64,000 nucleotides of DNA. Origin: Bradyrhizobium zhanjiangense. GTDB taxonomy: Bacteria > Pseudomonadota > Alphaproteobacteria > Rhizobiales > Xanthobacteraceae. The notes under the pieces are model-generated. The model was not told the DNA's origin. It saw only the letters and a program-made list of their open reading frames with translations, and searched no databases. Location of the stretch: NCBI RefSeq assembly GCF_004114935.1, contig NZ_CP022221.1, positions 4,857,001-4,921,000 of the forward strand. The letters run 5' to 3'. The position numbers were made by a program, and so were the translations under genes. This document shows positions 1-64,000 of the stretch, piece after piece. Within the stretch, counting starts at the first letter, position 1; the number at the start of each line of letters is the position of its first letter.

Positions 1-2498
1 TCATGGGCCAATACCATCCGCATGGCGACCAGGCGATCTACGACGCGCTGGTGCGCATGGCCCAGCCTTTCTCGATGCGCGAACTGCTGGTGGACGGGCA
101 GGGCAATTTCGGCTCGGTCGACGGCGATCCGCCGGCGGCGATGCGCTACACCGAGTCGCGCCTGACCAAGATCGCGCTGAAGCTGCTCGACGACATCGAC
201 AACGAGACCGTCGACTTCCAGGACAATTACGACGGCTCGACCAAGGAACCGGTGGTCCTGCCGGCGCGGTTCCCGAACCTGCTGGTCAACGGCGCCGGCG
301 GCATCGCGGTCGGCATGGCCACCAACATCCCGCCGCACAATCTCGGCGAGGTCATTGATGCCTGCCTGGCGTTGATCGACAATCCGTCGCTGACCATCGA
401 CGAGCTCAACAACATCATCCCGGGCCCGGATTTTCCGACCGGCGGCATCATCCTGGGCCGCCAGGGCATCCGCAGCGCCTACCATCTCGGCCGCGGCTCC
501 ATCGTGATGCGCGGCAAGGTCACGTTCGAGACGATCCGCAAGGAGCGCGAGGCGATCGTCATCACCGAGATCCCGTATCAGGTGAACAAGGCGACGATGG
601 TCGAGCGCATCGCCGAGCTCTACAAGGAAAAGAAGATCGAGGGCATCTCCGATCTGCGTGACGAGTCCGACCGCGAGGGCTATCGCGTCGTCATCGAGCT
701 CAAGCGCGATGCCGTGCCCGACGTGGTGCTGAATCAGCTCTACAAGTTCACGCCGCTGCAGACGAGTTTCGGCGTCAACGCCGTCGCGCTCGATTCCGGC
801 CGTCCGCAGACGATGAACCTAAAGGATATGCTGACGATCTTCGTCGGCTTCCGCGAGCAGGTCGTCACGCGCCGGACCAAGTACAAGCTGCGCAAGGCGC
901 GCGAGCGCGCGCATGAGCAGGTCGGCCTCGCCATCGCGGTCGCCAACATCGACGAGATCATCAAGGTCATCCGCACTTCGCCGACGCCGGCGGCTGCGCG
1001 CGACACCCTGATGACGCGCGACTGGCCGGCGCGCGACGTCGAGGACATCATCACGCTGATCGACGATCCGCGCCACCGCATCAACGCAGACGGCACCATC
1101 CGCCTGTCGCTGGATCAGGCCAAGGCCATCCTGGAACTGCGCCTGGCACGTCTCACTGCACTCGGCCGCGACGAGATCGGCGACGAGCTGTCAAAACTCG
1201 CCGGCGAGATCGGCGACTATCTCGATATCCTGCGCTCGCGCGCCCGCATTCTCGAGATTATCAAGACCGAGCTCGCCGAGGTGAAGGCCGAGTTCGCCAC
1301 GCCGCGCCGCACCGTGATCATGGAGCAGGAAGGCGAGGTCGAGGACGAGGACCTGATCCAGCGCGAGGACATGGTCGTCACCGTCTCCCACGCCGGCTAC
1401 GTCAAGCGCGTGCCGCTGTCGGCCTACCGAGCGCAGCGCCGCGGCGGCAAGGGCCGCGCCGGCATGCAGACCCGCGACGAGGATTTCGTCAGCCGCCTGT
1501 TCGTGGCCTCCACGCACACGCCGGTGCTGTTCTTCTCCTCGCGCGGCCAGGTCTACAAGGAAAAGGTCTGGCGCTTGCCGATGGCTGCGCCGAACGCGCG
1601 CGGCAAGGCGCTGATCAACATCCTGCCGCTGGAGCAGGGCGAGCGCATCACCACCATCATGCCGCTGCCCGAGGATGAGTCGACCTGGGGCAACCTCGAC
1701 GTGATGTTCGCCACGACAGGCGGCAACGTGCGGCGCAACAAGCTGTCCGACTTCGTCGACGTCCGCCGTTCCGGCATCATCGCGATGAAGCTCGACGACA
1801 ACGAGGCGATCGTCGACGTGCAGATCTGCACCGAGCGCGACGACGTGCTGCTGACCGCTGCCGGCGGCCAGTGCATCCGCTTCCCCGTCACCGACGTGCG
1901 CGTGTTCACCGGGCGCACCTCGATGGGCGTGCGCGGCGTCGCGCTTGGCGAGGGCGACAAGGTGATTTCGCTGGCGATCCTGCGCCATGTCGAGACCACC
2001 TCGGACGAGCGCTCGGCCTACCTGAAGATGCGCCGTGCGGTCGCCGGCGAAGCTGCGACTGAGGAGACCGCCGCGGACGGCGAGGCCGAGGAGGCCTCCG
2101 GCAGCTTCCAGCTGGCCCAGGAGCGCTACGCCGAGATGTCGGCGCAGGAGCAGGTCGTGCTCACCGTGTCGGTCAACGGCTATGGCAAGCGCACCTCGTC
2201 CTACGAGTACCGCACCACGGGCCGCGGCGGCAAAGGTATCGTCGCCATGAGCGTCAACAACCGCAACGGCAACCTCGTGGCCTCATTCCCGGTGGAAGAT
2301 GCCGACCAGATCATGCTGGTCACCGACAAGGGCCAGCTGATCCGCTGCCCGGTCGAAGGCATCCGCATCGCCGGCCGCTCGACGCAGGGCGTGATCGTGT
2401 TCGACACGGCCGAGGACGAGCACGTCGTCTCGGTCGAGCACATCACGGAAGAGGCCGAGAGCGGTAATGGAGAGAACGGCAACGGCGGTGGAGCCTAG
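1..2498 (+). CDS. gyrA: DNA gyrase subunit A, 3' part (5' end outside window)
   Basis: Subunit A of DNA gyrase, the breakage-reunion subunit that introduces negative supercoils together with GyrB. The frame is open at the left edge, so the first roughly 75-80 codons are missing. The quinolone-determining stretch [11 protein letters not shown] starts at the fourth visible residue and the catalytic tyrosine is in AAMRYTE (visible residue 49). The GyrA box QRRGGKG near visible residue 478 separates it from ParC. The C-terminal beta-pinwheel carries an acidic insert (around [12 protein letters not shown]), and the protein ends in a Glu/Asn/Gly-rich tail. The position equivalent to E. coli Ser83 is Gln. 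Downstream lies an intergenic palindrome and no gene on the same strand until coaD. Confidence 0.97.
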
Positions 2499-2556
2499 CG
2501 CATGATCCGGAAAAGCGCGCAGCGGTTTTCCGAAAAGATCATGCTCAAACAATAAG
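2499..2556. repeat. Interspersed palindromic repeat after gyrA
   Basis: Directly after the gyrA stop is an imperfect inverted repeat: GCATGATCCGGAAAA pairs with TTTTCCGAAAAGATCATGC, followed by TCAAACAATAA. I recall this CATGATCCGGAAAA unit as a common intergenic repeat in Bradyrhizobium and Rhodopseudomonas. It could also end the gyrA transcript as an RNA hairpin, although no run of T follows. Confidence 0.7.
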
Positions 2557-2568
2557 CGCGATGACGAT

Positions 2569-3516
2569 TCATCCTGATCTCATCGCGCTTTTCGCTGGCC
2601 CGGGAGCTGACGAAGCTGTATCGCAACGCAGGTTGGAGATGAATTCTCCGATCTGAGCGATGGCCGCATGGGCTTCCGGCAGCACCGGAACGAAGAGCTG
2701 GAAGACGTGCGGCATGCGCGGCCAGACCTCCAGGCGGCTCCGCGGATCACCTTGTTTCAGCTTGTCGGCCATGCGGACCGCGTCATCCCGCAGGATCTCG
2801 TCGCTGCCGACATGGATCAGCACCGGCGGAAGGCCGAACGCATCGCCATAGAGCGGCGAGGCATGGGGGTTATACGGGTCGGCGCCTGCCAGATAGCAAC
2901 GCACGAATTCCGGAACATCGTGCACGTTCAACATCGGATCTGAGGCGGCATTCTCGATCAACGAGGGCGCGGTGAGCGCGAGATCGGTCCAGGGTGACAT
3001 GGCAACGGCGGCGGCAGGAAGCGGCTTGCGTTCGTCACGCAGCCTCATGAGAAGGCACAGGGCCAATCCTCCACCGGCTGAATCACCCATCACGAAGAGT
3101 TCGCCTGGATCGCCTGTCTCGCCGGCGAGCCAGAGAAAACCCGCTACGGCGTCGTCCAGTGCGGCCGGAAACGGATGTTCAGGTGCGAGACGATATTCAA
3201 GGGCCCAGACCGTCGATTTGGTCACATTGGCAATGCGCCAGGTGAAATGCCGGTAGTAGATCGGCGCGCCCGAGACATAGGCGCCGCCATGAAGATATAG
3301 CACGTTGCGTCCCGGGTGCGACGCCGGGGTGGCGATCCGGTGTAGTCCGAGGTGACTGGCCTGCACGACGCTTGTCTTTGTGCTGCGTGGCGGACGAGGC
3401 ACCCATCGCTCCATGCGATGCATGTTGGCCCGCCACGTCCCGACATCGAATGGCTGACGGTGCCGTTTCAGGAACATGCGGATGCCGAGACGCAGCATTT
3501 CCGCGCGCAAGCTCAT
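2569..3516 (-). CDS. Alpha/beta hydrolase of the HSL (hormone-sensitive lipase) family
   Basis: Predicted carboxylesterase or lipase of 315 residues. The oxyanion-hole motif HGGAY is at residues 76-80, the nucleophile elbow GDSAGG at 144-149 (Ser146), the likely catalytic Asp in VGSDEI and the His in MPHVFQ near the C terminus. The ATG at 3516 was chosen because AGAGGA lies about six bases upstream; a longer reading would run into the ABC ATPase gene. It starts 31 bp after that gene ends, so it is probably the third gene of the permease-ATPase-hydrolase operon. Substrate unknown. The link to an exporter suggests processing of an exported or membrane lipid-like ester, which is only an inference. 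Confidence 0.88.
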   Translation of the reverse strand: MSLRAEMLRLGIRMFLKRHRQPFDVGTWRANMHRMERWVPRPPRSTKTSVVQASHLGLHRIATPASHPGRNVLYLHGGAYVSGAPIYYRHFTWRIANVTKSTVWALEYRLAPEHPFPAALDDAVAGFLWLAGETGDPGELFVMGDSAGGGLALCLLMRLRDERKPLPAAAVAMSPWTDLALTAPSLIENAASDPMLNVHDVPEFVRCYLAGADPYNPHASPLYGDAFGLPPVLIHVGSDEILRDDAVRMADKLKQGDPRSRLEVWPRMPHVFQLFVPVLPEAHAAIAQIGEFISNLRCDTASSAPGPAKSAMRSG

Positions 3517-3547
3517 GGTGCTTCCTCTTGCTTCATTCGCTTGGGTC

Positions 3548-4282
3548 TTACGGCCTGAATGCGGCCGCCTTTGGCAGGTGCAGCCGCTCGGGTTCGCCGG
3601 ATCCGGTGTCGACCAGCAGGCCATCCTCGATCTCGACGATGCGATCCGCAAAGGGAATGACCCGCGGATCATGCGTCACGACGAGCACGGCGCGCTCGCG
3701 CTGATGGGCTGCATCGGCGAGAATCCGCATGATGCTTCGCCCGTTATTGCCGTCGAGCGCGGCAGTTGGCTCGTCGGCGAGAATGACCGAGGGATTGGCG
3801 ACAAAGGCTCGCGCGATCGCGACCCTCTGCTGCTCACCGCCGCTGAGCTCGCCCGGCAAGGTATCGGCCTTCTGCTCCAGACCAACCAGGTTCAGTGCTT
3901 CCTGCGCCCGTTTCCTGGCCTTGCGTCCACGCTCATGACGGATGTCGAGGGCGAGTTGCACGTTCTGTGCAGCGGTGAGCGTCGGAAACAGATGATAGGA
4001 CTGGAACACAAAGCCGATATGGTCGCGCCTGATTCTGGCCAGTCCCTCCTTGTCGACGCCCGACGTGGGCGTACCGCACACGGTGAGCGCGCCCGAACTT
4101 GGTGCCAGCATGCATCCGAGCACGAGCAGCAGCGTCGTCTTGCCGCTGCCCGACGGCCCCATCAGCAGTGTGAACTCGCCGCGTCGCAGCGTGAGGTCGA
4201 TCCCGCGCAGCGCCTTCACCTCGCCCGCGCCACGCCCAAGCGTTTTCTTGATCGCGGTGGCCTCAATGATGATTTCGTTCAT
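3548..4282 (-). CDS. ABC transporter ATP-binding protein, MacB/LolD/DevA type
   Basis: ATPase subunit of 244 residues for a FtsX/MacB-type transporter. Walker A GPSGSGKT is at 42-49, the signature LSGGEQQ at 146-152, Walker B VILADE at 166-171, and the H-loop is in VVTHDPRV. The start ATG at 4282 overlaps the stop of the permease gene in a 4-bp ATGA (4279-4282), a sign of translational coupling; the in-frame extension upstream only repeats antisense permease sequence. The family includes LolD, MacB and DevA. No HlyD-type adaptor gene is next to it in the window, which argues against a complete MacAB- or DevBCA-type export set at this locus. Confidence 0.94.
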   Translation of the reverse strand: MNEIIIEATAIKKTLGRGAGEVKALRGIDLTLRRGEFTLLMGPSGSGKTTLLLVLGCMLAPSSGALTVCGTPTSGVDKEGLARIRRDHIGFVFQSYHLFPTLTAAQNVQLALDIRHERGRKARKRAQEALNLVGLEQKADTLPGELSGGEQQRVAIARAFVANPSVILADEPTAALDGNNGRSIMRILADAAHQRERAVLVVTHDPRVIPFADRIVEIEDGLLVDTGSGEPERLHLPKAAAFRP

Positions 4283-5412
4283 CGCATGAATACCGTTGCT
4301 GGATCGATCCGCACCACACGCACGATTGCGCCGATCGCCGACGCTACGCACATCACGACCGTCAGCACGAACAGGGCTGCAATCAGCCACGGCGTGATGA
4401 CGATGGGCAACGCGCTCTTGGCAGTCATCTCCACAACGACAGCGCCGATCGCGGTCGCAATGATGAAGCCGATGATCGCGTTGAGGAGCGCCTGATAGAT
4501 GATGACCCTGTAGATATATCCATTCGACGAACCCATTGCCCGCAGGGTGGCGAATTCACTGAGGTGATCCTTGGTGCTCGAATAGAGTGTTTGCGCGACG
4601 ATGACGGTGCCGACGATTACTCCCAGCAATGCGCCGGCAAACAGCGCAGCGCCGGCGCCGGTCCCGAACAGCCAGAACGAGCGGCTACGGCTGCGGAATT
4701 CATCCGTCGTAAGCACCTCGTGTTCACCAACCTGAGCTCGAACGGCCTTAAGAACCGTGTCGCGGTCGGCGTCGGGCTTGAGGCGAACCAGGAGGTTGCT
4801 GGCGCGATCGGGAAAGGCTCCGGTGTAGGTGCGAGCGTTTTTCAGGTCGACGAAGACATAGGGCGTCGTGGTGAATGAGCGGATGCCATCGGTCAAGGCC
4901 ACGACCTTCACGCGGCGGCCGCGGATCTCGGCCGTTGATCCGATTTTTGAGACGCCGAGGCGATCGTAGTAGGAGCGGTCGACGACCACGGCTCCATTTT
5001 GCGACAGCGCGCGAACGTCACCCTCGACCACGTTCCATGGTCTCAGGCTTCCATCACGCAAATCGGCGCCGACAACAAAGATGGGTGTCAACTCGCCGCT
5101 CTCGAGGCGCCAGTCCGAGAAGCCGATGACTAGCGGGACCACCGAGGCGACGCCATCGACGGATGCGACCTTGTCGCGCAGCTTCGCATCCAGCAGCGAA
5201 GGATCCTCAAAGCATTTCGCTCCCTTCGGCAGCACCCAGAGATCGGCTGACGTATGGTCGATCATCGTTGTCACCATGCGACCGAAGCCCAGGAACAGGC
5301 CCATCTGGATCATCACCAGGACGACCGAAAATACGATGCCTACGAGTGTCGCGGCAAAACGCAGGCGATCGTGGAAGAGATTGCGGGCCGCGAGCGTCGG
5401 GACCAGTGACAT
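4279..5412 (-). CDS. FtsX/MacB-type (DevC-like) ABC transporter permease
   Basis: Inner-membrane permease of 377 residues. It has one N-terminal transmembrane helix (about residues 18-45), a large extracytoplasmic MacB-like domain (about 50-240) and three C-terminal helices (about 250-370), the usual DevC/FtsX-like arrangement with four helices. The N terminus MSLVPTLAARNLFHDRLRF resembles DevC proteins. It is the first gene of a three-gene operon with the ATPase (4-bp overlap) and the HSL-family hydrolase. Such systems usually move lipids, lipoproteins or glycolipids from the inner membrane rather than small solutes. Confidence 0.9.
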   Translation of the reverse strand: MSLVPTLAARNLFHDRLRFAATLVGIVFSVVLVMIQMGLFLGFGRMVTTMIDHTSADLWVLPKGAKCFEDPSLLDAKLRDKVASVDGVASVVPLVIGFSDWRLESGELTPIFVVGADLRDGSLRPWNVVEGDVRALSQNGAVVVDRSYYDRLGVSKIGSTAEIRGRRVKVVALTDGIRSFTTTPYVFVDLKNARTYTGAFPDRASNLLVRLKPDADRDTVLKAVRAQVGEHEVLTTDEFRSRSRSFWLFGTGAGAALFAGALLGVIVGTVIVAQTLYSSTKDHLSEFATLRAMGSSNGYIYRVIIYQALLNAIIGFIIATAIGAVVVEMTAKSALPIVITPWLIAALFVLTVVMCVASAIGAIVRVVRIDPATVFMR

Positions 5413-5422
5413 GGACGTTCCG

Positions 5423-6646
5423 TCATCGAGGTTGATCTGAGATAGCGCCCTTGCCCGGGAGTCCGGAATGCCGGTGCACCAGCAGTCTGACGCCTGCGGC
5501 GAGGAATCCGCTCGCGGCCCAGCTCAGAGCCAGTGCCACGATGAGGACGAACGCGGCTTTGGCGACGGCATTCAGTCTCGTGCCGAGCAGCGCATATTGC
5601 AGCCACAGCACGAACGGGTAATGCGTGAGGTAAATGCCGTAGGCATTGGTCGAAAGACTATCGGCGAGCGCCGAGCGGCGACGCAACAATGCCAGCGAAC
5701 TGGCCACGAAAGCGATCACGCCTGTTGCGCATGCAGGGGGAAAGGCGAAAGCCGCGGCGAGACGGTATGCGGGCGGGCTGGCATTCCAATCCGGCATCGT
5801 CAGCGAGGTCAGCCCGCCCCACAGTGCAAAGCAGGCACATGCTGCGGCAACCCAGGTGGGCCAGTGGCGCGCGAGTGGGCCGTCGATGCGGAAGATACTG
5901 CGATCACAGCCGTAGCTGCCGATGGCAAATCCCGCGGAGAAATAGAGGAGATAGTGCAGCGGGCGGCTTAGCTGGAAAGACAATAGGCCGAAAAATGTCC
6001 ATTCCCAGGGCGTAAAGATCATCGCAAGCGGGACATAGGCCAGTGCCGACAGAATTGTGAGGCCTGCAAAGAACAGCAGCGGACGATCGTCGCACCGGGC
6101 GACGATCAGGCTCGCAGCCCGTGGCCATGATGGCATCAGTTCATGCAGTGCAGCGGCCAGGCCGCTGAGCAACAGAAGCTGCCACAAGAACCATTGCGGG
6201 CCCGCGGGCCACATCGGCAAAGCGCGCCAGTGCTGCCAAAATGCCGCAGGCGATGGGTCGGTCGCGGTCGTCAGATATGAGGAGTAGTACGCCACCGGAC
6301 TGAGAAGGGCGACCGCCAGGACGAAGGGCAATCCAATTCGCCACCACCGCTCCGCGAGATAGGCGGCAGCGCCCTTGCGGATGAGGCCGTGCGGGGTGAA
6401 CAGGCCCGCCAAAAGGAACATCAGGGACATCAAGCTGACGTCCTGCCATGCGCAGAACAGGTCCAGCCCGAACCAGCGCTCGCGGTCGATGATCGGAAAC
6501 GCGATCCACCGATAGGGCGGCGCGTCGAAGGCGAACGGATGCGGCGGCTGAGAGGCGAGGTAGGGAAGGGCCGAATGGAAGGCGACCACGATCAGGATGA
6601 CGACAGCGCGCAAGTTGCTGAATGTGACGTTGGCGCCAGGGTTCAT
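5423..6646 (-). CDS. Acyltransferase-3 family membrane protein
   Basis: Integral membrane acyltransferase of 407 residues of the family (NodX, OafA, OPG) that O-acylates sugars or lipids. It has about ten hydrophobic segments. The characteristic first helix NLRAVVILIVVAFHS with the conserved His is at residues 10-24, and a late SLSTNAYGIYLTHYPFVLW helix is typical. The ATG at 6646 places the family start near the N terminus; the frame stays open upstream but only as antisense of kup. It ends 10 bp before the permease start on the same strand, so it could belong to the ABC operon. No glycosyltransferase is nearby to indicate the acceptor. Confidence 0.88.
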   Translation of the reverse strand: MNPGANVTFSNLRAVVILIVVAFHSALPYLASQPPHPFAFDAPPYRWIAFPIIDRERWFGLDLFCAWQDVSLMSLMFLLAGLFTPHGLIRKGAAAYLAERWWRIGLPFVLAVALLSPVAYYSSYLTTATDPSPAAFWQHWRALPMWPAGPQWFLWQLLLLSGLAAALHELMPSWPRAASLIVARCDDRPLLFFAGLTILSALAYVPLAMIFTPWEWTFFGLLSFQLSRPLHYLLYFSAGFAIGSYGCDRSIFRIDGPLARHWPTWVAAACACFALWGGLTSLTMPDWNASPPAYRLAAAFAFPPACATGVIAFVASSLALLRRRSALADSLSTNAYGIYLTHYPFVLWLQYALLGTRLNAVAKAAFVLIVALALSWAASGFLAAGVRLLVHRHSGLPGKGAISDQPR

Positions 6647-6858
6647 GGGGAGCACCGGCCCAGGATTGATCTCGCCGGAACCAACCGAAGGCGATCCACC
6701 TGGTTCCAATTCGCCGGGCAGCGGACGCTGTTTTGCTGAAGCCAACGCCTCCAGCGCCCGGCGCGCCGGCATGCTCGTCAGCGCGGGTCTTGTCGCAGCC
6801 AGTGCCGGTGGGGCATCGCTGCGCGCATTCTCGCCACGCGATGCGCGCAGCGCGTCGG

Positions 6859-8805
6859 CTAAATCTCGAGCTCCGTGCCGAACTCGACGACCTGCTTGGT
6901 CGGCACGCCGAAGAACGCGGCGGAGCGTTCTGCGTTGCGCTGGAGGAAGGCGAACACGCCTTCGCGCCAGACCCACATGCCCGGGATGTCCTCGCTCGGG
7001 ATAATGGTCTCGCGGCCGACGTAGTAGGTAATGTCGGAGAGGTCGATGCCGGGCAGCTTGCCCTGGCGGCAAGTAAGCTTCAGTCCCTCATAGATCGTGG
7101 GGTTCTGCATGAAGCCATAATGCAGGATCACGCGGGTGATGCCGGGGATGATGTCGATGATCTCGGCGCGTTCGTCGTCGGGAATGTGCGGAGACTCCTC
7201 GATCAGCACGGTGACCAGCAGCACGCGTTCGTGCAGCACGCGGTTGTGCTTGACGAACTGGGTCAACGCCAGCGGCACGCCGCGCTGCGCGGAGGCCAGG
7301 AACACGGCGGTCCCGGGCAGCCTGGCGCGGCATTTGTTGATGGCCGTCTCGATCAGGTCCTCCTCGGGCTGGCGCAGCCGCGCGCGGGCCGCCTCGACCA
7401 GCTTCACGCCGGCGCGCCAAGTCAGCATCAGGAACGCGACGAGGCCGGCGAGCAGCAGCGGAAACCAGCCGCCCTCGAACAACTTGATCGAATTGGCCGA
7501 GAAGAAGATCACGTCGATCACGAAGAAGGCGCCGTTCACGGCAACCACAAGCCAGGGCGAATAGCCCCATTGGATCGCCACCAGAGCTGCGAGCAGCGTG
7601 GTGATCGCCATCAGCAGCGACACCGCGATGCCGTAGGCGCCGGCGAGCGCGTCGGACGTGCCGAAGCTCAGGACCGCTCCCAGCGTCGCGGCGGCGAGCA
7701 GCCAATTCACCAGCGGCACATAGATCTGTCCGATCGCAGCGCTCGTGGTGTGACGGATCAGCATGCGCGGCAGGAAGCCGAGCTGGATCGATTGCTGGGT
7801 CAGCGAGAACACGCCGGAGATGATCGCCTGCGAAGCGATCACGGTGGCGACCGCCGAGAAGGCGACGAGCGGATAGTGCAGGGCGTCGGGGCAGAGCTGG
7901 AAGAACGGATTCTCGATCATGGCGGGATCGGTGATCAAGAGCGCGGCCTGGCCGAAATAGTTCAGCACCAGCGCGGGCAGGCACACCGCGAACCAGGCGA
8001 GCCGGATCGGGAACCGGCCGAAATGCCCCATGTCGGCATACATGGCTTCGCCCCCGGTCACCGCCAGGAAGGCCGCGCCGAGAATTCCGAAGGAGACATG
8101 GAAATCCTGGTGGATCAGGAAGTCGAAGGCATAGAACGGGCTCAGCGCCGCCAGCACCGCAGGAGCCTTGACGATGCCGTGGATGCCAAGCGCGGCCAGC
8201 ACGACGAACCAGGTCAGCATCACCGGGCCGAAGATGCGGCCGATGAAGCCGGTGCCCTGCTTCTGCATCATGAACAGGCCGATCAGGATGGCGATGGTCA
8301 CGGGTACGACGACGGGCGCAAGCGAGGGGGCGTCGACCTTGAGGCCTTCGATGGCGCTGAGCACGGAGATCGCGGGTGTGATCGCGCCGTCGCCGTAGAG
8401 CAAGGCGGCGCCGACGAGGCCGACGACCAGCAGATGCGCCCGCCAGGTGCCGGGCTGGGCGTTGCGGGCATGCAGCAGCGCCAGCAGCGCGACGATGCCG
8501 CCTTCGCCGCGGTTGTCCGCGCGCAGGATCAGCAGCGCGTATTTCAGCGAGATGATCAGCAGCAGCGCCCAGAGGATCAGCGAGGCAACCCCCAGGACAG
8601 CATCGTGACTTAATGTGCCGCCATGGGCAGCCGCCTTGGCGGCTTCCTTCAGGGCATAGAGGGGGCTGGTGCCGATATCGCCATAGACCACCCCGAGGGC
8701 GCCCATGGTCATGGCAAGCGGCAGCGGATCGGGATGGTGGCCGGAGGCGAGTGCGGGCGTACTGGACAATGGCGACCCCCGATGGAAACGCGCCCGGCGG
8801 GCCAT
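6859..8805 (-). CDS. kup: Low-affinity potassium transporter Kup
   Basis: Potassium uptake permease of the KUP/HAK/KT family, likely a K+/H+ symporter. The hallmark GALGVVYGDIGTSPLYALKE lies near the N terminus, followed by about twelve transmembrane segments and a hydrophilic C-terminal domain. The ATG at 8805 gives 648 residues; an in-frame ATG at 8826 (655 residues) is equally possible and neither has a clear ribosome binding site. Length matches the family (about 620-660). Monocistronic as far as can be seen: the next gene on this strand starts 212 bp after its stop. Confidence 0.95.
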   Translation of the reverse strand: MARRARFHRGSPLSSTPALASGHHPDPLPLAMTMGALGVVYGDIGTSPLYALKEAAKAAAHGGTLSHDAVLGVASLILWALLLIISLKYALLILRADNRGEGGIVALLALLHARNAQPGTWRAHLLVVGLVGAALLYGDGAITPAISVLSAIEGLKVDAPSLAPVVVPVTIAILIGLFMMQKQGTGFIGRIFGPVMLTWFVVLAALGIHGIVKAPAVLAALSPFYAFDFLIHQDFHVSFGILGAAFLAVTGGEAMYADMGHFGRFPIRLAWFAVCLPALVLNYFGQAALLITDPAMIENPFFQLCPDALHYPLVAFSAVATVIASQAIISGVFSLTQQSIQLGFLPRMLIRHTTSAAIGQIYVPLVNWLLAAATLGAVLSFGTSDALAGAYGIAVSLLMAITTLLAALVAIQWGYSPWLVVAVNGAFFVIDVIFFSANSIKLFEGGWFPLLLAGLVAFLMLTWRAGVKLVEAARARLRQPEEDLIETAINKCRARLPGTAVFLASAQRGVPLALTQFVKHNRVLHERVLLVTVLIEESPHIPDDERAEIIDIIPGITRVILHYGFMQNPTIYEGLKLTCRQGKLPGIDLSDITYYVGRETIIPSEDIPGMWVWREGVFAFLQRNAERSAAFFGVPTKQVVEFGTELEI

Positions 8806-8911
8806 TCCGACGGGCGCGAGCGTCATGCAGTCTGCGACGAGACGTCGCAAATATCCATGGGGTTGTGTTGGGTCTATAGCGGACTAGCTGACGCGAAGCT
8901 GACAGATCCGA

Positions 8912-9169
8912 CTACGGGGTCCGATCGGCGGTCACGAGGCGTGCCTCACGGACATCGGCCTTGGTGCCGGCGCGGCGCAGGCACGAGGCTTCGAAGTTCG
9001 GCCAGGCCTGCTGCGAGCAGTCCTTGCCGATGCTGCGGATGTCGAGCCGGTCGCTCTTGGCCAGCGGCTGCGGCACGCTGGCTTCGACCGTCGGGGCGAA
9101 GCCGGGCAGCAGGGTGAGGGCGGCAGCAACACATGCAGAGATGGCAATCGCCGAAAGAGCCTTGATCAT
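8912..9169 (-). CDS. Small secreted protein, unknown function
   Basis: An 85-residue protein with a clear Sec signal peptide (MIKALSAIAISACVAAALTL, cleavage near residue 30). The mature part has two Cys (in KDCSQQAWP and ASCLRRAG) that could form a disulphide. Short exported proteins with the pattern CSQQ.WP.F..SCLR are familiar from Bradyrhizobium genomes, but I know no function. It is transcribed away from coaD; the 247-bp gap between their starts should hold both promoters. Confidence 0.75.
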   Translation of the reverse strand: MIKALSAIAISACVAAALTLLPGFAPTVEASVPQPLAKSDRLDIRSIGKDCSQQAWPNFEASCLRRAGTKADVREARLVTADRTP

Positions 9170-9416
9170 TGACAGTCCCCTGTGATGCGGCCGCTGCGCC
9201 TTGTGTGCGGCCCGTCATTCGTTGGCTGGATAAGTAACCATGGCCAGTTTCCAGACGTCTTCGCCGGAGCGGGAAATGGTTTCGTTGCTGCGCCGTTTGT
9301 TTCGTGGCCGCCCCCAGGACGAAACAATTCGGGGGATTCCGACATGGTTTTGCGGAAAAACCGCCAGGGAACCCGCCCGGCTTGCCGGCCCGGGCCGGGC
9401 GCGGTAGGAGGAGGTC

Positions 9417-9911
9417 ATGCCGCGCATCGCCTTCTATCCCGGTTCCTTCGACCCCATCACCAACGGCCATCTGGACGTGGTCCGGCACAGCGTTTCGCTG
9501 TGCGACAGGCTGGTTGTCGCGATCGGGGTCCACCCCGGCAAGAAGCCGCTGTTCTCGACCGAGGAGCGGCTGAAGATGCTGCACGACGTCTGCGGGCCGG
9601 TGGCGGCCCAGGCCGGTTGCGTGTTCGAAGCGGTGACCTTTGACGATCTGTCGGTCACCTCGGCGCGCAAGCACGGCGCGACCATCATGATCCGGGGCCT
9701 GCGCGACGGCAGCGACCTCGATTACGAGATGCAGCTTGCCGGCATGAACGAGGCCATGGCGCCGGAGGTGCATACGGTCTTCCTGCCGGCCTCTCCCATG
9801 GTTCGCCCGATCACCGCCACTTTGGTGCGCCAGATCGCCGGCATGGGCGGAGACGTCTCGGCCTTCGTCCCGCCGCTGGTTGCGGCACAGCTCAAGGCAA
9901 AATTCGCCTGA
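9417..9911 (+). CDS. coaD: Phosphopantetheine adenylyltransferase
   Basis: Catalyses the fourth step of coenzyme A synthesis, 4'-phosphopantetheine plus ATP to dephospho-CoA. The 164 residues match the family length. The nucleotidyltransferase motif [12 protein letters not shown] is at residues 7-18 (TNGH is the T/HxGH motif), [15 protein letters not shown] gives the pantetheine-binding region, and [10 protein letters not shown] occupies the place of the ISSTxVR motif. The start has an excellent ribosome binding site, AGGAGGAGG, just upstream. It heads a run of same-strand genes (cyclophilin, TonB-like protein, cyclophilin, queA). Confidence 0.97.
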
Positions 9912-9949
9912 TAACGGCGCGCTTCCTCTCTCATCTGACCGGAGTTGTC

Positions 9950-10513
9950 ATGATCCGAATTCTCGCAGTTCTTGCCGCGCTCGTGTTCGCGGTGCCGGCG
10001 GCGGCGCAGCAATTGCCGGCGAACCTCGACAAGGCCAACGCCATCGTCATCGACAGCACCAAGGGCCGCATCGTCATCAAGCTCAGGACCGACATCGCGC
10101 CCCAGCACGCCGAGCGCATCAAGCAGCTTGCGCGTGAGGGCTTCTACAACAACGTGCCGTTTCACCGCGTGATGGACGGCTTCATGGCGCAGACCGGCGA
10201 CGGCCAGAACGGCAACGGCACCGGCGGCTCGAAATATCCGAACCTGAAGCAGGAATTCTCCAAGGTGCACTTTGCACGCGGCATCGTCGGGATGGCGCGG
10301 CGCGGTGACAGCGTCGACAGCGCCAACTCGCAGTTCTTCATCATGTTCGCCGACGGCGGCAGCCTCGATAACCAGTACACGGTGATTGGCGAGGTCGTGC
10401 AGGGCATGGACGTCGTCGACAAGCTGAAGAAGGCACCGCCCGGCTCGGCCGGCGGCACCGTCACCGATCCCGACAAGATGGTGAAGGTGCAAGTCGCATC
10501 CGACATCAAGTAG
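9950..10513 (+). CDS. Peptidylprolyl isomerase, cyclophilin type, exported
   Basis: Periplasmic cyclophilin-type prolyl isomerase of 187 residues that helps fold exported proteins. Residues 1-19 (MIRILAVLAALVFAVPAAA) form a Sec signal peptide. The catalytic core is visible as FHRVMDGFMAQTGD (Arg of the active site) and SQFFIMF. A ribosome binding site GGAG lies a few bases before ATG. A second, signal-less cyclophilin is encoded two genes downstream, so the pair probably serves periplasm and cytoplasm. Confidence 0.95.
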   Translation: MIRILAVLAALVFAVPAAAQQLPANLDKANAIVIDSTKGRIVIKLRTDIAPQHAERIKQLAREGFYNNVPFHRVMDGFMAQTGDGQNGNGTGGSKYPNLKQEFSKVHFARGIVGMARRGDSVDSANSQFFIMFADGGSLDNQYTVIGEVVQGMDVVDKLKKAPPGSAGGTVTDPDKMVKVQVASDIK

Positions 10514-10522
10514 GAGAGGACG

Positions 10523-10933
10523 ATGGCGCGCCGCGGTGGCAAGCTTGTGCTGGTTGCCGCGATGCTGCTGCTCGGCATCCCCAGTGCGGCCGCCGAAAAC
10601 GCGCAGGTCAACACCATCCAGGACATTTTCCGGCATCTGCGCACCTGCTGGAAGCCGCCGCCGCCGGCCAAGGCGCGCCCCCTCGACATTACCGTCGTCG
10701 TGAGCTTTAACCGGGCCGGAAACATTCTGGGCCATCCGCGGATTAGCTACGAATCCGCGGAGGCCTCCGACAATGACCGGCTGCAATACCGGATCGCAGT
10801 GATGGAAACGTTGCAACGCTGCACGCCGGTGCCATTTACCGATGCAATGGCTGGCGCTGCTGCGGGGCGTCCATTCGCGATCCAGTTCCGCACCCGGAAG
10901 ACTTCACCCCCAACGCAAGAGAGACGAGCATGA
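10523..10933 (+). CDS. Secreted protein with TonB/TolA-C-like domain
   Basis: A 136-residue exported protein. A signal peptide covers about residues 1-24 (ending PSAAA). The rest reads like a TonB/TolA C-terminal fold: a strand LDITVVVSFNRAGNILGHPRIS followed by a helix with a Cys (METLQRCTPVPF), paired with an earlier Cys (RTCWKPPPP). It starts 10 bp after the upstream cyclophilin with ribosome binding site GGAGAGG, and its stop overlaps the next start by 4 bp (ATGA at 10930), so it is co-translated with both cyclophilin genes. No TonB or TolA membrane anchor is present, so energy transduction is unlikely. Exact role unknown. Confidence 0.8.
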   Translation: MARRGGKLVLVAAMLLLGIPSAAAENAQVNTIQDIFRHLRTCWKPPPPAKARPLDITVVVSFNRAGNILGHPRISYESAEASDNDRLQYRIAVMETLQRCTPVPFTDAMAGAAAGRPFAIQFRTRKTSPPTQERRA

Positions 10934-11394
10934 GCGTCACCGAAAACACCCTGATCCTCGAGACCACGCAGGGCCCCGTCACCATCGAGATGCGGCCTGA
11001 TCTGGCGCCCGGTCATGTCGCGCGCATCAAGGAGCTGGTCCGCGAGGGCTTTTACGACGGCATCGTATTCCATCGCGTGATCGACGGCTTCATGGCGCAG
11101 ACCGGCTGCCCGCAGGGCACCGGCACCGGCGGCTCCGGCAAGAAGCTGAAGGCCGAGTTCAACAAGGAGCCGCATGTGCGCGGCACCGCCTCGATGGCGC
11201 GCGCCGCCAACCCCGACTCCGGCGACAGCCAGTTCTTCATCTGCTTCGACGACGCCCGCTTCCTCGACAACCAGTACACGGTGTGGGGCAAGGTCACCGA
11301 GGGCATGGAGAACGTCGACAAGATCAAGCGCGGCGAGCCCGTGCAGAACCCCGACAAGATCGTCAAGGCGCGGATGGCGGCGGATAAGGAGTAA
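10930..11394 (+). CDS. ppiB: Peptidylprolyl isomerase, cyclophilin type, cytosolic
   Basis: Cytosolic cyclophilin of 154 residues without signal peptide. Active-site segments FHRVIDGFMAQTG and SQFFICFDD are intact, and LDNQYTVWGKV matches the C-terminal half of the family. Its ATG overlaps the upstream stop (ATGA). It shares the same core motifs as the exported paralogue at 9950-10513, suggesting an old tandem duplication with a TonB-like gene between the copies. Confidence 0.95.
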   Translation: MSVTENTLILETTQGPVTIEMRPDLAPGHVARIKELVREGFYDGIVFHRVIDGFMAQTGCPQGTGTGGSGKKLKAEFNKEPHVRGTASMARAANPDSGDSQFFICFDDARFLDNQYTVWGKVTEGMENVDKIKRGEPVQNPDKIVKARMAADKE

Positions 11395-11407
11395 GCGGAT
11401 TTGTCGG

Positions 11408-11503
11408 TGTCATGCCCCGCGCAGGCGGGGCATCCAGTAATCACCAGCGGCGATTGCGGCTACGATCGGAGTACTGGATCGCCCGCCTGCGCGGGCGATG
11501 ACA
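11408..11503. repeat. Interspersed inverted repeat between ppiB and queA
   Basis: Two 32-base arms face each other, TGTCATGCCCCGCGCAGGCG... at 11408-11439 and its near reverse complement at 11472-11503, each arm also holding a smaller GC-rich hairpin (CCCCGCgcaGGCGGGG). The unit fills most of the 120-bp gap. It resembles the GTCATGCCC...CCAGTA repeats scattered through Bradyrhizobium genomes. Confidence 0.75.
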
Positions 11504-11514
11504 AGTTCTGAGAC

Positions 11515-12588
11515 ATGCGCACCGACCTCTTCGATTTCGACCTGCCGCCCGAGCGCATCGCGTTGCGCCCGGCGAGCCCGCGCGACTCCGCGAAGATGCT
11601 GGTCGTCGAGAATGGCGCGTTGCGCGATCAGACCATTTCCGACCTGCCGCAATGGCTGAAGCCAGGCGACCAGCTCGTCGTCAACGACACCAAGGTGATC
11701 GCGGCGCAGCTGAGGGGCCGTCGCATCGGGCGTGAGACCGAGCCGAGGATCGAGGCGACACTGATCAAGCGCCTCGACGGCTCGCGCTGGCAGGCGTTGG
11801 TGAAGCCGGCGAAGAAGCTCACAGCCGGCGACCGCATCCGCTTTGGCAATGAAGGCAAGGTCTGCCTGCTCGGCCATCTCGACGCCGAGGTCGAAGCCAA
11901 GGGCAGTGAAGGCGAGGTGACGCTATCGTTCTCGTTCCACGGGCCCGCGCTCGACCAGGCCATCGCCGATCTCGGCAGCCCGCCGCTGCCGCCCTATATC
12001 GCCTCCAAGCGCACGCCAGACGACCAGGATCTCGCCGACTACCAGACTATGTTCGCGGCGAACGAAGGCGCCGTCGCTGCGCCGACGGCTGGGCTGCATT
12101 TCACCCCGGCGCTGGAGCGGGCGCTGCGCGACCACGGCGTCGGCATCAACCGGCTCACGCTGCATGTCGGGGCAGGGACCTTCCTGCCGGTCAAGGTGGA
12201 CGATACCGAAGGCCACAAGATGCACCCCGAGTGGGGCACGATCTCGGCCGAGACGGCAGAGCGGCTCAACACCGCGCGCAAGAACGGCGGCCGCATCGTC
12301 GCCGTCGGCACCACGTCACTGCGGCTGCTGGAAAGCGCCGCCGCGGAGGACGGCAGCATCCAGCCGTTTGCGGCGGACACGTCGATCTTCATCACCCCCG
12401 GCTATCGCTTCCGCGCGGTCGATATCCTGCTGACCAATTTCCATTTGCCGCGGTCGACGCTGTTTATGCTGGTGTCGGCGTTCTCGGGCCTGGAGACGAT
12501 GAAGCGAGCGTATGCGCACGCCATCGCGACTGGCTACCGGTTTTATTCGTACGGGGATGCATGCTTGTTGTTTCGGGCAGAGCCGTAG
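11515..12588 (+). CDS. queA: S-adenosylmethionine:tRNA ribosyltransferase-isomerase
   Basis: Transfers and isomerises the ribosyl group of S-adenosylmethionine to preQ1 at position 34 of GUN-anticodon tRNAs, forming epoxyqueuosine. The 357-residue protein has the complete family layout: [24 protein letters not shown] at the N terminus, the QLVVNDTKV segment, PPLPPYI, the core [10 protein letters not shown] and [11 protein letters not shown], and TSLRLLES near the C terminus. tgt, which supplies its tRNA substrate, lies 4.5 kb downstream on the same strand, separated by asd and other minus-strand genes. Confidence 0.98.
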
Positions 12589-12590
12589 CG

Positions 12591-12683
12591 GTAGGGTGGG
12601 CAAAGCGAAGCGTGCCCACCATCTTTCCTGATTGCGCGAGGGAAGTGGTGGGCACGGCGCCTGCGCGCCTTTGCCCACCCTAC
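12591..12683. repeat. Inverted repeat GTAGGGTGGGCAAAG between queA and asd
   Basis: Between the convergent queA and asd genes sits an imperfect palindrome with ends GTAGGGTGGGCAAAG and CTTTGCCCACCCTAC, and inner arms GCGTGCCCACC and GGTGGGCACGGC. It fills the whole intergenic gap. The GTAGGGTGGGCAAAG unit is widespread in this bacterial group. Convergent position suggests a role as a bidirectional transcription barrier, which is inference. Confidence 0.75.
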
Positions 12684-12691
12684 GATACCGG

Positions 12692-13717
12692 TTACGCCAT
12701 CACCCGCTGCGGCAAGAGCTCGGCGATCTGCACCGCGTTGAGTGCCGCGCCCTTGAGGAGCTGATCCGCCGCCACGAACATCGAGATCGAATGGCCGCTG
12801 GCGTCGCTGAGATCCTTGCGGATGCGGCCGACCAGGACGTCGTCCTGGCCCGAAGCATCGATTGGCATCGGGAAGTAGTTCTTGGCGCGGTCGTCGACGA
12901 CCTTGACGCCGGGCGCCTGCGCCATGATGGCGCGGACCTGGTCCTCGGTGATCGGCTTCTCGCATTCGAAGGTGATGGCCTCGCAATGAGCGCGCAGCAC
13001 CGGCACGCGCACGCAGGTGACACCGACTGCAATGGTTTCGTCCTCGAAAATCTTGCGGGTCTCCTTGATGACCTTGGTCTCTTCGTCGTTGTAGCCGGTG
13101 TCAGGGTCGACCGCCGTGTTGTGGTTGAAGAGGTTGAAGGCGTAGGGGTGCGGCATCACCTTGGGCGTATAGACCTGCCCATTGAGATTGGCGCGGGTGG
13201 ATTCGACCAGCTCCTCCATCGCCGCAGCCCCGGCGCCGCTGGCCGCCTGGTAGGTCGCGATGATGACGCGCTTGATGCGGTTCTTCTGGTGGATCGGCCA
13301 CAGCGGCACCAGCGCGGTGATCGCGGCGCAGTTCGGGTTGGCGATGATGCCCTTGTGATCGCGGATGCGGTTCGCGTTGATCTCGGGGATCACCAGCGGC
13401 ACGTTCGGGTCCATGCGGAAGGCGGAAGAGTTGTCGACCACGACCGCGCCGGCCTTGACCGCGATCGGTGCGAACTTCTTGGAGATGCTGCCGCCGGCGG
13501 AGAACAGGGCGATGTCGACGCCCTCGAAGGAACGCTCGGTCAATTCCTCGATGACGACCTGTTGCCCGCGGAACGACACCGTCCTGCCGGCCGAGCGGGC
13601 GCTGGCCAGCGCCTTGAGCTTACCGACGCGAAAGCCGCGCTTGTCCATGGTGGCGATGAATTCGGCGCCCACCGCACCGGTGACGCCGACAATCGCGACG
13701 ACGGGATCGTTACTCAC
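12692..13717 (-). CDS. asd: Aspartate-semialdehyde dehydrogenase
   Basis: Reduces aspartyl phosphate to aspartate semialdehyde, the branch point to lysine/diaminopimelate, threonine and methionine. The 341-residue protein has the NADP-binding loop GVTGAVG at 11-17, the catalytic Cys130 in ANPNCAAI, and the substrate-binding region around HCEAITFE. The GTG start at 13717 was chosen because GGAGGA lies about seven bases before it and the domain begins at once; two in-frame ATGs upstream (13729, 13735) have no comparable site. Upstream on the same strand are a Thr-rich leader peptide and an intrinsic terminator, suggesting attenuation by threonyl-tRNA level. Confidence 0.97.
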   Translation of the reverse strand: MSNDPVVAIVGVTGAVGAEFIATMDKRGFRVGKLKALASARSAGRTVSFRGQQVVIEELTERSFEGVDIALFSAGGSISKKFAPIAVKAGAVVVDNSSAFRMDPNVPLVIPEINANRIRDHKGIIANPNCAAITALVPLWPIHQKNRIKRVIIATYQAASGAGAAAMEELVESTRANLNGQVYTPKVMPHPYAFNLFNHNTAVDPDTGYNDEETKVIKETRKIFEDETIAVGVTCVRVPVLRAHCEAITFECEKPITEDQVRAIMAQAPGVKVVDDRAKNYFPMPIDASGQDDVLVGRIRKDLSDASGHSISMFVAADQLLKGAALNAVQIAELLPQRVMA

Positions 13718-13748
13718 TTTGTCCTCCATTTGCATTGAGAATTTAGAC

Positions 13749-13783
13749 AACAAAAAAGCCCCGGACCATCGAGGGCGGGGCTT
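13749..13783 (-). terminator. Intrinsic terminator (attenuator) ahead of asd
   Basis: Read on the minus strand, AAGCCCCG and CGGGGCTT form an 8-bp stem with a 12-base loop, followed at once by TTTTTGTTGT. It lies between the leader peptide stop and the asd start, so it would stop transcription before asd unless an alternative structure forms. The G-runs near the end of the leader coding region (GGGGCCCGGGG) can pair with GCCCCG of the terminator arm and would make a plausible antiterminator. Confidence 0.85.
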
Positions 13784-13813
13784 CGGTAGAGCTGATGCGT
13801 TTAAGTCGACGAC

Positions 13814-13885
13814 CTACGCGCGCACGCCTCCCCGGGCCCCTGAGGCCGTGGTGGTTTTGGTCGTGCGTTTGGTGGTCGTGAACAT
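13814..13885 (-). CDS. Threonine-rich leader peptide upstream of asd
   Basis: A 23-codon frame (ATG at 13885, TAG at 13814-13816). Its first 13 residues are MFTTTKRTTKTTT: eight of the 23 codons are Thr and all eight fall in codons 3-13. It is followed after about 30 bp by an intrinsic terminator and then asd, whose product feeds threonine synthesis. This is the standard layout of a ribosome-mediated attenuator. A promoter-like pair (TTGACG, 17 bp, CATAAG) ends eight bases before the ATG, so the transcript may begin at or very near the start codon. Similar leaderless leader peptides are known for trpL of Sinorhizobium. Confidence 0.75.
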   Translation of the reverse strand: MFTTTKRTTKTTTASGARGGVRA

Positions 13886-13893
13886 GGCGGCGA

Positions 13894-13922
13894 CTTATGC
13901 GGGAGAGTCTTGCAGCCGTCAA
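13894..13922 (-). promoter_or_regulatory. Predicted promoter of the asd leader
   Basis: On the minus strand TTGACG (13917-13922) is separated by 17 bp from CATAAG (13894-13899), a fair match to a housekeeping sigma promoter. The expected start point, six to nine bases after the -10 box, falls at about the A of the leader ATG, leaving no room for a ribosome binding site. Confidence 0.6.
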
Positions 13923-13957
13923 TGGCTTTTCGCCCCGGTCGATGCCGGGGCCTGTCG

Positions 13958-14560
13958 CTATTTGGCCCGTGCGCCCGGCGGCTCCAGGATGACTTCCTTG
14001 AGGTCGTCGCCACTGATCACGACAATCGCGAAATTGAGCCGGCCGCGTTCGCGCACCAGCCCGCCGCTGATCGCCTTGCCAGAGGCCGCGCGTTCGGCGA
14101 CGCGCACGGCATCCGCGAGGCGGTGCCTGATCGCACCGAGCGCTGCGAGGTTGCTGCGGTCCTCAAGGTCGAGCTCGGCCAGGGGGAGGGCGGCTTCGCC
14201 GCCGACGAGCTCGCCGGTCGAAGCATTGATGGTGTGGCGCCAGATCCGGTCGTTGTGCAGGGTCTTCACCCGGTAGACCGGGACGCCCGAAGCTCCATCG
14301 AAACTCACATCCGCCGTCGTGGCGCCGGCGTGCCGGCCTTCCGCGATTGCCATGGCCTGGCTGATCGAGATCGACGAGCTGCGGAAGCGCTCAATCTCGC
14401 GGCTGACCGCCTGGCGGTCCGCTTCGGCATCACCATCTGTGTCGCTGTGAAGCGCGGTCGGCGTGCCCGCGGTCACAATCGCCTGTGCCGGTGCGGCGAG
14501 GAGCAGCGCGGGCAAGGCGATCGCAAGCAGTTGCGAGGTCCATCGTTTGGCTGTCGTCAT
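13958..14560 (-). CDS. Exported PepSY-domain protein
   Basis: A 200-residue exported protein. The signal peptide spans roughly residues 1-29 (MTTAKRWTSQLLAIALPALLLAAPAQA). Two PepSY-like repeats follow: SISISQAMAIAEGRHAGATTADVSFDG...YRVKTLHNDRIWRHTINASTGELV, and a second one ending in a LNFAIVVISGDDLKEVIL strand. PepSY domains are found as protease inhibitors and in redox or metal-linked membrane proteins. The ATG at 14560 has GAGGG upstream. A 19-bp palindrome 173 bp upstream matches one near the patatin gene and may be the operator of the neighbouring TetR protein. Confidence 0.8.
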   Translation of the reverse strand: MTTAKRWTSQLLAIALPALLLAAPAQAIVTAGTPTALHSDTDGDAEADRQAVSREIERFRSSSISISQAMAIAEGRHAGATTADVSFDGASGVPVYRVKTLHNDRIWRHTINASTGELVGGEAALPLAELDLEDRSNLAALGAIRHRLADAVRVAERAASGKAISGGLVRERGRLNFAIVVISGDDLKEVILEPPGARAK

Positions 14561-14732
14561 GCTCGAAACCCTCGGCCAGCGAATGTGCCGGATGATGGTA
14601 AAGAATTCGCGGCCGACCTTGGGCATCGGTCGGCCGCGGAACGCCGCATCGGGCTGTACCCGGCACGACGATCGAAGCGGGACGGACCTCTTTGGGGCTG
14701 GTGAAAAAAGCGGTCCGCCTCACCTTGTAACT

Positions 14733-14751
14733 AAACCATACCGTATCGTTT
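14733..14751. promoter_or_regulatory. TetR-type operator candidate 1
   Basis: AAACCATACCGTATCGTTT is a near-perfect palindrome of the form AAAC-n-ATAC-n-GTAT-n-GTTT. It lies between the PepSY gene and the tetR gene. The same pattern, with the identical right half GTATCGTTT, recurs at 16946-16964. Confidence 0.65.
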
Positions 14752-14812
14752 TATTTTGGTCAAATGGCGAGGCCGTGTTTCCCCGGGGATAGATCGCGCG
14801 CTCACGGAATTG

Positions 14813-15592
14813 TCAGCGGGACGGGCGCCGCTGCGTGCTCTTTGCGGCGCTCTGGATGCGGTCGGCAGGTCCCAGAGCGCCGGCCAGGAACAGCTTGATC
14901 GCCGCCCGCATCCGCTTTTCCGCGGCCTTCATCTCCAGCGCCGTTCCGAACGTCGCCATGCGGTGGGTGTGACCGACGACGACGTCGAGAAACACCTCGG
15001 CTGCAATGGTGGTGTCTTCGACATCGAGTGCGCCTTGTTCCACCAGGTGGTCGAAGAAGCGCGCCGTGGTGGCGACGGCCTTGAGCCAGCCTTCCTCCTT
15101 GCCGAGTTTGGCGACGTCAGGGAAGTTGATGGCCTGTGACGTCATCATGCGGCTGAAGGCGACGGCGTCGGGACCGCAGGTGAATGTGAGCATCTCGCGT
15201 CCGATCTCGACCAGACGCTGCTCCACCGAGATGTTCGCGGCGCTGGAGAGCTGCGTCTCCGCGGCCGCCGATAGCGGCGCAAGCCAGCGCGCGATCTCGC
15301 GCCTCAGCACGGCCGCAAACAGGCCGCGCTTGTCGCCATAGCGGGAATAAACGGTGGGCTTGCTCACCCGGGCCGCTTCCGCGACGGCGTCGAGCGAGGT
15401 TGCATCGAAGCCGCGATCCAGGAACAGGCGGGTAGCGACCTCGATCAGCCGCTGGTCGCGCTCGATCGCGGCGGTTTTCGTCGGCCGGCCGCCGCGCGAT
15501 TTCGGCACCTCGCGCCGTGGCGCGGCGGTTCTTGTCTTGGTCGCAGTCAATCCCATGCCCAATGATTCCTGCGCGGTCGTGATATCAGTCAT
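14813..15592 (-). CDS. TetR/AcrR family transcriptional regulator
   Basis: One-component repressor of about 259 residues. After a basic, disordered N-terminal extension, the helix-turn-helix is in RLFLDRGFDATSLDAVAEAARVSKPTVYSRYGDKRGLF (about residues 53-90), the classic TetR signature ending in YxxFxxKxxL-like sequence. The C-terminal ligand domain ends in FLAGALGPADRI and an Arg-rich tail. The start is uncertain: ATG at 15592 or 15556. It lies 99 bp after the patatin gene on the same strand. Two matching palindromes flank the tetR-patatin pair, so it probably represses that pair and the PepSY gene. Confidence 0.9.
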   Translation of the reverse strand: MTDITTAQESLGMGLTATKTRTAAPRREVPKSRGGRPTKTAAIERDQRLIEVATRLFLDRGFDATSLDAVAEAARVSKPTVYSRYGDKRGLFAAVLRREIARWLAPLSAAAETQLSSAANISVEQRLVEIGREMLTFTCGPDAVAFSRMMTSQAINFPDVAKLGKEEGWLKAVATTARFFDHLVEQGALDVEDTTIAAEVFLDVVVGHTHRMATFGTALEMKAAEKRMRAAIKLFLAGALGPADRIQSAAKSTQRRPSR

Positions 15593-15691
15593 TCGCTCTA
15601 TATCGCGCAGGAGCGGGGGCGTCATCGCGAATCTGGCCGAATTGGCCGTATCGTCAACGGTTTCCGTATGGCCTCGTTCCGTCACGAGGAA

Positions 15692-16870
15692 TCACGGAAG
15701 CGTCGATGTCCAGGCCTGGCCGGACGCCGCCTTGTCATATCCGTACTGATACAGCGCCCGCATATAGGCAGTATCGAACCCTTCCGAGGGCGCCGTCGGA
15801 TAGTCGCGCGCGATGTAGGAGAGATGGAAGCCCAGGCGGTTGCGCTTGGCGAAATCATAGGTCGAGAAGATGATCGAGCGCGTCTGCGACTGAGTGATCG
15901 ACGACAGGCTGCGCGAGGCGACGTCGATGGTGCTGTTGGAGACCAGCTCGAAATTGCGTTCGATCTTCTTGTTGACGAGGATGTAGATGTCCATCTTCGC
16001 GTTGCCCGGCAGGCGGCTGCCCTGGAAGAGCAGGGCTTCCGGCAGCGTCAGCACCGGCGCCGTCACGCCGCCATCGACATGCATCTCCTGAAACCTGCGG
16101 CCCTGGCCTTCGGCGTCGATCATGATCGGCGGAAACACCAGGGGAATGCTGGCGGAAGCCGCCATCACGTCGCGAAACAGTTTTAGCGCCTCGGGTGTTC
16201 CGACCGCGGCGATCTTGCCCATGTCCCAGATCGCGGTCCGCTGGGTGTCGAGATCGGTCGTCACCACCAATAGCTTCCGGCCCTTGGCATTTTCGCGCGC
16301 GACTTGCGCCATGATCTCGGGCCCGACATAGCGGGCGACGAGCTCGCGCAGCCGCGTGTTGCCGAACAGGCCGGATCCGAACAGCACCCGCATGATGCTG
16401 GGATCGTTCAGCAGACTCTCCGCGATGCCGCTGGTGTAGACCTCCTTCAGCGTGTCGTCATATTGCGAGCCGAGGAACGCAAACGGCGCGATCAGGCCGC
16501 CGGTGCTGACGCCCGAGACGACCGAGAAGGTGGGACGGGTTCTGGCTGCGGTCCAGCCGTTCAGCACGCCGACGCCATAGGCGCCGTCGGCACCGCCGCC
16601 GGATAGCGCCAGATAGGTTTTGGTCGCGGTGTCCTTCTCGAAGCTGAATTTCGTGACGGGCTCATCGGCGTAGCGCCGGAGGCCATCGATATCGAGCACA
16701 CGCGATGTGCTGGCTTCGGCGGCCGTATAGGGCGTGCGGGGCAGGGACGTGCAGGCACCGAGCGCCAGGTTGCACGTCAGGACCAGGACTCCGGCCAGGC
16801 GGGCGCCTATCCGCCTTATCCAGCCCTGCGAGAGGCCGGGAATATCGGTCGAACTTGAAGGGAGGGGCAT
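15692..16870 (-). CDS. Patatin-like phospholipase, predicted lipoprotein
   Basis: Membrane-anchored acyl hydrolase of 392 residues. The hydrophobic segment IGARLAGVLVLTCNLALGAC ends in a lipobox (LGAC, lipidated Cys40). The patatin domain follows: oxyanion loop GGGADGAYG (91-99), nucleophile GVSTG (Ser122) and the catalytic Asp in DGG (266-268). GVSTG is a GxSxG motif. It likely acts on phospholipids or lipid-like esters at the outer membrane. A TetR-type palindrome lies 76 bp upstream, and the regulator itself is the next gene, so an autoregulated operon is probable. Confidence 0.88.
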   Translation of the reverse strand: MPLPSSSTDIPGLSQGWIRRIGARLAGVLVLTCNLALGACTSLPRTPYTAAEASTSRVLDIDGLRRYADEPVTKFSFEKDTATKTYLALSGGGADGAYGVGVLNGWTAARTRPTFSVVSGVSTGGLIAPFAFLGSQYDDTLKEVYTSGIAESLLNDPSIMRVLFGSGLFGNTRLRELVARYVGPEIMAQVARENAKGRKLLVVTTDLDTQRTAIWDMGKIAAVGTPEALKLFRDVMAASASIPLVFPPIMIDAEGQGRRFQEMHVDGGVTAPVLTLPEALLFQGSRLPGNAKMDIYILVNKKIERNFELVSNSTIDVASRSLSSITQSQTRSIIFSTYDFAKRNRLGFHLSYIARDYPTAPSEGFDTAYMRALYQYGYDKAASGQAWTSTLP

Positions 16871-16945
16871 CGTCGGTGGCTGGCGATCACGCTTATACCG
16901 CCGCCGGCAAATTTGCCGCGGCAATCTCGTCCAGCCCCCAAGATA

Positions 16946-16964
16946 AAACTACACTGTATCGTTT
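16946..16964. promoter_or_regulatory. TetR-type operator candidate 2
   Basis: AAACTACACTGTATCGTTT has the form AAAC-n-ACAC-n-GTAT-n-GTTT, matching candidate 1 in spacing and in the identical right half GTATCGTTT. It sits upstream of the patatin-tetR pair and could also touch the tgt promoter on the other strand. Confidence 0.65.
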
Positions 16965-17085
16965 TGTTTAACAAGGACAGGGCACCAATATCCGCTCCAA
17001 TTGTGTCCCAGTCTGAGGCACAAGCCAGCCTTGGCGTGGTTCGCGCGGGTTGATCGGCCTTCTCCGACACGCAATAAGCACCGCC

Positions 17086-18231
17086 ATGAATCCCGACAAT
17101 GATCTTCCAAATCACTTTGAATTGCTCGCCACCGATGGCGCCGCGCGCACCGGGCGCCTGACCACGCCGCATGGCGTGGTCAGGACGCCGGCGTTCATGC
17201 CGGTCGGCACCGCGGGCGCCATGAAGGGCATGCACTGGCGCGAGGTGCGCGACGCCGGCGCCGATATCGTGCTCGGCAACACCTACCATCTGATGCTGCG
17301 CCCCGGGGCCGAGCGGATTGCGGCGCTTGGTGGCTTGCAGACATTCACCGGTTGGAACGGGCCGATGCTGACGGATTCCGGCGGCTTCCAGGTGATGTCG
17401 CTGGCGGATCTGCGCAAAGTCAGCGAGCACGCCGTCACCTTCCGCTCGCATATCGACGGCGCTAAGGTCGAGCTGTCGCCGGAGCGCTCGATCGAGGTGC
17501 AGCGCTTCCTCGGCTCCGATATCGCCATGCAGATGGACGAATGCGTGCGGCTGCCGGCTGAGCGTGACGACATCGAGCGGGCGATGCGCCTGTCGCTGCG
17601 CTGGGCCGAGCGCAGCAAGCGGGCCTTCACGAGCGCGCCCGCCGGTTACATGCTGTTCGGCATCGTGCAGGGTGGCGACGTACCGCAGCTTCGCCATGCC
17701 AGCGCGCAAGGGCTGGTCGAGATCGGCTTCCACGGCTATGCGATCGGCGGCCTTGCCGTCGGCGAGCCGCAGGCGGTGATGCTGGCGATGATTGACGAGA
17801 CCGCACCATTGCTGCCGAGAGAGCGGCCGCGTTACCTCATGGGCGTCGGCACGCCCGACGACATCCTCGAGGCAGTCAAGCGCGGCATCGACATGTTCGA
17901 TTGCGTGATGCCAACCCGCAATGGCCGTCACGGCGTCGCCTTCACGCGCTTCGGCCAGGTCAATTTGCGCAACGCGCGCCACGCCGACGATCCGCGTCCG
18001 CTCGATGAAGAGAGCTCATGGCCGTCGACGCGGAGCTGCGCGCGCGCCTATCTGCATCATCTCGTCAAGGCGGGCGAGACGCTGGGGGCGATGCTGCTGT
18101 CCGAGATCAATGTCGCCTATTACCAATCCCTGATGCAGGGCATCAGGGACGCGGTCGCACAGGGAAGGTTCGAGGAGTTCTATCAGCGTACGCGCGAGGA
18201 CTGGACGAGGGGCGACATAGCCCCGCGCTAG
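17086..18231 (+). CDS. tgt: Queuine tRNA-ribosyltransferase lacking the canonical zinc site
   Basis: Exchanges guanine 34 for preQ1 in GUN-anticodon tRNAs, the step before QueA. The 381 residues cover the full family length. The general Asp is in [10 protein letters not shown] and the nucleophile Asp in [13 protein letters not shown]. The zinc site is not recognisable: aligned to Zymomonas Tgt, the three Cys of LDSECHCAVC become Ser, Trp and Thr ([10 protein letters not shown]) and the zinc His of MTEHN becomes Ile (LSEIN). The flanking sequence [15 protein letters not shown] is well conserved, so this is not a frameshift. The ATG at 17086 replaces a weak upstream TTG at 17050. Confidence 0.96.
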
Positions 18232-18234
18232 ATA

Positions 18235-18453
18235 TTAATTGCAGACGAAGCGCTGCTTGACGGCATGCTTGGTCACGAAGCCATAGCCGCAATTGTCACA
18301 GGTCCAGAGATAGCTGATCACGTGGTCGGAGATGTAGGCAGATGCTTCGGCGGCGACCATGGAGTCGGCGCAGACCGGACAGGTAGGCAACTCGCTGCAA
18401 CGCGGATAGCGGTTCAGCGCGACGGTCGACAACACTTCAGCAACTGCCGACAT
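18235..18453 (-). CDS. Small zinc-ribbon protein
   Basis: A 72-residue protein with two Cys pairs, TCPVCADSM and TCDNCGYGF, the pattern of a rubredoxin-like or zinc-ribbon knuckle pair. The intervening part ASAYISDHVISYLW is hydrophobic and likely packs against the metal site. It is convergent with tgt, only 3 bp separating the two stops. Many rhizobial genomes carry such orphan zinc-ribbon proteins; function is unknown. Confidence 0.75.
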   Translation of the reverse strand: MSAVAEVLSTVALNRYPRCSELPTCPVCADSMVAAEASAYISDHVISYLWTCDNCGYGFVTKHAVKQRFVCN

Positions 18454-18672
18454 CGTGGTGACCTCCCTGCTTTGAGACCTAAGTCTAACATAAGCAGAAT
18501 CAGTTGACGAGGTCGCAACACAAATGCGTTGGTTTTCTGATATTTGCAGCTCATGCGATTTTGCGATGCAGCGTATTTAACATGTGCCGCATTGTCGCTT
18601 GCGTGTCGCTGCAAGCTGTCCGTAACTGCGCGAGACTGTGAAAGCGCAGATTGTTGCCACAGGGAGTTCATC

Positions 18673-19650
<978 letters not shown>

Positions 19651-19653
19651 GAC

Positions 19654-19896
19654 ATGGCGGATCAACCGAGGCGGCCGCGTACGCTGGGCGATGCCAGAAC
19701 GGAAGCCGAGGCGGCATTCAAGAAGGTGACGGCCAAGGTCGCCGTGGCGCCGCCCAAGCAAACCGCCGTTCCCGGCGTCAAGGAGCAGGTCACGCTGCGT
19801 ATCGACCAGGACGTGCTGGAGTTCTTCCAGGAGGGCGGGCCGGGCTGGCAGGATCGTATCAACGAGGCGCTGCGGAAGGCTGCGGGGAAGTCGTAG
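19654..19896 (+). CDS. BrnA-type (DUF4415-like) DNA-binding protein, orphan
   Basis: An 80-residue protein whose C-terminal half (KEQVTLRIDQDVLEFFQEGGPGWQDRINEALRKAAG) is the ribbon-helix-helix sequence of BrnA antitoxins. Normally brnT, the toxin, precedes brnA; here the preceding gene is cysK, 3 bp away, and no BrnT-like frame is seen. It therefore looks like an orphan RHH protein co-transcribed with cysK, perhaps a domesticated regulator. Confidence 0.8.
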   Translation: MADQPRRPRTLGDARTEAEAAFKKVTAKVAVAPPKQTAVPGVKEQVTLRIDQDVLEFFQEGGPGWQDRINEALRKAAGKS

Positions 19897-19903
19897 CCAA
19901 CGT

Positions 19904-20026
19904 CGTCATTGCGAGCCAACGGGTCCGCGCGAAGCGCGGCCCGATGACAGGCTCCGCGACGCGATCCAGAATCTTTCCACGGTGACAGCCCTGGATTGCT
20001 TCGTCGCAAGGGCTCCTCGCAATGAC
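19904..20026. repeat. Interspersed inverted repeat GTCATTGCGAG
   Basis: GTCATTGCGAG at 19904-19914 faces its reverse complement at 20016-20026, with inner arms GATCCAG and CTGGAT. This is the well-known GTCATTGCGAG...ATCCAG type of dispersed repeat found in many proteobacteria. It fills most of the gap between the brnA-like gene and a terminator. Confidence 0.75.
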
Positions 20027-20060
20027 GGAGCATGCTGCGACACCGTCGTACCAAAGAAAA

Positions 20061-20088
20061 AGCCCGGCGCGAGCCGGGCTTTTGTTTT
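20061..20088. terminator. Bidirectional intrinsic terminator
   Basis: AGCCCGGC-gcga-GCCGGGCT forms an 8-bp hairpin. It is followed by TTTGTTTT on the plus strand and flanked by AAAGAAAA on the other side, so it can end both the cysK-brnA transcript and the caspase-like gene from the opposite strand. Confidence 0.85.
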
Positions 20089-20105
20089 GAAGCTGCAGTC
20101 CTGCC

Positions 20106-21536
20106 TCAGCGGCGGAACATGCCGCCCATCATACCGCCGACGACGCCACCCACGAAGGCTGCGCCGGCAGCATCGCCGGGGCTGCTACGCTGGGGAGCCG
20201 GTGCCGGCGCGCTGCTGGGTGGCGGGGCACTGGCGCGCCGAGCCGCTTTCTGGCTGTTATCGCTGGCGGTCGGCGGTGCGGCTACGATCTCCGAGAGCAG
20301 GGCCTTGTGCTGGTGCTTATTGAGGTAGCCGGACGAAGGATAGCCGCGCGCTGCTTGCCAGCGCTTGAGCACGGCGCGGGTCTCGTCGCTGAACACGCCG
20401 GTCTGCTTGGTGTCGAAGCCGAGGCCGGTGAGGCGACGCTGCACGTCGCGGCGCTGGTTCTTGTCGAGGCCGATCTGGTCTTCGGTGAGCTGAGTGGCCT
20501 CGTCGGTAAAGGTCGCGGGATCGATACCAGCGTTGAGCGTGCGGGTCGCGGTCGAGGGGCCGCTCTTGATCGCGGCAAGGCGTGCCAGCGCCAGCGCCTT
20601 GAACTGACCGTTCGGATAGGCGGCGAGATAGGCGTTAAGCTCTTCCGGCTTGTTGGACTCCTTCACCGAGCGCCAATATTCGAGCTCGACACCGTCCGAG
20701 CCGCCGCCGGTTGCCGCCGGCACGGTGCCGGCCGCGGTCGGCGCCGCGTTGGCAACTTGCGTTGCCGGGGCCTGGTTGAGGTAGACTGAGCCGGTCAGGT
20801 TGGTGTGGCCCCACGGCAGTTGGCCCTTGCGGGTCTCTTCATTGACCTGGGCGCGCACCGACGTCATCGCCTGCTGAATCTCGACGCCGGGCTTGGTGAT
20901 GTTGTCGATCAGCGCACGGGTGAACGGGCTGTTGTTGCCCTCCTGGCCGTCGAGCGCGGTCTGGCCAGGGCCGGTGGCGAACGCGATCAGCGTGCCTTCG
21001 CCGGACTTCATCTCGGCGAGACCGCTTTGGACGTTGACGCTGCGGGTCGCCGAGTTCGACTTGATCTTGGCGGCGAACGGATTGTCGCGGCAGGCATCGA
21101 GGAAGACGAGCTTGACCTTGGCGTCGCCCATGGTCTGCTCGAGCGTCAGGTCGATGTTGATGGCGGCCCCTAGCTTGACGTCCATCTCCGACTTGATGTC
21201 GGCGTCGACAGGCAGGAGATAGTTGGTGCCGCTGACGGCAATGCCGTGGCCGGCATAATAGAACAGCGCGATGTCGGAGCCCTGCGCCTTGCGGCCGAAA
21301 TCGAGCAGCTTCTCCGTCATCTGGTCGCGGCTGAGATTGGACCCTTCGATCACCTCGAAGCCGACATTGCGCAGCGTCGCCGCCATCGCCTTGGCGTCGA
21401 TCGGCGGGTTCGGCAATTGCGCGACGTTCTTGTAGGAGCCGTTGCCGACGACAAAGGCGACGCGGCGGTCAGCCTTCGCAGCACTGATCGACAGTGCCAT
21501 GCACATCAGCGAAGCGAGGAGGGTGAGATAGCGCAT
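20106..21536 (-). CDS. Exported caspase-like (peptidase C14) protein with peptidoglycan-binding-like domain
   Basis: A 476-residue exported member of the caspase-hemoglobinase fold. A signal peptide covers residues 1-22. The catalytic dyad is His97 in FYYAGHG and Cys149 in FLDACRDNP, and the p20-like domain runs to about residue 240. After an Ala-rich linker there is a short repeat region (EYWRSVKESNKPEELNAYL) and a putative peptidoglycan-binding fold (RDVQRRLTGLGFDTKQTGVFSDETRAVLKRW). A Ser/Pro-rich linker and a Gly-zipper tail (GGVVGGMMGGMF) close the protein, suggesting membrane association. Stand-alone, with its own terminator. Confidence 0.88.
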   Translation of the reverse strand: MRYLTLLASLMCMALSISAAKADRRVAFVVGNGSYKNVAQLPNPPIDAKAMAATLRNVGFEVIEGSNLSRDQMTEKLLDFGRKAQGSDIALFYYAGHGIAVSGTNYLLPVDADIKSEMDVKLGAAINIDLTLEQTMGDAKVKLVFLDACRDNPFAAKIKSNSATRSVNVQSGLAEMKSGEGTLIAFATGPGQTALDGQEGNNSPFTRALIDNITKPGVEIQQAMTSVRAQVNEETRKGQLPWGHTNLTGSVYLNQAPATQVANAAPTAAGTVPAATGGGSDGVELEYWRSVKESNKPEELNAYLAAYPNGQFKALALARLAAIKSGPSTATRTLNAGIDPATFTDEATQLTEDQIGLDKNQRRDVQRRLTGLGFDTKQTGVFSDETRAVLKRWQAARGYPSSGYLNKHQHKALLSEIVAAPPTASDNSQKAARRASAPPPSSAPAPAPQRSSPGDAAGAAFVGGVVGGMMGGMFRR

Positions 21537-21739
21537 TCTGAAATCCCCCAGAATCGAATTGCAGGCAGCAACAAATTAGCAACGAACCTACACGAAGTGC
21601 CCGACTTCGCGCCACCAAAACGGCGGTCCGCTGCGTTCAACCCGCTGCTGTGTGGCCGAATGTGCACGATGGAATCCTTCTCCAACGTGATCCAAATCAC
21701 ACGGCCACTTCGTTTTTGTCGCGCGAGGCGGCGCGAGGT

Positions 21740-22615
21740 TCACCGCGCGCGGGCTGGAACCACTGATGGCGGCCTTAAATTGAGGAGATTGCCGCACAGG
21801 ATCAGCGCCGCGCCCAGTACGGTCAAGGTGTCGAGACGCTCCGAATACAACAGCCAGCCGACGGTTGCCGTGAGCGGAACCCGCAGGAAGTCCATCGGCA
21901 CCACGATGGTCGCATCCGCGTATCGGAGCGCGCTGGCGAGGCAGTAGTGCGAAAATGTGCCGCAGACCCCGATGACGAAGAGCCAACCCCACATGGAGGC
22001 CGACGGCCAAGTCCAGACGTAGAGCGTAGGTAGCAGGCCGACGACCATCTGTACGATGATCATCCAGAACAGGATCGACAATGCGCTTTCGGTCCGGGTC
22101 AGCGATTTCGCCAATATCATGGAGATGCTGAAGCCAATCGCGGCCCCAAGCGCGATCAGCTGGCCCGGATTGATCTCGCCGGTGGCGGGCCGCACGATCA
22201 TGACCACGCCGACGATGCCGAGTACGACGGCGGCGATCTTCCAGACGGTCATGCGCTCGGACAGGAAAGTTGCGGCCAGCAGTGCCGTCCAGATCGGCAT
22301 GGTGAATTCGATTGCGACGACCTGGCCGATCCCGATCAGCGCCAGCGCGTAGAACCAGCCGAGCTGCGCGAAATAGTGGACTCCGTTGCGCGCGAGGTGC
22401 TGCGGCAGGCGTTTGGTCGCGATGGCCTTGAAGCCGCCGGTGCGGTAGATGATCGGCAGAAGCAGAAACAACCCGATCACAGATCGCACTTCCATGATTT
22501 GGAAGACGTTTAGCTCGCTCGTGGTCTCGCGGCCGGCAACCGCCATGACCAGCATCAGCGCTAGCCAGCCGGCCATCCAAAGTGCAGCCATCGATTTGGA
22601 CGGTGTCGCGGTCAT
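21740..22615 (-). CDS. DMT-superfamily (EamA) transporter
   Basis: Inner-membrane carrier of 291 residues with ten predicted helices arranged as two EamA repeats (about 10-140 and 155-285). Such proteins export amino acids, nucleotides or related metabolites; the substrate cannot be read from sequence. It is divergent from ridA with 149 bp between the starts and has no clear operon partner. Confidence 0.88.
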   Translation of the reverse strand: MTATPSKSMAALWMAGWLALMLVMAVAGRETTSELNVFQIMEVRSVIGLFLLLPIIYRTGGFKAIATKRLPQHLARNGVHYFAQLGWFYALALIGIGQVVAIEFTMPIWTALLAATFLSERMTVWKIAAVVLGIVGVVMIVRPATGEINPGQLIALGAAIGFSISMILAKSLTRTESALSILFWMIIVQMVVGLLPTLYVWTWPSASMWGWLFVIGVCGTFSHYCLASALRYADATIVVPMDFLRVPLTATVGWLLYSERLDTLTVLGAALILCGNLLNLRPPSVVPARAR

Positions 22616-22764
22616 AGGTGTGAGTGCGGGAAATCGTACGTGAGGGGAAAGCCGGTATCAGCGACATCGCTGCCGTTTGCAACGGTCAAATCTGCGGATG
22701 CAGCGATGCAGCTCGGTGTGCTAAGGCGTCAGCGAACAACGAGAAAATCGGGAGGTCTTCGCTC

Positions 22765-23163
22765 ATGCGCATCTTGCAGCCGGCCGAGTGGAAAAAACCG
22801 CGCGGCTTTTCCCATGGCGTGGTGGTCGACGGGCCGGGGCGTTGGGTGGTGCTGGCCGGGCAGACCGGCGGCGACGAGAGCGGCAACTACGCGCCCGACA
22901 TGGCGGCGCAAGTTGCGACCGCGCTGAAGCGGATCATCAAGCTTCTGGGCGAGGCCGGCGCGGGCCCCGAGCACATCGTCCGCCTGACCTGGTACCTGAC
23001 CAGCCGCAGCGAGTATGAGGCCGCCGGGGCCGGCATCGGCGCGGCCTGGAAGGAAACGCTGGGACGCAATTTCCCGCCCTCGACGCTGCTCTACATCGGC
23101 GGTCTCGTGGACGAGCGGGCCAAGGTCGAGATCGAGGTCACGGCGTTCGTGCCGAATGCATAA
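22765..23163 (+). CDS. RidA family (YjgF/YER057c) protein
   Basis: Member of the Rid family of enamine/imine deaminases, 132 residues. It shows the typical start (RGFSHGVVVDGPGRWVVLAGQTGGD), the helix AAQVATALKRIIKLLGEAGA and the end VEIEVTAFVPNA. The conserved active-site Arg near the C terminus of canonical RidA is not obvious, so it may belong to another Rid subgroup. The ATG at 22765 follows GGGAGG; the frame upstream is open but lacks family similarity. Confidence 0.88.
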   Translation: MRILQPAEWKKPRGFSHGVVVDGPGRWVVLAGQTGGDESGNYAPDMAAQVATALKRIIKLLGEAGAGPEHIVRLTWYLTSRSEYEAAGAGIGAAWKETLGRNFPPSTLLYIGGLVDERAKVEIEVTAFVPNA

Positions 23164-23189
23164 AAAAGACCCGGCGAGGTCGCCGGGTC
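23162..23189 (-). terminator. Intrinsic terminator for the secreted-protein pair
   Basis: GACCCGGCG-aggt-CGCCGGGTC is a perfect 9-bp stem. On the minus strand it is followed by TTTTTT, so it terminates the transcript of the two small secreted proteins at 23213-24053. It begins right at the ridA stop; on the plus strand there is no T-run. Confidence 0.85.
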
Positions 23190-23212
23190 GATGGTCTTGA
23201 AACTGATCTGGC

Positions 23213-23758
23213 TCAGCGCGTCATCGAGATGTTGGCGCCGCGGAATTGGCTGTCGGCGCGCAGCGTGACGGTCTGCTTGTTGCCGATCGTCCTCAACGCG
23301 ATATTGGCGTTGAAGCCGGCGGCGGAGGCGACCACCTCGAAATTTCCGCCACCGCCGCGGCCCTGGAGCGAGCCGCTAATATTGCGGCTGGCCTCGGACC
23401 AGTTGCCGGTGATGGCGCTGCCCTCTGCCTTGACGCTGGCCCCGAGATTGAACTTGTAGGCGTCGCTGGCGCAGGTCAGCGACATTTCCATGGTCGGACC
23501 GATCGGGGCGTATTTGGCCCGGCACCGGATCCGCTCGGTCGAGCCGTCATCGAGGATGACAGTACCGCCGCCGCTCCAGCTGCCTGCCATCGGGGCAAAC
23601 GGGCCGGCCTGGGCTTTGCTTTCAGTGTGGGCGATAGCCGCCGCAAACAAAACGGCGGCCGCGATCAGCAGCCGCCGGCCTTTAGCGCGAGCCTCAGTTG
23701 GTTTATTGGCGCGATGCTTCCCACCGCCCGCTGCACGGTATGCCTGCAGATGCTCCAT
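23213..23758 (-). CDS. Secreted protein of unknown function
   Basis: A 181-residue protein with a long charged N region and a hydrophobic signal segment (RRLLIAAAVLFAAAIAHTESKAQA, about 33-56). The mature part is Gly-rich and beta-strand-like: MAGSWSGGGTVILDDGSTERIRCRAKY, ASDAYKFNLGASVK, GNWSEASRNISGSLQGRGGGGNFEV. Such proteins are frequent in Bradyrhizobium but unnamed. The only reasonable start, ATG at 23758, overlaps the end of the upstream secreted protein by 56 bp, so the two genes are coupled. Confidence 0.7.
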   Translation of the reverse strand: MEHLQAYRAAGGGKHRANKPTEARAKGRRLLIAAAVLFAAAIAHTESKAQAGPFAPMAGSWSGGGTVILDDGSTERIRCRAKYAPIGPTMEMSLTCASDAYKFNLGASVKAEGSAITGNWSEASRNISGSLQGRGGGGNFEVVASAAGFNANIALRTIGNKQTVTLRADSQFRGANISMTR

Positions 23759-24053
23759 TCCACTTCCCCGATCCGGCGTTGCCGTTGAGTTGACCGTTGG
23801 CATATGCACCATTGATCGAAACTTTCACAAGTCCCTCACGGCCGATGGTGCCGGAAACGTTAGCGCCGGGCGCGGTGATCTTGCCGTCGGCAACCGTCAG
23901 CATGGAGCTTGCGGTGGGTTCGCAGGAGCCGCTCTTGGTCACGATCGTGACCTGCCAATTGCCGTCATAGGGACCCTGGGCGAAGGCGGGAGCGGCGAGG
24001 GTGCCGGCGAAAACTGAGGCGGCACAGAACACCGCAATGCGACCAAAACGCAT
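23703..24053 (-). CDS. Small secreted protein of unknown function
   Basis: A 116-residue protein with a clear signal peptide (MRFGRIAVFCAASVFAGTLAAPAFA). The mature part begins QGPYDGNWQVTIVTKSGSCEP and carries two Cys that may form a disulphide. It shares the GxW opening and the 'ITG/GTI...GxW' strand pattern of its downstream neighbour, which suggests a diverged tandem pair. A palindrome at 24138-24157 lies 85 bp upstream of its start. Confidence 0.78.
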   Translation of the reverse strand: MRFGRIAVFCAASVFAGTLAAPAFAQGPYDGNWQVTIVTKSGSCEPTASSMLTVADGKITAPGANVSGTIGREGLVKVSINGAYANGQLNGNAGSGKWNGASAGIPCSGRWEASRQ

Positions 24054-24137
24054 GAATTCCGTCCTTGAACTTGTCTGATATGCTGACGTTTATTCGGACG
24101 AAATGTGACGGAAATTTGTTGCAATGCCAAATCGAAA

Positions 24138-24157
24138 ATTGTTCCTGTGGGAACAAT
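24138..24157. promoter_or_regulatory. Perfect palindrome ATTGTTCC-tgtg-GGAACAAT
   Basis: Two 8-bp arms separated by four bases, with no T-run after it, so a protein-binding site is more likely than a terminator. It lies in the gap between the start of the secreted-protein gene (24053) and the stop of the formyltransferase (24226), both on the minus strand. Confidence 0.5.
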
Positions 24158-24225
24158 GGTTTATTTGGGTTCTTGGCTCCGATTTTCGAAGCAGAATCAA
24201 CGCGGGCTCACGTTAAGGGTAAACG

Positions 24226-24813
24226 TCAGGAGAGACTCGGTGCCGAGGTCGCGAACTGCTCGTCCTGAACTTTGGCCGGCAGCGCCTTGTGAACCTTGAT
24301 GTAGTCGATCACGTCGGCCAGCAGCTTGAGGCCGAGAGGCGCCAACGCGCGCTCCCAGAGCTCCCGCGCCGTCTCGCCCTTTTTTACGAAGCACCAGTCC
24401 TGGGCGGCGATGGCGCCCGCGTCCATGCGGTCGGCGAGGTGGTAGATCGTGCCGCCGGCGACGGGATCGCCTTCCTTGATGGTCCATTCTACGGCCGCCT
24501 TGCCGCGGTGACGCGGCAATAGCGAAGGGTGATAGCCGATCCCGCCATACTTGGCGGCGGCGAGCGCGTCCTTGCCGATCCGGGCGTGGCTATGCGCCGT
24601 GATGATCAGCTCCGTATCGGGGCCAATCTCGGAGGCCACCACCAGCTTTGGATTGGCCTGGACCCCCACCTCGATGCCGGCCGCCCTGGCGGCCGCGGCG
24701 AGGCGATCCTCGGCATCGGCCACCACGACCCGCACGATCGAGACGCTGTGCTCCCGGAGCATGTTCAGGGTGGTCACGCCGAAATGGCGGGAGCCGACGA
24801 GGGTAATGCGCAT
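24226..24813 (-). CDS. Formyltransferase-fold protein (10-formyl-THF dependent type)
   Basis: A 195-residue protein with the formyltransferase N-terminal fold. The core is GYHPSLLPRHRG (92-103, His95) and LADRMDAGAIAAQ (Asp131), equivalents of the catalytic His and Asp. The Asn that precedes the His in Fmt and PurN (NVHASLLP, NIHPSLLP) is Gly93 here. The YHPSLLPRHRG wording is close to the hydrolase domain of 10-formyltetrahydrofolate dehydrogenase. There is no C-terminal tRNA-binding domain, so it is not Fmt. Likely substrates are a formyl-folate plus a small amine or water; exact role unknown. Confidence 0.8.
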   Translation of the reverse strand: MRITLVGSRHFGVTTLNMLREHSVSIVRVVVADAEDRLAAAARAAGIEVGVQANPKLVVASEIGPDTELIITAHSHARIGKDALAAAKYGGIGYHPSLLPRHRGKAAVEWTIKEGDPVAGGTIYHLADRMDAGAIAAQDWCFVKKGETARELWERALAPLGLKLLADVIDYIKVHKALPAKVQDEQFATSAPSLS

Positions 24814-25064
24814 GGGTGTCCGATCTGTCTCGCAGCTGCGTCATCCCCCGATATCACGTCCGGACGTCCTGTCACCACCCGCGCTGCGTTTGCGCGGGTT
24901 ATCAACAATGCACAGCGCATCACGAAATCATCTGATGGTAATACGTTCTCAACCAGCCTGGCGTATCGACGAATCCGTCGCGGATTTGTATTGCGTACCG
25001 CGACCTGAGAATGTCCCGCCGGCGTGGGTGCGCCGCGCGGGCCTTTTTGGCCGGGACCGATTTC

Positions 25065-25298
25065 ATGCCCAGCGCGATTGAGCAGATCGTCGACACCTAT
25101 GTCCGACTGAAGAACCGGCGTGGCCTCGACGAGCTGATGATGCACCGGCAGCGGCTCGCCGTCGATCTGAAGAGCAGGTCGGGCTATGATTTCAGCCTGC
25201 CCATCGGCCAGATCGACGAGGAGATCGCGATCATCGAGGCAGGCCTCAGCCGGCTGAAGGCCGAAAGCGCGGGTCTCGGTCCATCTTCTCCTGTCTGA
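25065..25298 (+). CDS. Small conserved protein of unknown function
   Basis: A 77-residue, mostly helical protein starting MPSAIEQIVDTYVRLKNRRGLDELMMHRQRL and containing IDEEIAIIEAGLSRLKAE near its end. The ATG at 25065 was chosen since upstream residues are low-complexity Arg/Ala. No domain recognised. It is convergent with the next gene, 5 bp apart. Confidence 0.6.
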   Translation: MPSAIEQIVDTYVRLKNRRGLDELMMHRQRLAVDLKSRSGYDFSLPIGQIDEEIAIIEAGLSRLKAESAGLGPSSPV

Positions 25299-25303
25299 AC
25301 CGT

Positions 25304-25606
25304 TCAGTCGCGCCTGCCACCGTCAATGACCGTGAACAGCGGCCGCGCCGGGGTCGGCTCGACCAGGAGCTCTTCCACCAGTGCGGTTGCCGCATCGACA
25401 TATTTGCGCGTCGGCTGGTCGAGCGGACGCTTGGCCTCGTCGTCGAGCGCGACTTTCGCGGCCTCGACCAGCTTGCGCATGCGCGCCGCGTGATCATCGC
25501 CTGCCGTCAGCGTCGCGCGTGCCAGCGAGCGCAGCACGAACAGCTCGCCCTCGAGGCGGAGCAGACGGTCGTTGAGCCTGGTGAGGACGGCGTTGAGGTC
25601 GGCCAT
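25304..25606 (-). CDS. Small coiled-coil protein of unknown function
   Basis: A 100-residue soluble protein. The first half (LNAVLTRLNDRLLRLEGELFVLRSLARATL) has heptad spacing of Leu and is likely a coiled coil; the second half is acidic and ends VIDGGRRD. No family assigned. Convergent with 25065-25298. Confidence 0.6.
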   Translation of the reverse strand: MADLNAVLTRLNDRLLRLEGELFVLRSLARATLTAGDDHAARMRKLVEAAKVALDDEAKRPLDQPTRKYVDAATALVEELLVEPTPARPLFTVIDGGRRD

Positions 25607-25795
25607 GGCTGATGTTCGGCGCGGAGGATCCGCCCTGATCTAGCGGCGATCGGTGAACGGAGTCCAAACGCCTGCGGCGCAATTGGGCGGATTTTCCGGC
25701 GATCTCGCCGATGTGACCGGTTGTGACGCGCAGATGAATGGTGCGAGCAGGTTCTGCTGACCACATGATCGGCGGGGACGTCAGGAGCCCGTGCC

Positions 25796-26008
25796 ATGCG
25801 CTCTGTCTTGGCTTTACTTGTTCTGATGTCAGCGTGCGCCTCGGCTGCCGCAGCGCCGAGGCATTACGCGCGTCCGCGGCACCATGTCGTGGTCCGCCCC
25901 GACACGCGCGCGGTCGTGCCGCCCGGCTGGTACAGGTTTCCCGGTCATCCGCCGATCCCGCCGTCGGAGAACAGGAATCTCGATCCCTCCAATTTCGGCG
26001 GCGGCTGA
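25796..26008 (+). CDS. Small secreted His/Pro-rich protein
   Basis: A 70-residue protein with a signal peptide (MRSVLALLVLMSACASAAAA) and a His-, Arg- and Pro-rich mature part containing PPGWYRFPGHPPIPPSENRN. A ribosome binding site AGGAG is present about eight bases before ATG. Such PGWYRFPG proteins occur in Bradyrhizobium; function unknown. Confidence 0.6.
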   Translation: MRSVLALLVLMSACASAAAAPRHYARPRHHVVVRPDTRAVVPPGWYRFPGHPPIPPSENRNLDPSNFGGG

Positions 26009-26091
26009 TCGCGGCTCACAATGCGGTCGATGGGCGAGGGGATACCCGGCTTTCGCTGGGCAACGACGGCGAGCGAACCGATGCCTCGGCC

Positions 26092-26319
26092 CTACCATCC
26101 AACGCCCGCCCAGCGCCGTCCGAACACGGGCGGCTTGGTCTTCACCGCTTCCCAGCCGAAGAAGTGATGCTTGCCGGACCAGCTATGCACCACACTGCTA
26201 CAGATGCTGCACTTGAAGCTGCCGGAATGCGCTTCGGCATGTTCCTCCCTTGTCGCGGTGTAGCTCATGCTGCAACCCGGGCAGGTGAATTCTTCGATCG
26301 TCCAGATGCTGTTGGCCAT
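26092..26319 (-). CDS. Small zinc-ribbon protein
   Basis: A 75-residue protein with CPGC and CSIC knuckles 20 residues apart (FTCPGCSMSYTATREEHAEAHSGSFKCSICSSVV), a likely zinc ribbon, and an aromatic/basic tail (HHFFGWEAVKTKPPVF). Unknown function; second of three zinc-ribbon proteins in this window. Confidence 0.7.
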   Translation of the reverse strand: MANSIWTIEEFTCPGCSMSYTATREEHAEAHSGSFKCSICSSVVHSWSGKHHFFGWEAVKTKPPVFGRRWAGVGW

Positions 26320-26401
26320 TGCACAGAATGTTTTTTGGGGACCTCAACCCACGGTAGCCACGGGCCTTTGCAGCGGCGTAAACCGGGCCGGAGAAATCCA
26401 C

Positions 26402-26626
26402 TTAACGGGCGTTAGCCAAGCCAGGCCGCAAGTCCCGGTCAATGCGCATCTGCACGCGCCTGATGGCGAGCAGCGGGAGCTTGCCTTGCACCCGCCCGGA
26501 GCGGACCCTGTCGCCGATCGCATAGGCATAGCGCCAGTAGCCCGGCGCGGCATTCCGCTTCAGCGAATAGTGGACGCCGCGGTGAATCCCCGCATGTGCA
26601 TCAAGGTCTCTGGGTTCGGCCGTCAT
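26402..26626 (-). CDS. Small basic protein of unknown function
   Basis: A 74-residue basic protein (GVHYSLKRNAAPGYWRYAYAIGDRVRSGRVQGKLPLLAIRRVQMRIDRDL). The strand pattern YWRYAYAIGDRVRSGRVQGKL looks like a small beta-barrel. ATG at 26626 was preferred over an upstream TTG. No family recognised. Confidence 0.5.
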   Translation of the reverse strand: MTAEPRDLDAHAGIHRGVHYSLKRNAAPGYWRYAYAIGDRVRSGRVQGKLPLLAIRRVQMRIDRDLRPGLANAR

Positions 26627-26776
26627 CGTCCTCAAAATGCCGATTGGTCCGATGCGTTCCTAGTCGGCGGATCTTGCGGGAACCGGTCGCCTTGACGCCC
26701 GGCTTGTTGCTGGCAATAACGGCTAGGCCTCGCAAGCGCCGGAAGTTGCGTTCATGTCGCAAGGAAAGCTGTAGCC

Positions 26777-27856
26777 GTGAAAAGTCTCCGTCAGCTCTTG
26801 ACGGGTGAGGATATCATCCAGCTCGTGATCCGGCTCGGCCTGCTCGGCCTGCTGATCATCTGGACCTTCCTGATCATCCGCCCCTTCGTGCCGATCCTGG
26901 CCTGGAGCGGCGTGCTCGCGGTCGCGTTCTATCCGGCCTTCAGCTGGGTCGCCAAAATCCTCGGCGGCCGGCCGAAGACCGCGGCAGCGATCCTGACCCT
27001 GATCACGCTTGGCATCGTCATCGGTCCTGCGACCTGGCTCGGCCTCAGCGCCGTCGACGGTGTGCGAGAGCTGGCGCACCAGCTTAGCACCGGCGACCTC
27101 GCGCTGCAGTCGGCACCGGAGCAGCTCAAATCGTGGCCAGTGGTCGGCCCCTGGCTCTATGATCTCTGGGACCAGGCCTACACCAATATCCGCGCGGTGC
27201 TGCGCGAGGTGGCGCCGTATCTTCAGCCGCTGGCGGGACCGCTGCTGTCGCTCGCGGGCGATGCCGGTCTCGGAACGGTCCAGTTCCTGCTGTCCGTGTT
27301 CGTCGCCGGCTTCCTGTTTCCGCACGGGCCGCGGCTGGTTGCGGCCGGCCGCAGCTTCCTGTTCCGGATCGTGCCCGAGCAGAGCGAGCATTTCCTGGAG
27401 CTTGCGGGCGCGACCATCCGCGCCGTGGCGCAAGGCGTGATCGGCGTCGCGGTGGTGCAGGCGCTGCTCGCCGGCTTCGGCTTCAAGCTCGCGGCCGTGC
27501 CGAGCGCGGGCCTTCTCGCCTTCATCGTGCTGCTGCTCTCGATCGTGCAGATCGGTGCCTTCCTCGTGCTGCTGCCGGTGATCATCTGGATCTGGACCGC
27601 CAAGGACGTGACCACAGCGCTGTTGCTCACCGTGTTTCTCGTCCTGGTCGGCTTCATCGACACCATGCTGAAGCCGCTCGTCATGGGGCGCGGCCTGACC
27701 ACGCCGAACATCGTGATCTTCGTCGGCGTGATCGGCGGCACGCTCGCCCATGGCATCGTCGGCCTGTTCATTGGGCCAATCATCCTGTCGGTGGCCTGGG
27801 AGATGATGATGGCCTGGATCAGGACGGAGGACCGGCCGAAGGTGAGCGAGGGCTGA
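26777..27856 (+). CDS. AI-2E family (TqsA/PerM-like) permease
   Basis: Membrane protein of 359 residues of the AI-2 exporter / UPF0118 superfamily. The predicted layout is typical: two N-terminal helices, a hydrophilic amphipathic region (about 80-150) and five C-terminal helices with GxLAHGIVGLFIGPIIL near the end. Despite the family name, members also act as Na+/H+ antiporters, so autoinducer transport cannot be assumed. It starts at GTG 26777 behind AAGGAAAG. Confidence 0.9.
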   Translation: MKSLRQLLTGEDIIQLVIRLGLLGLLIIWTFLIIRPFVPILAWSGVLAVAFYPAFSWVAKILGGRPKTAAAILTLITLGIVIGPATWLGLSAVDGVRELAHQLSTGDLALQSAPEQLKSWPVVGPWLYDLWDQAYTNIRAVLREVAPYLQPLAGPLLSLAGDAGLGTVQFLLSVFVAGFLFPHGPRLVAAGRSFLFRIVPEQSEHFLELAGATIRAVAQGVIGVAVVQALLAGFGFKLAAVPSAGLLAFIVLLLSIVQIGAFLVLLPVIIWIWTAKDVTTALLLTVFLVLVGFIDTMLKPLVMGRGLTTPNIVIFVGVIGGTLAHGIVGLFIGPIILSVAWEMMMAWIRTEDRPKVSEG

Positions 27857-28002
27857 TCTCGCGCCTCGACGGCGCGCTCGGTCCGCCATGTCGCACCAGG
27901 AGCGCGCGGCTCCGTGGCCTGCGATCAAAATGCGCCCCGAACTTGTCTGTTCGACTAGACAAGTTACGATCTGGACGATTCTGGTCTTGACCTACGGCAG
28001 TA

Positions 28003-28392
28003 ATGGCGAAGTCTTCCAAACTGGTTGCCGCGAGACGCGGCAAGGTATTGTTGGTCAGACGCCGGTCGGACGGCCTCTGGATGTTCCCAGGCGGCCGCAA
28101 GCGAGCGCGTGAGTCCGCGAAGGACTGCCTGCGGCGGGAGATCAAGGAAGAGCTGCCCAAGCTGAAGCTCGGCCGGATCAGCCTCTGGAAGGAAGTGAAG
28201 GCGAGGAACAAGCGCTCCGGCCGCAAGATGAGCGATGCGATCTTCATCTCTAAGGGCGCCAAGGGCAGGCTGGCAATCGGCGACAAGAAGGAGATCGACC
28301 GCGCCGCCTGGCAGAAGCCCCGCGGCATCCGCCTGACGCCGACCTCGCGCTACATCCGCGACCGCCTGTTTCCACGAAAGCCGCGGCGGTGA
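28003..28392 (+). CDS. NUDIX hydrolase
   Basis: A 129-residue NUDIX-family pyrophosphohydrolase. The box GRKRARESAKDCLRREIKEEL (about 31-51) matches Gx5Ex7REUxEE; the last Gly of the box is replaced by Pro. WMFPGG precedes it as usual. The protein is very basic. Substrate cannot be predicted; DIPP-like subfamilies share the short length. Convergent with a small zinc-ribbon remnant. Confidence 0.85.
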   Translation: MAKSSKLVAARRGKVLLVRRRSDGLWMFPGGRKRARESAKDCLRREIKEELPKLKLGRISLWKEVKARNKRSGRKMSDAIFISKGAKGRLAIGDKKEIDRAAWQKPRGIRLTPTSRYIRDRLFPRKPRR

Positions 28393-28393
28393 G

Positions 28394-28677
28394 CTAATCC
28401 TTTCGCCCGCCGATCGCGTCCGCCCGGCGAATGACCTCGACCGGGCCGTGCGCGGATCCGGCGCAGCGGGCCTGACGACCTTGGCCTCGCGCTGCTCCTT
28501 GCGGGCCGTGCGCGCATTGCGCATCGCGCGTTTGGTGAAGGGGTGTTGGGAATCCTCTGCGAAGAACAGCACCACTTCGCAGCTCGGACATTGCCTGGAA
28601 TAGCCGTCCTGCAACCGGCCGGCGCGATCGCGAAACACGCCCTTGCAGCGCATGCACGGAATCTGGACGAAACTTAT
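28394..28677 (-). pseudogene. Small zinc-ribbon gene, apparently frameshifted and without normal start
   Basis: On the minus strand a coding-like frame reads SFVQIPCMRCKGVFRDRAG...RQCPSCEVVLFFAEDSQ, a CxxC...CxxC zinc ribbon followed by a basic helix. The first Cys lies before the only ATG (28653), and the codon where a start is expected, eleven codons further up, is ATA with TAGGA about nine bases before it. A natural stop beside the NUDIX stop (28394) lies in another frame ending PVEVIRRADAIGGRKD, so one base appears lost or gained near 28440. Either a decayed gene or a sequencing error. Confidence 0.5.
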
Positions 28678-29314
28678 GAGAGAAATCCTAGCGCGCGGCG
28701 CGTGGGCGCTCGAACCGGAAGGATGCGGTACCCAGTTCCGGCAGGTCGGACCATCAGTGCGCCGACAGCGCCGGCAGACATCTGGCCGACTTTCTTGGAA
28801 CGACTTCGCTCGGCGCGCGTAGATTCTAGGCTCACGGCCCATCCCCAACCCCAAAAGCCCCCGGGCCGCGAGAAAACCTTCCCCACAAAGGTTGGCGACC
28901 TCAGCGCCTTCGCACTGAGGTCGTTTTGGCGCAAATCGTGTGAACCAGTTCACAAACGCTCGGCGAGATCGCTGCTATGAAGACGTCATTGCTTAACCGC
29001 TTCATTTTAAACGAACGCCCCAGCGTGGCTCCAAGCGCTGGGGCTTTTTCGTGCCTGCCAGTGAGTAGAGCGTTTCGATTGTATTGACTTTCGCGTCGAG
29101 AGCATGGACCGCATTTCACGCGTCGGAACGGAGCCAGTTCCGATCTGCTGGGCGATCAACGGCCAAACTGCCGGGATCGCGATGGCGTCCCGGACGTTGC
29201 CCACGAGCGTGCGTTCGCCGGGCAAATCCCATATGCATGGCGCCGAGCAGCCGAATCAGGATGAGAGCGGCTCGCGTTCAGTTGCCGGCGGTTTACGACC
29301 AGAGACGGATTCAA
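28678..29314. other. Gene-poor gap with hairpins and a palindrome
   Basis: No convincing protein gene in about 640 bp. It contains two adjacent hairpins (AACCTT/AAGGTT at 28875-28893 and GACCTCAG/CTGAGGTC at 28897-28922, followed by GTTTTG), a palindrome TGTGAAC-ca-GTTCACA at 28939-28954, and a strong intrinsic terminator at 29017-29049. The combination suggests a small RNA gene or a lost gene; nothing more can be read from it. Confidence 0.5.
29017..29049 (+). terminator. Intrinsic terminator
   Basis: GCCCCAGCG pairs with CGCTGGGGC (9-bp stem, 10-base loop), followed by TTTTT. No obvious gene ends just before it on the plus strand, which points to an unannotated short transcript starting in the preceding 100-300 bp. 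Confidence 0.8.
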
Positions 29315-32300
29315 GTGAGGCTTTCCAAAAACGCGCGGGCCACCAAGAAGTCGCCCAAGAAGAGCAAGGGGTCGCAGCGCGCAACGATCTCATCTTCGTC
29401 GCCCCTCGGAATGATGGCTCTCCATCTGCTTGCACAATGGAAGCAGTCCGGACGCAGCGGTCTGGTTTTTCTTGCCGAGAGTGAGAACAGGGCCGAGCGG
29501 CTGGGCAGTGTCATTCACGCGTTCGACCCTTCCTGCGAGGTCTTGGTGTTTCCGCGATTGAACACCTTGCCGTTCGATCAGCTGGAGCCATCCCACGAAC
29601 TCGCGGGGCGCCGAGCCTCGGTCCTGAGACGCCTCGCAAGATCCAAGAAGCCGCTCTTTCTCGTTTCGACGGCGGAAGCCGTGATGGAGCGCCTGCCGCC
29701 GCCTGCGAGCCTGTCGCGCCTGAGCCTGAGCTTGAAGGTGGGCGGCGCGTTCTCCGAGCGGGACCTCGAGGCGCGCCTCGAAGCTCTCGGATATGATCTC
29801 GACGACGAGCCGGACTATCCGGGCGGGGCGCTGTTTCATGGCCAGACCTTCGAGATATTTCCTGCAGGCGCGCTGGGGCCGTTCCGGATCGAGCATTCGG
29901 ATCGCGCGATAAGACGGATCGTGGCGTTCGATCCGAAAGAGCACGACATCATCTTCGAGACCAGCGAGCTTCTGGTCGATCCCATGTCCGAGCGGCTTGC
30001 CTTTGCCGGCAAACGCGGCAAGCGCGCGAGCCTGTTCGATTATTGCGGGCGCGCCAAATGGATCGCCGATGCAGGCGTGCCGTTGCACGCCGACGCGTGG
30101 CTGAGCACGATCGAGGAAGCCGCGCCCCGTGCCGAGCGGGAGCGCGAATATCTCGGGCGGGCTGACTGGAAACGGCTCGCCAAGGGCATGAAGACGTTGC
30201 CGCGGACGGCGCCGCTCCAGACCACGCCGGAATTTTCGAAGCTGACATCCGCAAGGAAGGCGCTCCGGGCCTTCGTCGAGGAGACGCGGCGGGCCGGTTC
30301 GCGCCTGATCCTCGTCGCAGCGCAGGAGGATGATCTGCGCGTGATGGAGCGGATGAGCGGCGTCAGGGCGCAGCGCTGCGAAGACTGGGACGAGGTGACG
30401 AGCGGGCGGAACGGCGAGACGGCGCTGCTGGCCGATCTCGATGCGGGCTTCGTTCTGCCGGGGAAAAAGCCTCTTGCCATCGTCACGGCGTCCGACGTGC
30501 TCGGCAGCCGGGCGCATCATCCTCAGCCGATGGCGCGCGCCTGGAGTGCGGCTTTCGATCATGCCGACGTGCCCGAGCAGGGCACGGTGGTCGTCCATCT
30601 CCAGCGCGGCCTTGGCGTGCTCGACGGCTTGCAGACGGTGAACACCGGCGGCGGCGCGCTGCGGGAGATGATCCGCCTGAAGTTCGCAGGCGACAACGCG
30701 GTGCTGGTGCCGCCGCCCGATCTCGCTTTGATGTGGCCTTACTCAGCCGAACTCGGCAAGCTCGCGCTCGACAAGGCGGACGGCAGCACATGGTGGGCAC
30801 GCCGCACCTCAGCCGAACGCGAAATCCAGATCGCGGGCAAGGTTCTGGCCAAGCACATCAGCCAGCGCCGGCGGCGGCGCGCCGAAAAGCTGGTTCCGCC
30901 GGGATCGGCCTACGAGAAGTTCGTGGCGCGCTTCCCTTATTTCACGACGAGCGACCAGGCCAAGGCGATCGCCGACGTGCTGGATGATCTCGCGTCCGGT
31001 CACCCCATGGACCGGGTGATCTGCGGCGACGTCGGCTTTGGCAAGACCGAGGTGGCGCTGCGCGCGGCGGCCGCCGTGGTGCTGTCGGGCAAGCAGGTGG
31101 CGGTCGCGGTGCCGACGACGGTCTTGGCACGGCAGCATGTCGCAACGTTTCAGAAGCGCTTCGCTCCGTTCGGCATCGAGGTGGGCAACCTGTCGCGGGC
31201 AACATCCGGCGCGGAGCTGCGCGAGACCAAGGAGGGATTGCGCAGCGGCTGGATCAAGGTCGTGATCGGCACGCAGGCGCTCACCGGCAAGGACGTCAAG
31301 TTCGACGATCTCGGCCTCGTCATCATTGACGAGGAGCAGCATTTTGGCGCGGCCGAAAAGGCCAAGCTCTCCGGGCTCGCCAAGAACGTCCACGTGCTGA
31401 TGATGAGCGCGACGCCGATCCCGCGGACGCTCGCCGCCGGCCTTGCCGGCTTCCGCGATCTCAGCGTGATCGCTTCACCGCCGGTGCACCGGCTTCCAGT
31501 CGCAACCCGGATCGCACCGCTGTCGGACGCCGCCATCGCCTCCGCGCTGCTGCGCGAACAGCGGCGGCACGGCCAGAGTTTTCTGATCTGTCCGCGCATC
31601 CAGGATCTCGATCCCATGCTGGCGCGGGTGCAGGCGGTGGCTCCCGACCTGCGCATCGTTTGTCTGCACGGCAGACTGGCGGCCGACGAAATCGACGACC
31701 GCATGATGAATTTCGTCGAGGGTAGGGCCGACGTCCTGCTCGCGACCAACATCGTGGAGAGCGGCCTCGACATTCCCCGTGCCAACACCATCGTGGTCTG
31801 TTGGCCCGAAAAGTTCGGCCTCGCCCAGCTGCACCAGCTCCGCGGGCGGGTCGGCCGTGGCGGCATCCGCGCCTTCGCCCATCTGCTGACCGAGACGGAG
31901 TCCGGGCAGTCCGAGAAGCGGCTGGCGGTGCTCGAGGAGTTCAGCCGACCCGGCGCCGGCTTTGCCATCAGCGAGCGCGATCTCGATCTCAGAGGCGCGG
32001 GAGACCTGTTCTCGGAGCAGCAATCCGGCCACGTCCAGGTGTTCGGGCCCGTGCTCTACAGTCACCTCTTGAAAATGGCCTCGGAGAAGGTCGACGAGGG
32101 CCGGGCCGCAGTGTGGGTGCCAGACCTCAATCTGCCGGTCGGGGACATGCTGCCCGATACCTATGTGCAGTCCGAGCCCGTGCGGCTCGAACTCTATGCG
32201 CGTGCAGCACGATGCAATGACGAGGACGACCTCGACGACCTCGAGGAAGAAACCTCCCGCCGCTTCGGCCCGTTGCCGAAAGTGGCGCGCGACTTCTTCG

Positions 32301-32518
32301 CCGCAGCCTGGCTCAGGATCGAATGCAAGCGTAGGGGCATCATCCGCCTCGACGTCGGCCCCGGAGCGGTCGCCGCGACGTTCCTGCCGGGACGCTTGCG
32401 GAAGTCGCGGGGCAAGTCGCTGCAACGCGACGGCGATCGCGTCGTCTATCACAGCCCAATGCGAGATGCGCCGTTTGAGCGGGTGGAGGAGTTGTTCGAG
32501 CTGCTGGATGAGGGGTAG
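29315..32518 (+). CDS. Mfd-like DEAD/DEAH helicase (transcription-repair coupling factor paralogue)
   Basis: A 1067-residue SF2 helicase with the Mfd layout but shorter and more diverged. The UvrB-like N-terminal part includes FPRLNTLPFDQLEPSHELAGRR. A CarD-like RNA-polymerase-interaction domain follows (EQGTVVVHLQRGLGVLDGL, about 425-480). The translocase has Walker A GDVGFGKTE (about 571), DEEQHFG (about 672), MSATPIPRTL and the TRG-type GRVGRGG (about 843). The C-terminal Mfd domain ends with FELLDEG. The GTG at 29315 was chosen by comparison with the Mfd N terminus; an ATG at 29411 lies inside the domain. The housekeeping mfd should exist elsewhere in the genome. Confidence 0.88.
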   Translation: MRLSKNARATKKSPKKSKGSQRATISSSSPLGMMALHLLAQWKQSGRSGLVFLAESENRAERLGSVIHAFDPSCEVLVFPRLNTLPFDQLEPSHELAGRRASVLRRLARSKKPLFLVSTAEAVMERLPPPASLSRLSLSLKVGGAFSERDLEARLEALGYDLDDEPDYPGGALFHGQTFEIFPAGALGPFRIEHSDRAIRRIVAFDPKEHDIIFETSELLVDPMSERLAFAGKRGKRASLFDYCGRAKWIADAGVPLHADAWLSTIEEAAPRAEREREYLGRADWKRLAKGMKTLPRTAPLQTTPEFSKLTSARKALRAFVEETRRAGSRLILVAAQEDDLRVMERMSGVRAQRCEDWDEVTSGRNGETALLADLDAGFVLPGKKPLAIVTASDVLGSRAHHPQPMARAWSAAFDHADVPEQGTVVVHLQRGLGVLDGLQTVNTGGGALREMIRLKFAGDNAVLVPPPDLALMWPYSAELGKLALDKADGSTWWARRTSAEREIQIAGKVLAKHISQRRRRRAEKLVPPGSAYEKFVARFPYFTTSDQAKAIADVLDDLASGHPMDRVICGDVGFGKTEVALRAAAAVVLSGKQVAVAVPTTVLARQHVATFQKRFAPFGIEVGNLSRATSGAELRETKEGLRSGWIKVVIGTQALTGKDVKFDDLGLVIIDEEQHFGAAEKAKLSGLAKNVHVLMMSATPIPRTLAAGLAGFRDLSVIASPPVHRLPVATRIAPLSDAAIASALLREQRRHGQSFLICPRIQDLDPMLARVQAVAPDLRIVCLHGRLAADEIDDRMMNFVEGRADVLLATNIVESGLDIPRANTIVVCWPEKFGLAQLHQLRGRVGRGGIRAFAHLLTETESGQSEKRLAVLEEFSRPGAGFAISERDLDLRGAGDLFSEQQSGHVQVFGPVLYSHLLKMASEKVDEGRAAVWVPDLNLPVGDMLPDTYVQSEPVRLELYARAARCNDEDDLDDLEEETSRRFGPLPKVARDFFAAAWLRIECKRRGIIRLDVGPGAVAATFLPGRLRKSRGKSLQRDGDRVVYHSPMRDAPFERVEELFELLDEG

Positions 32519-33246
32519 GGCGCTCGCGCCTTCGTCAGCAGCTTGACGTCATTTCCAACGCGGATCACGCGTCCGCGCAGACCAGATCAGCGCGCCGCGA
32601 GCCGCACGAGCTGGCGACAAGGTGCTGGACGCCAACGCGCAGGTCGAGCGACGAACAACTGTGTCGCCCAGACGCGTTCCGAGCCCGACAGGGCCAGGTT
32701 TGTAGTCCGCGAGCGAAGCGGCGAAGAGACACGATCGGCGCAATGGATCATCTCGCCCCGGTCCCGTTTCGCCATGGGGCCAAATTGGCTGCGCACAACA
32801 GTTGAATCTGTCTCAGCGGAGTCTGGAATCCGCCTAACCGGTCGGCCACTGCGGATTGATTGGTGAAGGAGTTTGGTACCCGAGCTCATCTCTCGATTGA
32901 GCGACTAGCCAAAAACGTAAAAACAACCCCATGCACAGTAGCTAAGTGCTGCTGATACAATGTCTTCTGCATTGGTCGCGAAATCCGGTTGACGCGTCGG
33001 GCAAAACAGTGGCATTCTGCCATTCTTCGGAAAATCCGCTGCGGAGAAAACTGCTGCTGGTCATGGGGTGAGGGGCTTAACCCCCGTAATTGGCCGGAGT
33101 CGCTGAGCCCGTCAGCCGGCCAGGCCGCTAACGTGGAATTAATCCAAAAAGCCCACAATTTTAGACAGTTGTGTATGGGTGCTGCGTAAAGGAGTCGTCG
33201 TGAGGACGTTCCAGGGCGGCTTCCTTTTGCTCGCTCATTGGGGTCA
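32519..33246. other. Gene-free gap
   Basis: About 730 bp with only short, low-quality frames. Base composition looks less GC-rich from about 32.8 kb onward. The final 100 bp should hold the promoter of the next membrane protein gene. Nothing else recognised. Confidence 0.5.
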
Positions 33247-33915
33247 ATGCACGTGACCACGACTTTCGAAACGGAAGGCTTCGCCGAAGAGCTCGACCCT
33301 GCAGCACTTGCAGCCGCCGCAGCAGCACACGAACCCGCAGCCGCGGAAGCTCCAGTGCCGATCAAGCGGTCCAGCCGGAAATCGGTCCTGGCCCTGTCCG
33401 TGTGTGCCTTGGCCATCAATGGCTCGGCGGCGATCTATACGTTGCCGTCTGGTTTTCCGTTGTTGAATGTCGGCAACTTGGCTGAACTGCTTCCGCGCCA
33501 AAAGGCTTCCGCGCCAAAACCGGATCCGGTCGTCGCTGCCTTGAAGGACATTCAGTCGGCCCAGCAGCGACAGACTGCCTTGCTGAAGGAGAACAATGAT
33601 TCAGCGCAGCAGAATGCAGCTCTGCTGCAGCAGGATTCATTGGTGCTGCTTTCCCTGCGACAGAGCATCACGGATGAACGGGTCGACGTGAGGAAGATAT
33701 CTTCGCAGCTGTCGACGCTGATCGCGAAGGTCGACACGCTGCAAAGTGCATTGATGTCGGACGTCACGTCCTCCATTCGAAGGGCGCAAGCTCGCTATGG
33801 ACTGTCCGCAGCGATGCGCAAACGGATCGCTCGGGAATCGAAACCTGTGGGGCCCGTTTCGGTTGGAGGAGCGCCGCTGAGCATGCCCGCTACAGGTTCA
33901 GCCCCGGAAAGCTGA
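33247..33915 (+). CDS. Single-pass membrane protein with coiled coil
   Basis: A 222-residue protein. The N terminus is acidic and Ala/Glu-rich, followed by a basic stop-transfer segment and a hydrophobic helix (SVLALSVCALAINGSAAIYTL, about 46-66). The periplasmic or C-terminal part has a long Gln-rich coiled coil (ALKDIQSAQQRQTALLKENNDSAQQNAALLQQDSLVLLSLRQSI...SSQLSTLIAKVDTLQSAL). Function unknown. A decayed copy of its coiled-coil segment is present at 35282-35346. Start ATG at 33247; a GTG three codons later is also possible. Confidence 0.7.
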   Translation: MHVTTTFETEGFAEELDPAALAAAAAAHEPAAAEAPVPIKRSSRKSVLALSVCALAINGSAAIYTLPSGFPLLNVGNLAELLPRQKASAPKPDPVVAALKDIQSAQQRQTALLKENNDSAQQNAALLQQDSLVLLSLRQSITDERVDVRKISSQLSTLIAKVDTLQSALMSDVTSSIRRAQARYGLSAAMRKRIARESKPVGPVSVGGAPLSMPATGSAPES

Positions 33916-34512
33916 AGGCACGTCAAGCGGATCATTTGGGGCCATCTCCGCGCGAACCTAGTAAGCGAACGGGCCTATGCTCGTGCGCTGGCGACTGATC
34001 GCCGCCGGCATCAAGTCCATGACCGCATGCCTCATGGACGGTCAGGAGGACCGGTCCCGGTCTTCCGCTCAAGCATCGCCATTTCAACTTGGTCCAGCCA
34101 GGACTGTGAGGTGGCTCGCAAGCCGGTCGAACAGTTCGCGCTTGGCGGGTTCGGTTGCCAGATCGCGGATCAGGCGCATTTGGCCGCATCTTTCCGGAGT
34201 TTCTCGAGCTGGGCCGGATAGTCCTTCATTTGCAGTGACTCCGTTCCCCGTAATGGAACGGTACAGGCAATGTACGAAAGCGAACAGACGTGATTGCCGC
34301 TTTTTCCTAGTGTTCGGTGGGCTTTGGCCTTCCCCAAAGGTCCAAAGCACCTCCAGCGGCCCCGGCCTCGACCCACCCAAAAGCCCCCACGGCCGGGGCC
34401 GTCACCACCGTGCAGCACTTTCAATAGGAACCGTCGCCTCGCCACCGCATTTGTTGATTGCATAATTGTCCCGGTTGTCCGGTCGGGTCTTAGGGTGTCG
34501 TGGGGGCGTTTA
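33916..34512. other. Mostly non-coding gap holding a decayed small gene
   Basis: Apart from the pseudogene at 34084-34229 no supported gene is seen. A perfect inverted repeat CCGTTCC-ccgtaat-GGAACGG lies at 34241-34261, 12 bp upstream of the pseudogene start, probably its former promoter/operator region. Confidence 0.5.
34084..34229 (-). pseudogene. Small helical protein gene with frameshift
   Basis: On the minus strand MKDYPAQLEKLRKDAAKCA runs into TGA, but in the next frame it continues LIRDLATEPAKRELFDRLASHLTVLAG, which is the expected continuation of this type of short helical protein in Bradyrhizobium. A single missing base near 34170 explains it. The protein resembles the intact 36260-36535 product in helix spacing. 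Confidence 0.55.
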
Positions 34513-34752
34513 ATGGGCGCTTGTGATCGCACCGCTGTTCTGAAGCAGCGTGTCGACGAGCTTGTTTCCGGGCTTTCCGAGTTAGAAAATTTGCGATCCC
34601 GCGTGATCGCAGCCGAGCACATGCAACAGGGGCATAGCGTGGACCGCAAACCGGCCGCAGCAACTCGCCTGAGTGCTAAACCCAAATCATCATCGGCAAA
34701 ACCCGATCGCCCAAAGAAGCGCATGGCGCGGCCGCCCGGCGTCGAGCAATGA
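34513..34752 (+). CDS. Small coiled-coil protein, LSELENLRSR family
   Basis: A 79-residue protein: a helical N-terminal half CDRTAVLKQRVDELVSGLSELENLRSRVIAAE and a Lys/Ser/Pro-rich tail. The helix closely matches the product of 41585-41791 (DRAAVLRQHL..LVCQLSELENLRSRVLKAE), so a small paralogous family is scattered in this accessory region. Function unknown. Confidence 0.55.
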   Translation: MGACDRTAVLKQRVDELVSGLSELENLRSRVIAAEHMQQGHSVDRKPAAATRLSAKPKSSSAKPDRPKKRMARPPGVEQ

Positions 34753-34937
34753 CGTCGGACGCTGGCTTCCGGCAATGCCGATGCCGGTCAGACATAGGCA
34801 AGCCGACATCAGCATTCCAGCGCGGCCGAGACGAAATGGCTCATGCGCGCCTACCAGCGTCTGAAACTACGACGAGAGCGAACACGAGTTGCCGGAAAAT
34901 ACAGATGTGTTGATCTGAAGCCTGTTTCCACGTCCAG

Positions 34938-35096
34938 TCACATGGGGCCAAAGGCGCTTACGAGCCCGATGGTGATCGGGACCAGCGCAACGATTGTCCA
35001 TAGGGCAGGCGAACTGGAGGACAGGCCGGCGAAAAAGATCAAGACACCGAAGCCGACGAGAGCCACCGAGATGGCGTATGCGAGCGCTTTTTCCAT
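34938..35096 (-). CDS. Small two-helix membrane protein
   Basis: A 52-residue protein starting MEKALAYAISVALVGFGVL with two hydrophobic helices separated by AGLSSSSPAL and ending ITIGLVSAFGPM. Small proteins of this wording are present in Bradyrhizobium. Start chosen at ATG 35096 because upstream residues are not membrane-like. Function unknown. Confidence 0.55.
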   Translation of the reverse strand: MEKALAYAISVALVGFGVLIFFAGLSSSSPALWTIVALVPITIGLVSAFGPM

Positions 35097-35641
35097 CGTT
35101 TGATCCACGAGGAACACTGGATGGATTGCGCCTGTAGGATTCCCTGCCGGTCGAAACGTTCCTATGCCGAATATCCGGCTCAAGCGGTGGATTGGCACCT
35201 TTGAACCGTTGACCCGTCGCGATCCACGCGCCGCCTCGACACGCGCAATTCTGCGCCAAGCGGAGTGAGCCATGGCTGCATCTGCGACGGAGCATCACGG
35301 ACGCGCGGGTCGACGTGAAGAATTCGGCTCGCCTGTTGGGCGATTAAGGGAAGCCTCCTGCTGGCCAAGCTCTATGGCGTACTGATGCCGGAAGAGCTGC
35401 GCTATGGGCAGTGGAGGCTCGCTGGTTCACGCCGGCGGGCCTCTGTGCTACAATCCACAAGCGATCGGGAGCCGCCACCATCGCGTCGATCGCCGACAAT
35501 TGAGCTGGCTATCGACAAACGTAAGTACCCTGGCGCCGTGGTGCCGAGCGTCCGCCACTTTTGCATTACTGGCTCCGGCGCGAAGCATCCCGATCTTTTC
35601 CTTGCAATGATTAGATCATCCTTCATGTAGGGAGTTGTTTA
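35097..35641. other. Gap containing a fragment of the 33247-33915 gene
   Basis: No intact gene. At 35282-35346 the plus strand encodes LRRSITDARVDVKNSARLLGD and then stops, matching LRQSITDERVDVRKISSQLS of the membrane protein at 33247-33915 in both DNA and protein. This is a decayed duplicate fragment. The rest shows nothing recognisable. Confidence 0.5.
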
Positions 35642-35863
35642 ATGATTAGGCTGATTTCAATTGCTTCCCTCACTCTGGCTCTGACCACCGGCGCTGGACA
35701 GGCGCAGCAGAGCACGCCTCGCGGAGGCTCCCCCCCAAGTTTGGAAAGATGCAAGCAGCTCGCTAGCGAACGTGGTTTCTCGAGTGCGGGTGGGATCATG
35801 AAAGGACAAGGTCGCGCAAAGCGAGAGTTTGTGATCAATTGCATGCGCGGAAAGCAAATCTAG
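35642..35863 (+). CDS. Small secreted protein of unknown function
   Basis: A 73-residue protein with a signal peptide (MIRLISIASLTLALTTGAGQA). The mature part has two Cys (LERCKQLASERGF and VINCMRGKQ), likely a disulphide-linked helical hairpin. AGGGAG lies before ATG. Unknown function. Confidence 0.65.
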   Translation: MIRLISIASLTLALTTGAGQAQQSTPRGGSPPSLERCKQLASERGFSSAGGIMKGQGRAKREFVINCMRGKQI

Positions 35864-35937
35864 GCAAATCGAACGGGACATCTTCGGACGGTTGGCCGGT
35901 TCACGCTGGCGGCTGTCCCACTCGTCCTAAAACATGA

Positions 35938-35978
35938 CGCTGCCGGGCTCGAAATACATGTCCCGGCAGCGTTTCATT
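35938..35978 (+). terminator. Intrinsic terminator candidate
   Basis: A perfect 10-bp inverted repeat with a 14-base loop followed by TTTCATT, 75 bp after the small secreted-protein gene at 35642-35863, which it probably ends. Confidence 0.6.
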
Positions 35979-36046
35979 CTCAAACTGAGCACTGAAATCC
36001 CAGTTGGTTTCGACTGTGCAACGACCATGCCACAGGTGTGTGACAC

Positions 36047-36076
36047 GGCCCGCCAGCTACGGGCGGGCCTTTGTTC
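36047..36076 (+). terminator. Intrinsic terminator candidate
   Basis: GGCCCGCC-agctac-GGGCGGGCC followed by TTTGTTC. The upstream transcript is not known. Confidence 0.6.
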
Positions 36077-36259
36077 TGGTCCATCGTATAGTTCTCATGC
36101 GCGGTCGGCTGCCGTCCGTATCTAACCCTCAGTGTCCTAACTTGATTTTGGGAGTGTCCTAATTCATTCTCAGTACTGACAACATTCACAAGCTCTGTTC
36201 ACGCACGACGATTGGGGAGGGGCACTCCAGGACTGTGACCCTTCGCCCGCGATGATGTC

Positions 36260-36535
36260 ATGAAAGGCATGCAAGCCCACTTAGAACTACTTCGCGGGCA
36301 GATCGCAGAATGCGAGCGCATGCAGAAGGCCGCAAAGAGTCAGCTCCAGCGCAACGTGTTCGCAACGCTGCTCGCGCGCTACAGGGCCATCGCGGTCGAA
36401 CTGGAAGAAGCGATAGCAAAGATGCCTCCTCCAAACACTTTCCGAGATCGCACCAAGCAAGCGCGGCAAGCTGCCAAAGAGTACGGCGACGACCAAAGGA
36501 AGCTAGCCAAGAAGCTCCGCCGCAAGATGAATTAA
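36260..36535 (+). CDS. Small basic helical protein
   Basis: A 91-residue, highly helical and basic protein (LELLRGQIAECERMQKAAKSQLQRNVFATLLARYRAIAVELEEAI...KLAKKLRRKMN). Helix spacing is similar to the decayed protein at 34084-34229. A methionine four codons in (36269) is an alternative start. Function unknown. Confidence 0.6.
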   Translation: MKGMQAHLELLRGQIAECERMQKAAKSQLQRNVFATLLARYRAIAVELEEAIAKMPPPNTFRDRTKQARQAAKEYGDDQRKLAKKLRRKMN

Positions 36536-36634
36536 GGTCGCCTCAGTTGGCGGCCTCACTCTTTATCCTCGGTCCAAGATCCTCGGTCCAAGTCTGTTCG
36601 CCGCACTCGCACTTGAACATGCGAACCGCTCCAA

Positions 36635-36662
36635 ATTACGGTGACAGCACTGTCACCGTAAT
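36635..36662. repeat. 28-bp palindrome with TTACGGTGACAG arms
   Basis: ATTACGGTGACAG is followed after two bases by its exact reverse complement. The arm is the outer part of the terminal repeat of the 67-bp element at 38181-38247, so this may be a collapsed copy in which the two ends are joined. Confidence 0.7.
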
Positions 36663-36692
36663 ATGGTCGCAAGTGCTTCCACAGTATCGCGC

Positions 36693-37844
36693 TCATTGGG
36701 CATCGCGGATCCGGATGCCTGGCTCGCCGCGGACAAAGAACTGAATACGCGAGATCCTACGCTGGAGCCATTGCGCAAGCTGCTTGTGCCGGCTTTCGGT
36801 ATACGAGGCAACGACCGCAGCGACAACGTTCGCTACCAAGACCGCCGGGATAAAGACCAGCCATCCGGCGTCCTTCCAGAGCAGGAAGGCCGGATACATC
36901 AGGGTGTGATGAATGAGGTAGAGGGTGAAGGAATAGCCGGCGAAAAACCGGATGATCTTTGCAGGCCACGGAGAGGCGGCGATCCGTCCTGCCTGCGTTG
37001 CCACGACGACCCCTAGAACAAAGAGTACGAGCAGGGGGTAGGTTACGGGCTTGTATTCGAGATATGCGCGGGTCGTCGCCACATAGGCGACGATCGAGCC
37101 GACGGCCAGCACGGCGCCAAGCGTCCTGCTTTGCAAGGCAACGGACCTCAGGACGACATAACTGTAAGCGCCTGCCAGCCACAGGGCAAAAAGCGATCGA
37201 CCGAGACCGTTGTCCTCTTGAAGAGCCCCAAACATGTAGTGGAGGGGGATCTGACCGAAAATGACGGCTATCGGTATCAGCACAGTCGCCCGGGCAGGCG
37301 TCGCCCCAATGAAAAACGGCGCGCCAACGAACAGATAGATGTGCCACTCGATCACCAGTGTCCAGAGCGGGCTGGCAGAACCAATGATCGGCCATCGCAG
37401 CAGGCTCAGGTGCTCAAGCGGACCGCGGTAGGTTTCGATCATCAGCAAATTGGCGAGAAAGATCGTCGGACTTCGACTACCCTCCAGGACGCGATCGCCA
37501 ATGAGCCAAATGGTCCCCGTGTCGACGAGGACCACAAGCAGAAGGCATGGCACAAGGGCAGAGTAGATGCGGGCGGCTCTATCAATGAAGAACTGCAAGA
37601 AAGTGTAGCTGGGGTTTCTCGATTTCTCGAGCAGCGTATAACTAATCAGGAATCCAGAAAGCACGAAGAACAGTAACACGCCAACATTCTGGGGCAGAGG
37701 GAGCCCGGACTGGCGGAGTTCTGGCAGGAAGAACGAGATGCCATGACCGATGCAGACCATCTGGGCTGCGATGGCGCGCAGTGCATCCAGGGCTAACGAC
37801 GTGTCGTTCTTTGATCCATCCAACGTAAACTGACTACAGCTCAA
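36693..37844 (-). CDS. Acyltransferase-3 family membrane protein
   Basis: A 383-residue integral membrane acyltransferase of the OafA/NodX family, with about ten helices. The first helix region LALDALRAIAAQMVCIGHGISFF has the conserved His, and LLFFVLSGFLISYTLLEKSR and FAGYSFTLYLIHHTLMYPAF are typical. The start appears to be TTG at 37844 with GAGAGAC upstream; the first in-frame ATG lies within the conserved first helix. It is the second acyltransferase-3 protein of the window and is not closely similar to the first. No nearby polysaccharide genes. Confidence 0.85.
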   Translation of the reverse strand: MSCSQFTLDGSKNDTSLALDALRAIAAQMVCIGHGISFFLPELRQSGLPLPQNVGVLLFFVLSGFLISYTLLEKSRNPSYTFLQFFIDRAARIYSALVPCLLLVVLVDTGTIWLIGDRVLEGSRSPTIFLANLLMIETYRGPLEHLSLLRWPIIGSASPLWTLVIEWHIYLFVGAPFFIGATPARATVLIPIAVIFGQIPLHYMFGALQEDNGLGRSLFALWLAGAYSYVVLRSVALQSRTLGAVLAVGSIVAYVATTRAYLEYKPVTYPLLVLFVLGVVVATQAGRIAASPWPAKIIRFFAGYSFTLYLIHHTLMYPAFLLWKDAGWLVFIPAVLVANVVAAVVASYTESRHKQLAQWLQRRISRIQFFVRGEPGIRIRDAQ

Positions 37845-38141
37845 TTCTTGTCTCTCGCGATCAGTTCAGATGCATATGGCGTCAATCTCGACGATTAGTT
37901 GAACTATTGCAATATGTGTCTATGTGTTTCCAAGTTCTGCGCCGGCGCAGTCGGCTTGGGCAGCAGAATGATTGGAACTGGCAAGTGAGCACGCTGCCCC
38001 AGTTCAATCGTGATGGCTTGGTCTCCGTCACGAACAGAATCGTCGAGCGAGCCCGAGATCGCCGCAAGCCGATGGTCGATTTGCCAGCACAATGCCCACG
38101 AGCTTTGCTGGTTGGCCATTCGCGACGTTATTGGAGCTGAT

Positions 38142-38165
38142 TGGTGAGCGCGCTGGGGCTCGAAC
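38142..38165 (-). other. tRNA 3'-end copy A (attachment-site remnant)
   Basis: On the minus strand this reads GTTCGAGCCCCAGCGCGC followed by TCACCA: T-loop, T-stem and acceptor end of a tRNA including CCA. It is identical over 24 bp to 39215-39238. About 60 bp further left both copies share a related sequence (GTCGATTTGCCA.CACA.TGCCC). Such copies mark integration sites of tRNA-targeting elements. Confidence 0.65.
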
Positions 38166-38180
38166 TTACGGTGACAGAAC

Positions 38181-38247
38181 TTACGGTGACAGTGCACTTA
38201 ACAAGGGGCACCCGTTCTGTGGCACATTAGGTGCACTGTCACCGTAA
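38181..38247. mobile_element. 67-bp MITE-like element with perfect 17-bp inverted ends
   Basis: TTACGGTGACAGTGCAC at 38181-38197 and GTGCACTGTCACCGTAA at 38231-38247 are perfect inverted repeats around a 33-bp core. A further direct copy of TTACGGTGACAG lies just outside (38166-38177), abutting the tRNA-end copy. No transposase with these ends is in the window, so it would be moved in trans. Confidence 0.65.
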
Positions 38248-38597
38248 TGGGCCTGACCTCAGCTCTGCGGCTACCGCATTCGCCGCAGACGAAACGCGGC
38301 TCGATATCAGACAAGTGAACATCGTCAGGCCAACGATCGGCGTTCAGAGCCACGTGATGGCTGCAATGACCGCTCAAGATCACCTTCGGCCAGATGCGCG
38401 AGATGGGCTTGCGCGGAGTCCTGGTCTACTGCGGCCGGCCGTCGGCGTGCGTAGGAGTGTGGCGGCGTGCAGGGCGAGGCATGCCGCGATCAAAGCGGCA
38501 TTGTAAGTAGCTCGCAAATTATCAATCCCTTAGGGCTCATCCGTCGCGCGAGCGACTGCGCGTCGTGGGTGGGGAAAAGCTCCGAGGGGCGGCGGTT

Positions 38598-38771
38598 CTA
38601 TATGGAGGGGCCAACGGATCCGCAGGGCTCACGGGTTATGAGCACGTGCCCGTGCCGCCAATTTTTGAGCACGTGCCCGTTCCAACATTGATGGTGCTTT
38701 TGAGCGAAGCCAATCGAGGCCATGATAATTAAGGCCACGACGACACACACGGCTACGAGGTTATGCGTCAT
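38598..38771 (-). CDS. Possible small membrane protein
   Basis: A 57-codon frame starting MTHNLVAVCVVVALIIMASIGFAQ, one hydrophobic helix, then a His/Trp-rich tail encoded across a direct repeat of GAGCACGTGCCCGT (38640 and 38669 region). No ribosome binding site is obvious. Only moderate evidence. Confidence 0.3.
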   Translation of the reverse strand: MTHNLVAVCVVVALIIMASIGFAQKHHQCWNGHVLKNWRHGHVLITREPCGSVGPSI

Positions 38772-38963
38772 TGTTGCCACTCCACGGTAAACTGTGACTG
38801 GCTACTCGGGCATCATACTGAGCGGTGGCGGCAGATCAAAAAGCAAAATCCACCGCGTGAAGGCCTCACGGGTGGTGGTCAGATCGGCGCCGTGTCCGGT
38901 AATAGGGGAATACGTCAGGAAGCCGACGGGACAGGCGCCGGCGGTTCACCCTGGCCGCTGCAT

Positions 38964-39047
38964 TTAGGAGCGACCGCTCGCTATAGCTGCCACCCCCACA
39001 AACACGACGACCAGAACGACCCAGCCCACCGTCGACACCGCATCCAT
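38964..39047 (-). CDS. Possible 27-residue single-helix membrane peptide
   Basis: ATG at 39047 with CAGAGGGG about eight bases upstream. The frame encodes MDAVSTVGWVVLVVVFVGVA and ends shortly after with a short Ser/Gly/Arg tail: a single transmembrane helix. Short frame, so evidence rests on the ribosome binding site and hydrophobicity. Confidence 0.35.
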   Translation of the reverse strand: MDAVSTVGWVVLVVVFVGVAAIASGRS

Positions 39048-39214
39048 AACCAGCCCCTCTGCCAACCCAGGGCAGGATGGAATTGGCGGGCTCGCGGTGT
39101 CGTTGAGTCAAATTGACTCACCCGCGCTGAGCGCAGCAGTCGATTTGCCAACACAGTGCCCGCAGAGCCCCTTTTAGGTAGGCTCGTATTTCGGGCTACG
39201 TATTTGATTTGGCT

Positions 39215-39290
39215 TGGTGAGCGCGCTGGGGCTCGAACCCAGGACCCCGTGATTAAAAGAAAGAGTGTCAGACGCTTTTCTATAATGATT
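39215..39290 (-). pseudogene. Degenerate tRNA-Lys-like sequence (tRNA 3'-end copy B)
   Basis: On the minus strand the 3' half is a good tRNA: TTTTAATCA, variable loop, T-arm CTGGG-TTCGAGC-CCCAG and acceptor end with CCA. The 5' half is not: AGCGTCTGAC is followed by about eight extra bases before TTTTAATCA, no D-arm and no matching 5' acceptor strand are seen. I read it as the remnant of a tRNA-Lys gene damaged by integration or excision. Confidence 0.55.
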
Positions 39291-39388
39291 TCAACGAAGG
39301 CGGTTGACAATCTAAGGCCTGTCTAAGTCTCCAACAGGGCCCAAAAGAGGGGGGTTGTAAACCGCTAAACCGACGATCCGCAACAACT

Positions 39389-39688
39389 TTGCCTTCCACC
39401 ATCTCGCGATCGACCTTGTCGGTGCGGGCCTTCGAGAAGGCGGCCGGCGAGATCGATGGCGAGGAGGCAGGGCTACTCAACGCGGCGCGGCTCAACACCT
39501 TCTTCTTCGTCTCGGACTACGTGCTCGTCCGCGGCGTGGCGGAGGCGTTAGGCGAGGCGGATGTCAACGAGGCCCACCGCAAGCTGCTCGGCGAGATGGC
39601 GCCTACCGCGAACGACCTGTGGGAGTTCGCATTCGGTTTCGCCGTGACCTGCCACTGCATTTTCATCCAGCGGCAGTTAGAGTCTTGA
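39389..39688 (+). pseudogene. Decayed gene of unknown family, cut by the IS3 element
   Basis: The frame encodes RAFEKAAGEIDGEEAGLLNAARLNTFFFVSDYVLVRGVAEAL...HRKLLGEMAPTANDLWEFAFGF and then runs into the IS. Just upstream in another frame is KPTIRNNFAFHH, which looks like the preceding part of the same protein, implying a frameshift. Removing the IS and one copy of the GCCG duplication restores an ending FAAARRL and stop. Family not identified. Confidence 0.5.
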
Positions 39689-40589
39689 GGTTTTGTACGC
39701 CAAGTGGCGCGGATGGAGCAACGGACGATCGGCGGAGCTGGTCGGGGTTGCGCAGCCGATCGTCCGTTGCGGTGAGGTGGGCGGCGTAGGCCGCGGGGGT
39801 CAGGTATTTCAGCGACGAGTGGGGACGCTGGAGATTGTAGTCGGCGACCCAGTTGGCGATCTTGGCGCGGGCGTCATCGAGATCAAAGAACAGGGTCTCG
39901 TTGAGTAGCTCATCGCGCATCCGGCCATTGAAACTCTCGACGAAGCCGTTCTGCATCGGCTTTCCCGGTGCGATGAAGTGCCAATCGATGGCTGCGTCCT
40001 TGCACCAGGCGAGCATGGCGTTGCAGGTGAACTCGGTGCCATGGTCGGACACAATCATTCCTGGCTTGCCGCGTCGCTCGACGATTGCCGTCAGTTCGCG
40101 GGCCACGCGCTGCCCCGAGATCGACGTCTCCGGAATGGCGCCCAGGCATTCTTTGGTGACGTCGTCGACGATGTTGAGGATGCGGAAGCGTCGGCCATTG
40201 GCGAACTGGTCGTGGACGAAGTCCAGCGACCAGCGCGCGTTGGGCCTCGCCTCGACCAGGATCGGGGCGCGGGTCCCCACGGCCTTGCGGCGAGCCCGCC
40301 GCTTGCGGACGGTGAGCCCTTCCTCGCGATAAAGCCGGTAGATCCGGTTGATCCCCGAGGGCTCGCCCTCCCGCCGCAGCAGGACGAACAACCGGCGATA
40401 GCCGAAACGCCGCCGCTCGTTGGCGAGATCGTGCAATCGGCCACGCAGAACTGCGTCCGGCGGGCGGCTGGAGCGATAGCGGATCATCTTCCGATCCGCC
40501 TCCACGATCGAGCAGGCCCGCCGTTCCGACAGGCTCATGACGGCCTGCAGATGCGCGACCGCAGCGCGCTTGGCGGCGGGCCCTACCAT
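39663..40589 (-). CDS. IS3-family transposase OrfB (DDE integrase domain)
   Basis: A 308-residue catalytic part: HTH_21-like region ([25 protein letters not shown]), then the rve integrase domain with the DDE residues in [18 protein letters not shown] and [14 protein letters not shown]. It overlaps orfA and is normally made as an OrfAB fusion by -1 frameshifting at the A7 run (minus strand; 40589-40595). The ATG at 40589 allows separate translation too. Confidence 0.92.
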
Positions 40590-40849
40590 TTTTTTGAAAG
40601 GAGCTCGCGAAGTGCGGCCGCATCGAGCATCTGCTCGGCCAGAAGCTTCTTCAGCTTCGCGTTCTCCTCTTCCAAGGCCCTCAGCCGCTTCGCTTCGGAA
40701 ACGTCCATGCCGCCGAATTTGGCCTTCCAATTGTAGATCGTCGCCTCGGAAACACCGTGCTTGCGAGCCAGGTCGGCTGTCTTCGCCCCAGCCTCATGCT
40801 CCTTCAATACCGCGATAATCTGCTCTTCCGTGAACCTTGCTCGCTTCAT
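40583..40849 (-). CDS. IS3-family transposase OrfA (HTH protein)
   Basis: An 88-residue DNA-binding part: [46 protein letters not shown] is an HTH_8 transposase domain, followed by a leucine zipper ([19 protein letters not shown]). It ends TGG TAG right after the A7 slippery run, placing OrfB in the -1 frame. Confidence 0.92.
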
Positions 40850-40964
40850 CTGTCCGTCCTTCTTCGGGCCGGACTCTAACTCCTTCTGGAGGAAATACGC
40901 AGTGGCAGGTCAGCCGCGGCACGTCGGCTCTGAACTAGGATGACGGAGGTGGCGCAGGTCTCCC

Positions 40965-41219
40965 ATGCGCCGGAACGAGGCGCGGATCGATGACGTCACC
41001 AAGATGATTGTGCCGCGCGGTGAGCACGAAGGGAAATGGCGCAGCAATGATCGGCAGTTCACCGATACACAGCGCGAGATTGACGAGATCAAGAAAGCTT
41101 ATTCGGACCTGTACTCACCGCGCGATGCGCTAACCAATCTGCAAAGGAGATTGGAAGGTGTCGAGCGCCGGCTTGCGCTGGCCCAGCAACAGGCACAGGA
41201 AGCGCAGCGCCCTCGCTGA
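40965..41219 (+). CDS. Small charged helical protein, uncertain
   Basis: An 84-residue charged helical protein (TDTQREIDEIKKAYSDLYSPRDALTNLQRRLEGVERRLALAQQQAQEAQ), probably a coiled coil. It lies just right of the IS and the decayed gene. No family recognised; it may be a remnant of a longer phage-type protein. Confidence 0.4.
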   Translation: MRRNEARIDDVTKMIVPRGEHEGKWRSNDRQFTDTQREIDEIKKAYSDLYSPRDALTNLQRRLEGVERRLALAQQQAQEAQRPR

Positions 41220-41358
41220 TTTGGCACCGCACGATTTAGAGAAATGGCGGAGAAATTAGAGGCCGCGATAAAGGTAAAGGCGGATACCGAGGAGCCGATT
41301 GTTCCGGACTAATGCGGAAGAAGTCTGACCTTACCGACCTTACAAGGCTGTCCTGACG

Positions 41359-41532
41359 CTACCGAGCTATTTGCAAATGCTCTTTGGAGCGCGGCTGGAG
41401 CTGCTCTAGGCGCGTTTCAAGCGTGTTCTTTCTGTTGAGCAGGATTCTCGCCAGCTTCGCGTCGACGTCTTTTCGCAATGACCACAACTGGTCGGCGGAT
41501 AATGATTGCAACTGGTATTTTTGATCCATCAT
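41359..41532 (-). pseudogene. H-NS-family N-terminal remnant
   Basis: A 57-codon frame MMDQKYQLQSLSADQLWSLRKDVDAKLARILLNRKNTLETRLEQLQP corresponds to the N-terminal oligomerisation helix of rhizobial H-NS-like proteins (LSVDELWALxExI...LEERLxQL). The expected C-terminal DNA-binding motif (YRNPxxPSETWxGRGxxPRW) is absent after the stop. It could be a truncated silencer or an H-NST-like antagonist. Confidence 0.5.
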
Positions 41533-41584
41533 CGCCTCCACGACCGGAAGATACCGCGTGGAGCAAAAACTAACACGCACATCA

Positions 41585-41791
41585 TTAGTTCCAACGAGGG
41601 AACCAATGATCCTTTTTGTTTGATTGACGTCGGACAACCCTTCTGACCAATTCTGGCTTCCGCCGGGGTGCGGTACCGAACTTTCTTTGTTCGGCCTTGA
41701 GCACGCGAGATCGAAGGTTTTCCAGTTCGGAAAGCTGACAAACAAGCGCAGCGAGATGTTGGCGCAAAACAGCCGCGCGATCAACGAGCAC
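41585..41791 (-). CDS. Small coiled-coil protein, LSELENLRSR family
   Basis: A 68-residue protein with GTG start at 41791, set by alignment to the paralogue at 34513-34752: DRAAVLRQHLAALVCQLSELENLRSRVLKAE against DRTAVLKQRVDELVSGLSELENLRSRVIAAE. The tail is basic. Its 5' end overlaps the divergent PilZ remnant by 36 bp. Confidence 0.5.
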   Translation of the reverse strand: MLVDRAAVLRQHLAALVCQLSELENLRSRVLKAEQRKFGTAPRRKPELVRRVVRRQSNKKDHWFPRWN

Positions 41792-42024
41792 AGGGTGGCG
41801 CCGAGACACAGAGTATTAAAGGCCGGAACCATTGAGCTCGGCGGGGGTGCGATCGACTGCACCGTGTGCAATCTCTCCGCTTCCGGCGCCGCGCTGGACG
41901 TTGTCAGCCCAGTTGGTATCCCGGAGCGCTTCAACTTGATTGTCCCTGCCGATGGCTCCAGAAGCCATGCCGGGTGGTGTGGCGCAAGGAGAAGCGGATC
42001 GGGATTGCTTTCATAATTCCCTGA
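41756..42024 (+). pseudogene. PilZ-domain protein gene with C-terminal frameshift
   Basis: Starting at ATG 41756, the frame encodes RVAPRHRVLKAGTIELGGGAIDCTVCNLSASGAALDVVSPVGIPERFNLIVPADGS, a c-di-GMP-binding-type PilZ domain (RxxxR-like start and NLSxxGAAL). The expected ending VVWRKEKRIGIAF is present but in another frame (GTG GTG TGG CGC AAG GAG AAG) from about 41970, so a small indel disrupts the gene. The in-frame product ends at 42016, the restored frame at 42024. Confidence 0.6.
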
Positions 42025-42130
42025 CCGAGCAGCGAAGCGCTATTTTGCGGCGCTCCCGATGCGTGAGGAGCTGCCCGCCAGAGCTGAAATCTGTGCAGTC
42101 ACCGCAAAAATCAGATCATCGAGAATTCGG

Positions 42131-42430
42131 TTAGACGCCCTCAAGCGTGATCAGCATGTCCATATCACTCGTGCTCTCTTTGCGTAGCTTTATGAGTGGC
42201 TGATATTCAGACGAGTTGTACCAGGCGTCGAGCGATTGCTTGTCGGGGAATTCGATGATGACAACGCGGTCCGGCTCCCAGTGGCCGCCTTCGAGGAATT
42301 GATGCGCGCTGCCCTTGGTCAGATACCGCCCGCCATATTTATCAATCATCGGCCCAACCTTGACCCGGTACTCCTCAAATACGGCGGGCTCGGTGATGAC
42401 ATGCTCAGCGATCAAGTAAGCCTTCGGCAT
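42131..42430 (-). CDS. DUF1330 family protein
   Basis: A 99-residue protein with the ferredoxin-like fold of DUF1330: MPKAYLIAEHVITEPAVFEEYRVKVGPMIDKYGGRYLTKG, then VVIIEFPDKQSLDAWYNSSEYQPLIKLR. Full family length. Biochemical role unknown. Its context is a decayed region, so it may be cargo. Confidence 0.88.
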   Translation of the reverse strand: MPKAYLIAEHVITEPAVFEEYRVKVGPMIDKYGGRYLTKGSAHQFLEGGHWEPDRVVIIEFPDKQSLDAWYNSSEYQPLIKLRKESTSDMDMLITLEGV

Positions 42431-42940
42431 GGCCGCTCTCCCGCATGGTTTCCGGGCCAGAAGTCTATCACGGATCGATCCGCCAATCGCGAATGCGCAA
42501 GAGCTTTCTAAAGGTACTTTGGGCCGCGCTATCCGGCGCGGGTACGCGGGACCGCCTGCCTCTAGCGTATTTCGCGCACGCGGTTTTGCGTTTTGCTTCG
42601 ACGTAAAGGGCGAGCCAAAAGCATGGGTTTTGGCGCTGTCTCTACTTTGAGACAGTCGCAGGCACGACTTTGCCGCGTCATCATTGGCACAGTGAGGCTG
42701 TGGCCGCGCGTTTGTTGGGTCAACGTTCTAAAAAAATGCTCTCGAAATTGCGCGTCAGAAATTCTGGAGCTTCGTCTAGCGTATAACTTTTTGGTACAAA
42801 AGCTGGCGGCAATTGATACTTGAACAGTTTTTCTTTCGACTTATACCGAACGCGCTTATCCAGAAGATGCTTTCCGAGAGGATGAATAGTTTGCTCAAGA
42901 ATATTAGAATTTACGCGCCGCGCGTCGTGTTGTCCTGACG
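42431..42940. other. Gene-free gap
   Basis: About 510 bp. A frame on the minus strand near 42720-42860 (RVRYKSKEKLFKYQLPPAFVP) looks vaguely protein-like but has no recognisable family or start. AT content is visibly higher than in the surrounding genes. Confidence 0.45.
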
Positions 42941-44130
42941 TCATGTTCTCCTGCCGCCAGGCTGCGCCTTGACGGCCCCGCGCACGGCGCGAGGATCAGG
43001 CAGGTCGGGACGCCGTCTCCTCCGTGCTGACGCACGCGAAGGCGCGTCCCTTGTTGAGGACCGCCCAGGCGATCCGGGCGAGCTTGTTGGCGAGCGCAAT
43101 CGCCAGCACGTTGTGGTGTAATCGCTTTTGGCGGCTTTGATCCAGGAGTCGAGGCCATAGCGCTCCCAACACCTTACCTCGACCAGCACAACCCACGCGG
43201 CTTGCACGAACAGCGCGCGCAGGTAGCGATTGCCGCGCCGTGATATACTGCCGAGGATCGTACGGTCGCCGGTCGATATCTGCTTCGGCACCAGTCCGAG
43301 CCAGGCGCCGAAGTCGCGGCCTTTCGAGAACACCTCTCCAGTGCCGATCGCGGCCACCATTGCGCTCGAGATGATCGGGCCAATGCCAGGCACCGTCATC
43401 AGTCGCTGGCAGGCCTGATCTTGACGGGCTAGTGTTTCGATCTCGCTAGATAGACCCTCGATACGCTCATCCAGCCGACGCCAATCTTCCGCCAGAGCCT
43501 CGATGATGCGCAACATGCGAGGCGAGAGCACATCGTGCGAGTTGCCAAGATACCCGGCAACTCGAACCGCAGGGAATGCAGGCCTTGCCGCACGGCGATG
43601 CCCCGCTCCAGCAGGAACGCACGGATCTGATTGATGGCGCCGGTACGCTGACCGACCAATCGATCGCGGACGCGGTGCAGTGCCTGAAGATCGAGCTGAT
43701 CGGCGGTCTTGGTCGCGACGAACTTCATGGTCGGGCGTTGGACAGCCTCGGCGATGGCTTCCGCATCTCGGAAGTCATTCTTCTGTCCCTTCGAATACGG
43801 GCGCACGTATTTCGCCGGCATCAGGCGGGCGTCGTGGCCAAGCATTTGGAGCTTGCGGCTGAGATGATGCGCGCCGACGCAGGCTTCCATACCGATCAAG
43901 CACGGCGGCAGATTGGCAAGTCGCGCCTCGACCTGGCCAAGCGACCATTTCGGCCGCAGCACGATCGCACCACGGTGATCCTGCCCTACGACATGGAACG
44001 AGTTCTTGCCGATATCGATGCCGATCACGGCGATCGCTGCGTTGACTTTCTGAGACATGGCGTGCTCCTTGTCTTGAGCGCCCCTTGCCAGCTTCTCGTG
44101 CTGGCAGGGCCGGAGCACGGCCAGACCATC
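42941..44130 (-). mobile_element. IS110-family element, degraded
   Basis: Approximate extent of an IS110-family insertion, judged from the transposase remnants. IS110 elements lack terminal inverted repeats, so the ends cannot be fixed from this sequence alone. Confidence 0.7.
42996..44058 (-). pseudogene. IS110-family transposase with two frameshifts
   Basis: Three frames together encode a DEDD transposase. First MSQKVNAAIAVIGIDIGKNSFHVV...KGQKNDFRDAEAIAEA (from ATG 44058), then after a shift near 43545 LSPRMLRIIEALAEDWRRLDERIEGL...VPGIGPIISSAMVAAIGTGEVF...GSISRRGNRYLRALFVQAAW, then after a second shift near 43125 HHNVLAIALANKLARIAWAVL. Asp of IDIGKN, Glu of GMEACV and the NDFRDAE motif are intact, but no full product can be made. 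Confidence 0.85.
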
Positions 44131-44152
44131 CCATTAGCTGAACTTTCAGAGG

Positions 44153-45043
44153 CTAGATTTGAGGTCTTCGAACCGTGACGCTCTCGCCGATCTCGAAGCT
44201 CATCAAATCCTCGCCGACCTCCAGCGGCCCTTCATAGATCTCTCGGGTTGCCGCGATCAGCGCTTCGATGGTCGGGGCCATTACGGTCTGACTGGCGAGC
44301 ATGACGAGGTGAGTGAAGGCGGCGAGCTTCGGCCGTGTCTGCGCAAACACGCGTCCGGCCTCCTGCGGTGAGGTGTGATGATTGATGATGCGCCGAATGT
44401 CGGCCTGGCCCAGCAGTTCCGGCGGAGCCATCGCAACCTCGTGCACCAGCAGATCGGCGCCCTGACCGTAGCGGAGCAAGTTCATGTTGTAACGAGTGTC
44501 GCCGGAGATCACCGCGACCCGGCCTTGATACTCGATGTGAAAGCCATAGGCCGGCTTGATCGCGTCACCATGATCGACGGTGAAGGCGATGACGCGCAGG
44601 TCGCCGGCCTGATAGACGACACCGTCCTCACCAAATTCTTCCACCTTGACTGCGACATGCTCGCGGGCGAGCCTTTCGTCCTCGATGCGAATCTCGATAT
44701 CGTGCGCATAGGCTGCTTCCAGATGATGCATGAGCCTCGCTGTGCCGACCGGGCCGATCACGTTGAACGGTCGCCGACGGTTGCCGAAATGCGAGCTTAG
44801 CCATCCCGTCAGCCAGAGATCTGGAATGCCGACCGTGTGATCGGAGTGAAAATGCGTGAGCAACAGCGCATCTATCCGGCCGATCGGAATGCCGAGCTGA
44901 AACAATCGCATGGCGGCGCCTCGGCCGGCATCGATCAGCACAGTGTGACTGCCCGCTTCGATCAGCGTGCTGGGGCCAAAACGATCAGGACGTGGGATTG
45001 GTGTCCCCGTCCCGAGGAGCGTCACGCGAAAATCTGATGTCAC
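44153..45043 (-). CDS. MBL-fold metallohydrolase (RNase Z/AtsA-like)
   Basis: A 296-residue metallo-beta-lactamase-fold hydrolase. The metal site motif HFHSDH is at 64-69, further ligands are in SGDTRYN and NHHTSP, and TLLGTGTPIPRPDRFGPST at the N terminus is typical of the arylsulfatase/RNase Z-like branch. GTG start at 45043 lies two bases after the stop of the truncated Bug gene, with AAGGT upstream. The gene is probably the last of the catabolic set that begins with the MFS transporter. Confidence 0.88.
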   Translation of the reverse strand: MTSDFRVTLLGTGTPIPRPDRFGPSTLIEAGSHTVLIDAGRGAAMRLFQLGIPIGRIDALLLTHFHSDHTVGIPDLWLTGWLSSHFGNRRRPFNVIGPVGTARLMHHLEAAYAHDIEIRIEDERLAREHVAVKVEEFGEDGVVYQAGDLRVIAFTVDHGDAIKPAYGFHIEYQGRVAVISGDTRYNMNLLRYGQGADLLVHEVAMAPPELLGQADIRRIINHHTSPQEAGRVFAQTRPKLAAFTHLVMLASQTVMAPTIEALIAATREIYEGPLEVGEDLMSFEIGESVTVRRPQI

Positions 45044-45045
45044 TG

Positions 45046-45435
45046 TTACTGGACCTTGATGCCGGCGTCGGCGATGACCTTGTGCCAGTGCGAAACCTGA
45101 TCGCCGACCAGCCGGCCGAATTGCTCGGGCGTGCCGCCCGCCGGTTCGGCGCCGATCTTTGCAAGCGCCTCGCGCGCTGACGGCTTCTCCAGCGCCTTGT
45201 TGATGGCAGCGTTGAGCCGCGCGACCGTTTCCTTCGGCGTGCCATGCTTGACTGCGAAGCCGGTCCAGTCCTCGACCACCAGTGAAGGATAGCCGGCTTC
45301 AACGATGGTCGGCACATCAGGAAGAAGCGGCACACGCTTCGGTCCGGTCACCGCAAGCGCCCGCAGCTTACCGGTCTTGATCAGGTCGACGACCGGCAAC
45401 ATGGTGATAAACATGAAGGTGCTTTCACCCTCTGA
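45046..45435 (-). pseudogene. Bug/TctC solute-binding protein, C-terminal fragment
   Basis: Only the last 130 or so residues of a tripartite tricarboxylate transporter substrate-binding protein remain: FITMLPVVDLIKTGKLRALAVTGPKRVPLLPDVPTIVEAGYPSL...GTPEQFGRLVGDQVSHWHKVIADAGIKVQ. Full proteins have about 320 residues; the N-terminal signal peptide and domain 1 are missing. The break lies near 45430, next to the qor fragment. Confidence 0.8.
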
Positions 45436-45460
45436 ATCATCCAACTAAGAGGCACTAGCG

Positions 45461-45529
45461 ATGCGCGCAGCATTTTACACACGGCAGGGTCCGGCGCACG
45501 AGGTCCTGCAGAAAGCTAATGATCGATGA
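45461..45529 (+). pseudogene. N-terminal fragment of a quinone oxidoreductase-like gene
   Basis: ATG preceded by AAGAGG starts MRAAFYTRQGPAHEVLQ, the usual N terminus of zinc-type or quinone oxidoreductases of the MDR family (MRAAxYxxxGPAxEVLxV). It diverges after 17 codons and stops at 45529. It is on the strand opposite to its neighbours, pointing to a rearrangement. Confidence 0.45.
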
Positions 45530-45647
45530 TTGCTGGGCAGCTCTGGTCGAAAACGCTTCTCGCACGTTCGGGGAATTCACGACAGTCGAGCAACGTCCTG
45601 TACTACAGTTTTTCCGACGCACTGGCTTCGATGTCAGGGACGCAAAT

Positions 45648-46058
45648 TCAAACATGGCGTTCCCACTCGAATTTGAAGTCGTTGTAACGGTCGAGCAGCT
45701 GGAACAGGCCGAAATTGATCGAGCCCATGTTGAGCGAGGCGACTTCCGGCTTGAATCGGACCGCGGGCTGCACCCGCTCCTCGACCTTCATATAGGGGCT
45801 GCCGCCGGTGGTGAGATTGATCACCGCGTCGCATCGCTGCTTGAGGCGAGGCAGGAACCTGGCGAAGCCTTCCGGGGTCTGATCGGGCTTGCCGGAGTCG
45901 GGATCACGCGCATGCAGATGCAGGATGGCGGCTCCCGCCTCGCTGGCGGCGACCGCCTCGTCGACGATCTGATCCGGCGTGATCGGCAAATGTGGCGACA
46001 TCGAAGGGGTGTGGATCGCCCCGGTGATGGCGCAGGTGATGATGACTTTCGATGTCAT
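45648..46058 (-). pseudogene. BKACE (DUF849) beta-keto acid cleavage enzyme, truncated
   Basis: N-terminal 136 residues of a family usually about 310 long: KVIITCAITGAIHTPSMSPHLPITPDQIVDEAVAASEAGAAILHLHARDPDSG...VINLTTGG. The metal-binding HLHAR is intact, but the protein stops at WERHV where homologues continue. The start overlaps the stop of the CocE-type gene (ATGA, 46055-46058). The C-terminal two thirds are lost at the junction near 45650. Confidence 0.8.
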
Positions 46059-47854
46059 GGCGTGTTGTTCGCTTTGGTTGGCACGATCGGCACGAGCAGG
46101 TGTGACGGGCAGGCTGGGCCTCCGTGCAAAGTCACCTTGCCGCCGAAGATGGACACCGGCCGATCGCGGGGATCGTCGTGCAGGAAGGGTCCGCAGCCGC
46201 GCATCTCGTTGCGGATATTGCAAAGGCGGGCCGACGGGCCGGAATACTCGTAATCCTTACCGCGCACGGTGAGGGCGAGCCGGTAACCCGCCGGCACGAC
46301 GATCGAGGTCGGCCAGATCTCGATGTCGAGCTCGTAGATGCGGCCGGGCTGAAGAGGCTCGATCTCGTCATGCGGATGATACGGCCGATATACCGTCGAT
46401 TGCCGCGGATCGAGCTTGCGATGCGAGGCGCGCAGCCAGCCTTGCGCAATCGGCGTGTGCGGATCGAGCGCGCCCTGGAATACCACCTCTTTCATGTCGG
46501 GCGAGAATAGCCGCAGGACCAGGAACAGGTCGGCGTCGCTGGTCTCAGAAGAGACGAACAGCTTTGCCGCAAGCGGTCCGGTGATCTCCAGCTCGCGATC
46601 CTGCGCCGAAAGCAGGAATGTGGCGCCGTCGCCCAGTCCGGCGTAGCTGTGGCTTGCCCGCAGCTCGGGTTGATAGGGGAGCAGGACCAAGTTGCTGCAA
46701 TCGAGGAACAGCTTCCGCCACTCGGCGCGCGCGATCGGCCATTGCTGTTCGCTGCGCGGCTCGAACCGATCGACGTGGCGCACCCAGAGCTTGACGGGCG
46801 GCTCCTTGTCCCATCCGTTGGCTTCGCCCTTGAGGAAATGGTCGAAGAAGCGCTTTTGGACGTCCACGCCGTAGTTCGTGTAGAACTCGGTCCAGTGCTC
46901 GCGCCCGTGGACTTCCAGCCATTTGTGCTTGGACCCAGCGCGAAGGAATCCCTCGATATTGCCGCGCAGGTGCAACCCATTGCCGCCCCAATTTGCTGCG
47001 GACAGTAAGGGCACATCGATCTGGTCCCACTGCGCGGACCGCTCCTGGTAGAACGGACCCCAGAGCGGACGGGAATAGACGTCTTCACCGAGATCGCTAC
47101 AGCGTGCCGCGAGTTCATCAGCGTCCAGCGTCTCCGGACCGCAGACCAGATCGCCGGTGACGACGCTGCGCGGACCGCGGCGACCGAGGCCATGCTGGAC
47201 CGACGTGACCTGCTGGCGGTACCAGTTGGCGAGGAACGTGCAATAAATGCCGCCGTGATGGCTGACGTCGCGATAGAAATCGGCCGCGCCTTCCCAGACG
47301 CAGATCGCCGAGAGATGAGGCGGGCGCAGCGACGCCACCTGCCATTGGTTCATGCCGTAATAGGAAATGCCGTTGAGGCCGATCTTGCCGCTCGACCAGG
47401 GCTGGGCCGCGGCCCACTCGATGCAGGCGTAGAAGTCGCGGCTCTCGCGGCCTGACCAGGGCTCGATGTGACCGGGCGACCGACCCGCCCCGCGTCCGTC
47501 GACCCGCACGCAGGCGTAGCCATCCGGCACCCAGCGTTCGGGATCGACGACTTCCCAGTTTTGATAGAGGCCGCTCGATCCATGCGTTACCTCCGGGAAT
47601 TGCTCGACCATCTGCTGCCACGCCGAGGGATAGCCCTGCTGAAACGACAGGCCCTTGGCGTAAGGGCCGTAGCTCATGATAACAGGGCAGGCGGTGCTGC
47701 CCGGCGGGCGAAACACATCTGCCCGCAGCACGACCCCGTCATTCATCGCGATCGGCACGTCCCATTCGAGGATCATACCGTCCCGCCGCTCAACCCGGTG
47801 AGGATCGGCTGCATCCGGCTGCTCCATCAGCGACATCTCTTCACTCTCTCGCAT
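46055..47854 (-). CDS. CocE/NonD family (X-Pro dipeptidyl-peptidase S15-like) hydrolase
   Basis: A 599-residue serine hydrolase. The peptidase S15 catalytic domain has the nucleophile in GLNGISYYGM (Ser164) and the catalytic His in HGREHWTEFY. The C-terminal jelly-roll domain (LEITGPLAAKLFVSS...YRLALTVRGKDYEYS) is the XPP C domain of CocE-type esterases. Start ATG at 47854 with AAAGGA upstream, 18 bp after the MFS stop. Together with BKACE, Bug and MBL proteins it suggests hydrolysis and uptake of an ester or amide whose product is a beta-keto acid. Confidence 0.9.
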   Translation of the reverse strand: MRESEEMSLMEQPDAADPHRVERRDGMILEWDVPIAMNDGVVLRADVFRPPGSTACPVIMSYGPYAKGLSFQQGYPSAWQQMVEQFPEVTHGSSGLYQNWEVVDPERWVPDGYACVRVDGRGAGRSPGHIEPWSGRESRDFYACIEWAAAQPWSSGKIGLNGISYYGMNQWQVASLRPPHLSAICVWEGAADFYRDVSHHGGIYCTFLANWYRQQVTSVQHGLGRRGPRSVVTGDLVCGPETLDADELAARCSDLGEDVYSRPLWGPFYQERSAQWDQIDVPLLSAANWGGNGLHLRGNIEGFLRAGSKHKWLEVHGREHWTEFYTNYGVDVQKRFFDHFLKGEANGWDKEPPVKLWVRHVDRFEPRSEQQWPIARAEWRKLFLDCSNLVLLPYQPELRASHSYAGLGDGATFLLSAQDRELEITGPLAAKLFVSSETSDADLFLVLRLFSPDMKEVVFQGALDPHTPIAQGWLRASHRKLDPRQSTVYRPYHPHDEIEPLQPGRIYELDIEIWPTSIVVPAGYRLALTVRGKDYEYSGPSARLCNIRNEMRGCGPFLHDDPRDRPVSIFGGKVTLHGGPACPSHLLVPIVPTKANNTP

Positions 47855-47872
47855 TCGATTGTCCTTTTCGGT

Positions 47873-49222
47873 CTATTGCGGCAGCGCGTCGTCCCTAGTC
47901 TCGCGGCCGATGGTGACCGCGAGTAGGCTGAGCAGCGCAAAGCAGGTCATCACGCCGGCCGCCTTGCTGAAATTTCCGCCGAACGGCGCGACCAGCAGGC
48001 CCGCGACGAGCGGTCCGAAGCTCGTGATGATGCGTCCGGTCCCGTTGCAGAACGACAGCGCGGTGGCGCGGACGTGCGTCGGGAAGAGCTCCGGTACGTA
48101 GATGGCGTGGCCGGAGAACACGCCCCAGACGAAGTAGCCGAACAGCGGCAGCAGGTAGGGATAGAGGGTGGGATGGTCGAGCCCGAAGTAGAGGTAGAGA
48201 CCGACGACCAGCGTTCCGAGGTTATAGAAGGCGATGGTGGCGCGGCGGCCGATCCGGTCCGCAATGAAGCCGAAAGTCGCGTAACCGAGGATGCCGCCAA
48301 TGCTCCAGAGCTGCATATTGTGGCTGACGATCACGATCGACTCGGCGCCGCTGATCGCTTCCTTCTCCAGCATCAGCGTCTGGATCGTGGGCAGCCAGAT
48401 CAGGCTGGTCCAGATCGATAGCAGCGTGCCGAGGCAGAACATCAGCCCGACGATGGTGTTGAAGATCAGCTTGTGGCCAAAGAGCTGCATCGGAACGAAC
48501 CGAAGAAATTCGCGATCCTGATCCGACACGCCGGCTCCGGCGAGCCTGGCGCGCGAGCGCCGCGCCTGCACCGCGGCAAACGACTCCGGTTCGGCCACGC
48601 CCCGGCGGAGCAGGAACAGCAGCAGTGCCGGCGCGATGCCTGCCGCGAACACGTAGCGCCAGCCGAGAGGCGCGAGCAGGCCGTACACGGATGCCCCGAG
48701 CAGGCTGCCGAACGCGCCGCCGGTCATCATGATCCCGGTAACCTTGGCGCGGTGCGGCCCGCTGAGCGCCTCCGCGAGCAGCGGGATTCCAACGATGATC
48801 TCAGCGCCTGCGCCGACGCCGGCAAGAAAGCGGAAGACGCCGAGCTGCAGCGGCGTCTGTGCGATGCCCTGCAGCCCAGTGAACAGGCTGAAGATCAGGA
48901 TGCTGATAGCCAATGTCCTGAGACGGCCGACATAATCAGCCACGACCCCGAACACGAAGCCGCCAATGGCCCAGCCCAACAGGCCGACCATGCTGAGCAG
49001 ACCGCCGATCCGGCCAAGCTCGGCAAGACCAGCCTGGCTGCCGAGCAGTTCCGATAGCGCCGGACGCAGCACGAATGAGAACAGCCCGAAATCGGTGGAA
49101 TCGAGAATCCAGCCAAGCCACACCACTGCAAAGATGCGCCATTGATACGGGGTGATCTCGCGGACCCAGTCCAGCGGGCGCGCATCTACCGTGGTGGTCT
49201 CAGCTGCCGAAGGCTGCTTCAT
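47873..49222 (-). CDS. MFS transporter, organic acid/sugar type
   Basis: A 449-residue major facilitator with twelve helices. The loop 2-3 motif is GVVADYVGRLRTL, and the second repeat GFIADRIGRRATIAF; the N-terminal helix WLGWILDSTDFGLFSFVL has the Asp typical of aromatic-acid and dicarboxylate MFS carriers (AAHS, SHS). First gene of the set MFS - hydrolase - BKACE, with a LysR gene 125 bp upstream on the same strand. Likely imports the substrate of the pathway. Confidence 0.9.
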   Translation of the reverse strand: MKQPSAAETTTVDARPLDWVREITPYQWRIFAVVWLGWILDSTDFGLFSFVLRPALSELLGSQAGLAELGRIGGLLSMVGLLGWAIGGFVFGVVADYVGRLRTLAISILIFSLFTGLQGIAQTPLQLGVFRFLAGVGAGAEIIVGIPLLAEALSGPHRAKVTGIMMTGGAFGSLLGASVYGLLAPLGWRYVFAAGIAPALLLFLLRRGVAEPESFAAVQARRSRARLAGAGVSDQDREFLRFVPMQLFGHKLIFNTIVGLMFCLGTLLSIWTSLIWLPTIQTLMLEKEAISGAESIVIVSHNMQLWSIGGILGYATFGFIADRIGRRATIAFYNLGTLVVGLYLYFGLDHPTLYPYLLPLFGYFVWGVFSGHAIYVPELFPTHVRATALSFCNGTGRIITSFGPLVAGLLVAPFGGNFSKAAGVMTCFALLSLLAVTIGRETRDDALPQ

Positions 49223-49347
49223 TGCCGGTCTCCCCTGTCGGACGAATTTCTTGACGTCGTCTCGAGCGAGGGGATAGCGGTCCGCGCTTTGCCGCAGGAA
49301 ATACTATCTCGGCATGACGGTCATAACGCGATGCTGCTCATGGCCAG

Positions 49348-50277
49348 TCAGGGCAGGAGCTTCGCCAGCGCCCAGTCGCCGGAAGCGATCTGGGAGGCGA
49401 TGGTCTCGCGCAGGGTCGCCTTGAGCTGCTTTCCGGCCGTCGACAGAGGCTGTTCGCGCGACTGGACAAACGCCCATGAGACGTCGAGGTGACGGATCGG
49501 CGCGAGGCTGACGCGGCCGTCGCGGAGAAAGCGGTAGGCCGAGCAGAACGGCAGGGTGGCGAAGCCAAGCCCAGCTTCGACCGCGAGCATGATCAGGGTT
49601 GGCGAGTTTCCCTCGAACGCAATATCGAGCGGGAATTTCCGCTCGGCCATTGCAGTTTCAAGGATCAGCCGAAGGCTATTCGGTCGTCCCGGGACGATCA
49701 GCAACTTCGTCGCAACGTCGTCGAGTGCAACCGGTGCAGCCGGATCCAGGCGTGCGGATCTGGGGCCGATCAGGCACAGTGGCTCTTGCAGGAAGACGGT
49801 GCTCTCGAGCGTTGCCAGCGGCTCGACATTGGTCACGACCGCGAGGTCGGCCTTCCCGAGTTGAACCATCGACCACGCATTCAAGACGCCACTGATACCC
49901 TCGATGACGCGCAGCAGCACGCCGGGGTGGCGCTCCCGATACCGGGCGATCGACGGCATCGTCACGAGTTCAAGCATCGACGGCGGCATCGCCACTGTCA
50001 CCTCGCCGCTCGGCTCGTTGAAGTCGTCGCGCACCTCCTGCCGCACCCGATCAACGTGTTGCAGAAGGCCAACGGCGCGATCGCGCAGCAGCATGCCAGC
50101 ACTGGTCAAGGCAACGCCGCGATCGGAGCGCTGAAACAACGCAACGCCGAGTTCTTCCTCAAGCTGGCGGATATGGCGGGACAGCGCAGGCTGGGCGATG
50201 TGCAGCAACGTCGCTGCGCGCGTCACGCTTCCAAGCTCGGCGATCTGGAGAAAAAAGCGAAGCTGCTTTATGTTCAT
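49348..50277 (-). CDS. LysR-family transcriptional regulator
   Basis: A 309-residue LTTR. The winged HTH is at the N terminus (MNIKQLRFFLQIAELGSVTRAATLLHIAQPALSRHIRQLEEELG), followed by the two-lobe effector domain (VTVAMPPSMLELV...). The sequence is close in style to CbbR/NAC-type regulators of aromatic-acid genes. It precedes the MFS-hydrolase operon on the same strand and probably controls it. Confidence 0.93.
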   Translation of the reverse strand: MNIKQLRFFLQIAELGSVTRAATLLHIAQPALSRHIRQLEEELGVALFQRSDRGVALTSAGMLLRDRAVGLLQHVDRVRQEVRDDFNEPSGEVTVAMPPSMLELVTMPSIARYRERHPGVLLRVIEGISGVLNAWSMVQLGKADLAVVTNVEPLATLESTVFLQEPLCLIGPRSARLDPAAPVALDDVATKLLIVPGRPNSLRLILETAMAERKFPLDIAFEGNSPTLIMLAVEAGLGFATLPFCSAYRFLRDGRVSLAPIRHLDVSWAFVQSREQPLSTAGKQLKATLRETIASQIASGDWALAKLLP

Positions 50278-51513
50278 GATCGAGAAGGCGTGTCACTGTC
50301 CTATCATCGGCCAATCGCGGACGGAGGCCGGGAGTTGCCGGTACGCCTGTCCTTGGCTCTGCCGTTGGCGCAAGAGACCTCACAGCTTCGGCGTTTCATT
50401 CGAGAATGTCTACTTCTTATGACCGGAAACGCGCCAACATTGGCCCTTGGTCTCGCCGTTCAAGAAGCGAAAGGTGTCGGCTTGGGCTCATCGGCGCGCG
50501 CCATCCCGCATTGCTCAGGCGTTGGCGCCGCTCGCAATCGGGCTGTTTATCGCCCCCCTTGGAAGGGCGTCGTCATTGTGACGGCGGCCCTCAGTTTGAG
50601 CGCGTTGCTCGCGCTGCTGCTCCAGGCGCGCGCCCAGGTGATCGATATTGAGCGCTCTGCCAAATTGAAGCAGCCGGCCTCCCGATCGGAACGGCAGATC
50701 ATCTACGGGGCAGGCTGCGACTTGGCGGAGAGCCGACCATGCCTGACTAAAGGCATGCGGACGTCGAGAACGAACAGCGGCTCAGTCCATACCGCCCTTG
50801 AGCAGGACCTAGAGTGCGCCGGGATGGTCACCCCCGCTAGACCAGATCGCCAGCTGCCATGCGCGGACAGGCTGTGCCATCCTGCTTTGGCGAGCTTCAT
50901 ATACTCAGGCCGCCCCCCGCAAGAGGCGGCTCAATCCAACAGCGCCATTGAACGTGACGCGGTTTCTATTTTGGCGGCGACGGTACATGGGCCAACGACC
51001 GGACCAGCGCGCCTCTGAGCTCTGACGGTATTTGAACATACGCTCAACCAGGGCGGTAACGGCGGTCTTGACCACGCAGGCAGCGCTGATCAGTCGATCG
51101 ACTCCGATCAGTCGCGAAATCGCCGAGAGTGCGAACGGCCCAAATTTTTCTGTGAATTCAAGACCGGAAAATTGCGGCGGGTATACCGTCGGCATTTGTC
51201 CGTCAGACTTGAAGATTTGTGCTTGTAGATCAACGACGAAACGTCGTCCTAAATGATAGAGTGGGCGTAGTGCCGTTTAGTAGCTTCGCGCAGTTTAGCG
51301 TACTCTGGTCGAGCTGTTCTCGGCTCCTCTGGCTGAGTTTCTGATCGGATCACTGCGCCTAGGTTATCCCGGCAGAAGTTAGTAATCTATCCGTCTTTGC
51401 CGAATGGGTACTGCAGCGTACTTTGTCGTACAGAAGGGCGGGGCACCCGGAGCTCAGCTTCGAACCGACAGTCGGGCTAGAGCGAACCGTATCTTCACGA
51501 AGGTGCTCGCTTC
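50278..51513. other. Gene-free stretch of about 1.2 kb
   Basis: No protein can be supported. Both strands show fragments with no family, e.g. a hydrophobic stretch on the plus strand near 50570-50640 and EPLFVLDVRMP on the minus strand near 50780. These are probably chance frames or very old remnants. Confidence 0.45.
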
Positions 51514-51798
51514 TCACTCCTCGACCGGATAGGTCCAGATCCTGCGACCCGGGGCGATTTGCTCGAGCCAATTCTCGGCAGTCTGCTCCGAGGTGAACAG
51601 TCTGGCCCAGCCGGGATTGCCAATGTCTCTGGACTTCTCATCAGTCAGGTAGATCCAGATTGATGCCAGCCGTTGCCGACCTTCGATCTCGTACTCCCAC
51701 GCAACTCCCTCAGTATCATGCTGGTCGAACCATTGCCCAGCCACCTCGGCGGACGCGAACACCTTAATCCATTGGGGATCGCCGGGGTGTCGCTGCAT
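51514..51798 (-). CDS. Small protein made of two tandem repeats
   Basis: A 94-residue protein. The two halves align: DPQWIKVFASAEVAGQWFDQHDTEGVAWEYEIEG and NPGWARLFTSEQTAENWLEQIAPGRRIWTYPVEE, sharing W.k.F.S...A..W......G..W.Y..E. An internal duplication of a roughly 45-residue unit is clear. No family known to me. It stands alone between gene-poor gaps. Confidence 0.6.
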   Translation of the reverse strand: MQRHPGDPQWIKVFASAEVAGQWFDQHDTEGVAWEYEIEGRQRLASIWIYLTDEKSRDIGNPGWARLFTSEQTAENWLEQIAPGRRIWTYPVEE

Positions 51799-52309
51799 TC
51801 CCTGGACGTAGTCATTGAGATGAACCCATGACGTTTTCGAGATCCTCCATGTTCATGGAGGGCAGGCCGCTGGCCACGACCGCATTTAGGCAGCCGGCGC
51901 ATCTGTGTTCCTTTTTCTGCTGGCCCAGTGATGTACATGGACGGCGAGCAGTGCAAGTCCCATTCCGTTCCCGGGCATAGAGGGACGACGATCTCGTTGA
52001 ACTGGAGCACCAAGGTTTTGCAGACGAGGCCGATCTTGAACCGCGCTACGCTTCCTTTCAGCGCGGAGGCCATCTCCAGCGCATGCTGGCGGCTTTCGGA
52101 CCGGCGCCGCCCGGCTGTGTGAGATCGGCAGATCATTCCCGAATTTAACCGACCCGACGGTGACGACCGGCGCTGCAGATTGGACTGGTGCTCAAGACGC
52201 AAAATCCTGCTTCGGCATGCCCGTAGCGGCCGAATGGGTGGGATCAACCCCATTCGGCGCTGGTCTTCGAATATCAGGGTTGCGTAGCAGCCTCTGTCCG
52301 GAAGGGCGG
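51799..52309. other. Gene-free gap
   Basis: About 510 bp between two small minus-strand genes. No coding or structural signal recognised. Confidence 0.45.
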
Positions 52310-52636
52310 CTATTTGACTGAAGAGAATGCCGTCGGAGCCAGAATTTGGCTCACGATGTTGGCGACGATCTGGCCGTCCGCTTCGGACTTCTCGCGCGCC
52401 TCGTGCCAATCTGGGTCGGCCACGAACGCACCCCATTTCTTCTCGCGCTCGGCGAGCGACTCCCATGCCAGGAAGTAAGTCAGCTCCTGGTGGGACTCGC
52501 CGATCAGCGTCGTGAAGAATCCGGCTTGGCGGATGCCAAGCTTCTCCCAGATCTTCAGCGTGGCGGTCTCGAACCGCTTGAGCAATGCCGGCAGGCGGCC
52601 GGGTACGCAGCGATACTGGCGCATTTCGTAGATCAT
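52310..52636 (-). CDS. NIPSNAP family protein
   Basis: A 108-residue single NIPSNAP domain (ferredoxin-like alpha/beta barrel): MIYEMRQYRCVPGRLPALLKRFE at the N terminus, FFTTLIGESHQELTYFLAWESLAEREKKWGAFVADPDW in the core. NIPSNAP proteins accompany catabolic operons in Bradyrhizobium and Burkholderiales. A second, double-domain NIPSNAP protein is encoded at 59858-60472, supporting membership in the same catabolic region. Confidence 0.88.
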   Translation of the reverse strand: MIYEMRQYRCVPGRLPALLKRFETATLKIWEKLGIRQAGFFTTLIGESHQELTYFLAWESLAEREKKWGAFVADPDWHEAREKSEADGQIVANIVSQILAPTAFSSVK

Positions 52637-52778
52637 TCTCGTTTCCTTTTTGAACAGGTCGGGCGGTTATAACGACGGGCCATAACCAGTGAATGGCCGA
52701 TCATGTTCGGCGACAGGATGGCAATCGCGCTGCTCAGACCCTAACGATTGCGATACATGGGTCCTCAATATCATTCGA

Positions 52779-53195
52779 TCATTCCCTGGACGTTGAGCCG
52801 GCAAGCATGGTCTGGCCCTCGTCCGGCGACCAGTCAGGGGCTAGGCGCCCGTTTCGATAAGCCTCGTCACCTGTGTGCTGCGTGAAGAGGACGGTGAACA
52901 TCGCAGCAGGGACGGCGAGATGGGTTTCGCAGGCCTCGGTCAGTCTGCGAGCGAACCGCGTCCGCTGATCGACGCTGCGTCCTGCCCTGACGTCCACCAT
53001 CGCGAGCGCCACCGTCTCAATCGGCGCGAAGCCTGTGCGATAAAGATTGTCGCACCCCAGCTCAACAAAGCCGATGTTCACTACGCCAGGCGGCGCCAGT
53101 AGTTCCTCGCAGTAGAGTTTGCCGATGACTTCAGCTGCCTTTCGCTTGGCTGCGGCTGGGTAATGTCCCGGAAGGTTCAACTGAACATAAGGCAT
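52779..53195 (-). CDS. Tautomerase-like protein
   Basis: A 138-residue protein beginning MPYVQLNLPGHY: after Met removal Pro1 would be the catalytic base of the tautomerase/4-OT superfamily. The body (IGKLYCEELLAPPGVVNIGFVELG and TRFARRLTEACETHLAVPAAMFTVLFTQ) contains two beta-alpha-beta units, the size of MIF/CHMI-type trimers. Start ATG 53195 has AGAGGGGG just upstream. An IclR-type palindrome lies 123 bp upstream (53318-53334). Confidence 0.8.
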   Translation of the reverse strand: MPYVQLNLPGHYPAAAKRKAAEVIGKLYCEELLAPPGVVNIGFVELGCDNLYRTGFAPIETVALAMVDVRAGRSVDQRTRFARRLTEACETHLAVPAAMFTVLFTQHTGDEAYRNGRLAPDWSPDEGQTMLAGSTSRE

Positions 53196-53317
53196 TGGTC
53201 CCCCTCTGCGCGCAGGTCCAGACGAGCATGATATGCAGTCAGCATGGCGCTGTGGCCAGCCTGCAGCTGATGGTACACGAAAGCGCGCTAACAGGAATTG
53301 TGCGAAAACACCCAATC

Positions 53318-53334
53318 TGTGCGCTATGCGCACA
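53318..53334. promoter_or_regulatory. IclR-type operator candidate 1
   Basis: TGTGCGC-TAT-GCGCACA is a perfect palindrome. Its core GTGCGCTATGCGCAC is the exact reverse complement of the core at 54578-54592 next to the iclR gene. It lies upstream of the tautomerase gene. Confidence 0.65.
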
Positions 53335-53754
53335 CTGCAAAAGCCAACGATGATTGTACCGACCATGCCGCCCGCATCATTGCGATCGACTCATCGCGCA
53401 GTGCGCTCGTCAATCTTGAACTCACAAGGCGAGAGATCAATGCAGCCCTGAATCCTTGCGCCGTTAGCCAGAGGTTTTGCCGAACTTGTTGGTACTCCTT
53501 CGGGGATGGGAGAACGCAGCAGGTGCGGTAGTTACGATGCAAGAGTGTTGGTGCGTCCTTTGTCGACCGTCTCACGAACCGAGCTCAACTGATTGGCGCG
53601 ATTAACTGGGTCTGCCGTGCAATTACGGAACTCTTGACGGCGACATGATCGATGATTTGAGCTTCGTGCGCACTATGCAGCGTCACGGCGTGTCCGCGGT
53701 TGGAAAATCAATTGCCCTTATCGGTGCCGGAGCCGTAGGACAGTCCAGCGCTTC
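53335..53754. other. Gene-free part of the tautomerase-iclR gap
   Basis: About 420 bp between the operator-like palindrome and the iclR stop, part of the 559-bp gap 53196-53754. No coding frame is supported here. A shorter GTGCGCACTATG near 53667 only partly resembles the palindrome. Confidence 0.45.
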
Positions 53755-54558
53755 CTACGGTAGCATCCCCGAAAGCTCGCCGGCCATCTTCTTCAGTTTG
53801 TTGACAAATTCTCCAGCCAATTTCTCCCTATTAGCGCGTGCGGAGCTGGTGCTTGCATTGAGCGTCGCGACGACAAAACCGGCCCGGTTTAACACCGGCA
53901 CCGAGACGCTGACCAGGTCATCCTCCAACTCTTGGTAATTGATGCAATAGCCCTTCACCTTGCTATCGGCGATGAGTGAAAGGATCTCGCGCTTCAGCAT
54001 GATCGTGTGTCGCGTGTGTCGGATGATCCTGGTGCGGGATAACAGACGCTCCACTTCCGCGCGCGGCTTGTAGGCGAGCAGCATTCGCCCGGACGCAGAG
54101 GAGAATGCCGGCAGCCGCATGCCCGTGGTGACCACATAAGAGAGGCGTCGGCCGGGAATGTCGGACCGCGCAACGAATACCACATCGGCCTCATCCAGGA
54201 CGGCGAGCGAGACCGTCTCGCCGATCGAACGAGCGAACTCATCCAGAAATGGCTGCAGGGAGGCGCCAAGACCGGCGGAGGACAGAAACGAGTAGGCGAG
54301 CCGGAGAACGCGTGTTGTCAGCTCGAAGCGACGCTCATGCAGGCGAGCGAAGCCAAGCTCCACCAGTGTAAGGAGGAGGCGACGTGCCACAGCCCGGTCC
54401 ATCCCGGTACGTTCGGCGACCTGCGCCAGCGTCATGGCCCTGTTCTCGGCGCCGAACGACTGGATAACCGTAAGTCCGCGCGCAAAAGCCGTTACGAAAT
54501 TCCGGTTCAGTTTCTCCTCCGCAATCGGCCGATGATACCTCTGTTTCGACGATGCCAA
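53755..54558 (-). CDS. IclR-family transcriptional regulator (PcaR/PobR-like)
   Basis: A 267-residue regulator. The winged HTH is in RAMTLAQVAERTGMDRAVARRLLLTLVELGFARL (about 40-73) and the IclR effector domain follows (SFLSSAGLGASLQPFLDEFARSIGETVSLAVLDEADVVFVAR...). The FARGLTVIQSFG start and the domain order resemble PcaR/PcaU/PobR, regulators of aromatic-acid degradation. TTG at 54558 is taken as start (GGAGA upstream); the next ATG would cut into the HTH. It is divergent from the FAD enzyme operon, with an operator-like palindrome between the starts. Confidence 0.92.
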   Translation of the reverse strand: MASSKQRYHRPIAEEKLNRNFVTAFARGLTVIQSFGAENRAMTLAQVAERTGMDRAVARRLLLTLVELGFARLHERRFELTTRVLRLAYSFLSSAGLGASLQPFLDEFARSIGETVSLAVLDEADVVFVARSDIPGRRLSYVVTTGMRLPAFSSASGRMLLAYKPRAEVERLLSRTRIIRHTRHTIMLKREILSLIADSKVKGYCINYQELEDDLVSVSVPVLNRAGFVVATLNASTSSARANREKLAGEFVNKLKKMAGELSGMLP

Positions 54559-54577
54559 CGATCAGATCTCCACCTGT

Positions 54578-54592
54578 GTGCGCATAGCGCAC
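54578..54592. promoter_or_regulatory. IclR-type operator candidate 2
   Basis: GTGCGC-ATA-GCGCAC, a perfect palindrome 20 bp upstream of the iclR start and about 110 bp upstream of the divergent FAD enzyme gene. Same core as candidate 1 in reverse orientation. Confidence 0.65.
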
Positions 54593-54700
54593 CGTTTAGC
54601 ACAAAAACGCACAGTTTGTCCTAGCGTCCAGTCTCGGCCTGCGCGCATAGTCCCGGTCAGAATACGGGGGCTGAATGCGCAAGCGAAGGGAAGGGACGCC

Positions 54701-56065
54701 ATGACGATCGGTAGCAGCGAGGTATTGCAAAGAGCCGGCCGGCTTTCCCCGGTCCGATCGGGCGATCATTTTGATATCGTGGTAGCCGGCGGGGGAGCTT
54801 CCGGTCTAATGGCGACGGTGTCTGCCGCCAGGCAGGGTGCACGCGTCTTGGTCGTGGAAACATCCGGCTGCTTCGGTGGCGCGGGCACAACATCGATGGT
54901 GGCGCAGTGGCTCGGCTTCTACAATGGCGAGACATGCGCCGTCGGCGGCCTGCCCATGGAATTCGCCGAGCGGGTGATCGCCCGGGGCGGATCTAACGGC
55001 TTTGAAAATTACGTGCTGGCGGAAGCCACCGTGCGTCCCCTTCACCTGAAGCGCCTTCCGTTCAATCCCGAAATCGCGAAGCTCGTAGCCGATGAGCTCG
55101 TCCTGGAGAGCGGAGCGTCTGCGTTGGTTCACGCCCGTATTTGCGGCGCCTCCCTAGGCGATGACCGCGTGACAGGGGTGCAGATCGAAACGTCGGGTGG
55201 ACGGCTCGATGTGGGTGCGAGTTGCTTTGTCGACGCAACCGGGGATGCGGTCGTTGCGCGCCACGCAGGAGCGCCCTTGACGGATGTGGAGACGGGCCGG
55301 CATCGCATGGGAATGAGCCTCGTCTTTCGATTGTCGCATGTCGATGTCGCTGGCTTTCGCGCTCTCTCAAGGCAGGAAAAGCGCGCGATCGCTCTTGAGG
55401 GCATGGCCGCAGGTGAGCTGTTCTGGGACGTCCTGTCGGTCTCGCCGGTAGGTACGTCTGACGCCATCTGCCTGATGAGCCATCTGGATGGGCTCGATAA
55501 TCTCGATCCCAACGATCTGACCAAGGCGGAGTTCATCGGACGCTATCAGGTCGGTCGCATCGCCGGCTTCCTCAAGCGGAGAATGCCGGGATTTGCAGCT
55601 TGCGAGCTGGCTGGAATTGCAAGCCATATCGGTGTGCGAGAAAGTGTTCGGCTCGTCGGCGACCATCTGCTTACGGAGCAGGATGTGGTCGATGCCACCC
55701 CATTTGAAGATGCGATAGCGCTGGGGTGCGGGCCTTTGGATATACATGAGGAGGACGGCAAGCTCCGGCTGTTCATGCCTGCGCAGCCATTCGAGATTCC
55801 CGCGCGCAGCATGACCTGCATTTCGGTCAAGAATCTCGTCGTCACTGGTCGCGCCATCTCGGCGACCCGGGAGGCGAATGGGGCGATCCGGCACCAAGCC
55901 ACGGCCATGGCGCTGGGCCAGGCCGCCGGCCACCTGGCGGCTCATGCCGGGGCGTACGACTGGGACGTGCGGGCGGTGCCGCACGGGAGTGTTCAGAAAA
56001 GTCTGACTGCAACAGGGGCCTTGCCGTCGCGTGGCCATCTGCCGGCGGCAACTGCAGTTAGCTGA
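54701..56065 (+). CDS. FAD-dependent oxidoreductase (FAD_oxidored family)
   Basis: A 454-residue flavoprotein. The Rossmann dinucleotide loop is VVAGGGASGLMATVSAARQGARVLVVE (about 27-53), and a second FAD-contacting region SCFVDATGDAVVARHAGAP lies near 170. The C-terminal TGRAISATREANGAIRHQATAMALGQAAGHLAA closes the FAD site. FAD_oxidored proteins include catabolic dehydrogenases and hydroxylase-like enzymes. ATG at 54701 with AGGGAAGGGA upstream. First gene of a three-gene operon controlled presumably by the divergent IclR protein. Confidence 0.88.
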   Translation: MTIGSSEVLQRAGRLSPVRSGDHFDIVVAGGGASGLMATVSAARQGARVLVVETSGCFGGAGTTSMVAQWLGFYNGETCAVGGLPMEFAERVIARGGSNGFENYVLAEATVRPLHLKRLPFNPEIAKLVADELVLESGASALVHARICGASLGDDRVTGVQIETSGGRLDVGASCFVDATGDAVVARHAGAPLTDVETGRHRMGMSLVFRLSHVDVAGFRALSRQEKRAIALEGMAAGELFWDVLSVSPVGTSDAICLMSHLDGLDNLDPNDLTKAEFIGRYQVGRIAGFLKRRMPGFAACELAGIASHIGVRESVRLVGDHLLTEQDVVDATPFEDAIALGCGPLDIHEEDGKLRLFMPAQPFEIPARSMTCISVKNLVVTGRAISATREANGAIRHQATAMALGQAAGHLAAHAGAYDWDVRAVPHGSVQKSLTATGALPSRGHLPAATAVS

Positions 56066-56069
56066 GCGG

Positions 56070-56900
56070 ATGATCGAGACCAGTACCATGCGCGCCCCTT
56101 TGCAATACAATCGTCGGACATGCCTCCCCGTGCTTGCCGCGACGGTCGCCGGCGCTCTCTCAGGCAAGGCTGTTGCCGCACCGGCATCCCGGAACACTTT
56201 CGCTCTCGTTCATGGCGCCTGGTTCGGTGGGTGGTGCTGGACCGGCGTTGCCGACTATCTCCGCTGCAGAGGTCATCGCGTGTTCACCCCAAGTCTCACC
56301 GGCCTTGGAGATCGCGCGCACCTGGCTGGCCACAGCGTCACGCTTTCGACCCACGTCGACGATGTTATCGATGTCATTGACGCCGAGGAACTGAAGGACG
56401 TCATCCTAGTCGCGCACAGCTATGCGGGCGTACCCTGCGCCATGGTGGCCGAGCGGATCAGCGACAGGATCCGGCAGCTTGTGTTCCTTGATTCGGTCCT
56501 GCCGGAGGATGGAAAGCCGCTGTCGACCCTGTCGTCGTCAAAAGTCTGGGAAGCGCGCATAGCGGCGGCTCGGGCCACCCCGGCGAACGCATTCCCACCA
56601 CCGCCGATCGTCGCATTCGGTGTGACCGACGCACTTCAGGTTGGTTGGCTTGAGAGGCAGTTGCGGCCACAGCCGATCGGCACGTACCTCGAAGCGTCCC
56701 ACTTGACCAAGCCGGTCGGGGCAGGCCTCGGCACGATTTATTTGAGTTGCGAAGCGCCGGCGATGGCGGCGATCGACCCGTTCCGGGCGCGTGCACGACA
56801 ACAACAGGGCTGGTGTTTCCAGGCCATCCCGTCGTCGCACGCCTGCATGGTGACCGCGCCGGAGCTGACCGGCGAGACGCTGGAGAGGCTCGCCCCATGA
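56070..56900 (+). CDS. Alpha/beta-fold hydrolase, esterase of the plant MES/HNL-like type, exported
   Basis: A 276-residue hydrolase. Residues 14-38 (NRRTCLPVLAATVAGALSGKAVAAP) form a twin-arginine-like signal. The core FALVHGAWFGGWCW, nucleophile VAHSYAG (Ser117), and a late His in SSHACM give the triad; the GAW.GGWCW wording is typical of the salicylate-esterase/hydroxynitrile-lyase branch. Start could also be ATG 56088. It follows the FAD gene after 4 bp and overlaps the MFS gene by 4 bp (ATGA at 56897). Confidence 0.88.
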   Translation: MIETSTMRAPLQYNRRTCLPVLAATVAGALSGKAVAAPASRNTFALVHGAWFGGWCWTGVADYLRCRGHRVFTPSLTGLGDRAHLAGHSVTLSTHVDDVIDVIDAEELKDVILVAHSYAGVPCAMVAERISDRIRQLVFLDSVLPEDGKPLSTLSSSKVWEARIAAARATPANAFPPPPIVAFGVTDALQVGWLERQLRPQPIGTYLEASHLTKPVGAGLGTIYLSCEAPAMAAIDPFRARARQQQGWCFQAIPSSHACMVTAPELTGETLERLAP

Positions 56901-58198
56901 ATGTCGCTGCGAACACGAGGCCGCGCCTTGCTCGAGACGAGGCGATGAGCGCATCTACGGGGCTCACGGATGCAGAAGCTGGCGCGTCAGCAACTGCCTC
57001 CGCCGAGCCGAAATCCTCCTACAGATGGGTAGTCCTTTCGGTCGTTTTTGCCGCTTTCCTGGTGACCTTCCTCGACCGGCTGGCATGGGCGAATGCCAAT
57101 CTCATGGCCAGCACATCACTGGACATTCCGATCGCAACACTTGGGCTATATGTGACGGCCTTCTACACCGGCTACGTGATCGCGAGCGGCCTTGCAGGCT
57201 TCGTAACCGACCGTATCGGGTCGCGACTGATGCTGTTTTTCGCGCTCGCGCCGCTTGCCGCGTGCACGTTTCTGTTCGGTTTGACCAGTTCATTTGCGAT
57301 GGGGCTCGTGTTGCAGGCCCTGATGGGCCTGTTCGCCGGCGCCGATTACGCGGCTTGCGTCAAGGTCGTGGCCGATTGGTTCGGCCGGACCGAGCGCGGC
57401 CGGGCGCTTGGTCTGTTTTCGACGGCGCCTTCGATCGGCGTCGCTGCCGCAAACGCGATCTTTCCGATGCTGCTGGGCGTCATTGGTTGGCGTGCGCTCT
57501 ATTGGGGCCTCGGTGGCGTCACTGTGCTCGTTGCCGTGATCTGCCTGTTCCTGTTGACTGACTTGGCGCCAGCGGGGGCCGGCGAGCGCAAGTTGCAGAC
57601 GCCGGATCAGGTGACCTGGCGCCGCGGATTTTTGGCACTGTGGACCGACAGGAACCTCGTCCTGATTGCATTTGCCGGCTTTGGCGCCAATTGGGGCACA
57701 TGGGGATTTGCGTTCTGGGCGACGGCGCTGATGATCCGCGGCTATCAGCTCAGTCCGGTGGACGCGGGCGTGATCGCCCTGATCTTTGGCATCGCGGCTG
57801 CAGTCTCAAAGCCCCTCTATGGACTCCTCTCGGACGTGCTGGGCGGCAAGCGCCGCAATCTCGTCATCTGCGACCTTCTAGCATTCGCCGCGATGCTGAT
57901 GGTGTTCGGTATGATGCACACGAAAAGCGGATTCCTGCTCGCTGCGCCGCTCCTTGGGTTGACTGCCGTGGTCTACAGCCCGCTGCTTGCCGCCATGATC
58001 ACCGAGAGGGTGGACATGCGGTTAACGGCGACCGCAACTGGCATGATCAATGCTCTCTGGCAGCTCGGAAGCGTGATCGTTCCAGGCGTTGTCGGCGTGG
58101 TGTTCGCCGCAACCGGCTCGTTTTTGGCGGCCTTTGCCATCCTTGCGGCTGGACCGCTCATCGGGACCTTGTGCATGTTTGCGGTCGACGAACGATGA
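56897..58198 (+). CDS. MFS transporter, phthalate/anion type
   Basis: A 433-residue major facilitator with twelve helices. GFVTDRIGSRLMLFF is the loop 2-3 motif, and DWFGRTERGRALGLFSTAPSIGVA is the helix 4-5 sequence of anion:cation symporters (ACS) that import aromatic or aliphatic acids. Its ATG overlaps the hydrolase stop. Probably brings in the pathway substrate or a hydrolysis product. Confidence 0.9.
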   Translation: MNVAANTRPRLARDEAMSASTGLTDAEAGASATASAEPKSSYRWVVLSVVFAAFLVTFLDRLAWANANLMASTSLDIPIATLGLYVTAFYTGYVIASGLAGFVTDRIGSRLMLFFALAPLAACTFLFGLTSSFAMGLVLQALMGLFAGADYAACVKVVADWFGRTERGRALGLFSTAPSIGVAAANAIFPMLLGVIGWRALYWGLGGVTVLVAVICLFLLTDLAPAGAGERKLQTPDQVTWRRGFLALWTDRNLVLIAFAGFGANWGTWGFAFWATALMIRGYQLSPVDAGVIALIFGIAAAVSKPLYGLLSDVLGGKRRNLVICDLLAFAAMLMVFGMMHTKSGFLLAAPLLGLTAVVYSPLLAAMITERVDMRLTATATGMINALWQLGSVIVPGVVGVVFAATGSFLAAFAILAAGPLIGTLCMFAVDER

Positions 58199-58312
58199 TC
58201 GGTACATTGTATTGACTGCAAAGGATAAGGCCGGGATCAGACGGGCAGGGCGCCTCTGCGGCGCAATCGACGTTCGACGGATCCGTATCAAACGGTCCTC
58301 TTCCTGGACGAC

Positions 58313-59020
58313 TCAATACGTTGCGCGCCCCCCGGAAAGATCGAAGACGGCGCCAGTCGAGAACGAGCACTCATCGGAGGCCAGCCACGCGACCAGCGCG
58401 GCAACCTCCTCGGGCCGACCGGCCCGTCCGAGCGGGATCTTGGCCAGCACGCCGCGATAGGCGTCTTCCGACATCTGCTTGACCAGATCGGTCGCGATCA
58501 CCGCGGGCGCAACCGCGTTGACCCGAATCTCGGTCTGCGCCAATTCCTTGCCGAGGGACTTCGTCAACGCGATCACGCCCGCTTTGGCCGCGGAATATCC
58601 GGTCATTCCGGCGTTGCCTTCCTTTCCGGCGATCGACGCCAGATTGACGATACGTCCGGCGTTCTGGCGCCGCATCGAGGCCACGGCGGCCTTGCAGCAG
58701 AGGAAGGTGCTGGTGAGGTTCACATCGAGCACGCGGCGCCATTCGGCGAGGCCATAATGTTCGATGTTGACCGTGGGACCGGTGATGCCGGCGGCATTGA
58801 CGAGGATGTCGATGCGGCCGAACCTTGCGATCAAGCGCGCCATCGCGTCGTTGACAGCGGCTTCGTCGGTGAGATCGATCCGCTCATCGGCACCATCGAC
58901 GACGTCCCAGACCATCACGGTCGCGCCGCCGGCGGAGAGGCGAGCGCGCACAGCTTGGCCGATGCCGCCCCACCCGCCGGGAATGACGGCGATGCGCCCC
59001 GCGAAATCGACACCGCTCAT
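58313..59020 (-). CDS. Short-chain dehydrogenase/reductase
   Basis: A 235-residue classical SDR. The cofactor loop is GGWGGIGQAV (variation of TGxxxGIG), NAAG follows, and the catalytic Ser, Tyr and Lys are in NLASIAG and GYSAAKAG. The ending FSTGAVFDLSGGRATY is typical. Overlaps the upstream TIM-barrel gene by 4 bp (59017-59020), last gene of the minus-strand catabolic operon. Likely oxidises or reduces an alcohol/ketone intermediate. Confidence 0.93.
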   Translation of the reverse strand: MSGVDFAGRIAVIPGGWGGIGQAVRARLSAGGATVMVWDVVDGADERIDLTDEAAVNDAMARLIARFGRIDILVNAAGITGPTVNIEHYGLAEWRRVLDVNLTSTFLCCKAAVASMRRQNAGRIVNLASIAGKEGNAGMTGYSAAKAGVIALTKSLGKELAQTEIRVNAVAPAVIATDLVKQMSEDAYRGVLAKIPLGRAGRPEEVAALVAWLASDECSFSTGAVFDLSGGRATY

Positions 59021-59847
59021 GCGCTTGCCTTCCTGTCTGTCGCGTTGGCGACAATTCTGCGGGCGGCGGCCAGTGCGCGCCGGCCCCATTCCTCGGCTCC
59101 GAGCTTGGGGAGCCACTCGTCGTTGGGAATTTCCAGGCTGAGCGGCAGATCGTCCGGCAACACCCGGACGATCCCGTCGAGATCGATGCCACCGTCGCCG
59201 GGGAGCAGCCGGGCGCAGCGGGCGGTGTGGATCAGCTCGGCGTCGGTGGCAGGAATGCCCGCGGGGGCATCGCAGAGCTGGGCGTAGCTCTGCAGATGGC
59301 GCGGCAGGCTTGCGATGTCGTCGAGCGTGGTGGCCGAGCGCGCGGCATGCAGCGCATCCACCAGCACGCGGCCATTCGGCTCACCTGCATTGGTCACGAT
59401 CCGCAGCGCGGCCTTTGCGTTCTTCACGGCCGTCCACGGCATGAATTCGAGATCGGCGGTGAGGCCGTAAGGCGCCGCTACCCGACAGAATTTCGCGAAC
59501 GATTCCGTCAGGCGCGTCTCGTTCGGATCGTCGCCGGCGACGAGGATCGCGCGCGCCTTCAATCTGCCCGCAGTTTCCAGGAACGGCGCGAAGTGATCGG
59601 GCGCGAAATCCGCGCCCAGCCGCGCGATCTCGACGTCGAACACCGGCACGCCGGTGTCGTCAATGCGACGGATGGTCTCGCGCAGAATGGCGGGATCCGT
59701 CGCCAGCGGCGAGAAGTCGCCGTCGGGGGCGGCGGGCGCGATGCGGATTCCGATCGCCTGGTAGCCGAGCTTTTGGGCGAGCACCAGCGCGTCGGGTGGC
59801 GCCATCGGTGCCGAGGTCAGATAGGCGAGCGAATAAATGTGTGGCAT
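59017..59847 (-). CDS. Xylose isomerase-like TIM-barrel protein
   Basis: A 276-residue AP-endonuclease-2/sugar-phosphate-isomerase family protein: MPHIYSLAYLTSAPMAPPDALVLAQKLGYQAIGIRI, FDVEIARLG, LTADLEFMPWTAVKNAKAALRI (metal-binding Glu in DLEFMPW), LVDALHAARSA, and LPLSLEIPNDEWL. Members act as isomerases, epimerases or dehydratases of sugar-like or cyclic polyol substrates. ATG at 59847. Overlaps SDR start; 10 bp after the NIPSNAP stop. Confidence 0.88.
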   Translation of the reverse strand: MPHIYSLAYLTSAPMAPPDALVLAQKLGYQAIGIRIAPAAPDGDFSPLATDPAILRETIRRIDDTGVPVFDVEIARLGADFAPDHFAPFLETAGRLKARAILVAGDDPNETRLTESFAKFCRVAAPYGLTADLEFMPWTAVKNAKAALRIVTNAGEPNGRVLVDALHAARSATTLDDIASLPRHLQSYAQLCDAPAGIPATDAELIHTARCARLLPGDGGIDLDGIVRVLPDDLPLSLEIPNDEWLPKLGAEEWGRRALAAARRIVANATDRKASA

Positions 59848-59857
59848 GCCCGTCGCC

Positions 59858-60472
59858 TCAAGCCAGCGGAGAGATCGCGGTCGGCAGCGCAATGATCGAG
59901 CGCATGTCGCCGGTCAGCCAATCGGGTCCGCCCTTCGGGGGCCACACGCCCTTGGCGACGGACTCGGCGCGCACCGCGGCGCGCGCATCCAGGCTCGCGA
60001 ACGGCCAGATATGGGTGAAGCGCGGCGCCCCGTCGAGCGCATACATGGCGATCGACAGCGGCGACAGCTTGATGCGCTCGGGTATTGCGGCTTCCCACGC
60101 CGCGATCGTCGGAGCGACACCGCCGTGCTTGAGGCGATATGTGCGGATCTCGTAGACGCTGCCATACTTGCCCGGCGCGAGCGGCGGCAGGAACGGAAAC
60201 GGCGCATAGGTATCGAAGCTCATCCCGGTGATGGCCTCGCCGGCTCCGAAGGGATTTGTCGTACGCAATGCACGCTCGCGCTCGGCGCGCCACGCCTCGT
60301 GATCGCTGAACGAGCGCAGCACCAGGAACTGGTTGAGATCGCCGATCTCGCTGACCCAGCAGCCGAGCAGCGTGCCATTAGCGCCCGGTGCGCTGACGTA
60401 GTCGCCGATGCCGGCCGCGGCCTTGGTCGCGGTGCCGAGTTTCACCGTCAGCGTTGCGATCTCGTAGAGCAT
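59858..60472 (-). CDS. NIPSNAP family protein, two domains
   Basis: A 204-residue protein with two NIPSNAP-like dimeric alpha/beta-barrel domains: MLYEIATLTVKLGTATKAAAGIGDY (1-100) and YGSVYEIRTYRLKHGGVAPTIAAWEAAIPERIKLSPLSIAMYALDGAPRFTHIWPFASLDAR (115-200). Start ATG at 60472, 16 bp after the upstream FAD enzyme stop. Function in catabolic operons is unknown; perhaps a small-molecule-binding or monooxygenase-like fold. Confidence 0.87.
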   Translation of the reverse strand: MLYEIATLTVKLGTATKAAAGIGDYVSAPGANGTLLGCWVSEIGDLNQFLVLRSFSDHEAWRAERERALRTTNPFGAGEAITGMSFDTYAPFPFLPPLAPGKYGSVYEIRTYRLKHGGVAPTIAAWEAAIPERIKLSPLSIAMYALDGAPRFTHIWPFASLDARAAVRAESVAKGVWPPKGGPDWLTGDMRSIIALPTAISPLA

Positions 60473-60488
60473 GTTCTTCTCCTTGCGG

Positions 60489-62216
60489 TCAGGCCGCGGC
60501 CGACCGGTTGTTCGCGAGTGGAATTCCGCCGGCATGGTGCGCGGCGATGTAGCCGAAGGTCATGGCTGGACCGAGCGTAATGCCGCCCGACGGATACCGC
60601 CCGGCCATGATGCTCGCCATGTCGTTGCCGACGGCATAGAGACCGTGGATCGGCGTGGCCTGCCCATCGAGCACGCGGCCATATTCGTCGGTGGCGAGGC
60701 CTGCGAAGGTCCCGAGGCTGCCGGCCACGATCTTCACCGCATAGAACGGACCGGATGTGATCGGAGCCACGCACGGGTTCGGCTGATGCGCTGCGTCGCC
60801 CTGCACGCAATTGTAGGGCGTGTCGCCGCGCCCGAAGGCGGGGTCTTCGCCGCGCGCTGCGAAGTGATTGTAGCGCTCGATCGTCGCTGTGAGCCCGTCG
60901 ACGGAAATCCCGCAGGCCTGCGCAAGCGCCGCAATGTTCGCGCCGCGCTTGAGATAGCCGTTGCGAAGCCAGGGCGCGACCGGGAAGGGTGGGGGACGTA
61001 CGCGGCCGAGACCGTAGCGCTTGAGGAATTTTGCATCGCAGATCGCCCAGGCCTCCGCGGGCATGCCCTTCGGCGTGGCGGCAAACAGCGCCTTCATCAT
61101 GTCGTGATAGGAGTCCGCCTCGTTGGCAAAGCGATTCCCGTCGCTGCGGACCATGATCAGCCCGGGTTTGGCGCGCTCGATCAGATGCGGAAAGTGACCG
61201 CGCGAGCCGTCGCGATGCGGCACCAGCGATACCGGCGCCCAGGCTCCGGCATCGGAGAGATCGGTTCGGACCCGCCCGCCGACGGCTTCGCCGAGGCGGA
61301 TGCCTTCGCCTGTGTTGCTCGCCGGCGCCGCCGACCAATGCTCGTTGCCGGTCGGCGCATGCGCAAATAGCGCAGCCTTCCGTTGCGTGTCGTGCGGAAA
61401 GCCGCCGCAGGCGAGTACCACGCCGCGGCGGGCGCGAATCTCGAGCGCTGCGCCGTCACGCTCGGCGCGGGCGCCCACAACGCGAGCCCCCTCCCGTAAC
61501 AGCGATTGCGCGGGCGTCGCCGGCATGATGCGGACGCCGAGGCTATCGGCGGATTTCAGCAGCCGTGCCACCAGGGCATTGCCGTTGACGAGATGCATGC
61601 CGCGACCGAAGCGCAGCATGTCGAGCATGTGCCGCGCCAGCCGGCGGGCGACGTGGAAGAACGATGTCGGCGACGAGCGGGCGTTGAGGAAGTGCCTGAG
61701 ATCGGCACCTGAGGCGATGCCCATTCCGAATGGGGCCACTTCATCCAGAGGCGGCTTGAGATCGCGGATACGCGGGCCGAGCTCGCGACCGTCGATCGGC
61801 GCGGCGCAGACCGAGCGGCCGCCGGTCACCGCACCCGGGCTCTTGCCGTGAAAATCCGGAATCTGATTGCCGTCAATGAAGGCGAGATGGGTCTCGCGCT
61901 GGAAGAACTCGACCATGCGCGGGCCCTGCTCGAGGAACATCTCGACCCGGCTCGTGTCATAGCCGTCGGCGAGTTCGTGCCGCAGATAGAGTTTCGGCTG
62001 CTCGGGGGGCTCGACGATCCCGGCGGCCTTCGCCAGCGGATTGCGCGGAATCCACATCCAGCCGCCCGACCAGGCCGTAGTGCCGCCAAGCTGCGCTTCC
62101 TTCTCGATCAGGATCACGTCGAGACCGAGCGAGGCGCCGGTGACCGCCGACGCCAGGCCGCCCGCGCCCGAGCCGATGACGAGCAGATCGCAGTCGAGAT
62201 TATGGTCGCCGGTCAA
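60489..62216 (-). CDS. FAD-dependent dehydrogenase, KstD/fumarate-reductase-flavoprotein type
   Basis: A 575-residue flavoprotein of the FAD_binding_2 family. FAD loop LVIGSGAGGLASAVTGASLGLDVILIEKEAQLGGTTAWSGGWMWIP is at the N terminus, GNDMASIMAGRYPSGGITLGPAMTFGYIAA at the C terminus, as in 3-ketosteroid-delta-1-dehydrogenases. The start is TTG at 62216 because GGAGG lies six bases upstream; GTG 62240 would overlap the previous gene. Clearly paralogous to the next gene (62230-63954). Probable alpha,beta-dehydrogenation of a cyclic ketone, by inference. Confidence 0.88.
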   Translation of the reverse strand: MTGDHNLDCDLLVIGSGAGGLASAVTGASLGLDVILIEKEAQLGGTTAWSGGWMWIPRNPLAKAAGIVEPPEQPKLYLRHELADGYDTSRVEMFLEQGPRMVEFFQRETHLAFIDGNQIPDFHGKSPGAVTGGRSVCAAPIDGRELGPRIRDLKPPLDEVAPFGMGIASGADLRHFLNARSSPTSFFHVARRLARHMLDMLRFGRGMHLVNGNALVARLLKSADSLGVRIMPATPAQSLLREGARVVGARAERDGAALEIRARRGVVLACGGFPHDTQRKAALFAHAPTGNEHWSAAPASNTGEGIRLGEAVGGRVRTDLSDAGAWAPVSLVPHRDGSRGHFPHLIERAKPGLIMVRSDGNRFANEADSYHDMMKALFAATPKGMPAEAWAICDAKFLKRYGLGRVRPPPFPVAPWLRNGYLKRGANIAALAQACGISVDGLTATIERYNHFAARGEDPAFGRGDTPYNCVQGDAAHQPNPCVAPITSGPFYAVKIVAGSLGTFAGLATDEYGRVLDGQATPIHGLYAVGNDMASIMAGRYPSGGITLGPAMTFGYIAAHHAGGIPLANNRSAAA

Positions 62217-62229
62217 ATCAGCCTCCGGA

Positions 62230-63954
62230 TCACGCAGCACGCCGCGCCTGGGCCGCGCCGACGGCGTGTCGCACCGCGCGGTAGGCAAACGTGATGGCCG
62301 GACCAATGGTGATGCCGGGCCCGGGATAGGTGCCGCCCATGATCGAATTGGCCTCGTTGCCGCAGGCATAGAGGCCCGCGATCGCACTGCCGTCTGCGCG
62401 CGTGACCTGCGCCCATTCGTTGATGACGAGACCGGCGGCCGCGCCGATGTCGCCGGGATAGAGTCGCACCGCATAATAGGGCGCAGTCGAGATCGGACCG
62501 AGCGTCGGATTTGGACCGACGGAGGCATCGCCGTTGACGCGGTGATAGGGCGTGGTGCCGCGGCCGAAATCGGGATCGACCCCGCTTGCGGCATAGCGGT
62601 TCATCGCCGCGATGGTCGTTTCGAGATTGGCCGCCGGCACGCCAATCTTGGCGGCGAGGTCGGCGACTGTCGCGCCTTCCGTCAGGTAGCCGTCGGCCAG
62701 ATAAGGCGCGAGCTTGCGGGTGCCCATCCGCACCATGCCGAGACCGTATTTCGAGAGCCCGACGGCGTCGGTGATGATGAAGCAGGGAATGCAGGGTGCC
62801 TGCTTGTTATGCTCGAACATCGCGCGTCCGAACAGGTGATAGGAGACGGATTCGTTGACGAAGCGTCGTCCTGTCTGATCGACGCAGACCGTTCCGGGCT
62901 TGCTGCGATCCATGACGAAATGCGGGAAGCTCGCCGTGCTGCCGTCGGCACGCTTGCGGATCGAGACCGGCGCCCAGAAGGCGCTGTCGAGATTGCCTTC
63001 GCCGAAGCGGGCGCCGAGCCGCAAGGCGATGTCCTGCATGGCGCCGGTATGTCCCGGCGCCGAAGGGCTGTACGTCGCGGCCTGGGGCAATAGCTCGGCG
63101 CGGCGTTGCGGATGCCGGTTGAAGCCGCCGGCCGCGAGCACGATCCCGTTCGTGGCCGCGACGCCGCGGGTCGTGGCGCCCGATTTGAGGATCGCGCCGG
63201 TGACGGCGCCGTTCTCGGTGACGAGATCCTGCACCTCGGTCCGGATCAGGATCTCGACGCCGCGCGCCTTCAGCGACGCCAGGAAACGCCCGATCAGCGC
63301 GTTGCCCATGACCAGGCGCGAGCCGCGCCGGCCCTTGAGCCGATCGCCGGCATAATGTGCGAGGATCTTGAAAGCATGCACAGCTGATCGCGCCGATGTC
63401 TTGATCGCGAGCAGGTGGCCGATGTCGGTGCGGTCGACCATCATGCCGCCGAAGATCGTGAACTCCGGGATCGGCGGTCGGATCTTGTCGAGATCGACTC
63501 CCAGGCTGCGGCCGTCGAACGGCACCGGTTCGAGCGCCCGCCCGCGCATGGTCGCGCCCTCGAACTGCTGCTCGTAGTCGGGATGGGTCGCATAGGGGCG
63601 GAACTTGACCATGCTGTTGGCTTCGAGCGCCGCAATTGCGTCCGGCGCGCTGTCGAGAAAGGCCTCGCGCATCGACGGCGCCGAATGATTGCCGACGACG
63701 CCATCGAGGAACTTGCGGACCTTTTCCTTGCTGTCGTCGGGATTGACGCTCCTGGAATGGTGCGAGTTCGGGACCCAGGTGGTTGCCGCGGAGAGGGCGC
63801 TGGTGCCGCCGACATACTCCGTGCGTTCGACCAGCAGGACCTTTCGGCCCTCGATCGCGGCGAACAGGGCCGCGGCCATTCCGGCCGCCCCGGACCCGAT
63901 CACGAGCAGATCGTAGCGCGCGCCGTCGGAAATCTCGTCGATGGTCCTGAACAT
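62230..63954 (-). CDS. FAD-dependent dehydrogenase, KstD/fumarate-reductase-flavoprotein type
   Basis: A 574-residue paralogue of the downstream enzyme. FAD loop LLVIGSGAAGMAAALFAAIEGRKVLLVERTEYVGGTSALSAATTWVP near the N terminus; C-terminal GNEANSIMGGTYPGPGITIGPAITFAYRAV. A Tyr/Gly region TTPYHRVNGDASVGPNPTLGPI corresponds to TPYNCVQGDAAHQPNPCVAPI in the neighbour. ATG at 63954 follows GAGGTGA; the alternative GTG at 63963 would overlap the upstream gene by one base. Two such enzymes in one operon suggest either a heteromeric enzyme or successive desaturations. Confidence 0.88.
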   Translation of the reverse strand: MFRTIDEISDGARYDLLVIGSGAAGMAAALFAAIEGRKVLLVERTEYVGGTSALSAATTWVPNSHHSRSVNPDDSKEKVRKFLDGVVGNHSAPSMREAFLDSAPDAIAALEANSMVKFRPYATHPDYEQQFEGATMRGRALEPVPFDGRSLGVDLDKIRPPIPEFTIFGGMMVDRTDIGHLLAIKTSARSAVHAFKILAHYAGDRLKGRRGSRLVMGNALIGRFLASLKARGVEILIRTEVQDLVTENGAVTGAILKSGATTRGVAATNGIVLAAGGFNRHPQRRAELLPQAATYSPSAPGHTGAMQDIALRLGARFGEGNLDSAFWAPVSIRKRADGSTASFPHFVMDRSKPGTVCVDQTGRRFVNESVSYHLFGRAMFEHNKQAPCIPCFIITDAVGLSKYGLGMVRMGTRKLAPYLADGYLTEGATVADLAAKIGVPAANLETTIAAMNRYAASGVDPDFGRGTTPYHRVNGDASVGPNPTLGPISTAPYYAVRLYPGDIGAAAGLVINEWAQVTRADGSAIAGLYACGNEANSIMGGTYPGPGITIGPAITFAYRAVRHAVGAAQARRAA

Positions 63955-63959
63955 GGCGG

Positions 63960-64000
63960 TCACCTCGATCCGTCGCGGGCGAGCAGGAAGTCCACCATCG
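63960..64000 (-). CDS. C-terminal end of an upstream gene, continuing beyond the window
   Basis: On the minus strand a frame ending VDFLLARDGSR and TGA (63960-63962) lies 5 bp before the FAD enzyme start. It is compatible with the tail of another operon gene, but 12 codons are too few to identify it. Confidence 0.35.
   Translation of the reverse strand, partial: MVDFLLARDGSR

Follow-up and report, generated by a model that had tools for sequence, protein, structure and literature searches.

The asd-B locus and its leader

The window, that is, the whole 64-kb stretch of DNA that was analysed (G000:C1:4857001-4921000), belongs to a one-contig 9.34-Mb Bradyrhizobium genome; among named records, Bradyrhizobium strains are closest to it. 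On its minus strand lies asd-B (12692..13717, GTG start), a second aspartate-semialdehyde dehydrogenase gene, which scored 408.8 bits with the NCBIfam asd_B model (cut-off 324.2). The ordinary alphaproteobacterial asd of this genome, asd-A, was found at G000:C1:540319-541317 and is 46% identical to asd-B; both scored above the cut-offs of asd_B and PRK14874. The enzyme is a branch-point enzyme for lysine, threonine, methionine and cell-wall diaminopimelate, and its product, aspartate semialdehyde, is shared between the pathway to lysine and that to homoserine, threonine and methionine. Among 397 sampled genomes of the order, the 15 that belong to the genus, with that of the window among them, had a close relative of asd-B (83-100%), and genome G087 has a gene at 63% identity. 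In a protein homology search with 8000 sequences scored, all of the 120 matches listed were named Bradyrhizobium or carried no organism.

A leader ORF of 23 codons with a TAG stop, MFTTTKRTTKTTTASGARGGVRA, precedes asd-B at 13814..13885 on the minus strand. Reading from 13885 to 13814 gave eight Thr codons, all within codons 3-13 (3-5, 8-9 and 11-13), exactly as the sequence-only reading had described, and in addition two Lys codons (6 and 10). It is the densest Thr stretch of the 64 kb in all six frames, with 8 Thr in 11 codons against 7 in 11 for the runner-up. The order of elements on the minus strand is TTGACG, 17 bp, CATAAG, 8 nt, the ATG of the leader, a hairpin with T6, GGAGG and asd-B.

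The predicted intrinsic terminator (13752..13782, minus strand) is formed by AGCCCCG, a 12-nt loop and CGGGGCT followed by T6, the first T being the last stem base. Its stem has 7 pairs by strict count and 9, A-U pairs included, in the predicted fold, a range that brackets the 8 bp proposed earlier. The Shine-Dalgarno sequence of asd-B, GGAGG, follows at 13723..13727 (minus strand), and some similar 4-mer was found before the gene in 94 of 94 sequences. Since GGAG and GTG 13717 were kept in 80 of 80 named-record loci (the best 80 of 495 confirmed matches) and ATG 13729 in only 71 of 80, conservation indicates that asd-B probably starts at GTG 13717 (341 aa) rather than at ATG 13729, the start that agrees with the 345-aa length given in many database entries.

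Conservation in Bradyrhizobium

Relatives were compared in a set of 95 sequences: the 80 named-record loci (78 titled Bradyrhizobium, one Bradyrhizobiaceae MAG and one 'Frankia'), 14 further genomes of the same genus and the window, some strains being in both sets. It contains 85 distinct sequences from ATG to T-run, and since the Bradyrhizobium-type sequences share descent, the counts are not numbers of independent events. The 'Frankia' record (L065 / L088, titled 'Frankia sp. RB7') has a Bradyrhizobium-type asd locus with a 94% identical protein and the same leader, and is probably mislabelled.

The leader was present in 80 of these best 80 loci. In the whole set, a Thr-rich short ORF of 22-24 codons was kept ahead of this pathway gene in 94 of 95 sequences, 91 of them with 23 codons. 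Its Thr count ranges from 4 to 9 and its Lys count is 2 or 3 (94 sequences). Lys6, Lys10 and Thr11, as well as Gly19 and Val21, showed no variation among the 48 distinct leaders of 23 codons. Thr5 was kept in 44 and Thr8 in 46 of the 48, with exchange between ACG and ACC, and synonymous changes among ACG, ACC and ACT preserve Thr at codons 3, 5, 8 and 9. Where Thr was replaced at codon 12, it was by Lys (AAA) in 4 of 48 leaders and by Ile in one; at codon 13, Lys was found in 7 of 48, Ala in 4 and Met in 1, so that Lys is the commonest substitute at both positions. Judged from these alignments, the Thr run is under codon-level selection. Across codons 16-22, third bases are mostly unchanged as well, which points to RNA structure.

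One sequence, L083 (from 1342), has one G fewer after the Thr codons; the leader stop is lost and the frame is fused to asd-B over 396 codons. Its terminator hairpin is intact, and it is either a natural variant or a sequencing error.

A hairpin of the form GC(C/T)CCG...CGGGGC, with a run of 6 or more T behind it, lies between leader ORF and gene in 94 of 94 sequences, and a general hairpin-plus-T-run scan found it in 92 of 94. Its core hardly varies, hence covariation cannot test it. Conservation of the Thr codons and of the terminator upstream of asd in relatives had been suggested as a check on the sequence-only reading, and both were conserved. A repeat, palindromic by eye and with the core GGAAAAGTGG...CCGGTTTTCC, is inserted between terminator and Shine-Dalgarno sequence in 12 of 94 sequences by its core (L006, L007, L017, L018, L035, L042, L053, L056, L057, L062, L069 and L094) and in 13 by length, other strains showing an empty site. 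It is located where a transcription switch tolerates an insertion.

Promoter boxes and the leader start

A -35-like box, TTGACG (13917..13922), and a -10-like box, CATAAG (13894..13899), stand on the minus strand with 17-bp spacing, the second ending 8 nt before the leader ATG. This arrangement, pointed out from the single sequence, was repeated throughout, with 17 bp between the boxes and a 7-8 nt gap to the ATG in 94 of 94 sequences. TTGAC was at -37..-33 in 90 of 94, and in the other 4 both boxes lay 1 nt nearer to the ATG; CATAAG occurred in 93 of 94 (89 at -14..-9, 4 shifted by 1 nt) and TATGGT in one. Over 88 distinct upstream sequences, column entropy was 0.23 and 0.28 bit in the boxes; the spacer had 0.71, positions -8..-1 had 0.54 and the sequence farther upstream had 1.30. 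Furthermore, a Shine-Dalgarno-like 4-nt motif at -20 to -4 of the leader ATG was absent in 93 of 94 sequences.

In the trpL type of leader, the promoter puts the start at the AUG and there is no Shine-Dalgarno sequence. The box position in the asd-B leader agrees with this, though a simple promoter scan gave no sigma-70 site at the boxes, CATAAG being without the final T. In a single sequence, the boxes and the hairpin are weak (0.7 terminator-like sites are expected by chance in the 701-base region scanned, and 1 was found); it is their conservation that makes them convincing. Since the boxes are constant in position, vary little and are followed by no Shine-Dalgarno sequence, the asd-B leader transcript likely starts at its AUG, and the earlier suggestion of a leaderless RNA gains support from the constant gap.

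Folding of the leader RNA

The 5' part of the proposed antiterminator is GGGGC in leader codons 16-17 (13836..13840, minus strand), together with CGG (13834-13832) and GGAG (13831-13828). Folds and alignments place its 3' partner, CTCTACCG, at 13784..13791 (minus strand), 22 bases after the TAG and just before the terminator arm. In the unconstrained leader fold, the Thr codons were paired with the stretch after the stop and the terminator was formed. The translating ribosome was modelled by masking the RNA as far as 12 nt beyond the A-site codon, an assumed footprint that sets the switch position. With this mask, GGGGC, CGG and GGAG paired with CTCTACCGAAGCCCC in the fold of the nascent chain, and when the A site was at codon 10-11, GGGGC paired with GCCCC in the terminator arm.

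The same calculation was run on 83 of the 85 distinct sequences, leaving out the 2 without GGGGC. With the A site at codons 9, 10, 11, 13 and 24 (stop), the antiterminator reached a probability of at least 0.5 in 57, 78, 79, 0 and 0 of 83 sequences, the two zeros being by construction because the mask covers GGGGC, and the terminator did so in 50, 22, 14, 80 and 80. Under the assumed footprint, the antiterminator thus gives way to the terminator as the A site moves from codon 9 to codon 13, directly behind the invariant codons 10-11. For A-site codons 2-8 in the window, the terminator is the favoured structure at full-length equilibrium, and the antiterminator is favoured in the nascent fold only; at codons 12-14, the terminator arm retains other upstream pairing in the nascent chain (probability about 0.6). 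In L092, L093 and L095, the terminator is favoured at full-length equilibrium even with the A site at codon 11.

Compared with shuffled linkers, the antiterminator domain was slightly more stable (median z -1.02), with 7 of 83 sequences below -2. The pairing of the G-rich leader with the terminator arm, first proposed from the sequence alone, was reproduced by folding, which shifts as expected for mutually exclusive structures in 78-80 of 83 sequences, while its statistical support alone is modest and 2 of 85 sequences are without the G-run. In the clade of L034 and L046, presumably the B. elkanii group, codon 18 is TCG and the partner CCCGA, and the helix is kept; it is a single event, noted by eye, and does not amount to a covariation test.

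Leaders before other genes of the pathway

The asd-A of the window's genome is not preceded by such a leader, and within the family, a Thr leader before asd-A was found in 0 of 6 sequences (four same-genus genomes and one more of the family; L191 and L112 are the same place). Upstream of the asd-B-like gene of G087 are HTTKRTVKTTA and a related hairpin that has no T-run; the alignment scored 53, against 41 for the best of 200 shuffles. In the genome of the window, no Thr leader was seen before hom, which follows another ORF at a 28 nt gap, or before one of two thrB copies, which follows an ORF at 6 nt; the 350 nt upstream of lysC held no ORF of 8-60 codons with at least 4 Thr. Two homoserine kinase (thrB_alt) matches above the cut-off are located at G000:C1:1278979 and G000:C1:6076174 in this genome, which also has two asd genes.

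The regions upstream of asd-A were compared in 81 genomes of the order from 23 families (those listed with good scores, from 385 genomes with a match) and in a class sample of 70 sequences, 66 of them outside the order. An ORF end was counted when at least 4 of 8 codons were Thr and a stop came within nine codons. By this measure, 46 of 81 order genomes have a Thr-rich ORF end upstream of asd-A; at the stricter level of 5 or more of 8, the number was 35 of 81. The background, taken from 1196 windows on both strands of 44 of these loci, was 3.2% and 1.2%, respectively, which are upper estimates because the asd upstream regions were included. In a strand test at 5 of 8 or more, Thr windows were found in 33 sense versus 0 antisense of 81, with Val as the mirror image and 0.25 in shuffles (Thr only); L106 and L107 were misread in this count.

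Scoring Thr and Lys together, 55 of 151 sequences were positive, 49 of them in the order. Some families were fully positive (f11 8/8, f20 7/7, f28 6/6 and f24 4/4), and others had no Thr/Lys leader (f2 0/6, f18 0/8 and f35 0/4). Of the 66 sequences from outside the order, 6 had a Thr leader, in 4 of 41 families. In several families without Thr leader, the upstream frame of L203, L219, L225, L230, L232 and others ends like a C-terminus that we take to be that of 3-isopropylmalate dehydrogenase, suggesting the order leuB-asd.

Typical asd-A leaders end in KTTTKTV, GTKTTTTT or KTKTTKTA directly before the stop. The last Thr is 0-6 codons before the stop (54 of 55 listed), whereas ten codons follow it in the asd-B leader. 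A hairpin with T-run after the leader was seen in 4 of 55 (f156, both f199 and, weakly, one f29). L252, L254 and L259, all outside the order, have Thr/Lys leaders before asd and then GC hairpins with T-runs, a second terminator-bearing group. No consensus pair emerged when 34 of the 55 positive sequences were aligned across families. Just 6 of 55 asd-A relatives had a TTGAC-like box at 30-40 nt upstream of a possible start, so the leaderless promoter looks specific to the Bradyrhizobium copy.

Comparison with known systems

The enterobacterial thrL peptide mixes Thr and Ile codons. The asd-B leader shares with that attenuator (thrL-thrABC; Rfam RF00506) the Thr-rich leader peptide, the terminator/antiterminator and a gene of the threonine pathway, and differs in the target gene, in having Lys instead of Ile as second codon, in the bacterial class, and in its missing Shine-Dalgarno sequence and apparently leaderless start. 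RF00506 had no match at the gathering score in the window and none at E ≤ 5 in 13650-14000 (two unrelated weak hits), and no Rfam membership was found for the asd-A leaders (10 loci).

The trpL/trpE(G) attenuator of S. meliloti is a ribosome-mediated attenuator of the same order, and A. tumefaciens and B. japonicum have leader peptides of this type as well. In S. meliloti, the trpL mRNA begins at its AUG, according to PMC7298713 and PMC10117765; the system uses Trp codons before trp genes, and the trpL peptides quoted in those papers do not resemble the asd leader peptide. For B. japonicum, PMC4842269 gives 192 gene transcription start sites exactly at start codons, with an extended -10 motif TGnTA, where the asd-B leader has CATAAG. 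The word 'asd' is absent from the main text of that paper and from the main texts of PMC2965389, PMC3766115 and PMC5082802. An ilvB leader peptide is mentioned in PMC1273637.

To our knowledge, and in the sources seen, attenuation in alphaproteobacteria has been described for trp and ilv. The closest precedent is SEP5 of S. meliloti, a small ORF located in a 5'-UTR; six of its codons are for Thr and three for Lys, and it is translated according to Ribo-seq and Western blot (PMC10117765). That text places it upstream of a so-called aspartate dehydrogenase gene, which is probably asd, suggests a leader-peptide role and calls SEP5 conserved only in Sinorhizobium. It resembles the asd-B leader in its upstream Thr/Lys cluster and proposed role; it differs in that its control codons lie near the 3' end, as in asd-A leaders, and no terminator or mechanism is described in the sections consulted. 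In the literature available, this suggestion was the only precedent found for a Thr leader before asd, and novelty is provisional, since subscription literature such as the Vitreschak 2004 survey may hold alphaproteobacterial Thr attenuators.

Proposed mechanism and alternatives

The asd-B attenuator is real, conserved and very probably working, sensing Thr and likely Thr plus Lys, and on sequence and folding grounds the leader and terminator very probably turn the gene on when threonine, perhaps also lysine, is scarce. From the elements, their conservation and the ribosome-position-dependent folding, all observed, we infer the start, translation, stalling, termination and amino-acid response. 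Transcription would begin at the leader AUG or within a base or two, and a ribosome would bind this 5' AUG without a Shine-Dalgarno sequence. If threonyl-tRNA (or lysyl-tRNA) is scarce, it would stall within the Thr/Lys run, the G-rich codons 16-19 (GGGGCCCGGGGAG) could pair with CTCTACCGAAGCCCC, which takes in the 5' arm of the terminator, and with this arm occupied RNA polymerase would read through into asd-B. If both tRNAs are charged, the ribosome would pass codon 13 and cover the G-rich codons, the AGCCCCG/CGGGGCU hairpin would form before the U-run, and transcription would end with an RNA of about 134 nt. Leaderless, ribosome-mediated transcription attenuation of asd-B by charged threonyl-tRNA, and probably also lysyl-tRNA, is thus proposed with good confidence. 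The threonine attenuator proposed from the sequence is supported, and extended by the invariant Lys codons, the second asd gene and the order-wide Thr/Lys leaders.

The alternative to be taken most seriously is that threonine alone is sensed and the Lys codons serve the peptide or the base composition. It fits the 8 Thr against 2 Lys codons of the leader and the asd-A upstreams, where Thr windows had the strand bias given above and windows with at least 4 of 8 Lys occurred in 2 of 81; yet Lys6 and Lys10 never vary, Lys is the commonest replacement for Thr at codons 12 and 13, Thr and Lys codons occur together in nearly all asd-A leaders, and the asd product feeds both pathways. This reading is quite conceivable, but somewhat doubtful. 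Regulation of asd-B translation by masking of its Shine-Dalgarno sequence, in place of termination, appears unlikely, even if most asd-A relatives have Thr/Lys codons abutting the leader stop and few have a hairpin with T-run. In 44 asd-A sequences, the stretch after the stop paired with that before asd with a mean of 11.4 pairs versus 6.0 after shuffling, but just 11 of 44 beat at least 38 of 40 shuffles, and masking the start of the stretch freed the Shine-Dalgarno sequence little (0.47 to 0.55-0.57 unpaired, with an upstream GTG or TTG taken for the asd start in some sequences). This weak release and the lack of consensus pairs leave translational control at asd-A a guess. At asd-B, the universal hairpin with at least 6 T speaks against it, as does the inserted repeat, which a direct structure between leader and Shine-Dalgarno sequence should not tolerate.

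It is also rather improbable that the main role of the terminated RNA, or of the peptide, is in trans, with asd regulation secondary. The S. meliloti leaderless trpL yields a trans-acting sRNA and peptide (rnTrpL/peTrpL; PMC7298713), and the asd-B leader RNA of about 134 nt encodes the conserved C-terminal residues GGVR. However, this conservation includes the third base of most codons and is explained by RNA pairing, and Thr/Lys richness before asd recurs in families with otherwise unlike peptides. A chance Thr-rich frame beside an ordinary terminator can hardly account for the data: a terminator-like site is nearly expected in the region and four other window sites have at least 6 Thr in 11 codons, but the leader is conserved throughout the genus set and recurs before asd elsewhere far above background. 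A chance origin was rejected by the sense/antisense and shuffle, background-window and six-frame window controls.

Biological meaning

In mechanism, the asd-B attenuator is of the known thr/trp type. Its target is new, it has a second candidate codon, its start is probably leaderless, and its relatives form a broad group of which little has been described. A broader reading is offered tentatively, at slightly less than even confidence: an old asd control, widespread in Hyphomicrobiales and some other alphaproteobacteria, in which a leader peptide reads Thr and Lys, the end products of the two branches, with two outputs. One, at the second asd of Bradyrhizobium, would combine a T-run terminator with control codons early in the leader and a leaderless start (T-run hairpins also occurring in two families outside the order), and the other would be a terminator-less, perhaps translational switch with stop-abutting codons on the ordinary asd; Bradyrhizobium would have the sensor on its second gene only and none on the first.

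Leaders of this kind, some followed by a terminator and others not, are found across many families and so form a natural series of one sensor with different outputs. The leaderless leader peptide offers a case for studying initiation without a Shine-Dalgarno sequence. The comparison also suggests that SEP5, a small protein described as Sinorhizobium-specific, would belong to a broad class. The dual Thr/Lys leader, if true, would be a simple means of sensing two products where a metabolic pathway forks.
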